This document shows positions 1 to 29,084 of a DNA stretch of 29,084 nucleotides, piece after piece (positions within the stretch are counted from its first letter, which is position 1; each line of letters opens with the position of its first letter). This stretch comes from a virus, in IMG/VR virus record IMGVR_UViG_3300003177_000011, positions 1 through 29,084 of that record; one strand, written 5' to 3'. Under the pieces are notes generated by a model. It did no database searches and was not told the DNA's origin. It saw nothing but the letters and a program-made list of their open reading frames with translations. The translations under genes and the position numbers were made by a program.

Positions 1-267
1 AAGATAGCTCAAAGAGTGTTAGCCTTTTGGTATAGCTTTCTATTTGGGGTTAGTTTTCTAACTGGTTTAACTATGGTGGTTTTTAATACAGTGTATAAAT
101 TCATAGAGCTTAAAGATGGTGTTAAAGCTGAAGGTATAGTACAACTTGATTTAGAACCACTGTTAATCTTTGCTAATGCTTTTAGTATAGGATATATCGC
201 CATTGTTATTATAACTTGGTATTTTACTGGTGGTGTCATCTCTAGTGCAAAAGGTAAAAAGGAGTAG
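1..267 (+). CDS. Two-helix membrane protein, holin candidate (5' partial)
   Basis: The frame is open from base 1, so the true start may lie outside the window; the first start inside is a GTG at 16 with no Shine-Dalgarno in front of it. Two hydrophobic stretches are visible: one from about AFWYSFLFGV to NTVYKFI and one from PLLIFANAF to IIVITWYF-like residues near the C-terminus, followed by a basic tail (SAKGKKE). It ends three bases before a T4-type lysozyme gene. Size, two predicted membrane helices and position directly upstream of the endolysin suggest a holin that would let the lysozyme cross the inner membrane. This is inferred from context; there is no diagnostic holin motif, and a spanin-like or other late membrane protein is possible. 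Confidence 0.55.
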   Translation, partial: KIAQRVLAFWYSFLFGVSFLTGLTMVVFNTVYKFIELKDGVKAEGIVQLDLEPLLIFANAFSIGYIAIVIITWYFTGGVISSAKGKKE

Positions 268-270
268 CAG

Positions 271-780
271 ATGAAAACTTTATTAGAGAATATAAAATTA
301 AGTGAGGGATATAGTAGTGTATCATATAAAGACACACTAGGCTTTGATACTATTGGTTACGGTACTAAGTTGCCATTATCAGGGAAAGAAGCTAGGATGG
401 TGGTTGACGATTTAAAAGAAACCTACATTGATAAAAAAGTAATTGAAAATGCCTTAATAAATATACTAACTACAAATAAAATCAGAATTTCAAAGATAGT
501 AGCCAGTGATTTGCTTCGCAATAGAGTAAATATAACAGTAGATAATCTTCAATTAAGATTACCATTTATAAAGACTTTGCCGAAAGAAATAGAGAATGTT
601 TTGTATGAAATGGCATATCAGATGGGTGTAGATGGCTTATTAGAATTTCATAATACCATTAACTTTTTAAAAGATGGTAAGTATGCAGAAGCTAGTGTTG
701 AAATGCTTGATAGTAGATGGGCTGAACAAACATCAAATAGAGCTAAGAAGTTGTCTGATGTTGTTTTAAACTTTGCATGA
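271..780 (+). CDS. T4-type lysozyme (GH24 endolysin)
   Basis: A 169-residue cytoplasmic-type endolysin that would cut the glycan strands of peptidoglycan at the end of infection. The N-terminus carries the GH24 catalytic set in the same register as T4 lysozyme: Glu12 (SEGY), Asp21 (YKDT) and Thr27 (FDTIGYGT), matching T4 Glu11, Asp20 and Thr26. The C-terminal RWAEQTSNRAKKL matches the RWxxQTPNRAKR signature of the family. No signal peptide is seen, so it would need a holin, for which the upstream membrane protein is the candidate. The start ATG lies three bases after the upstream stop, with GGAG at about 261 as ribosome binding site. Only 19 bases separate its stop from the end of the converging leftward operon, and no strong terminator hairpin is seen there. 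Confidence 0.93.
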   Translation: MKTLLENIKLSEGYSSVSYKDTLGFDTIGYGTKLPLSGKEARMVVDDLKETYIDKKVIENALINILTTNKIRISKIVASDLLRNRVNITVDNLQLRLPFIKTLPKEIENVLYEMAYQMGVDGLLEFHNTINFLKDGKYAEASVEMLDSRWAEQTSNRAKKLSDVVLNFA

Positions 781-799
781 ATAATAGCGAACCTAATGT

Positions 800-1069
800 T
801 TAAGGCTTAAATCTTTTATCTCTAATTAATGTAGCATATCCAATTAAGTCGTCAAGGCTATCTTTATCACTTGATGTCTGCATCCTTACAAGTTTTAAAA
901 CTAAAAAGAAGTTTTCAATGTCCTCATCACATAAAAATAGTAGTTTAGAGCCATTAAACTCTTCTCTTATTGTTTTTAAAGTATTACAAATGTCTTTAAT
1001 CGCTTTAACATTAATTTTAAACTCACCATACTGTGCTCCACGCTCACTTAGTAATTTTTTAGTACTCAT
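800..1069 (-). CDS. Small phage protein resembling DUF6378
   Basis: An 89-residue soluble protein, last gene of the leftward operon. The N-terminal LLSERGAQYGEF and C-terminal DSLDDLIGYATLIRDKR recall the phage DUF6378 family (LLxERGxxYGDF near the start, DSWxDIAGYA near the end), whose biochemical role is not established. The middle part (residues about 20-60) is predicted helical and diverges from what I remember of the family. Its ATG overlaps the stop of the upstream gene in an ATGA junction, so it is probably translationally coupled. The family match is from memory of the sequence pattern only. Confidence 0.6.
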   Translation of the reverse strand: MSTKKLLSERGAQYGEFKINVKAIKDICNTLKTIREEFNGSKLLFLCDEDIENFFLVLKLVRMQTSSDKDSLDDLIGYATLIRDKRFKP

Positions 1070-1569
1070 TTAATCTTCCCCTCTATTATTAAGTTATTTT
1101 TTATAGTTAAAAATCTTCTTCGTAATCCATTATCTAACACTTTTATATTTAGGTGTCTCACAAGAGTATTTACTATTATATTAGTGTCTTTCTCTGTCTT
1201 CTTATATATTTCATCAGATATATTTGAATTGGCTTTAAGACTATTTAAAACATTATTCACAGTTCGTTGTGTATAAAATTTCTTTGTATAGTTTTCATTC
1301 TCTATAATTAAATTTAATGATAGTAGAACATCTGATATTGACATTTGTAGTTTCTGCTTCTCTAATTCAGTTATAGTTTTATTCCAAGCATCATTAGTCT
1401 CTTTAACTATCTTCTCATAATAAAGTCTTTCATGTTTATGTATTTTATTTAACATCTTTCGTAATGCTCTTCTGAAGTTGCTTTGAACTTTAGTTAATTC
1501 GTTTGGTTTAAGCATCGCTAAGTTTGTGGCAATAAGCATAATAACACTCAATACGTTATCTCTTGTCAT
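1066..1569 (-). CDS. Hypothetical helical phage protein
   Basis: I do not recognise this 167-residue protein. It is rich in Lys, Asn, Leu and Ile, with no obvious membrane segment and no catalytic motif; much of it (residues about 25-75) looks like amphipathic helix with a basic stretch (FRRALRKMLNKIHKH). It overlaps both neighbours through ATGA junctions (1566-1569 and 1066-1069), which places it firmly in a four-gene coupled leftward operon of unknown function. The tight coupling supports a real gene. Confidence 0.75.
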   Translation of the reverse strand: MTRDNVLSVIMLIATNLAMLKPNELTKVQSNFRRALRKMLNKIHKHERLYYEKIVKETNDAWNKTITELEKQKLQMSISDVLLSLNLIIENENYTKKFYTQRTVNNVLNSLKANSNISDEIYKKTEKDTNIIVNTLVRHLNIKVLDNGLRRRFLTIKNNLIIEGKIK

Positions 1570-1973
1570 TTTAATTTCCTTTCAGTAACCCTAATAAATA
1601 GAGTAGTAATTCTATAAAATATCCACAGTTTAGTTGTTATCTTATAGGATAATAAAGATTTGTCTCTAAAAGCCATAGAGAATAAATCAGACTGCATAAA
1701 CATAATCCAACTGTTTTTACTATACTCTGTATATTTAGCTAATAGTTCAGCTACTTTTGACTCTTTTATACCCTCTAATATAAATCTATAATAGTTGGTA
1801 TGTGATAAGTTCCATATTTTTGCATAAAAAGCTCTTCTATTAAGCAATGCTCTTTCATTAACATATAAGCTACCATCTATACGATATAAATACTTATGCT
1901 TGTGTGTGCTTTGAACATATATAGCATTTTTACTTTCCTTATCATATAGAGCTAAGAATGTATCTAGTTTCAT
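1566..1973 (-). CDS. Hypothetical protein
   Basis: An unrecognised 135-residue protein, basic and rich in aromatic residues (many Tyr, Phe and Trp). The C-terminal third (KLWIFYRITTLFIRVTERK) is moderately hydrophobic and could lie at a membrane or in a core. Its ATG overlaps the stop of the upstream one-helix microprotein (ATGA at 1970-1973), and its stop overlaps the next start. Nothing in it identifies a function. Confidence 0.7.
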   Translation of the reverse strand: MKLDTFLALYDKESKNAIYVQSTHKHKYLYRIDGSLYVNERALLNRRAFYAKIWNLSHTNYYRFILEGIKESKVAELLAKYTEYSKNSWIMFMQSDLFSMAFRDKSLLSYKITTKLWIFYRITTLFIRVTERKLK

Positions 1974-2095
1974 GGTCTTAACATTGTTACAATTGTTATA
2001 GTTGATATTACTATGAATAGTAAAGTTATAGATAGCTCATGTTTAATCATAAGCCAACGGAGTTTGTGTTTTAGTCTGTCTAATTTGTTTCTCAT
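1970..2095 (-). CDS. 41-residue single-helix membrane microprotein
   Basis: A short gene with a very strong ribosome binding site: AGGAGGAG lies about 6 bases before the ATG at 2095. The product starts MRNKLDRLKHKLRW, a basic cytoplasmic segment, followed by one hydrophobic helix (about residues 21-38, LSITLLFIVISTITIVTM) and a three-residue tail. Its TGA overlaps the ATG of the next gene (ATGA), so the two are probably coupled. A small one-pass protein in a phage accessory operon could be an exclusion or lysis-control protein, but this is inference only. Confidence 0.6.
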   Translation of the reverse strand: MRNKLDRLKHKLRWLMIKHELSITLLFIVISTITIVTMLRP

Positions 2096-2120
2096 CTTTT
2101 ACTCCTCCTTTTAGTTTAAA

Positions 2121-2264
2121 TTACTTACTAAGCTTTACATGCTCAGCATCAATTAATCGTTTAAGAACTGTCCGCATTGAGCGTTCTTCAAACTGTGCCA
2201 ACTCTTTTATTTTTTTCTTCATCTCTATAGTTACAGAGATATGTGTAGTATTTGTTTCGCCCAT
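2121..2264 (-). CDS. 47-residue ribbon-helix-helix (Arc/CopG-like) protein
   Basis: The product reads MGETNTTHISVTIEMK then KKIKELAQFEERSMRTVLKR. This is the ribbon-helix-helix pattern: a beta-strand with alternating residues (HISVTIE), then helix A (MKKKIKELAQFEE) and helix B (SMRTVLKRLIDAE). Such proteins bind DNA as dimers and usually repress phage or plasmid promoters. AAGGA lies 6-8 bases before the ATG. It starts 11 bases after the end of the VRR-NUC gene and is followed by the microprotein gene. Autoregulation or control of this operon is likely but unproven. Confidence 0.7.
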   Translation of the reverse strand: MGETNTTHISVTIEMKKKIKELAQFEERSMRTVLKRLIDAEHVKLSK

Positions 2265-2275
2265 TTTAATATCCT

Positions 2276-2554
2276 TTAAATATTTTCTTCAATAACATCC
2301 CATACAGAGTCAGCAACAAATGCTTTGCCACCACTTTGAGTGACTAAGTACTGATGATGCTTCTGTAATGCAGAGGTATTTTTCTTTTTTCCCTCAGCTT
2401 TAACTTCTATGCAGATGAATTTGCCATCAGCACAAACAGCTAAATCGCTAACACCGCTCTTATTTGCTCTTACAATCTTAATTACATAATAACCTTTATC
2501 TTCAAGGTATTTAATAATTTCAGACTGTATTTTGCTTTCAGATTTCTTTTCCAT
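2276..2554 (-). CDS. VRR-NUC domain nuclease (PD-(D/E)XK fold)
   Basis: A 92-residue stand-alone VRR-NUC domain. The active-site pattern is complete: Glu/Gln in the first helix (SKIQSEIIKYL), GVSDLAV with Asp37, then the strand FICIEVKAE with Glu50 and Lys52. Stand-alone VRR-NUC proteins in phages act on structured DNA such as Holliday junctions or flaps and are usually encoded beside an SNF2-type helicase, as here. Its AAGGT ribosome binding site lies 42 bases after the helicase stop. An 8-bp inverted repeat, AAACTTAA with TTAAGTTT (2574-2581 and 2588-2595), sits in that gap. Confidence 0.9.
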   Translation of the reverse strand: MEKKSESKIQSEIIKYLEDKGYYVIKIVRANKSGVSDLAVCADGKFICIEVKAEGKKKNTSALQKHHQYLVTQSGGKAFVADSVWDVIEENI

Positions 2555-2596
2555 AATGTATTTTACCTTAAGTAAACTTAAACAAGGTTAAGTTTG

Positions 2597-3971
2597 TTAT
2601 TTTAATGCCAACAATAAGTCTGACTGTACAGTATTCTTATCGCTTAAAACTCTCATTAGTCGCTCTTCAATTTCTCCAACAGCGATATGGAATATCCTAA
2701 CAACATCGCCTTTTTGTCCTTGTCGATGTAGTCGAGCATTAAATTGTAAGTACTCTTCAAGACTCCATGTTAAGCTAAACCAAACACAAGTATCTCCACC
2801 ATATTGTAAGTTTAAACCATGCCCTGCTGACTTAGGATGTACAAGTAACATTTTTATCTTGCCATCGTTCCAATCTTTAACAGCTTGACCTGCTTTATCC
2901 ATAACTACTGCTTTAGGAAAAGCCTTAATAAGTCGTTCTAACTCATGCTTATAGTTATATGCAACCAATAAGTTTGATTTAGGATTTTCATCAACTAATT
3001 CTTTTAATGTATCAAGTTTTAAGTCGTGGAAATGATGTACTTTTTTATGCTCATCATACATTGCTCCACCACAAAATTGTAACAATTTATTTGTTAATAC
3101 TGCCATACTCATCGCTGTAATATTTTCCTCCTTACTTATAGATAAGATTAAATCTTTTTCAAACTTATTATATGTTTTTAACAATTCGCCACTTAATTTA
3201 TTTGTTAAAATTATTGGTATTGCATCAGGTAGTTCAAGATAATCTTTAGCACTCATTGATAATACTAAATTAGATATTCTGTCTTGTATATCTTTAATTG
3301 CTCCGCCTTTTAGTTCATAGTTATATCCCATAAAGTCTCTATCAAAATATCGCAACCTGTAATCAGTTATAGTTCTACCAAGTCGTTCGCCCCTATCTAA
3401 TAAGTAAATTTGACTCCACAAGTCCATAAAACCATTCGATGCAGGTGTTCCTGTAAGAATTACTGTTTTAAATATTTTATGTAAAACAGACTTTAAAGCT
3501 TTAAATCTTTGTGAAGCATGAGACTTAAACGATGAGCTTTCATCAATAACAACCATGTCAAAATCCCATTTACCTTTCATTGCAACAACTAATGCTTTTA
3601 CATTCTCTCTATTTATTAAGTATATATCGCTACTTCGTTGTAACCCTTTTAACATATTGATTTTCCCACCACTTAAATTAGTAAATTTTAAGTGTTTTGT
3701 ATGTTCCCACTTAGTAGCCTCTTGTTTCCAAACAGAATTACATACTCGTAATGGTGCAATTATTAAGGTTTTACTTATTTCAAATCTATTGTGCATTAAC
3801 TCTTCAATGGCGGTTAAGGAACTTATTGTTTTACCAAGGTCAAAGCCCCATATCTAAAAATAAAGCTGAATTTTGAGTAGTTAGGATATGATTAACAGCT
3901 TTTTCTTGATACTCATGTAATTGCTCTTTTTTTAGAATGGGGCGACCTCCTTGTATTAAATTTTTATTCAT
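2597..3971 (-). CDS. SNF2-family (SF2) DNA helicase, frame interrupted within Walker A
   Basis: An SF2/SNF2 helicase of about 455 residues in two frames. The first part starts at ATG 3971, with GGAGGT inside the last codons of the HNH gene as ribosome binding site, and runs MNKNLIQGGR to LHEYQEKAVNHILTTQ, then LFLDMGL, stopping at TGA 3840-3842. The second part is open from 3841 and contains GKT (rest of motif I), TLIIAPLRV (Ia), VVIDESSSFK (II), LTGTPASNG (III), LLVAYNYKHELERL (IV), KSAGHGLNLQ (V) and FNARLHRQGQ (VI). Skipping 7 nt at CTT-TGAC-CTT would give the canonical DMGLGKT; a +1 shift would give DMGLDLGKT. If translation instead begins at the internal ATG 3796 the protein lacks motif I and should not hydrolyse ATP. 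Either recoding or a pseudogene is possible. Confidence 0.8.
3836..3848 (-). other. Candidate recoding site GGG CTT TGA C CTT
   Basis: On the minus strand the helicase reads GAT ATG GGG CTT TGA CCTT GGT AAA ACA. CTT TGA C is identical to the slip heptamer of the RF2 (prfB) +1 frameshift, and GGGG precedes it, though without the usual 3-nt spacing of the RF2 Shine-Dalgarno. CTT also recurs 7 nt later, so take-off on CTT before a stop and landing on CTT is a possible short bypass. Only the 7-nt hop restores the normal motif I. Confidence 0.45.
3872..3911 (-). repeat. 40-bp direct repeat, helicase copy
   Basis: Identical over 40 bases to 4461-4500. On the minus strand it encodes YQEKAVNHILTTQ of the helicase N-terminus. 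Identity stops sharply at the downstream edge, where this copy continues into helicase codons NSALFLD, and decays quickly at the upstream edge (LHEYQ here, LHTYQ in the other copy). Confidence 0.95.
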
Positions 3972-3972
3972 T

Positions 3973-4530
3973 TTATTTACCTCCATGATTTTTGTAGAAA
4001 CCGTATGTAGTCTCTGCTTTTTTTCTAACCTCAATAGCTTCTTTTTTTATACTATATGTACCTAAATATATAACTTTACCATCAACTTTAATTTGTGCAC
4101 ACCAGCGATTTGACTTTTTAATCAGGTACACTCCCATTGTCCCTGATGTATTTCTAGCAGTTAGTTTTTGGTTCCTACGATTGTCCTGTCTAGTAACTAG
4201 ACGCAGATTGATTAACCTATTGTCATCACGAATATGGTTAATATGGTCGATTTCCATACCTGATGGTATTTCATCATTGTAAATAATCCATATCAATCTA
4301 TGCACCATATACAGTTTACCGCTTATTTGAACTTGGCGATAACCTGAATGATGTTTTGAGCCAATCTCACTATATTGCAACGCTCTAGGGTTACGTGTGT
4401 ATTTGTTGTATAATTTACCTTTCTTGTATTCAAACATTTCTATAAGTGTTTCTTTATTCATTTGAGTAGTTAGGATATGATTAACAGCTTTTTCTTGATA
4501 GGTATGTAAATTATTTTTATCTAATTTCAT
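3973..4530 (-). CDS. HNH homing endonuclease with AP2 domain, fused to a helicase N-terminal fragment
   Basis: A 185-residue protein. Residues 1-23 (MKLDKNNLHTYQEKAVNHIL and TTQ) copy the helicase N-terminus; the endonuclease begins at the next Met. The HNH_3 motif follows: VHRLIWIIYNDEIPSG, then MEIDHINHIRDDNRLINLR with the His, Asp-His and Asn residues, then RQDNRRNQK. A C-terminal AP2-like DNA-binding domain is seen (GVYLIKKSNRWCAQI, IYLGTYSIKKEA). This is the usual layout of phage free-standing homing endonucleases. I chose ATG 4530, preceded by GGGGG, over the TTG at 4536. The start overlaps the polymerase gene, which is probably the ancestral helicase start. No ribosome binding site precedes the internal Met, so the fusion is likely what is made. 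The last codons hold the GGAGGT used by the helicase. Confidence 0.9.
   Translation of the reverse strand: MKLDKNNLHTYQEKAVNHILTTQMNKETLIEMFEYKKGKLYNKYTRNPRALQYSEIGSKHHSGYRQVQISGKLYMVHRLIWIIYNDEIPSGMEIDHINHIRDDNRLINLRLVTRQDNRRNQKLTARNTSGTMGVYLIKKSNRWCAQIKVDGKVIYLGTYSIKKEAIEVRKKAETTYGFYKNHGGK
4461..4500 (-). repeat. 40-bp direct repeat, HNH copy
   Basis: The second copy of the repeat, within the first 23 codons of the HNH reading frame. It is followed directly by the ATG of the endonuclease proper (ACT CAA ATG AAT AAA). The two copies bracket the HNH gene, marking it as an insertion into the helicase 5' end. Confidence 0.95.
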
Positions 4531-6376
4531 AATCAACCCCCAAGTTTTTTAAAGCTTCAATCGCTTCATCAAAATACCATTTATAATTTAATGTTTTAGG
4601 TACTTCCTCAAAAATATCCATCATCGGATAAGCACTGTCTGTTTTAGGTACTTTGTTACCGTTTAATTTGTATTTGATACAGTCAACTGAGCGAGTGTCA
4701 TAAATCCATCTAACCATCTTACCAAGATAGCTTTCGTTATAAACCCCACCACCTTTAACCGTTCTTGCCGATGCAAACTCATTTATATCTTTACATAAAC
4801 TGATAGTATCTTCAATAGGTGTGCCATCAAGCAAATACTCTCTGACTGCCTCATATACAATAGGTGTTGAGAGACCTTTTTTAAGACTTGTTTTACCATA
4901 CATACCCTTTGCTTTAACATAACCATCATAAACAGCGACATAATTATTTACATCTCTAGCATATAGTGCTTTATACTCATCATTCTCCATGTTATACCCA
5001 CTAACAAGTTCCAAGTCGAATATTATACTTAGAGCAAGGTTTGTCTTGTCTTTAGGACAATAGTATTCTATACCGTCAGTATTTGCACTAACAACACTAA
5101 TACCATTCAACTCCATTTGCTCAATTAACATTAATAGTGTTAATTGTCCTGTAAGTGTTGTCGCAAGGAGTAGGTCAGGAGAGTAAAGTTTTGAGTATTT
5201 AGAACCAAGCTTACCAAACGAACCGTTAATACAAATTTTTAAACTATCTGCTATCAACTCATGTTGTAGATACTCTTTTTCCAACTCTAAACTTTTATTA
5301 GTTTTTAATTCTGCTTTTATCTCTTTCATTCGTTTTTTAGATACAAGTCTATCTTCAACAATTTTTCCATAAACATCTAAAAACTTTTTCCCAAACTGTT
5401 TAGGATAAAGATTATTTACTATTATTATAAATGGATAATAGCTTGTAAAGTCTGCGTTTCGCATAACAAATTCATCATTGCTTTCAACAACCATAGACTT
5501 TTCTTGGGAGTGTAAACCACCTATTCCCATTTTATAAATTGTGTTACCTATTTTTATCTTTTTGTTTGACAACTCTTTAGGCATTTTTATAGCACCATTA
5601 CTTAATAAACTAAACTGTGTAGTATTAACTACTTCAAGTAGCTCATTAAGTTCTTGTGTTTCAAAAGATATATAATCAGGAGCATTATATGTTGGCTTAT
5701 ATGATATTGGAATATCAGGCTTAATAACATTAACACCTAGTTTTAACAACTCAGACACAAGTACTGTTTCTGCGATTTGAGCATCGCTTTTACTTCGTAA
5801 GTCTAAACCATATTGCTTACTCATATTTAATCGTAACTCAATTCTATTTTTAATACTTTCATACAAGTCAATAGTCACTTCTAAATCATTTAAGCAATAG
5901 GTTCGCAATGGGGCAACTTCATCAACATTAATAGGGTTGTGTGGGTCTAAATAAAAGTCTTGTAGCTTTTTAGACCCTATCCGTGTACCATAGTTTTTTA
6001 AAGAAATCATCACCGCAGGTGCAGGTTCGCTTATATCGAAATGGTCGTAAGCTCTTTCTCTTAAGTTTAAGTTACGGTAGGTTATAAAGTGTGGTTGGTT
6101 TTTTTCGATAATATCTTTTGATGTTTTGTAAATCATATTACAACTTGCACCACTTAAAGCATAGTTTAACAAGGGCATATCGTATTTGATTGAATTGAAA
6201 CCAAAAGAGGTGTTTGCTCTAAGTATCGTATTCAGTTTTGACTTATTTTCTTTAGTAAGTGTTGTTGACTCACCAAACATGTCAATTAATAATGTTCTAC
6301 CTGATTTTAAACCTTTTATTGCGACTAAAAAGTAATTAGGCAAAACTTCAATATCAAGTACTATTAAATTTTTCAT
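4517..6376 (-). CDS. Family B DNA polymerase with 3'-5' exonuclease
   Basis: The replicative polymerase, 619 residues, short for family B. Exonuclease motifs: Exo I Asp8/Glu10 (LDIEVLP), Exo II FGFNSIKYD (Asn61, Asp66), Exo III Tyr160 to Asp164 (YCLND). Polymerase motifs: YxGG-like GIGGLHS at 284-290, motif A DFTSYYP at 309-315, motif B KICINGSFG at 380-388, motif C ANTDGI with Asp434. Motif C has NTDG where many family members have DTDS; the metal-binding second Asp is kept, and I believe NTDGI is common in small phage enzymes. No terminal-protein gene is evident nearby, and the adjacent primase-helicase argues for RNA or DNA primers rather than protein priming. It is followed by the HNH/helicase locus with a short overlap. 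Confidence 0.92.
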   Translation of the reverse strand: MKNLIVLDIEVLPNYFLVAIKGLKSGRTLLIDMFGESTTLTKENKSKLNTILRANTSFGFNSIKYDMPLLNYALSGASCNMIYKTSKDIIEKNQPHFITYRNLNLRERAYDHFDISEPAPAVMISLKNYGTRIGSKKLQDFYLDPHNPINVDEVAPLRTYCLNDLEVTIDLYESIKNRIELRLNMSKQYGLDLRSKSDAQIAETVLVSELLKLGVNVIKPDIPISYKPTYNAPDYISFETQELNELLEVVNTTQFSLLSNGAIKMPKELSNKKIKIGNTIYKMGIGGLHSQEKSMVVESNDEFVMRNADFTSYYPFIIIVNNLYPKQFGKKFLDVYGKIVEDRLVSKKRMKEIKAELKTNKSLELEKEYLQHELIADSLKICINGSFGKLGSKYSKLYSPDLLLATTLTGQLTLLMLIEQMELNGISVVSANTDGIEYYCPKDKTNLALSIIFDLELVSGYNMENDEYKALYARDVNNYVAVYDGYVKAKGMYGKTSLKKGLSTPIVYEAVREYLLDGTPIEDTISLCKDINEFASARTVKGGGVYNESYLGKMVRWIYDTRSVDCIKYKLNGNKVPKTDSAYPMMDIFEEVPKTLNYKWYFDEAIEALKNLGVDYEIR

Positions 6377-6430
6377 TTTTTAAACCTTTTAAAGTGGTTA
6401 CACTTATTTTTATTAGAGAGATAAACTCTA

Positions 6431-6456
6431 TAATAGACTCTAAAAAGAGTCTATTA
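6431..6456 (-). terminator. Hairpin after the ssDNA-binding protein gene
   Basis: An 11-bp perfect stem, TAATAGACTCT with AGAGTCTATTA, and a 4-base loop, starting 13 bases after the DUF2815 stop and before the polymerase. On the minus strand no long U-tract follows, so it may be an attenuator, a processing site or an mRNA-stability element that lets the upstream ssDNA-binding protein be made in excess. Confidence 0.45.
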
Positions 6457-6468
6457 AGAATTTACTGA

Positions 6469-6981
6469 TTAAAACTCTTCATCTTCATCAATTTCATCAA
6501 ACTCATCAACACTTGCAGAAGTTCCACCATCACCAAATGGTTCACCATCTCTAACGAATTGAACACCTAAAAGGTTAGAGTTAACCCTTTTACCATAAGA
6601 GTTATTTTGACCCCAAGCTTCAATAATTGCATTAACATAACAACCTGCATAAAACTTTTCATCATCTTCAGTAAGTGGTGTACGGTCTCTGTCAATAACC
6701 GTAGGTCTGCTATTGTTACTTGCTTTTACAGCCCACATACCTGCATAACCATCATACTCAACATCATCACCATCTTTAATGAACACTTTATCTGGAGCAA
6801 CTTTAAGTTTATTGTCTTTTTTACAGTCCTCAATAAGTTTGATTACTGCATTGTAAGTTTTTGTATCAGTTTTTGGAAACAATAACGTTGCTTCATATTT
6901 ACCAACAGTACCATTAAACTCAGCCTTTTTGAAGAGACTTGGGAAACTTAATCTTGCATTTTTAATTTGTATCTTTGCCAT
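6469..6981 (-). CDS. DUF2815 ssDNA-binding protein
   Basis: A 170-residue protein matching the DUF2815 pattern: N-terminal KIQIKNARLSFPSLFKK, internal GKYEATLLFPKTD, YAGMWAVKASNNSRP, KFYAGCYVNAIIEAWG and NLLGVQFVRDGEPFG. The family is an OB-fold ssDNA-binding protein functionally like T7 gp2.5. The C-terminal tail (EFDEIDEDEEF) is strongly acidic and ends in Phe, as in classical SSBs, where this tail contacts polymerase, helicase and nuclease. AAGGA precedes the ATG. It lies between the DUF2800 nuclease and the polymerase, the usual order in such phages. Confidence 0.9.
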   Translation of the reverse strand: MAKIQIKNARLSFPSLFKKAEFNGTVGKYEATLLFPKTDTKTYNAVIKLIEDCKKDNKLKVAPDKVFIKDGDDVEYDGYAGMWAVKASNNSRPTVIDRDRTPLTEDDEKFYAGCYVNAIIEAWGQNNSYGKRVNSNLLGVQFVRDGEPFGDGGTSASVDEFDEIDEDEEF

Positions 6982-7040
6982 AATTTTATCCTTGTAGCAT
7001 TTTAGTTTTAGTCGTTTCTATGAGCCAACACTCAGGGAGA

Positions 7041-7070
7041 AGAGATGTTTAACCCTCGCTAAACATCTCT
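7041..7070 (-). terminator. Hairpin over the end of the DUF2800 gene
   Basis: An 11-bp perfect stem, AGAGATGTTTA with TAAACATCTCT, and an 8-base loop, overlapping the last codons and stop of the DUF2800 gene. On the minus strand it is followed by TTCTCCC rather than a U-run, so it is a weak terminator or an RNA-stability hairpin. Confidence 0.35.
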
Positions 7071-8170
7071 CGTGTACTCTCAATAGGGGTTCTTTTGTCT
7101 GTTAATGGAACTAAAACAGGAACACCATCAGGTCGAGTTAACATTGCTTCTAACTTTTCATCTTTTGGTCGCAACTTTAGAATTTTTGTCATTGGAATAA
7201 GTTTTTCAACATATAAATCTTTTTTAGGAATTTTACGATTAAGATATTTTTTAACTTCATCTTCATCAATCCACTTTCTGTTTCGTTTAGACTCAACTAA
7301 TTTAAAACCATCAATTTTTTCACCTTGACTTGCTAACTCTAGAGCTTTATCTTCAATAGCTTTAATAAAACTAACTATTAAATCTTTATTCTTCATTATC
7401 TTTATAATATGTTCAACATCTATTTTGTCAACATTACCATCAATATCTTCTAAGTTGTCAAAAGAACCTTTAACAACATCATTAACATGATTATGTAAAG
7501 CTTCACAATTAACTTTATGCTGACACCATGCACAGGCTTTTTCTGATGGGTTAAAAGTCGTATTCCCACTTACAATAGAACTACTAACACTTTTAGCTAC
7601 ATCTTGAAATGTCATTAAATCATCGATACTTAATTCCCAAGTGTCAATATGTCCTATCCGTGTTTGTACAATATGCAAAGTTATTGTCTCAATATCATAA
7701 ATTGTATCAAGCTCGTGTACAGCACCTAAAGCATAAAGCATTAGTTGTGTATTATTTTCAGCCATCACAATACCATGTCCTGTTTTTAAGTCCATAACAT
7801 GCAAATGGTTACCATTTAACACCGTTGCATCTGAAGTACCAAACTGACCCTCAGATATAAAACCTAAATTGAATTGTTCTTCAATAAGAACAACACTATT
7901 TTTATCAATGAATGAGTTTACATAATCACAATACTCTACTGCACACTCCAACATTTCAAAGTCAACAATAAACTTTACACCTTGCTCTTCATGTTCTTGT
8001 CCGACATCAATAAAAACACCTTTAAGTAGTTGTTCACCCAAATAGTGAACATTTGTACCCCATATTGAGGCACTGTTTGAAGTGTTTTCATACTTCTCAA
8101 TAGCTTTAACTGATGCTGTACAGTTGAGCCATCGAGAAGAACTTGATGGACTTAATCTTGCGTGTTGCAT
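7049..8170 (-). CDS. DUF2800 RecB-like PD-(D/E)XK nuclease with Fe-S cysteines
   Basis: A 373-residue protein of the DUF2800/PDDEXK_1 family, a Cas4/AddB-like exonuclease that would work with the ssDNA-binding protein in phage recombination. Seen directly: N-terminal ARLSPSSSSRWLNC (the family start, with Cys17), GTSDA with Asp114, HVMDLKTG with Asp127 and Lys129, and the QLMLYALG helix (QxxxY). The later cluster CAWCQHKVNC gives Cys213, Cys216 and Cys222. With Cys17 this makes the one-plus-three cysteine set of Fe-S-containing RecB-type nucleases. Its ATG overlaps by one base the stop of the upstream small gene. No annealing protein (RecT/Erf) is recognised in the window, so end-resection for a host or unseen annealase is inferred. 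Confidence 0.9.
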   Translation of the reverse strand: MQHARLSPSSSSRWLNCTASVKAIEKYENTSNSASIWGTNVHYLGEQLLKGVFIDVGQEHEEQGVKFIVDFEMLECAVEYCDYVNSFIDKNSVVLIEEQFNLGFISEGQFGTSDATVLNGNHLHVMDLKTGHGIVMAENNTQLMLYALGAVHELDTIYDIETITLHIVQTRIGHIDTWELSIDDLMTFQDVAKSVSSSIVSGNTTFNPSEKACAWCQHKVNCEALHNHVNDVVKGSFDNLEDIDGNVDKIDVEHIIKIMKNKDLIVSFIKAIEDKALELASQGEKIDGFKLVESKRNRKWIDEDEVKKYLNRKIPKKDLYVEKLIPMTKILKLRPKDEKLEAMLTRPDGVPVLVPLTDKRTPIESTREMFSEG

Positions 8171-8523
8171 TATTTTAACTCTTCTAAATCTTTTGCTAGA
8201 GATACATAATCTTTTTCAGCAACTTCAGTAAGTTTATCTGCATATTTTGAAATGGCTGTTTTTACTTCACTTCTACCAACAGATTGTGCCTTATCTCGTG
8301 CTAAATCTTTTAATGTTCCAAGTTTAACATCATCGACTAATTTTTTAGGCTGTTCTGATATGTTCTCAGGCTTCTCAGCTTGTTTTCTTTCTTTAGGAAT
8401 AGCATTAGCTACCTTAGCTGTTTTTTTAGCTTCAGGGGCTTTATTTAGAAGTGATGTTAAAAGCTTAATTGCTTCCGATACTTCTGTTGAACTTTTTGTG
8501 TCTATCTCAATTTGAATTTTCAT
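8170..8523 (-). CDS. Hypothetical protein upstream of DUF2800
   Basis: An unrecognised 117-residue protein. The first 30 residues (MKIQIEIDTKSSTEVSEAIK, then LLTSLLNKAP) form a strand plus helix, residues 33-60 are low-complexity, rich in Lys, Ala, Pro and Glu, and the last 45 (KDLARDKAQSVGRSEVKTAI onward) form a helical segment. That reads like a two-part adaptor with a flexible linker. It is translationally linked to the nuclease gene, so a partner of the recombination enzymes is likely but unproven. AAGGAT precedes the ATG. The upstream gap holds a 12-bp palindrome TATTGTACAATA at 8551-8562, which on the minus strand contains a TACAAT -10-like box. Confidence 0.75.
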   Translation of the reverse strand: MKIQIEIDTKSSTEVSEAIKLLTSLLNKAPEAKKTAKVANAIPKERKQAEKPENISEQPKKLVDDVKLGTLKDLARDKAQSVGRSEVKTAISKYADKLTEVAEKDYVSLAKDLEELK

Positions 8524-8616
8524 CTTTCATCCTTTTAGTTTTTGTAACTGTATTGTACAATAAGTTTCCTTAATAAAACTTAAAACCTATTAACCTTTTA
8601 TTCCTCCTTTGTAAAT

Positions 8617-10989
8617 TTAAAAATCATCTAATGTTAAGTCATCAAAAATTGAAGTAATTAACTGCTCCTCATTTTCTGTAAATGGTGCAAGTGTTACTTC
8701 GTAATATTTTGTAGGTTTCCCATTTATTTTTAAGCTTTTGCTTTTCTGAGAGACAAAATGCTTTACTAACTTTTCAGAATACTTGCCAACATCAAGAGCA
8801 TCTATTTCGCCTAATTTATTATTAAAATAATTTTCAATGTCTCCTCTTCGCTTGTAGTAATAGCTACCTCGATGACTAACAACATTCCCACTATCTCTAG
8901 CTGAAGACTTTGTTTCATCAATAAAATCCTCACTTATTTCAAATAAGAGTTCATCCAAGTCAGTATTTAAAGGCAGTCTATATTTTTCCTGTAAAGTTCT
9001 TAGCTCGTTAATACCCTCGTCACTTTCTAAGGCTTCTTTAAAAAGCGATAAAAGTTTCACACGGACATGGTCTGTATAACGACTACTATCTTTTCTAAAG
9101 AGTTCTCCCTCACTTACAGTGTGCTTCATTTCGTTTTTACTTAGCTCTATTTGTAAAAACCTGTTGTATAACTCATCTGAGTTGTTCCTAGTGGCATTTG
9201 AATGTGTTGAGGTTAAAGCTGTAAAATGTAGTGGTAGTATTTGTGTTCCACCACTTGCACCAAATTGGTCGATATGTAACTCTTTATCCATATCTTTAAT
9301 CTCTGCCTCTAAAGCTTTATTTGCTTCATCAATTAAAAGCAGTCCGCTGTTGCGGATACCGCTCACAACATCACTACCAATACCTTTATCCCCTCGCATA
9401 CCGTTAAGTAGTCTTGCCATAGTTACTTTTTGAAAATACAAATGTGTAAATATTTCAGACTTACCTGCATTTGATGGTGCAATAATCATAAGTCTATTAA
9501 GTTTTTGCTCTTTAAGTTTTATTGTTAAAGCCATTAGTTTTACAATGTCGTATAGCTTTCCAGCCCAAACATCTTCAAAAAATTCTTTAACAATATCTTC
9601 ATCCACTTCACTTTCAACCAAGTCGTGGAGAGGATTAAAGCGAATTACAAAAGCATCGACTGAAACACCTTTTTGTTTTTCTAGTCCAAAATGTAAATGA
9701 GTGTTGATTGTATAATCAGGTACTCGTTGATAATCTGAAATAGTTTTAATATTCATTTTAAGTTTTGGGAACTCTTCTTTTGAGTAGTGATACCCATAAG
9801 ATGCTAAAATCTCTTTAAGCATTGTAGGGCTAATATCTGAAATTATTTTGTTACCAATACGAAGTAAATATTTATTGTTTAGTCGATAAATGTCAAACTC
9901 TGTTGATTTTTCTAACTCTGTTTCAGGTTCAACAAACTTAACAACTTTTTTCCATTTAACTTTATCAGGTTTACCTGTAAGTTCTTTTGACTTAACACAA
10001 AGGGCTTCCAAAATCTCATTACGAACAGTATCATCTTTTTTGATTGTAGTGTTTAATCGCTGTGACTGTAAATCATCTGCCAAACTTTCAAGCTCCTCAA
10101 CATCTTCTGCATCGTTTAAAGTTTTAAACACTTCTAAAATTTTACCCTCGTTTGCTAAAGACTTTAAGGTCTTGTAAGTTATTTGTCCGTTTGATTTAAA
10201 ATTACCATTTCTCCATTTTCGCTCATTTAAGTCAGGATGATTATCTGAATATCTTGTGCAAGTTTTTTGGAATAATTTTAAACCTTGTTCACTTCCACAA
10301 AATCTATCATACATCGCCATACCAAACTTTAACCATCCTGTATCCCATCCATAAATTTCAATAGGTATTTGTTTACACAGCTCCACAACCTCTTCAAAAG
10401 GCATCTGCTCATTTTTAATAGCTTCAAATAACCCATCGTCATTGTTGTCTGTAAAATCACTATCAACATTTACTCTATCTCGCATACACAAAACATCGAG
10501 CATTATCTCTTCCCAAGAATTAATTACAAGTGAGTCAAAACTGTTTTCGTCCCATCGGTATTGGTTTAACTCTTTTTGTTTATTTAAAACTGTCGTACCA
10601 ACTATTGGAATTACAGATTGAAAACCTGCATAAATATCAACACCTTTAAATCCATGATTACCAATGACCATTTCAGGATATTTATTTTCAAAGATATAAT
10701 GCAAACCTCCACTAGGTGTTACAACTGATGGTTCAGGCATAGTTGTGAGCTGTAATTTTTTAACAAGTTCTTCAAATTGACAACCATCAACATAAGTATC
10801 GGCATCAATAACAATTAAATTTTTAGGAACTATTGCGACATAACCTGTTGCCTTGTCATCCCAGTTTTCATTTTCTCGTTTTTCGTAAACTCCCTCTTTT
10901 ACAGAGAATTTTTTATTCTTTACAGATTTTTGTAATATAAAACCTAAAGCTTTATATTTTCCATAAGCATCTTTTAATACATCGTTCAT
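8617..10989 (-). CDS. Primase-polymerase / SF3 helicase fusion
   Basis: A 790-residue replication protein. N-terminal AEP/Prim-Pol domain (about 1-140): LIVIDADTY (Asp62, Asp64), then VVTPSGGLHYIF with His97 and the basic VIGNHGFKGVDIYAG stretch. Residues about 198-280 (FEEVVELCKQIPIEIYGWDT through KWRNGNFKSNGQITY) match the PriCT-like linker. C-terminal SF3/D5-type helicase: Walker A APSNAGKS at 504-511, Walker B LLLIDEAN at 552-557 (Asp554, Glu555), later TALTSTHSNATRNNSDELYNR with a probable arginine finger. It would both lay primers and unwind the fork. The start is supported by GGAGGA 5 bases before the ATG. The gene sits directly beside the iteron block, so it or a partner may open the origin. 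The leader contains a foldable element (11031-11115). Confidence 0.93.
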   Translation of the reverse strand: MNDVLKDAYGKYKALGFILQKSVKNKKFSVKEGVYEKRENENWDDKATGYVAIVPKNLIVIDADTYVDGCQFEELVKKLQLTTMPEPSVVTPSGGLHYIFENKYPEMVIGNHGFKGVDIYAGFQSVIPIVGTTVLNKQKELNQYRWDENSFDSLVINSWEEIMLDVLCMRDRVNVDSDFTDNNDDGLFEAIKNEQMPFEEVVELCKQIPIEIYGWDTGWLKFGMAMYDRFCGSEQGLKLFQKTCTRYSDNHPDLNERKWRNGNFKSNGQITYKTLKSLANEGKILEVFKTLNDAEDVEELESLADDLQSQRLNTTIKKDDTVRNEILEALCVKSKELTGKPDKVKWKKVVKFVEPETELEKSTEFDIYRLNNKYLLRIGNKIISDISPTMLKEILASYGYHYSKEEFPKLKMNIKTISDYQRVPDYTINTHLHFGLEKQKGVSVDAFVIRFNPLHDLVESEVDEDIVKEFFEDVWAGKLYDIVKLMALTIKLKEQKLNRLMIIAPSNAGKSEIFTHLYFQKVTMARLLNGMRGDKGIGSDVVSGIRNSGLLLIDEANKALEAEIKDMDKELHIDQFGASGGTQILPLHFTALTSTHSNATRNNSDELYNRFLQIELSKNEMKHTVSEGELFRKDSSRYTDHVRVKLLSLFKEALESDEGINELRTLQEKYRLPLNTDLDELLFEISEDFIDETKSSARDSGNVVSHRGSYYYKRRGDIENYFNNKLGEIDALDVGKYSEKLVKHFVSQKSKSLKINGKPTKYYEVTLAPFTENEEQLITSIFDDLTLDDF

Positions 10990-11030
10990 TTATTTCCTCC
11001 GTAGGACTTCTAGTTTTTTAAAGTCTTTTA

Positions 11031-11115
11031 AGAGAAGTGTCCAAAGCTCTCTTAAATAATCAAGACTTAACGAGTGACTCCGAAGAGTTCACTTTGAGCT
11101 TTGGACACTCGTTAA
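11031..11115 (-). promoter_or_regulatory. Foldable leader with mutually exclusive stems upstream of the primase-helicase
   Basis: Perfect 14-bp arms AGTGTCCAAAGCTC (11036-11049) and GAGCTTTGGACACT (11096-11109) enclose a second perfect 10-bp pair whose right arm overlaps the first: TTAACGAGTG (11067-11076) with CACTCGTTAA (11106-11115). A smaller hairpin, AGTGACTC-CGAA-GAGTTCACT (11073-11093), lies inside. The two large helices share 11106-11109 and cannot both form fully. The element ends about 30 bases before the GGAGGA site, so it could act in RNA as an attenuator or in DNA as part of the origin. Confidence 0.5.
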
Positions 11116-11157
11116 ATTTTGATAGTGTAATTTTATCAAATAATTAGTGAAAAAACA

Positions 11158-11573
11158 AGGTAGTAACCTGTTTTTGGGATTTAGTGACCGTTACTACCTA
11201 ACAAACCTCGTTGACACCGTACTTTGAAGCAAAGGTAGTAAGGTAGTAACCATTTTTGCACTGTTTGTTCTGTACAACTATTTTTTTTTTTTCTAAAAAA
11301 AAAAAAAATTATATATGTACACCCTGAAACCCATTACTACCTTACTACCTTGTGTAAGAAAGCCCTATATATAGGGCTTTTTGAGGTAGTAACTTAGGTA
11401 GTAACGAGGTAGTAAAAAAAGAGTCGGTTACTACCTTTTTGCTGTTTTTGGTGTATTTTTACATAAAAAAGTCAAAAATACTCACTTTTTTCTTTATATT
11501 CGTTTAAGTTTCAATTTCAAAAAATTTAGAAAATTTTTTGAAAATCTCTCAAAATTTAGAGCCGTTACTACCT
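11158..11573. other. Iteron cluster with A/T tract: candidate replication origin
   Basis: Eleven copies of AGGTAGTAAC or its truncated form. Forward copies begin at 11158, 11233, 11241, 11384, 11396 and 11407; reverse copies begin at 11190, 11334, 11342, 11427 and 11564. The tandem pair at 11232-11249 (AAGGTAGTAAGGTAGTAA) is an 18-bp perfect inverted repeat of 11334-11351. These arms flank twelve T, CT and fourteen A at 11281-11308, a plausible unwinding element. Three forward copies are spaced 12 and 11 bp, close to one helical turn. A 22-bp palindrome lies at 11359-11380. No gene is seen in 10990-11669. The layout is that of iteron origins beside an initiator or helicase gene. Confidence 0.65.
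11359..11380. repeat. 22-bp perfect palindrome
   Basis: AAAGCCCTATA followed by its exact complement TATAGGGCTTT. On the plus strand it runs into five T, like a rho-independent terminator, but no plus-strand gene lies upstream. It sits between iterons, so a cruciform or binding site in the origin is more likely. Confidence 0.6.
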
Positions 11574-11580
11574 TTTTGCA

Positions 11581-11653
11581 AAATTACGACTAAATGAAGC
11601 CACTTTTTTGGCTAAATATTTAGAAGCGTAGGAGCTCCATTTAATCGTAATTT
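11581..11653. repeat. Imperfect 16-bp inverted repeat at the edge of the gene-free block
   Basis: AAATTACGACTAAATG (11581-11596) pairs with CATTTAATCGTAATTT (11638-11653) with one mismatch. An 8-bp palindrome, GGAGCTCC, lies at 11631-11638. It lies between the last iteron and the end of the leftward gene at 11670, so it may serve as a terminator for that operon or as an origin border. Confidence 0.45.
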
Positions 11654-11669
11654 CACTTCTAAAAACTTA

Positions 11670-11942
11670 TTATTCTTTATCTTTTTCAAATTTCAAAAGC
11701 TTAATTTTCATATCAAAAAGTTCTTTTTCAAGCTCTTCAATTTGATAAAATAAGTTATCATTATCACATTCTAAGCTTTCTATTCTATCTAAAAGTTCTG
11801 TTATATCTATATAATTATATGTGTCATTGTTCTCACAATCATAATAATTCACAATTTCTCGCATGAACTCTTTGGTTATTTTTATCTCTTCTTTACCGTG
11901 AATTAATAGGTACATTTCACCACCTAAATATTGTTTAAACAT
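11670..11942 (-). CDS. Hypothetical coiled-coil protein
   Basis: A 90-residue acidic protein that I do not recognise. Residues about 45-90 (DITELLDRIESLECDNDNLF to KLLKFEKDKE) show heptad spacing of Leu and Ile typical of a coiled coil; the N-terminal half has a strand-like YLLIHGKEEIKI. AAAAGGA lies 7 bases before the ATG, and the start overlaps the end of the upstream gene by 8 bases. Last gene before the iteron block. Confidence 0.7.
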   Translation of the reverse strand: MFKQYLGGEMYLLIHGKEEIKITKEFMREIVNYYDCENNDTYNYIDITELLDRIESLECDNDNLFYQIEELEKELFDMKIKLLKFEKDKE

Positions 11943-12177
11943 TGTTTTTTCCTTTTAGAACAGTTATAAGACTATCTCTTAATTCTCGCAACTGTTCATT
12001 ATGTGCTTTATTAATAACTTTAAGCTCTTCTACAAAATAACTAATATCTTCTATATAACACTCTTTTAATAGTCTTAAATCGCTCAAAGATATAGTTACT
12101 TCTTCAACCCCTAACTCGCTCCAAACATCAATTTGTTTATACAAATCTTCTAAATTATTTTCAGCATGCACTTTCAT
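11935..12177 (-). CDS. Hypothetical small acidic protein
   Basis: An unrecognised 80-residue protein, largely helical and acidic. A strand EEVTISLSDLRLL at about residues 25-37 is followed by a long helix (ECYIEDISYFVEELKVINKA). AGGAG lies 7 bases before the ATG, inside the overlapping upstream 57-residue gene. It is coupled to the genes on both sides. No function can be assigned. Confidence 0.7.
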   Translation of the reverse strand: MKVHAENNLEDLYKQIDVWSELGVEEVTISLSDLRLLKECYIEDISYFVEELKVINKAHNEQLRELRDSLITVLKGKNNV

Positions 12178-12334
12178 GGTGTACTCCTATTCCTTTATAA
12201 AATCTCTCAAATTTTAGCTTCTGAGTTAACTTAAAGTTTCTAAACTGTTGCATAAGCTCCAATCTATATAAAACTTCCCTTATGCTTTTACCTTTGTTAA
12301 GTTTACATATTTCCATTTCCATTTTAGGACTCAT
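12161..12334 (-). CDS. 57-residue basic small protein
   Basis: A short gene read as MSPKMEMEICKLNKGKSIRE and then VLYRLELMQQFRNFKL. AAGGAG lies 7 bases before the chosen ATG at 12334; an ATG five bases earlier opens only a two-codon frame. It overlaps the next gene by 17 bases, and its ATG overlaps the TGA of an upstream micro-frame (ATGA). The middle, about residues 10-30, resembles a small helix-turn-helix-like basic helical protein, but this is not firm. Confidence 0.55.
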   Translation of the reverse strand: MSPKMEMEICKLNKGKSIREVLYRLELMQQFRNFKLTQKLKFERFYKGIGVHHESAC

Positions 12335-12411
12335 AACATTTCTCCTTGTAGGTTCTCAATAAGTAAAACCTCATGTGCTTCATACCATGTTTCTGTATAA
12401 TCTAATAACAT
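12331..12411 (-). CDS. 26-residue micro-ORF, possible leader peptide
   Basis: It starts at ATG 12411 with AGAGGAG 7 bases upstream, encodes MLLDYTETWYEAHEVLLIEN and LQGEML, and stops at a TGA overlapping the next ATG. The ribosome binding site of the following gene lies in its last codons. It is either a real microprotein or a translational coupler. The strong site and the ATGA junction support translation; length and absence of a known family limit confidence. Confidence 0.4.
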   Translation of the reverse strand: MLLDYTETWYEAHEVLLIENLQGEML

Positions 12412-12484
12412 TTTATAACTCCTCTATGGTAAATCTACCACTTTTAATATCTTTTCTAGTTTCAGCTGTATTTTGCCCTAACCA

Positions 12485-12631
12485 TTACCCTAAATACTTC
12501 ATTGTTGTTCTACTATAATCCCAATCATAGCTAATAAATGCAACTCCAAAAGAAGTTCCAATAATGTAGTGGTTTGCACCAAAAACAGATACTTTAAGCC
12601 CAAGTTTTTTAAATTTTGATAAATCTTTCAT
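12485..12631 (-). CDS. 48-residue hypothetical protein
   Basis: A frame from ATG 12631, preceded by AAGGAT at about 8 bases, to a TAA at 12485. The sequence MKDLSKFKKLGLKVSVFGAN then HYIIGTSFGVAFISYDWDYS looks like two short beta strands after a basic helix. It starts 11 bases after the end of the larger leftward gene at 12643 and fits the operon. No family is recognised. About 70 bases downstream (12412-12484) hold no gene that I can support. Confidence 0.55.
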   Translation of the reverse strand: MKDLSKFKKLGLKVSVFGANHYIIGTSFGVAFISYDWDYSRTTMKYLG

Positions 12632-12642
12632 CTTAAATCCTT

Positions 12643-12999
12643 TTAGTTTGTAATATATCTAACATCAGATATTAGTTCTTTAATATCTGATAAAGTTAAC
12701 TCATTGGGAATAGGTAAAGTTTCTCCTAATGAGTTAATACCTCCTGTAAGCACCATTGCACCAAATAAGGGATAATCATAACCAAACACTATTCGACCAT
12801 AATTACCCTGTTTAACCATTCCATCATCATCTACAAAAATACTTAAATCGTGACCTTTATAGTTAATTCTAACAACATCAAAAGTACTACACTCTAAATA
12901 TTTATAATAATCTTTATATGTGTCAATACTTCCTTTAAATACCAGTGTTGTGTATCTCCCATCACTTTCAATCTCTTTACTTACAAAAACTTCTATCAT
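12643..12999 (-). CDS. Hypothetical protein, possibly DUF3846-like
   Basis: A soluble protein of 118 residues from ATG 12999. I prefer this start to the ATG at 13023 because AAAGGA lies just before it, and it removes an overlap with the upstream gene. Strand-rich N-terminus (MIEVFVSKE, TTLVFKGS), then SIFVDDDGMVKQGNYGRIVF, YDYPLFGAMVLTGG and LPIPNELTLSDIKELI. The pattern of a short acidic loop followed by a GxPLFGxxVLTG stretch recalls DUF3846 of phages and plasmids, but this is a weak impression. The function of that family is unknown. Confidence 0.6.
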   Translation of the reverse strand: MIEVFVSKEIESDGRYTTLVFKGSIDTYKDYYKYLECSTFDVVRINYKGHDLSIFVDDDGMVKQGNYGRIVFGYDYPLFGAMVLTGGINSLGETLPIPNELTLSDIKELISDVRYITN

Positions 13000-13009
13000 A
13001 ATAAATCCT

Positions 13010-13270
13010 TTATAATTCGCCATATTTTAAAACATTAAACATTGTTTCTCTAAACCCTACAACATTTTGCACACTGTATGAGACAACCTTTATAGTTTCG
13101 CCAATCTTTGCACCTAAACTTATTGAGTTCCCTTGCATAATGTCATCTACACCCTGTTTGGATGTGAAGACATTAAGAGCAACCCAACTTCTTTGCCCAA
13201 CTTGTTTTACAATATAAAAAGTTTTTGGTGTTTTTTCTATAATGTAAATCCATCCTTTACGAAGTTGCAT
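13010..13270 (-). CDS. Hypothetical beta-rich small protein
   Basis: An 86-residue protein of alternating strands (KGWIYIIEKTPKTFYIVKQV, RSWVALNVFTSK, GETIKVVSYSVQNVVG), suggesting a small barrel or SH3-like fold. GGAGGA lies 5 bases before the ATG, inside the end of the upstream gene, with a 14-base overlap. No family recognised. Confidence 0.65.
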   Translation of the reverse strand: MQLRKGWIYIIEKTPKTFYIVKQVGQRSWVALNVFTSKQGVDDIMQGNSISLGAKIGETIKVVSYSVQNVVGFRETMFNVLKYGEL

Positions 13271-14018
13271 GTTTTCCTCCTTTAAGTTTTTGTTCCAAAG
13301 CTTTAATATCTTTATCTAAAACCAAATTTATTAACTCCTTATTACTAAAATCAGGAGTGCCAAAATTTGCAACTAATTTCCTTTTATACTCAATTTCTAA
13401 AAGTCTTAGTATCCCTCTTCTAAAAAATGGTATGCCTAAAATTATTCCAAACTTTTTAAAGTCTATAAAATCATCATATCCTTTAACTTTCATAACAACC
13501 TTACATGAAGTGTTTTTTCCTCCAGACTTTCTAAATGCAAAAACAACATTTATCTCAACTAAAAATCCTTGCTCTTCAAGGATTGAACATATTGCAAGTA
13601 ACTTACTCGCATTTTTCTTTACAATCCCTAAATCAGCTTTGTGTGAATAACTACCTTGAATGTTTAAGATAATAAATTTATCATCTTTAACTGTGACTTC
13701 TTTTAACCATGCTTCAGGTAAACCACTTAACACTGCCCCAATATCAAAGAAATCACCAACAACATCCATTGCATAATATGTAGTATTAATTATTTGCTCT
13801 TCAAACAAATCTACATATTTTTTAGTATAATCTTTAATCTCTTTTGTCGCATCTTTGTTTCCAGTAGAGAGATACTCCTCAAATTCTTTCCAATTATATG
13901 TCCCAAAAAACTCTTCATCTTTACTTTGTAAACACTCTCTTGATGGCTTATCAGAATTTAAGTCTAAATATCTCTTAAATTCTGAAACATTGTTAAATTC
14001 TTTTATTATTTCTTTCAT
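13257..14018 (-). CDS. Probable partner protein of the phage MoxR-like ATPase
   Basis: A 253-residue protein without a recognised catalytic motif. The segment YYAMDVVGDFFDIGAVLSGL and PEAWL recalls the DVxGxxxDVxxYLxGxPExW pattern of phage proteins often encoded next to CobS/MoxR-like ATPases (DUF7192-type). The middle has strands (KFIILNIQGSYSHK, FLVEINVVFAFRKSG, KVVMKVKGYDD) that could form a von Willebrand A-like sheet, but a clear MIDAS DxSxS motif is not visible. It starts 10 bases after the ATPase gene. Known MoxR systems pair the ATPase with a vWA-type adaptor that recruits targets, so a substrate adaptor is the best guess from family pattern and context. Confidence 0.6.
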   Translation of the reverse strand: MKEIIKEFNNVSEFKRYLDLNSDKPSRECLQSKDEEFFGTYNWKEFEEYLSTGNKDATKEIKDYTKKYVDLFEEQIINTTYYAMDVVGDFFDIGAVLSGLPEAWLKEVTVKDDKFIILNIQGSYSHKADLGIVKKNASKLLAICSILEEQGFLVEINVVFAFRKSGGKNTSCKVVMKVKGYDDFIDFKKFGIILGIPFFRRGILRLLEIEYKRKLVANFGTPDFSNKELINLVLDKDIKALEQKLKGGKHATS

Positions 14019-14028
14019 AACTTACTCT

Positions 14029-15057
14029 TTACCAATTAAAACCAGAAGTACTTGGTGCTTCTAAATCTTCAAATTCAATCTCTTCAACTTTAGGCTCAAC
14101 TTTTTCAACTTCAACTTTTTCAACTTTAGGCTCAACATAATCGACTTTAGGGTGAAATTTATAGTATTGCTTAAATACTTTTTTTAATTCTTTAACGATA
14201 TCTTCATCGCAACCTTTAAATAAAGCATATTCTAAAGCTTCATCAACTGTATCACCATCACTTACTATACAATTTCGCAATCGTACTGAGCTTCTTTGCG
14301 ATATAAAGAAGTCAGCATAATTTTGACTCGCAATTTTTCGCATACTTCTTACAGCTAAGTGAAAATCTTTGTCATTATCTAAAAGCATAAGCTCAATATC
14401 TTCATCAAGTTCAAATTCAAGCATACCAAAGCGGTCAAGTGTTGCTCCATCAAGTTTATTCCTTCCGACATACTTAGTATTCGCTCCTCGCCCAACTGTG
14501 TTTGCCGTAGCTACACATCTAAAGTTTTTATGAGCGGTTATAAAGTCACCGTTTGGTGCTTCAACAAAACCATTAGAAATTGCACTATTTAAAGATGTCA
14601 AAACATTTGGATTTCCAGCATCAAGTTCATCTAAACAAAATATACCACCATCTTTAAAAGCACTAATAAAACCATTATATCTATATACACCATTTGCATC
14701 CACAAAACCTAAAATATCCGTTTTTGTGCTTTGGTTACTTACACTTAAAGCATGAAAAGGTATGTTTAAAGCTTTTGCAATTTGCTCTACACAATGAGTT
14801 TTTCCATTTCCTGCTTCACCTTTTAAAATGAGGTTGTCACCTCTCGCAATTTTTTTAAGTATTCGCTCAAATTGCTTATGTTGTTTACCCACTTTTTTAG
14901 GTTCAGCACCATCTAAAGAAATCGCTATTGTTTTTGTAGCATTTTTCGCAACATCGCCTAATAAATCAGCTATCTTTTTATTAATATCTAATTCACTAAA
15001 TTTTTGTTCTATAGCACCGCCAATTATTCCGCTTAAATCTAAAGTTAAATTTTCCAT
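14029..15057 (-). CDS. MoxR/CobS-like AAA+ ATPase (AAA_5)
   Basis: A 342-residue AAA+ ATPase. Walker A GEAGNGKT at 80-87, Walker B GIFCLDELDAG with Asp143 and Glu144, sensor-1 region RCVATANT near 180-187, then GATLDRFGMLEFELDEDIE with the arginine finger, and a CobS-like SQRSSVRLRN segment. The C-terminus is a repetitive acidic tail built of VEPKVEKVE-type units, probably disordered. The start at ATG 15057 is preferred to the TTG at 15069 because GGAGGGAG lies just before it. MoxR-type ATPases remodel or insert cofactors into protein complexes with an adaptor. The substrate in this phage is unknown; replication control or host takeover are both open. Confidence 0.88.
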   Translation of the reverse strand: MENLTLDLSGIIGGAIEQKFSELDINKKIADLLGDVAKNATKTIAISLDGAEPKKVGKQHKQFERILKKIARGDNLILKGEAGNGKTHCVEQIAKALNIPFHALSVSNQSTKTDILGFVDANGVYRYNGFISAFKDGGIFCLDELDAGNPNVLTSLNSAISNGFVEAPNGDFITAHKNFRCVATANTVGRGANTKYVGRNKLDGATLDRFGMLEFELDEDIELMLLDNDKDFHLAVRSMRKIASQNYADFFISQRSSVRLRNCIVSDGDTVDEALEYALFKGCDEDIVKELKKVFKQYYKFHPKVDYVEPKVEKVEVEKVEPKVEEIEFEDLEAPSTSGFNW

Positions 15058-15671
15058 AACTCCCTCCAAAATATTTTATATGTGCTTAATTAAAGCTCCT
15101 ACACTTAAAAGTAAGTACATAATTAAATATTTCCATCCCAATTTCTCTGTAAAGTTCGCTAAAATTAGATAATCTTAAAAGTTCAGTAATAGGTCGAAAT
15201 ACTTATCGACCTGCTAAATTTTTAAAAGTTATCCAATTTTATTTTATAGTTAACCGCCTTTTATCCCTCATAAGTAGTGCATCAGTACACTACCGTTATT
15301 AATATTAAAATTATTTTAATATTAATACTAAGCAATTTCACCTAAACTTTTATGTGCATCTAACAACACAAACATATTTCGCTACAATATGAGTTTAGGT
15401 TACTACCTTATACTTACTCTTTATTTACGGTTAACATTAATAAGTCAATTTTTTTCTATCTTGTTAGAACTTTTAAAACCAAAATTGCATAATTCTTACT
15501 TTTTTATTTACTGATATTTTTTATCTCCTAATATTTTTATTTTCAGTAATTAAACAAACCATATCCAAGAATTTTGTAAATTTTTAAATAATTCTCAAAT
15601 ACTCGTCACTCTTAAAATATAACTAACAACTCATAAACACTATGAGCTGTATGATTATGTTTTAAGAGGGA
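15058..15671. other. Gene-free AT-rich region upstream of the ATPase operon
   Basis: About 610 bases without a supportable gene. It contains a 7-bp hairpin AGGTCGA/TCGACCT (15191-15212), a 14-bp AT inverted repeat (15297-15327) and one copy of the iteron motif, GTTACTACCT (15399-15408). It must hold the promoter for the ATPase operon, but I cannot point to a convincing -10 box on the minus strand. Confidence 0.6.
15297..15327. repeat. 14-bp AT-rich inverted repeat
   Basis: TATTAATATTAAAA (15297-15310), a 3-base loop TTA, and TTTTAATATTAATA (15314-15327): perfect arms made only of A and T. Preceded by an interrupted dyad TAGTG...CACTA at about 15275-15293. It could be an operator or an easily melted element. 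Confidence 0.7.
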
Positions 15672-16121
15672 CTACTTCCCTCTTTTCTCAAATGTTTTTG
15701 TGATTACTTCGCGAGTTTTCAACTCTTTCAAGTAGTCTTTCACCGCTTGAATATAATCCTCATTTCGCATTAATCCATTTACTCCATTCTTTGTACCATA
15801 TAAGCATAAGTTTTCTATCTGTGATATAGTTAACACCTCAATAGCTATCACTAAATCTCTCTGTATCATTATTAGTGCTATTTTAAATGCTCTCAATATA
15901 TTCTTATCAGCTTTCACTGTGTCACTATTAAGTATTTGCTCCTTAGTGAGCTTTACAGCTTTTCTACTATTTACATTGTATAACTCACGGTTACCTACTA
16001 TCTCCCTTTTAATGTAAGTTATACATTTCTGTATCATCTCTTCTTTACTTGCTTTAAATGAAGTTAAGGTATCTTCAATAGTTACTAGGTTAGTTTGTGC
16101 TTTGTTTAATATATTACTCAT
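15672..16121 (-). CDS. Hypothetical helical protein
   Basis: An unrecognised 149-residue protein, basic and largely helical, with segments KAQTNLVTIEDTLTSFKASK, ILRAFKIALIMIQRDLVIAI and YIQAVKDYLKELKTREVITK. AAGGAAC lies about 8 bases before the ATG. It stands alone between two gene-free regions and is the first leftward gene beside the divergence point, which is where an early or regulatory gene often lies. No DNA-binding motif is evident. Confidence 0.7.
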   Translation of the reverse strand: MSNILNKAQTNLVTIEDTLTSFKASKEEMIQKCITYIKREIVGNRELYNVNSRKAVKLTKEQILNSDTVKADKNILRAFKIALIMIQRDLVIAIEVLTISQIENLCLYGTKNGVNGLMRNEDYIQAVKDYLKELKTREVITKTFEKRGK

Positions 16122-16516
16122 GGTAAGTTCCTTAGTTTTTTAAGTGTGTCTCTCACTTGTTTAATTTTTAACTATTCAAAGTATATACTCTTATTTATTA
16201 ATCTAAGCTTAATCTATATTAATTTAGGTTAATCTATTATTCTTTTAAAAGGTTACTATTTTAGGTAGTCATTTTTCCTATATATGGAAGATTAAAATAT
16301 TTTGCATTACATTAATATTTTTTTATTCTGCTATTTTTATATAAATACTTTTAGATATTTTATCGTTTATAGTTGTATAGTTATAATCGTGTTAGCTTTA
16401 TAAAGCTATATGATTAAGATATTAGTTTTATAACCGTTTTATCTTAATATCTATAATTATATAGTTTTATAGCCTTTTATACACTCTAACCTAAACAAAA
16501 ATATTATAAAACTTTT

Positions 16517-16667
16517 TATAGTTTAAAGCTACTTACAGTAGTTACCTTATAGTTTAAAGCTAGTAGCTTTAAGTATTTATAGTTTACAGCTAGTTGCTTT
16601 AAGTAGTTATAGTTTAAAGCTACTCGCTTTAAGTATTTATAGTTTATATTTGTTACTATTAGTTATA
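16517..16667. repeat. 30-bp tandem repeats, about 4.5 units
   Basis: Units start with TATAGTTTA at 16517, 16548, 16578, 16608 and 16638, a spacing of 31, 30, 30 and 30. Most continue as AAGCTA, a variable centre and GCTTTAAGTA, so each unit holds an internal dyad (for example AAAGCTAGTAGCTTT). The last unit is degenerate. No unique spacers exist, so it is not CRISPR. Confidence 0.9.
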
Positions 16668-16713
16668 AGGGGATGGGGTGTAGATTTGTAGGGGGTATAA
16701 CTATTGATGACCA

Positions 16714-16847
16714 CTTACAAACTGATAGCATAAAATAGGAAAGAGGTTAACTGTATAGCATAAAACACAAAAGAGGCTAAGCTTACAAACTGATAGCATA
16801 AACAGCAACAGAAAATTAGCGACAGAATTAAACACAAAAGAGGTTAA
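16714..16847. repeat. Interleaved direct repeats before the small terminase
   Basis: A 21-bp identical repeat beginning CTTACAAACTGATAGC occurs at 16714-16734 and 16782-16802, with a partial copy TATAGCATAAAA at 16755-16766. A second family, AAACACAAAAGAGG followed by CTAA or TTAA, lies at 16763-16780 and 16830-16847, with the shorter AAAGAGGTTAA at 16740-16750. The two families alternate. Confidence 0.85.
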
Positions 16848-16867
16848 CCTTAAAAGTAACCAAATTA

Positions 16868-16876
16868 TGGTATACT
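16868..16876 (+). promoter_or_regulatory. Extended -10 promoter for the terminase genes
   Basis: TGGTATACT, in the context TATGGTATACTTCTA, 23 bases before the ATG at 16899. It fits the same TGNTATAAT pattern found before the portal, scaffold, tail tube and tape measure genes. No TTGACA-like box is seen. Confidence 0.55.
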
Positions 16877-16898
16877 TCTAAAAACAAAGGTTGCACCA

Positions 16899-17219
16899 AT
16901 GACAGATGAACAACAAAAAGCCATAGATGTATTGCGTTCAGGGAACATCGAATTAGCAGAGCTTGTTAAAAACGCTACACGAATGGCTGTTAAAAAGGCA
17001 GTAGTGATGATAGGTAAAGCTACTGACCCTAAAGAACTTCAGATATCGATGTCAACTATTGAGAGTGCGACTAAAGTGGTTGGACTGAGTCCTAAAGAGA
17101 GTCAGACGAACATACAGATAAATGCGATAAACGGTTTTGAGTTTATTGAATACGATGGAGAAGAGCTTATCGAGTTAACACAAGTTACGAACGGAGAAGA
17201 GTATGCAGAAGTCAGCTAA
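16899..17219 (+). CDS. Putative terminase small subunit
   Basis: A 106-residue, mostly helical protein, first gene of the late block. The segment VKNATRMAVKKAVVMIGKAT, then a helix with STIESATKVVGLSPKESQTN, followed by QINAINGFEFIEYDG, resembles small phage proteins placed directly before the large terminase. There is no clear helix-turn-helix. The ribosome binding site is AAAGG, 9 bases before the ATG. It overlaps the next gene by 17 bases. The assignment rests mainly on position and helical character; it could be another accessory packaging protein, and the next gene may share the role. Confidence 0.5.
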   Translation: MTDEQQKAIDVLRSGNIELAELVKNATRMAVKKAVVMIGKATDPKELQISMSTIESATKVVGLSPKESQTNIQINAINGFEFIEYDGEELIELTQVTNGEEYAEVS

Positions 17220-17442
17220 ACCTAAAGGAGATAAGGTTGAGTTTGCATTAACTATACCTAGCCACTATTTTGAGAGAACATCGCATACAGAGAAAGAGAA
17301 AAACCCTTGTAGGTTACGAGTGAGTAAGACGACTAGAGACTTGTTGAGTGATATTAAGCAAGGGTCAGAACACTTTAAGTCTGTTGATGATGTAATAACT
17401 GCACTAATACTTAGTTGTGCATACTTAGGTGGGGCAGAGTAG
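17203..17442 (+). CDS. Small protein with ribbon-helix-helix-like C-terminus
   Basis: A 79-residue protein. The C-terminal half (CRLRVSKTTRDLLSDIKQGS, then FKSVDDVITALILS) follows a ribbon-helix-helix pattern: strand with alternating residues, helix A, short turn and helix B. GGAGAAG lies 4-8 bases before its ATG, inside the upstream gene. It stands between the putative small and large terminase genes, so it may be the DNA-recognition component for packaging, or a repressor acting on the repeats upstream. The fold is inferred from sequence pattern alone. Confidence 0.6.
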   Translation: MQKSAKPKGDKVEFALTIPSHYFERTSHTEKEKNPCRLRVSKTTRDLLSDIKQGSEHFKSVDDVITALILSCAYLGGAE

Positions 17443-17443
17443 T

Positions 17444-18730
17444 ATGGGCGGTGTACTCCGTAGGAAGATGTTACCTCATCAGATAGCCACTATTGCATCC
17501 CCATATCCATTTACTGCATTAGTGTCAGGCTTCGGTGGTGGCAAGACAGAAACGATGATAATGAAGAGCTTAAAACAATTATTTGAGATAGAGAACGCCC
17601 AAATAGCTGTATATGAACCAACTGTTGACCTTATTAAGAAGATTTTATACCCTAGATTTGAAGAGTTGTTTACGAACGCAGGGATAAGTTACACTTTAAA
17701 CAAGACCGATGGTATTATTGATGTGCCTAATATTGGTACAGTTTTGTTTAGGTCGTTAGAGAACGCTGACCGCATAATTGGGTACGAGGTACACCATAGT
17801 CATGTTGATGAGCTAGACACTCTTGATGGCGATAAGGCAGAACTGCTGTGGCAGAAGATGTTAGGTCGTAACCGTAAGAAGATAGTATATAGACAACATG
17901 TTACACCAAAGCAGAAGTTGAGAGTTGATAACACTGTTACAGTTTACACTACTCCTGAGGGGTTTAGGTTCGTTCATAAGCGATGGGTTAAGGAGAAGAA
18001 GCGAGGATACCACCTTATTCAAGCATCAACATACGACAATCCGTTCCTACCTAAGAACTACATCATAACTCTTAAAGAGTCGTTCCCTAAAGAGTTGATT
18101 GAAGCATATTTAGGAGGGCAGTTTGTTAATTTGGCTAGTGGTACAGTTTATCCTAACTTTGATGCCACTAAGAACCGAGTGTTTGAGAGAGTTAATAGTG
18201 ACATGGAGGCTCTGCATATTGGGATGGACTTTAATGTTAACCACATGAGTGCAACGATAGGGGTTAAAAGGCATGATAAGCTAATGATACTGGCTGAGAT
18301 AAGTGATGTTAGGGATACACCTGCGATGATAGAAGAGATACGAGATAGGTTTGACACAGGTAGGCTAATTATTATCTACCCTGATGCAAGTGGTAGGGCA
18401 TCTAAGTCAGTTGATGCCTCTAAGTCAGATATAGGGCTACTGCGAGAAGCTGGGTGGCGAGTACTTGCACCTAAGAAAAACCCACCTGTTAGAGACAGGG
18501 TTGTCAGCACGAACACCGCACTATGTAACTCTGTTGGCTACCGCAGATTACTCATTAACACTGATGAGTGTCCTGTACTTACAAGTAACTTGCTCGAACA
18601 GTCATATACTAAGGATGGGTCGCCTGATAAGAGCGGTGGAGCAGACCACATGGTTGATGCGTTGGGGTATTTAGTACATAAGATTATGGGGGTTGCTAGA
18701 GCTAGAGGGACGGTTACTAGGTTCAGGTGA
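17444..18730 (+). CDS. Terminase large subunit
   Basis: The packaging motor ATPase and nuclease, 428 residues from ATG 17444. Walker A GFGGGKT at residues 29-35, Walker B HSHVDEL with Asp122/Glu123, coupling region TVYTTPEGF. The C-terminal RNase H-like nuclease has HIGMDFNVNHMSATIGV (first catalytic Asp), IIYPDASGRASKSVDAS (second) and GADHMVDALGYLVHK (third). I prefer ATG 17444, just after the upstream stop and preceded by AGGTGGGG, to the in-frame GTG at 17429. The protein would dock on the portal during DNA filling and cut the concatemer. Confidence 0.95.
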   Translation: MGGVLRRKMLPHQIATIASPYPFTALVSGFGGGKTETMIMKSLKQLFEIENAQIAVYEPTVDLIKKILYPRFEELFTNAGISYTLNKTDGIIDVPNIGTVLFRSLENADRIIGYEVHHSHVDELDTLDGDKAELLWQKMLGRNRKKIVYRQHVTPKQKLRVDNTVTVYTTPEGFRFVHKRWVKEKKRGYHLIQASTYDNPFLPKNYIITLKESFPKELIEAYLGGQFVNLASGTVYPNFDATKNRVFERVNSDMEALHIGMDFNVNHMSATIGVKRHDKLMILAEISDVRDTPAMIEEIRDRFDTGRLIIIYPDASGRASKSVDASKSDIGLLREAGWRVLAPKKNPPVRDRVVSTNTALCNSVGYRRLLINTDECPVLTSNLLEQSYTKDGSPDKSGGADHMVDALGYLVHKIMGVARARGTVTRFR

Positions 18731-18738
18731 TAAGAGTA

Positions 18739-18747
18739 TGGTATAAT
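18739..18747 (+). promoter_or_regulatory. Extended -10 promoter for the portal gene
   Basis: TGGTATAAT within TATGGTATAATTTTACAC, 29 bases before the portal ATG. Shares the 17 positions TATGGTAYAATTTTACAC (except one base) with the element before the scaffold gene. It lies just after the terminase stop. Confidence 0.7.
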
Positions 18748-18775
18748 TTTACACAAGATTATAAAGGACAACATA

Positions 18776-20167
18776 ATGGTTAGTTTTGAACATAGTGAAT
18801 ATAGAGAACACAAAAAGCAGGTCAAGTTAGTTAATTCAGTATTTATGGGTAGTGACAATGTTGCTGAATATCTTGTACAGTTCCCCCAAGAAGCTAGTAA
18901 TAACTTTGAAGAGCGTAAGAAAAATATTGCTGTAAAAAACTTCGTTAAACGAGCTACTGAAGCGTTTATCGGTATGATATTTAGAAAGCAAATTACAACT
19001 TCAGGCTACTCCAATAAGGTTAATTCGTTGTTTAAGAACATTGACAATCAAACAACACTTAATCAGTTTGCTAGAGAGTTGGCATCTAATCTTATTCTCG
19101 ATGGTAAGGGGTATATTTTAGTTGATAATGACACTATAGATACAACATCTAATCCTTATTTTGTTGCGTTAAGACGCTCTAGTGTTATTAACTGGAAGAA
19201 AGATAAGAGTGGTAAGTTCACATTGGTTGTTGTTAAAGAGACTGTTAAAGAGGATGCGACCGGTAGCATCTTTGAAACAATTGATGTTGAACAGTATAGA
19301 GTATTCTTAGAGAATGGGGACATAGAACTATGGAGAGCTAACAGCGATGGAGAGTTAGTACTTTACGAGCCTATATCAACAGGTATTAACTATATACCTA
19401 TTGTAGAACTTAATCTTGCAATGACCCCACCTCTTTATGATATTGCTAAACTTAATATTAAACACATTAATAGAACTTCTGCTAAGGATAGATACCTTGA
19501 TATGTCAGCTTGTCCTGTACCTGTTATATGGGGTGCAGATATTGATACTGATGGCGAGGTTGCCTCTGCTAAACCTGCATTAGTTATTGGTGTTGATGAA
19601 GCATTTATTTTTACAGGTACTAAAGATGAGTGTGACTTTCAGTGGAGAGAGTTAACAGGTTCATCGATAAGTGAGTTACAGAAAGACTTAGCAGTTATTG
19701 AGAGTGACATTACATCAGGAGTTATCCGTGCATCCCAAACAAATAGCTCCCAAGCTGCTAAAACAGCTACACAAGCATACTATGAGTCTGCTGAAGCATC
19801 TAATAGAGTTTCTGTAATAGCAAATGTTGTTGAATATGCACTAAATAATGCTACAAATATGCTTATAGATTATCTTGGAGAACCTAAGTCCATATCTTCA
19901 GTTGGTGTGATAACTGTTAATAAGGACTACAATGCGATTGGTAGCGACTCAGGACAGGTAAGATTACTGTGGGAGATGTATCTAGGTGGTGCGTTATCTA
20001 TAGATACCTTGTTACGCTCAATAGAACAGTATGAGATGGCAACGATAGGAGATGTAACTACTGAGTTAGAGAAAATTAAGAACTCAACTTTTGTCCCTAC
20101 ACCAGTAGAAACACCTAAAGCCACCGTTAAAAAGACAGATAAGCGAACATTATCTATGACACCGTAG
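18776..20167 (+). CDS. Portal protein (DUF4055 family)
   Basis: A 463-residue portal, the dodecameric ring at the capsid vertex through which DNA passes. The DUF4055 pattern is clear: FVKRATEAFIGMIFRKQI near the start, SNLILDGKGYILVD, a central TGINYIPIVELNLAM followed by PPLYDIAKLNIKHINRTS and AKDRYLDMSACPVPVIWGAD, and the long helix SSQAAKTATQAYYESAEASNR near 335-360. AAAGGAC lies 8-9 bases before the ATG. Placed directly after the large terminase as usual. The last 30 residues are rich in Thr, Pro and Lys and probably flexible. Confidence 0.92.
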   Translation: MVSFEHSEYREHKKQVKLVNSVFMGSDNVAEYLVQFPQEASNNFEERKKNIAVKNFVKRATEAFIGMIFRKQITTSGYSNKVNSLFKNIDNQTTLNQFARELASNLILDGKGYILVDNDTIDTTSNPYFVALRRSSVINWKKDKSGKFTLVVVKETVKEDATGSIFETIDVEQYRVFLENGDIELWRANSDGELVLYEPISTGINYIPIVELNLAMTPPLYDIAKLNIKHINRTSAKDRYLDMSACPVPVIWGADIDTDGEVASAKPALVIGVDEAFIFTGTKDECDFQWRELTGSSISELQKDLAVIESDITSGVIRASQTNSSQAAKTATQAYYESAEASNRVSVIANVVEYALNNATNMLIDYLGEPKSISSVGVITVNKDYNAIGSDSGQVRLLWEMYLGGALSIDTLLRSIEQYEMATIGDVTTELEKIKNSTFVPTPVETPKATVKKTDKRTLSMTP

Positions 20168-20174
20168 AAAGTTA

Positions 20175-20183
20175 TGGTACAAT
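20175..20183 (+). promoter_or_regulatory. Extended -10 promoter for the scaffold and capsid genes
   Basis: TGGTACAAT within TATGGTACAATTTTACAC, 50 bases before the scaffold ATG. It differs from the portal promoter block by one base. Confidence 0.6.
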
Positions 20184-20233
20184 TTTACACTTAATAGTGG
20201 ATACTATTAAAATAAGCACTAAAAGGCATGGAT

Positions 20234-20986
20234 ATGTTTGAAGAACTGATAGAGTCGGCAAAAAAGTTTGGAAATGATGAATTTGTAACTAAGTTAGAGC
20301 AAGTAGCTACAACTACAAGTACAAATATTTCTGAATTAACAGGTAAATTGACACATAGTGAGACTGAGTTAAATAAGAGTATCAATAAACGGGATAGTTT
20401 GAAAGATATGATTAGAAAAAACACAGGACTTGAAGAGTTAGGTGAAGAAAATTTTATTGAGTATCTTAATGGGCTTAAAAAACCTAGTGAGAACAACGAC
20501 ATTGCAAAGTTACAAGCGATGCTTGAAGATAGTAAGACAACTTATGAGTCTGAGATAAAAAATCTTCGTAGTGAGGCTAGTAATAAGGAACTTAACTTAA
20601 CACTACTTGAAACAGGGGTTTTAGATGGTGTAACTAATACGCTTGGTAAAAAGCTTATCTTAGATAAGCTTAGAGAAAGTCTTATTATGAAAGATGGTTC
20701 ACTTGTTTATGTTGATGAAAATGGTACAACAGTGTTTGATGAAAATAGCGGTAAACCACTTACAGTTGATGACAAGCTTATGGGATTATATGAAGATGAG
20801 CAGTTTTCGATATTCTTCCCTACAAAAAAAGGTGGTGGTAAAGAGGGTGATAATAGTAGTTCTTCAAACTTAGGTTTTAAGGATATTTCAAAATTAAGTC
20901 GTTCTGAGAAAGCTAAACTTATGGGTTCAATGAGTTCGGAAGAGTGGCAAGACTTGGTAAGACTTAACATTAATAAAGGTAAATAA
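20234..20986 (+). CDS. Capsid scaffold protein
   Basis: A 250-residue acidic, helical protein directly before the major capsid gene. Residues about 25-135 show extended coiled-coil character (ISELTGKLTHSETELNKSIN, LQAMLEDSKTTYESEIKNLR); a compact segment follows (GVLDGVTNTLGKKLILDKLR), and the C-terminus has a Gly/Ser linker (KGGGKEGDNSSSS) before a final helix DISKLSRSEKAKLMGSMSSE that may bind the capsid protein. I use ATG 20234 rather than 20228 because AAAAGG gives good spacing only to the second. The role is typical of DUF4055-portal phages; no protease is recognised in the window. Confidence 0.82.
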   Translation: MFEELIESAKKFGNDEFVTKLEQVATTTSTNISELTGKLTHSETELNKSINKRDSLKDMIRKNTGLEELGEENFIEYLNGLKKPSENNDIAKLQAMLEDSKTTYESEIKNLRSEASNKELNLTLLETGVLDGVTNTLGKKLILDKLRESLIMKDGSLVYVDENGTTVFDENSGKPLTVDDKLMGLYEDEQFSIFFPTKKGGGKEGDNSSSSNLGFKDISKLSRSEKAKLMGSMSSEEWQDLVRLNINKGK

Positions 20987-20988
20987 TT

Positions 20989-21948
20989 ATGGCTTTAAAA
21001 ATCGATAATAAAATAGTTCACTCTTCAATGACTGAAGTATTAATGCAAAATGTTGCAATGTTTAGTGAGGGTACCCGTGGTGCGATTACTTTAGGTTCTG
21101 AGTTAATTGTAGGAGATTTTGAAAACTTCTCAATGTTATCTGAGATTGCATCTATAATTGGTGATAGAGACATTACAGCTGATGCTACACTTGCTCCTAA
21201 GACACTTTCTAGTGCGGATAGTACAAATGTTAAGTTATACTTCTCAACAGGTGCGATTGAGTTTAAACTTGTAGATGCTAAACGTTATGGTGCTGACTCT
21301 GCCGCTTTCTCTATGGCGATTGGTGAACAGATTGGTCTTGGTATCACTGCATACATGTTAAACAAAGCAATTGTTGCAACAGTTGGTGCGATTAGTGCTG
21401 TTGTAGGTAATGTTACAGGTACAGGCGTTGAAACACTTACTCCTACACTCCTTAACACTTCTCTTAAACCGTTTGGTGATGCAAGAGCATCTATCGTTGC
21501 ATGGGTTATGAATGGTGCTTCATATAACAACTTAGTTACTGACCAACTTACACTTGCAACTGCTGGAGATGTTACAGCTAACGGTGTTCTTTATACTGAT
21601 AATGTTGGTTCATTAAATCGTCCTGTTTATGTTACAGACTCTAGTGCTCTTAATATGTTAGCGGCGGATGCAGTTACTCCCTCATACGGTGTACTTGGAT
21701 TAACACAAGGTGCTGTTGAGATTGTTGAGAGTGAGACTCGTGAGTTTATGTCAGAGCTTGTTACAGGTTCTACAAACCTTAAATTCCGTATTCAGGCTGA
21801 GAGTTCTATCCTATTAAGAGTTAAAGGATTTACATATACATCAACTGCTAACCCTGCTGATGCTGTATTAGGTGCTTCTGCCAATTGGGCACAATCTGCA
21901 ACTGATGTTAAGTCAACTGCTGGTGTACTTCTTAATGTAGCTACTTAA
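20989..21948 (+). CDS. Major capsid protein (HK97-like fold expected)
   Basis: A 319-residue protein. Visible features fit HK97-type capsid proteins: an N-terminal arm, DRDITADATLAPKTLSSADS (an E-loop-like segment), KRYGADSAAFSMAIGEQI, the spine-helix-like IGLGITAYMLNKAIVATVGA, a P-domain-like ASIVAWVMNGASYNNLVT, then NRPVYVTDSSAL and SYGVLGLTQGAVEIVESE. AATTATGG follows AAAGGTAAA as ribosome binding site, two bases after the scaffold stop. Small size and no pro-region suggest assembly on a separate scaffold. Its codons are richer in G and C than its neighbours, as expected for a highly expressed gene. Confidence 0.88.
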   Translation: MALKIDNKIVHSSMTEVLMQNVAMFSEGTRGAITLGSELIVGDFENFSMLSEIASIIGDRDITADATLAPKTLSSADSTNVKLYFSTGAIEFKLVDAKRYGADSAAFSMAIGEQIGLGITAYMLNKAIVATVGAISAVVGNVTGTGVETLTPTLLNTSLKPFGDARASIVAWVMNGASYNNLVTDQLTLATAGDVTANGVLYTDNVGSLNRPVYVTDSSALNMLAADAVTPSYGVLGLTQGAVEIVESETREFMSELVTGSTNLKFRIQAESSILLRVKGFTYTSTANPADAVLGASANWAQSATDVKSTAGVLLNVAT

Positions 21949-21958
21949 TTGTAGCTAC
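21937..21958. repeat. Hairpin over the capsid gene stop
   Basis: GTAGCTAC occurs at 21937-21944 and 21951-21958. As each copy is self-complementary, an 8-bp stem with a 6-base loop can form across the stop codon, just before the GGAGG of the next gene. It could trim transcription or protect the capsid mRNA. Confidence 0.5.
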
Positions 21959-21971
21959 GGAGGATTAACTT

Positions 21972-22163
21972 ATGTCTATTTATGTTTATGGAGAATTAGA
22001 TGTTGAAAATTCTGTTAAATGTTCAAGTAACTTTAAAGACCCAATACCGAACGCCACCTTAGTTTACACTGATGATGAAGTGATTAAAAGAAACTATGAA
22101 GCTAATGGAGTTGAGGTTAAACCTTTAACAGAAAAGAAACAAGCTCGTGCGAAAAAGAAATAG
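21972..22163 (+). CDS. Small protein after the capsid gene
   Basis: A 63-residue protein of unknown family. It begins with short strands (MSIYVYGELDVENSVKCSS) and ends with a very basic tail (EKKQARAKKK). GGAGGA lies 6-7 bases before the ATG. Position after the capsid gene suggests a minor head protein or the N-terminal part of a connector; the basic tail could touch DNA. It is followed by a strong hairpin. Confidence 0.65.
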   Translation: MSIYVYGELDVENSVKCSSNFKDPIPNATLVYTDDEVIKRNYEANGVEVKPLTEKKQARAKKK

Positions 22164-22200
22164 TACAACAGAGAAGAGTTTAGCTCTTCTCGATTGTACT
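22162..22200 (+). terminator. Strong hairpin between capsid and connector genes
   Basis: Two stacked perfect stems: AGTACAA (22162-22168) with TTGTACT (22194-22200), and GAGAAGAG (22171-22178) with CTCTTCTC (22184-22191), around a 5-base loop. The sequence after it is ATTTAG, not a U-run, so partial termination or 3'-end protection of the capsid mRNA is more likely than full termination. Confidence 0.6.
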
Positions 22201-22221
22201 ATTTAGATAAAAGGATTTTAA

Positions 22222-22668
22222 ATGGCGTTAACAGTATTCCCAACAACAGGTTACGATACTTTCATTGCACTAGCTGATGCTGATACTTATATAACAGCTA
22301 ATTCTTTACAGTCAGCGGATTGGTTAGCATTAAGTGATATAGATAGAGAGGTTTATCTTAGAATACAAACTAAGAACATTCTATATAAGATAGATGAAAC
22401 ATTGCTTGGTACAGTAGTTATACAATGTTTAGCTACTGCAACAGCAATAATGGCAGTTAACGACTTTAGGAACTCATTATCTACCGCGTTAGATAGAAAC
22501 GATGGACTAATAACTAAAGAGAAAGTTGGAGTTATTGAAGTTAATTACCAACAACATCGCCTTAATAGGAAAGTTCCAACAGTTTATCCTAAAGAAGTTC
22601 GTAGTTGTTTAATAACTTACGGTGCATCCTTTCCGTCATCGTCTCAAATCACTTTAGGAAAAGCATAA
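22222..22668 (+). CDS. Head-tail connector, DnaT-like family
   Basis: A 148-residue protein. The segment TFIALADADTYITANSLQSA, then DWLALSDIDREVYLRIQTKN, fits the phage DnaT_2 (DnaT-like) family, whose members are head-completion connectors (gp6-like) rather than replication proteins. C-terminal KVGVIEVNYQQHRLNRKVPT and VYPKEVRSCLITYG are also typical. AAAAGGA lies 7 bases before the ATG. It overlaps the next gene through TAATG. Confidence 0.8.
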   Translation: MALTVFPTTGYDTFIALADADTYITANSLQSADWLALSDIDREVYLRIQTKNILYKIDETLLGTVVIQCLATATAIMAVNDFRNSLSTALDRNDGLITKEKVGVIEVNYQQHRLNRKVPTVYPKEVRSCLITYGASFPSSSQITLGKA

Positions 22669-22988
22669 TGGCTCTTGTAGATAACCTATCTAAAACAACT
22701 AAAAAACTTATAGATAAGTATGGCTCAACAGTTACTTTTACTCTCGATGTTCAGTCAGGAGGGTATGACCCTATAACTGATAGTTTTGCTACAACCACAA
22801 CCACAATAGTTACCAAAGGTATTAAAGCAGGTGCGGTTATTGATAGTGATAAGAGTGTTACTGACTCTATAATGATTGTTTATAATGCTAACATTACACA
22901 AGACTTTAGTGTTGATGGAAATAATATTAAGAAGATAGAGCATAACACTTTACAGGATAAATCCCTTGTCACGATGGTTTATATCTGA
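22668..22988 (+). CDS. Putative head-closure protein
   Basis: A 106-residue protein. I start it at ATG 22668 (MALVDNLSKTTKKL), overlapping the previous TAA and preceded by AGGAA; the frame is open back to 22605, but that extension lies inside the connector gene. Beta-rich pattern (STVTFTLDVQSGGYDPITDS, ATTTTTIVTKGIKAG) with a central YDPITDSFATT typical of gp16-like or stopper proteins that follow the connector in siphoviruses. Function inferred from order and beta-rich pattern. Confidence 0.65.
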   Translation: MALVDNLSKTTKKLIDKYGSTVTFTLDVQSGGYDPITDSFATTTTTIVTKGIKAGAVIDSDKSVTDSIMIVYNANITQDFSVDGNNIKKIEHNTLQDKSLVTMVYI

Positions 22989-23371
22989 TGACTGAAATAA
23001 GAGTTAGTCTTAGTAGGCTTAATACACAAGTGTTGGATAAACTGCACAAGGCTATTAATATTACTGAAAGGAGAACTCTTAAGAAGTTAGGCTCATCTAA
23101 AAAGAATGGTGGGGTGTGGGCGTATGACTATAATAGGAGACCTAGTCAAAACTATCAACACTCAATATCAAAATGGAGTGCCTTTGAGGACTTTAGAGAG
23201 GGTGTTATAGGTGTAGTCTTTTCAAACTCTGCTATAAATAACTCTAACCAGCATTATGCGAAATATTTACTTAACCCTACTTATAATTCGCCACAACTTA
23301 CTAATAGTGATTGGCAAAACTTTGTTGAATATACTAAGAATAGTATGATAAAATTAGTTAAAGGACTTTAA
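22988..23371 (+). CDS. Putative tail-completion or neck protein
   Basis: A 127-residue protein starting with a TGATG overlap. It has an N-terminal helix (VSLSRLNTQVLDKLHKAINI), a central WAYDYNRRPSQNYQ, then FREGVIGVVFSNSAINNSNQ and HYAKYLLNPTYNSPQLTNSD. The pattern of an early helix plus YAxYxxxPTYNSPQ-like segment recalls HK97 gp10-like tail-completion proteins, and the order connector, stopper, this gene, terminator is the usual one. Moderate confidence from position. Confidence 0.6.
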   Translation: MTEIRVSLSRLNTQVLDKLHKAINITERRTLKKLGSSKKNGGVWAYDYNRRPSQNYQHSISKWSAFEDFREGVIGVVFSNSAINNSNQHYAKYLLNPTYNSPQLTNSDWQNFVEYTKNSMIKLVKGL

Positions 23372-23758
23372 ATGGCATTTTTACAAAATAAGATAGATAT
23401 TTCAACATTTTTCCTAACAAATTGGACTACAACACCTATCCATTGGTCAGGTAATGATTTTAATATAACAGGTGTAAGTGAGTGGATATTTTTAGAGGTT
23501 AAACCTAAGAGAAGTTCTGCTCAGTCTTTAAACAACGATGGTAAGTATAATGAAGAGATGTTAATAAATTGCATTATATACTCTAAAAGTGAAATACGCT
23601 CAATTGAACTTTTTGATAAGTTACAGTTGATGTTAAGTATAAATAATATTGAAGAGATGAGTATAAAAACTATTTCACTTGATAATAAAGGTATATTAAA
23701 GACAGATAGAGGCGATTTTAGCTATCTTGATTTAGCAATTACACTCAAATCGTATTAA
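23372..23758 (+). CDS. Putative tail terminator protein
   Basis: A 128-residue protein starting directly after the previous stop, with AAAGGA as ribosome binding site. N-terminal helix (ISTFFLTNWTTTPIHWSGND) and strands FLEVKPKRSSAQ, EEMLINCIIYSK, followed by a helix SIELFDKLQLML and strands GDFSYLDLAITLK. This is the alpha/beta layout of lambda gpU-like tail terminators, which cap the tail tube. The next gene is the tail tube protein, as expected. Confidence 0.68.
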   Translation: MAFLQNKIDISTFFLTNWTTTPIHWSGNDFNITGVSEWIFLEVKPKRSSAQSLNNDGKYNEEMLINCIIYSKSEIRSIELFDKLQLMLSINNIEEMSIKTISLDNKGILKTDRGDFSYLDLAITLKSY

Positions 23759-23760
23759 TG

Positions 23761-23769
23761 TGATATAAT
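23761..23769 (+). promoter_or_regulatory. Extended -10 promoter for the tail tube gene
   Basis: TGATATAAT, immediately after the upstream stop and 45 bases before the tail tube ATG. A perfect match to TGNTATAAT. Confidence 0.68.
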
Positions 23770-23813
23770 TGTCTAAATCTTTTATTAGATTATCTTAACT
23801 TCGGAGTTATATT

Positions 23814-24317
23814 ATGGGATTAACAGAGTCACAAGGTACGAGAGTATTTTTTGTTCCTGATGGGACAGCACTTACAACAGTATTTGAAATTAATGCTGCT
23901 ATTACAGCAGTATCAGCAAAAGAGGTCGGATGTATCCAAAATATTGGTTCTTTAGCATCTACGCGTTCAGTTCAAACTTATAGTTGTTTGGATAAAGATA
24001 CTATTCAAAAGTCACTAGGTTCATTATCACTTGGTAACATTTCAGTAGGTACATTATTTGATGCAAAAGATACGGCAGGTCAGGCAGACCTAAAAGCTAT
24101 GTATATAGATAATAGCAGACGTATTGGTATTGTTGTTTTAAATGATGGTATATATACAGACACCGCAGGTGCCGCACCAGTTTTATCTAACCCTACCTAC
24201 TTTACATTTGGTGCAGGTGTATCAGGTCAAGATGTAAGTGTTCAAAAAGACAATGCTGTTATGATTACATCAACAGTTGAGTTTACAACGAATATCACAG
24301 AGTTTTCAGCTACTTAG
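23814..24317 (+). CDS. Major tail tube protein
   Basis: A 167-residue, beta-rich protein: GTRVFFVPDGTALTTVFEIN, then KEVGCIQNIGSLASTRSVQT, GNISVGTLFDAKDTAG, RRIGIVVLNDGIYTDTAG and AVMITSTVEFTTNITEFSAT at the end. Size, composition and position before the frameshifted chaperone pair identify the tail tube (lambda gpV-like) protein that polymerises around the tape measure. GGAG lies 8 bases before the ATG. It has its own extended -10 promoter and is followed by a large stem-loop, both consistent with a need for many copies. Confidence 0.82.
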   Translation: MGLTESQGTRVFFVPDGTALTTVFEINAAITAVSAKEVGCIQNIGSLASTRSVQTYSCLDKDTIQKSLGSLSLGNISVGTLFDAKDTAGQADLKAMYIDNSRRIGIVVLNDGIYTDTAGAAPVLSNPTYFTFGAGVSGQDVSVQKDNAVMITSTVEFTTNITEFSAT

Positions 24318-24329
24318 TAACTAAAAACT

Positions 24330-24411
24330 TGTAAAGCCTTTGGGCTTTACACTCTAAACAGCATAGTGTTTCCTCCAAAGGCATCTTGCACTATGTTGTT
24401 TAGAGTGTAAA
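24330..24411 (+). promoter_or_regulatory. Large intergenic stem-loop with alternative pairings
   Basis: Between the tail tube and chaperone genes. A hairpin TGTAAAGCC/GGCTTTACA (24330-24351) overlaps the base of a 23-bp stem, 24346-24368 with 24389-24411, whose only non-Watson-Crick pair is one G-U. The 20-base loop contains CCAAAGGC (24375-24382), complementary to GCCTTTGG (24336-24343), so a pseudoknot or a switch is possible. The loop also contains TTTCCTCC, able to pair with a Shine-Dalgarno such as the downstream AAGGAA. It may be an attenuator between tail tube and chaperone expression. Confidence 0.6.
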
Positions 24412-24438
24412 AACTCAAATAAAACTAAGGAATAAAAG

Positions 24439-24765
24439 ATGTCAAGTAACCAATTATTTGGAAAATACAGCCTAAAAACAAAAAAGGTTAAGATTAAGTC
24501 TCTAAATGCTGAGGTAACTGTTTCAGAAATGACAGTTGAGAAGTCAAACGAGTATTATGCTCGTATGTTTACAGGAGTACCTGTTGATGGCGAACCAACA
24601 TTAAATGCAAAAGAGATAGGGTTAGTTAAAATAGAGAAAGTGGCAGAGTTTATGATTGAGCCAAAAATGAGTGCTGAAGAGTTATCATCTCTATCTGCTA
24701 AAGCTTCAGAAGCTATTAATGAGATAAGTGATGCAATTGATGAGCTTAGTGGCGAGGGAAACTAA
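24439..24765 (+). CDS. Tail assembly chaperone G (unshifted product)
   Basis: A 108-residue acidic helical protein: KYSLKTKKVKIKSLNAEVTV, then SEMTVEKSNEYYARMF, VEKVAEFMIEPKMSAEELSS-like helix and SDAIDELSGEGN. It coats the tape measure protein during tail assembly, like lambda gpG. It starts with AAGGAA 7 bases before ATG. It ends at TAA just after the slippery heptamer GGGAAAC, so most ribosomes make this product and a minority continue into the T part. Confidence 0.8.
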   Translation: MSSNQLFGKYSLKTKKVKIKSLNAEVTVSEMTVEKSNEYYARMFTGVPVDGEPTLNAKEIGLVKIEKVAEFMIEPKMSAEELSSLSAKASEAINEISDAIDELSGEGN

Positions 24766-25097
24766 CACAAAGCGGTGAGTTCAACACTGACCGCTTACTT
24801 TTATTTAGAGTAGCAAGGACTTTGGGTAAAAGTATTCGTGAAATAGAAACAACATTTTCACGAAATGAACTTGAAGAATGGTCTGCATATTTTGCAGTTG
24901 AGCCTTTTAACTCAGTGGAAATACAACTTGCACTAATGGCACATTTAAAAGCATTGTCATCAGGTTCAGAAACTTCTACAATAAATGATATGCTCATAAC
25001 AGGATATAAACCCCCTGTAGAAGAGGTCAAAACACCTCTTTTTGCTAACGATGACTCCGTAAAATCTGCATTATCTATATTAGCTAGTTCAAACTAG
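24439..25097 (+). CDS. Tail assembly chaperone GT (-1 frameshift product)
   Basis: A predicted 219-residue fusion made by a -1 slip at 24756-24762. The T part, read from 24762, begins LTQSGEFNTDRLLLFRVART and continues LGKSIREIETTFSRNELEEW then SAYFAVEPFNSVEIQLALMA. That LG(K/R)xxxEIxxxxSxxELxEWxAYxxxEPF pattern is characteristic of the T domain of siphovirus chaperones. The T frame is open back to 24750, has no good start of its own (only TTG 24822 in mid-domain), and overlaps G, as in lambda G/GT. The T domain bridges the tape measure and tail tube subunits. Confidence 0.85.
24756..24762 (+). other. -1 ribosomal frameshift slippery site GGGAAAC
   Basis: In the G frame the sequence is GAG GGA AAC TAA, so G-GGA-AAC is a canonical X-XXY-YYZ heptamer directly before the stop. 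Slippage of both tRNAs to GGG and AAA gives the T frame. Lambda uses the related GGGAAAG. A GC-containing stem just downstream (AGCGGTGAGT with ACTGACCGCT, about 24771-24796) may stimulate it. Confidence 0.82.
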
Positions 25098-25107
25098 CTA
25101 ATTTTTC

Positions 25108-25116
25108 TGATATAAT
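25108..25116 (+). promoter_or_regulatory. Extended -10 promoter for the tape measure gene
   Basis: TGATATAAT preceded by a T-run (ATTTTTC), 31 bases before the tape measure ATG. Matches TGNTATAAT exactly. Confidence 0.68.
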
Positions 25117-25146
25117 ATCATAACAAATAATTTTTAGGAGTCGATT

Positions 25147-28100
25147 ATGAATGATAATGATGTATTACTCTCCGTTGGCTTCGACCTACAAAAATTTAAA
25201 GCACAAAAAGAAAAGTTAAAAACTCAGATAAACAAGTTGCGAGATGTAGCTAGTAAACTAGATATTACTCTTTCAGAGCGAGAGCTTATTGAACTTCAAG
25301 GACAGTTATCTACGGCACATAAATATAGAGTTCGCCTTATTGCTAATTCTAGTGCGAAAGAACAAGCTGAAAACAAAAAAACCTTTAACCAACAACTTAC
25401 TAATGAGAAAAAGTTAGCAAACACTAAGAGAGCTAATGAGAAATGGCAAAGAAACCTAGTACTTAACAGTATTGCTCTTGAAAAGCGAGAAGCTATAAAA
25501 GCTGAAAGAGCTAAAGCTAAGGCTAGAAGTAGAACCGCACTTGGGGCACTAGACAACTCCACAACATTTGGGCATAAGTTTGTTACAACAGCACAATACG
25601 CAAGTGCAGGTACTTTAATTTACGGAAGTTATCAGTTAATTACTAAAGGCTTTATGGAAGCCGCTAAAGCATCGGTTGAGTTCGACGATGCACTGTTTAA
25701 TAATATTGCAGTACTTGGTGTTAATTACTCTGAGGGTAAGAAGTTAGCAGAAACCGCACGAGAGATTGGTAAAGCATATGGTGGGTTAGCTACTGATATT
25801 GATGAAACAATGTTAACTTTAGGTAGGGCAGGGGTTGAGTACAAGAAGTTGGGTGCCGCAACACTAGCTGTTGTTCAACTTGCATCGATAACAGGAGATA
25901 CTTTAAAAGATACTTCAACAGTTGTATCTTCTTTTATTACAAACTTTAAAGATGCAGGGATAACTGTAGGTGTTTTAGCAAATAAGTTGGCATATATGGC
26001 TAATGAGTCTAAGATGACTACTAAAGATTTAGGTACATTTGCTAACTACGGTTTACAAACAGCTAAGATGCTTGGTTTAAATATAGATGCGATTGGTGGT
26101 ATGGCAACAGGTTTAAGTAATTTAGGTATAAATGCTTCAACTATTGGTACGGAAATGCAAAAAATGCAGTTTGTGTTTAATAAAAGCTCTAACTCTATAT
26201 CTAAGTTTTGGAACATCTTAGGAGAAGACCAACAGGCTTGGGCTAAAAAACTTCGTGACCCTGTAAACGGTACACAAGCACTTATCGACTTTGTTGATGA
26301 AGTGAACCAAATGCCTTACGATGACTTTATCGCAGGTATCTCAGATATGAATATTAATGTTCAAAAGTTTTTAGCATCTCTCTATAATGGTGGAGATATT
26401 ATAAACAAACACATTAAAAATATACAACATGCGGCAGATGTTCAGAGACAAGCTGCGATACAAGCTTTAGGCTCTACAAAGTTGTGGGAGCGATTTAAAA
26501 ACGAGCTTGGTGACATCTTCTCAGGTGCAACGACAGTAATAGTTAACTCCTTAGTTAAGGACAGAGAAAAGATTTTACAGTTATCAAGAGCATTAAAGTC
26601 TTTAAAGAAAGACACCTCAGCTTATGCTCGTGTAAAAAAAGAGTTAGATAGTTTATTAAATAATAAATCAAATATTAGTGAAGTTAATCAAAAAAAGGTT
26701 CTTCGTAGCGAGATAATTGCACTGCAAAACAAATACTTAAGCATGAGTGCCGAATATAGGAGAAGACTACAATATAATACCAATACTAGTGGTTTAAAGT
26801 TACCTACTGCTAATCGTAAAGTTGAGCTACAGTTAGTTGCGGACAGACTTAAAGGTTTACAAAATGAATATATTGCTTTAGGTAAGGTTACTAAAGCAAC
26901 TAAAGCTAAAGCAGATATAGATGCAATAGCTAAAGATAAGTTAAAAAAGTTAGGTGAAGTACAGTATGCAAACAAACTAGCTCTTGCGCAATTAAACTTA
27001 AAAATGACAGGTAAAGACAGTACCCTTACATCGATAAATGAAAAATATAAATTAGAAAAACAACTAATAGAGATAAGAATTAAATCAAATAAGCTACAAG
27101 TTTTAGACAAAACACGAGAAGCTGAAAACAATACAATAGCCATAGATGCAATAAACCTTGAAATAAAGCATAAAAAAGAGTTATCAGTACTAGATAACAA
27201 GCGTTCAAAACAACTATCTACTCTGACAAAAACTTTAAAAAAAGACTTGGCAAGTTATGACCCTTACACAGCTTTTCTAAAAAAGTATAATGACAGATTA
27301 AAGGTAGCAAAAGGTAATAGAAAAGCTATGCTACTTGTTGATAAGTGGTATTTTGCTGAACTAGAAAAGCTTAATAAAAAAGAAATAGATAAAAATAATA
27401 AGGAAATAGAAAACGCCAGTAAGAAAAAAATAAAAGAGTATAATAAAAAAATAAAAGAATATAAAAATATATTAAAACATTCAAGAGATACGTTATACAC
27501 ATCATCAGGAGATTATAAAAAAGAGCAAAAGGCAATAAAAGATAGAGACAAGGCGATTGAAGCATCAAATAAAAGACTTGCAGAGTCACTATCAACTTCT
27601 TTATCAAACGCTTTAGTTGATGCACTAACTAATGGTGATATACAAAAAGCAGTTAAAGGTCTTGGTGCTTCAATATCTGCATCGTTAATTCAGTCAGGTT
27701 CAAGAAGTATATTGACAGGTCTTGATGGTAAAGGCGGACTACTAAGTGGTATCATAGGAACACAAAAAACATCAAAATCAGCAGCAACAGGACTGACTGG
27801 AATGTTAGGCGGTGGAGTTATGGCTTCTGGCATTGCAACGGCTGGTGTTGGTATTGCAGTCGCTGGTGGTATGGCACTAATAACGGAGATAACTAAAAAG
27901 CGAAAATCAGCAGACGAAATCGCTATTGAGTCTCTTGCTAATTTTAAAAAAAGTATAGATGAAGCTACACAATCCCTTAAAGACATGGGCAAAGATGGGA
28001 GTGCATTAAAGGTTACACTAGATGTACTAATCGCAAAGCAAAAGTCTGAACAAAAAGCAGGGGGGTACACCTACGCAGGGAAACTTAATAATGAGATACT

Positions 28101-29084
28101 ATCAACAGTAAGAAAAGGGATGATGGCATCTATTGACTTTTCAAAAATGAGTGCGAAAACAGCTTCTAATAAACTAGCTAATGCAGGTGGGTATCTAGGT
28201 AGTAGCTACCTTGATACCAGAAGAACAAAACTTGATATAAAAGAGTATAAAAAATTAAAAGATGAATTAGAAAAGTTATCCATAACAGGTAACGATACTG
28301 CAAGAGCAACAGAGATACTTTCAAGTAAACAATATGCACTTGGGCAAGATTATGAGAAATATATTCAAATTTTAGACAATGCTGGTAAACAATCTAAGGC
28401 TAACATAAAAACTTGGAAAGATAGCTTTAAAAGTCAAGAACAACTAACTAAAGACATGGGTAAAAGTCTTGGTGTAAATAATATAGCAAAAACAAAAAAA
28501 GAACTTGATGCACTATTTAGTTCATTCACAAGCGGAACAGGAGTAACTAAAAATTTAACTGATAAAGAACTTGCCTTTTTAAATGCAAATAAAGCATTAA
28601 TTGAAAGCACAACTGGAACTACCCTTGCAATAGACAATAGTACCCAAGCTCTTAAGAAAAATAAACAGGCATACGAGGCTCAAATTGCATCATTGAAAAG
28701 TGGAATACAGACTCAAATATCAAGTGTCCAACAGTTACTTTCTAGTGTTGGGAGTTCTATATCGTCAATAAGTGGCAGTATTGCAAGGTACAAAGGTATA
28801 GGTACATCAAGAAGCACTGTAATGTCAAGTATATCTAAATTTAACAACCTCTCAGGAAGCAAGAAATATGCTCAGGCAAATAACACAAGTTCTTTAATAG
28901 ACTCGTATTTTAATGCGGAAAAACAGGCAATAGTAAATAAAACTAACTTTGCAATTAGTGGATTGCAAAAAGAACAAACGATTGCAACAAAAAATTATCA
29001 GTCAAGATATGATGCACTCCAAAAAGAGCAAGGTGCTATTAAGTCTATAAACGGTGAGATAAAATCACTTAAAGATTACGCATC
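25147..29084 (+). CDS. Tape measure protein (3' partial)
   Basis: An open frame of at least 1312 codons running off the window. It sets tail length and later passes into the host membrane. ATG 25147 is preceded by TAGGAG. The N-terminal 130 residues are basic coiled coil (FKAQKEKLKTQINKLRDVAS onward). Residues about 150-420 hold the conserved TMP core: ASVEFDDALFNNIAVLGVNY, AREIGKAYGGLATDIDETML, GLNIDAIGGMATGLSNLGIN. A long Lys/Glu/Asn-rich helical region follows, then Gly-rich hydrophobic segments around residues 880-915 (MLGGGVMASGIATAGVGIAV) that may be membrane-inserting, then further coiled coil. A terminal lysozyme-like or peptidase domain cannot be judged. I read most lines of the frame for stops and found none. 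Confidence 0.92.
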   Translation, partial: MNDNDVLLSVGFDLQKFKAQKEKLKTQINKLRDVASKLDITLSERELIELQGQLSTAHKYRVRLIANSSAKEQAENKKTFNQQLTNEKKLANTKRANEKWQRNLVLNSIALEKREAIKAERAKAKARSRTALGALDNSTTFGHKFVTTAQYASAGTLIYGSYQLITKGFMEAAKASVEFDDALFNNIAVLGVNYSEGKKLAETAREIGKAYGGLATDIDETMLTLGRAGVEYKKLGAATLAVVQLASITGDTLKDTSTVVSSFITNFKDAGITVGVLANKLAYMANESKMTTKDLGTFANYGLQTAKMLGLNIDAIGGMATGLSNLGINASTIGTEMQKMQFVFNKSSNSISKFWNILGEDQQAWAKKLRDPVNGTQALIDFVDEVNQMPYDDFIAGISDMNINVQKFLASLYNGGDIINKHIKNIQHAADVQRQAAIQALGSTKLWERFKNELGDIFSGATTVIVNSLVKDREKILQLSRALKSLKKDTSAYARVKKELDSLLNNKSNISEVNQKKVLRSEIIALQNKYLSMSAEYRRRLQYNTNTSGLKLPTANRKVELQLVADRLKGLQNEYIALGKVTKATKAKADIDAIAKDKLKKLGEVQYANKLALAQLNLKMTGKDSTLTSINEKYKLEKQLIEIRIKSNKLQVLDKTREAENNTIAIDAINLEIKHKKELSVLDNKRSKQLSTLTKTLKKDLASYDPYTAFLKKYNDRLKVAKGNRKAMLLVDKWYFAELEKLNKKEIDKNNKEIENASKKKIKEYNKKIKEYKNILKHSRDTLYTSSGDYKKEQKAIKDRDKAIEASNKRLAESLSTSLSNALVDALTNGDIQKAVKGLGASISASLIQSGSRSILTGLDGKGGLLSGIIGTQKTSKSAATGLTGMLGGGVMASGIATAGVGIAVAGGMALITEITKKRKSADEIAIESLANFKKSIDEATQSLKDMGKDGSALKVTLDVLIAKQKSEQKAGGYTYAGKLNNEILSTVRKGMMASIDFSKMSAKTASNKLANAGGYLGSSYLDTRRTKLDIKEYKKLKDELEKLSITGNDTARATEILSSKQYALGQDYEKYIQILDNAGKQSKANIKTWKDSFKSQEQLTKDMGKSLGVNNIAKTKKELDALFSSFTSGTGVTKNLTDKELAFLNANKALIESTTGTTLAIDNSTQALKKNKQAYEAQIASLKSGIQTQISSVQQLLSSVGSSISSISGSIARYKGIGTSRSTVMSSISKFNNLSGSKKYAQANNTSSLIDSYFNAEKQAIVNKTNFAISGLQKEQTIATKNYQSRYDALQKEQGAIKSINGEIKSLKDYA

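What the first reader, a model, noticed from the sequence alone, without database searches (positions are those of the whole stretch)
3830..3860. Helicase Walker A broken by CTT-TGAC-CTT: possible programmed bypass or RF2-like +1 frameshift
Seen: the SNF2 gene reads ATG GGG CTT TGA CCTT GGT AAA ACA, stopping in the middle of motif I; the rest of a complete helicase is open in the +1 frame from 3841. CTTTGAC is exactly the RF2 (prfB) +1 slip heptamer. A +1 shift would insert Asp-Leu and give DMGLDLGKT, which spoils motif I. A 7-nt hop from CTT (followed directly by a stop) to the identical CTT gives the normal DMGLGKT. Known: T4 gene 60 uses a matched take-off and landing codon with a stop after take-off, and its 50-nt hop lies next to the mobE homing endonuclease. 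Here an HNH endonuclease has also inserted next door. Inference: a very short bypass or a frameshift keeps the helicase alive, and the extra 7 nt may also disrupt the endonuclease target. Null: a 7-nt insertion from imperfect repair after HNH cleavage, or a sequence error.
Basis: partly seen in the sequence, partly recalled or inferred. Interest (0 to 1): 0.82.

Follow-up and report, generated by a model that had tools for sequence, protein, structure and literature searches.

The report
Tiny ribosome hop in phage helicase
A phage DNA-helicase gene is cut by a stop codon inside its ATP-binding motif, and many unrelated phages carry the same kind of break, kept under selection and often next to a DNA-cutting enzyme gene, which suggests that their ribosomes skip 4 to 9 letters of the message to make the working enzyme.

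Summary
In detail: on the minus strand the SNF2 helicase reads GAT ATG GGG CTT TGA C CTT GGT AAA ACA. It is not a sequence error. Two relatives (64-67% identical helicases, own HNH genes) carry the same CTTTGAC, and so does one unrelated GC-rich phage helicase.

A wider search found about 50 more phage SNF2 helicases broken in the same motif: DMGLG, then a 4, 5, 6 or 9-nt gap starting with TGA or TAG, then KT. The gaps fall in all three reading phases. The flanks always encode one uninterrupted Walker A, and the ~420 downstream codons evolve under purifying selection (dN/dS 0.03-0.18, like intact copies). Skipping the gap is the only single event that gives every allele the same motif; frameshift or readthrough would put different residues into the P-loop.

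The message near the start codon pairs with the 9-20 nt just upstream of the stop: strong stem in the window trio (z about -4 to -9), covarying helix in 46 others.

HNH genes lie directly upstream in 10/43 broken and 0/62 intact copies; many HNH-less copies keep the HNH gene's tail.

Best reading: mobile HNH cassettes carrying a micro-bypass, like T4 mobE/gene 60 in miniature. Translation itself is untested.

The parts
2597..3841 (-). Body of the SNF2 helicase (GAC CTT GGT AAA ... stop), +1 relative to ORF1
   Evidence: 414 open codons, SNF2-rel_dom and Helicase_C; 64-69% identical to relatives
3843..3971 (-). Helicase ORF1 (43 aa, MNKNLIQGGRPILKKEQLHEYQ...LFLDMGL), ends at take-off codon CTT
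   Evidence: replaces the native N-terminus, and has counterparts in L023 and L024
3836..3845 (-). Take-off CTT (3845-3843), stop TGA (3842-3840), C, landing CTT (3838-3836); 7-nt gap in Walker A
   Evidence: same CTTTGACCTN in L023, L024, L060; relatives without HNH read DMGLGKT straight through
3929..3949 (-). 5' arm of long-range RNA stem: GAGGUC.GCCCCAUUCUAAAAA, codons near the start of ORF1
   Evidence: z -4.5 in the window; consensus -30.4 kcal/mol in three phages, with a compensatory U-A to C-G change
3836..3860 (-). 3' arm: UUUUUAGAUAUGGGGC, bulge UUU, GACCUU; ends at take-off/landing
3973..4461 (-). HNH_3 (weak AP2) homing-type endonuclease gene, part of the inferred cassette
   Evidence: HNH_3 8e-17; 77% and 73% identical copies at the same place in L023 and L024
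4462..4530 (-). Remnant of the native helicase 5' end (MKLDKNNLHTYQEKAVNHILTTQ), now fused to the HNH gene
   Evidence: 40-nt perfect repeat with 3872-3911; the corresponding remnant in L023 aligns (81%) with the intact helicase start of L124

Best explanation
The helicase is kept alive by a very short programmed ribosomal bypass (micro-bypass). The ribosome reads ORF1 to a take-off codon in Walker A (CTT here, GGY in most relatives) and meets a stop codon in the A site. Its peptidyl-tRNA lets go, slips 4-9 nt (7 here) and re-pairs just before the next Walker A codon, so the product has the normal DMGLGKT. The slip is helped by an mRNA stem that re-forms behind the ribosome: a 5' arm near the start codon pairs with the nucleotides ending at the take-off codon. 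The break is part of a mobile DNA cassette (HNH gene, substitute helicase 5' end, gap). The gap most likely protects the cassette-bearing allele from the HNH enzyme, whose target would be the Walker A coding sequence, and the bypass removes its cost. Shown: the sequences, recurrence, purifying selection, base pairing by covariation, HNH association and HNH scars. Inferred: the translational skip, the role of the stem, and the HNH target.
For: (1) Recurrence: the window, L023, L024 and L060, plus 46 pattern-found helicases and phage records such as phiPaco, NatCom_23091, phi1605, NatCom_6392, NatCom_38182 and IMGVR_15682261. (2) Gaps of 4, 5, 6, 7 and 9 nt in all phases, stop always first, flanks always joining to an intact Walker A. 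(3) dN/dS 0.03-0.18 between broken pairs with measurable dS, like 0.03-0.13 in intact pairs; many pairs are saturated. (4) In 38 of 56 alleles no start codon precedes the Lys in the downstream frame. (5) Stem: z about -4 to -9 in the trio and about -4 in L060; 94.4% of cells paired and 10 double changes against 2.3 by shuffling (0/500), slides at most 46%, intact control 57%. (6) HNH directly upstream in 10/43 broken against 0/62 intact, p 7e-5; HNH genes end in GGDA and the tail survives on VRR-NUC genes where the HNH is gone. (7) Broken and intact copies interleave on the tree, at least 12 changes forced.
Against: No protein or translation data. Landing triplets match the take-off amino acid in only 25 of 56 alleles; the rest are one mismatch away (AGN, GAY, CGC). 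The strong RNA stem is found in the CTT class; in the GGY class the 9-bp helix has several G-U pairs and shows no strong folding z-score, and shared descent of the cassette inflates its conservation. Most broken alleles have no HNH gene now, and L060 has none on its contig. The pattern search itself required TGA.
Confidence: 0.68

Rival explanations
1. RF2-type +1 frameshift at CTT TGA C (and other frameshifts or stop readthrough in the other alleles), giving a Walker A with inserted residues.
For: CTTTGAC equals the prfB heptamer and is invariant in all four CTT-class loci; the +1 product would contain Asp-Leu.
Against: The sister alleles would need +1 (4, 7 nt), -1 or +2 (5 nt) and readthrough (6, 9 nt) at the same place, giving different P-loops, while intact relatives keep a constant G-x-G-K-[TS]. 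No prfB-like AGGGGG three nt upstream of CTT.
Confidence: 0.15
2. Split gene: ORF1 peptide and an internally initiated body are made separately.
For: Split phage genes with an HNH between the halves exist (the DNA polymerase gene of L024); in 18 of 56 alleles a start codon precedes the Lys in the downstream frame.
Against: In 38 of 56 alleles, including the window, no start codon precedes the Walker A Lys in the downstream frame, yet Lys-Thr and the following residues stay conserved. This would leave the ATPase without its P-loop lysine.
Confidence: 0.08
3. Dead alleles left by imperfect repair after HNH cleavage.
For: HNH neighbours; phi1605 shows an exact 5-nt tandem duplication TTAGG.
Against: Purifying selection between broken pairs, deep all-broken clades, a stop codon first in every case, conserved RNA pairing.
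Confidence: 0.06
4. Sequencing or assembly error.
For: The window is one metagenomic contig.
Against: Same 7 nt in L023, L024 and L060, and analogous gaps in GenBank records of phages with named bacterial hosts such as phiPaco and phi1605.
Confidence: 0.02

Closest known systems
T4 gene 60 translational bypass with the mobE homing endonuclease cassette
   Same: Stop codon directly after the take-off codon; two ORFs joined out of frame; take-off is Gly in most relatives here as in gene 60; an upstream mRNA stem that can re-fold behind the ribosome (PMC11194080); a homing endonuclease next door, with the insert thought to protect against cleavage (PMC5009743).
   Different: Gap of 4-9 nt instead of 50; target is the P-loop of an SNF2 helicase, not topoisomerase; dozens of phage lineages; landing codon not always matched; no known nascent-peptide signal; HNH family instead of mobE.
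Mitochondrial byps of Magnusiomyces capitatus
   Same: Many small inserts in coding genes corrected at translation (PMC5009743).
   Different: Mitochondrial; the inserts here are shorter, at one site, with an adjacent HNH gene.
Synthetic stop-hops in E. coli (cited in PMC5009743)
   Same: Hop over a stop between matched codons, at the scale of the 6-nt GGY TGA GGN alleles.
   Different: Those were constructs; the review states that no natural in-frame stop-hop was known.
prfB (RF2) +1 frameshift
   Same: CTTTGAC heptamer in the CTT class.
   Different: No prfB-type SD spacing; related alleles use other sequences and phases.

Membership tests
[quoted passage not shown]
   TGA or TAG directly after CTT or GGY in all alleles; TGA was required in the pattern search, but the phage records were found by broken tblastn hits
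[quoted passage not shown]
   Same amino acid codon in 25 of 56, one mismatch in the others
T4 gene 60-type programmed bypass | Stimulatory mRNA structure at or 5' of take-off | tested here: met
   Trio stem and covarying 9-bp helix; stimulation itself untested
T4 gene 60-type programmed bypass | Long gap (about 50 nt) | tested here: not met
   4-9 nt
T4 gene 60-type programmed bypass | Nascent peptide signal (KKYK-like) | not tested
   No peptide signal was looked for; N-termini differ between families
T4 gene 60-type programmed bypass | Full-length joined protein made | not testable with these tools
   Needs expression and mass spectrometry; purifying selection is indirect support
Mobile endonuclease plus bypass cassette (mobE-like) | Homing endonuclease gene adjacent and linked to the gap | tested here: met
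   10/43 broken against 0/62 intact, window trio, HNH-tail scars
prfB-type +1 frameshift | CUUUGAC slip heptamer | tested here: met
   CTT class only
prfB-type +1 frameshift | SD-like AGGGGG three nt upstream of CUU | tested here: not met
   GATATGGGRCTT; G-run abuts CTT within 0-1 nt
Group I intron | Intron core near the break | tested here: not met
   No Rfam match at E <= 0.1 in L001, L023, L024, L120, L121; the inserts are 4-9 nt

The most novel reading that the evidence does not exclude
A widespread family of selfish HNH cassettes carries its own micro-bypass (4-9 nt, any phase, including in-frame stop-hops), planted in the P-loop of phage helicases and driven by a long-range mRNA stem: natural short ribosome hops on a large scale.
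Probability: 0.6. Interest if true: 0.92.

Novelty: new variant of a known kind. Interest (0 to 1): 0.86.

Why it matters
T4 gene 60 has been the lone well-studied bypass outside mitochondria. The 2016 recoding review (PMC5009743) says shorter counterparts were long presumed and that no natural in-frame stop-hop was known. A set of some 50 phage genes with gaps of 4-9 nt, in several host groups, would turn one curiosity into a comparative system and show what a minimal hop needs. It would also show that endonuclease-plus-bypass cassettes are a general strategy for invading essential motifs, and explain why these helicases are annotated as two fragments.

Tried and rejected
DNA pattern for near-identical alleles with or without the 7 nt: no hits. 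Pattern scan of genome contigs: 42 hits, all chance, none in a helicase motif. Pattern AAGGAGGT...CTTTGACCT: only L060 real. Reinitiation (TTG overlapping TTGA) fits most 5-nt gaps but not the others. Pairing of GGYTGA with UUCAUACC in the GGY class was considered and dropped (no compensation in L326); the supported helix is AAGUUCAUA with UAUGGGCUU. Local and downstream structure around the stop: no signal. RNAduplex z-scores separate broken from intact as groups (p 4e-5) but are weak per allele. First HNH motif scan was too strict (it missed L121, a known HNH neighbour) and was redone. One tblastn script used an invalid option and gave nothing, repeated. Intron: no Rfam match.

Full report
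What is in the window. The window is a 29-kb viral record. On the minus strand a B-family polymerase gene (4517-6376) is followed by an HNH_3 endonuclease (4461-3973) and an SNF2 helicase. The helicase reads ATG 3971 ... GAT ATG GGG CTT TGA, stops after 43 codons, and continues in the +1 frame from GAC 3841 for 414 codons. The HNH gene lies between two copies of the helicase 5' end: a 40-nt perfect repeat at 3872-3911 and 4461-4500.

It is not an error. Relatives without the HNH gene read straight through DMGLGKT. The two closest HNH homologues (77% and 73%) sit at the same place, L023 and L024, and both have GATATGGGACTTTGACCT(T/A)GG with the same stop and +1 continuation. A pattern scan found a fourth case, L060, in an unrelated GC-rich helicase (GACGAGATGGGCCTTTGACCTCGGCAAA). 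L023's remnant first copy aligns with the native helicase start of its intact sister L124 (81%), so the cassette brought a substitute N-terminus.

It is one of many. In named phage records, tblastn matches that break at the P-loop led to phiPaco (GGT TGAGA AAA), NatCom_23091 and its near copy 29429 (GGT TGAC AAA, HNH directly upstream), phi1605 (GGT TAGGA AAG), IMGVR_15682261 (GGT TAGGT AAG) and NatCom_6392 (GGT TGAGC AAG); NatCom_38182 (GGT TGAAAAGGC AAA) was noticed from its length and its split annotation. Tally with two phage records: TGAC 10, TGAGGC 7, TGAGC 7, TGAGGA 6, TGAGT 5, TGAGGT 5, TGACGC 4, TGAGA 3, TGAT 1. Several of these loci are near copies. Among 101 helicase loci near the window's clade, 98 are intact at Walker A.

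Why a skip. The gaps are 4, 5, 6, 7 and 9 nt, so the downstream frame is +1, -1 or 0. In every case the stop comes first and the flanks join to an intact Walker A (DMGLG + KT, or DMG + LGKT); in NatCom_6392 both the flanks and the intact sister read QMGLG/KS. Frameshift or readthrough would insert D, L-S, L-R, X-G, X-R, D-L and so on into the P-loop. Internal initiation cannot supply the Walker A lysine in 38 of 56 alleles, including the window. The downstream 400-plus codons are under purifying selection even between two broken copies: L270/L275 0.033, L120/L233 0.040, L211/L324 0.041, L240/L251 0.097, L231/L266 0.184; intact pairs 0.03-0.13; many pairs are saturated at synonymous sites. On the tree of helicase bodies broken and intact copies interleave (15 changes, at least 12 forced by supported branches), and there are also deep all-broken groups. 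So the broken genes very probably make protein.

RNA element. In the window trio the leader codons QGGRPIL, absent from HNH-less relatives, pair with the nucleotides up to the take-off codon and beyond the UUU bulge: GAGGUC.GYCCCAUUCUAAAA with UUUUAGAUAUGGGRC.UUU.GACCU, z about -4.3 to -9 depending on the stretch folded, and one position changes from U-A to C-G in the window. L060 has its own stem ending at the same base (z about -4). In the GGY class the codon before Leu is GGC in 41 of 42 genes regardless of base composition and codon 2 is AAG or AGG, never AAA. Codons 2-4, AAGUUCAUA, pair with UAUGGGCUU next to the take-off codon. Over 46 sequences (40 distinct), 94.4% of cells pair against 91.8 +- 0.4 in shuffles, with 10 double changes against 2.3 (0/500 for both); sliding the partner gives at most 46%; seven intact sisters give 57%. 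This helix is weak thermodynamically, and shared descent explains part of its conservation. For gene 60, upstream stems that re-fold as they leave the ribosome are reported to promote forward sliding (PMC11194080); I infer the same role here.

Mobile cassette. HNH motifs lie directly upstream in 10 of 43 testable broken genes and 0 of 62 intact ones (Fisher 7e-5); three representatives are confirmed HNH_3 by Pfam. Those HNH genes mostly end in GGDA-x-stop, overlapping the helicase start; in HNH-less broken genes the same GGDA tail ends the upstream VRR-NUC gene, while the intact sisters examined lack it. I read this as the scar of a lost HNH gene. The same Walker A is also invaded by an intein in a Salmonella Jerseyvirus, so it is a target site for homing elements. 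Protection of the gapped allele from its own enzyme is inferred from the T4 case and not tested.

Limits. No expression data exist. The large sample was chosen by a TGA pattern, so stop choice and frequency cannot be taken from it; the phage-record cases were not chosen that way but are few. HNH detection was by sequence motif. The tree is a quick search. Landing codons are not always matched. The intact set used for the HNH comparison comes mostly from another part of the tree than the broken set.

Verdict. Programmed micro-bypass within an HNH cassette is the best-supported reading (0.68). It works like T4 gene 60/mobE but differs in gap length, target gene, landing rule and breadth, so it is filed as a new variant of a known kind. 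No report of it was found in the papers searched.

Noticed in passing
L122 (Salmonella phage vB_SenS_ER18) 1801-4266: An intein-like insert sits in Walker A of the SNF2 helicase (MGSGK^C ... HN^T), the same motif that carries the gaps elsewhere.
   Followed up: partly
L024 2400-3160; L052 5990-6330: The DNA polymerase gene is interrupted by a different HNH gene (L024) or its remnant (L052), with a repeated stretch of polymerase coding and a restart codon: a split polymerase.
   Followed up: partly
L023 3475-3524; L024 3953-4004: A shared sequence TTGACA...TACAAT resembling a promoter precedes the HNH gene in both relatives; the window lacks it and its HNH is fused to the remnant helicase start.
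   Followed up: no
L183 2490-2510: Helicase Walker A broken by a single extra G (GGG TAA G); could be an error or another allele.
   Followed up: no
L237, L279, L281: A distinct SNF2 family (YLDMGLG / DDMGLG) keeps a 6-nt TGACGC gap in three divergent members; L279 has an HNH_3 gene upstream, and L281 has an upstream ORF with a different HNH-like motif (DRINNDGNYEPNNCRW).
   Followed up: partly
L121, L120, L334 annotations: Public records annotate these genes as a 29-31 aa hypothetical protein plus a truncated helicase with a doubtful start.
   Followed up: yes
broken set: All 4-nt gaps (TGAC or TGAT) are followed by AAA as the lysine codon (12 of 12), while TGAGN(N) gaps are mostly followed by AAG; unexplained.
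   Followed up: no
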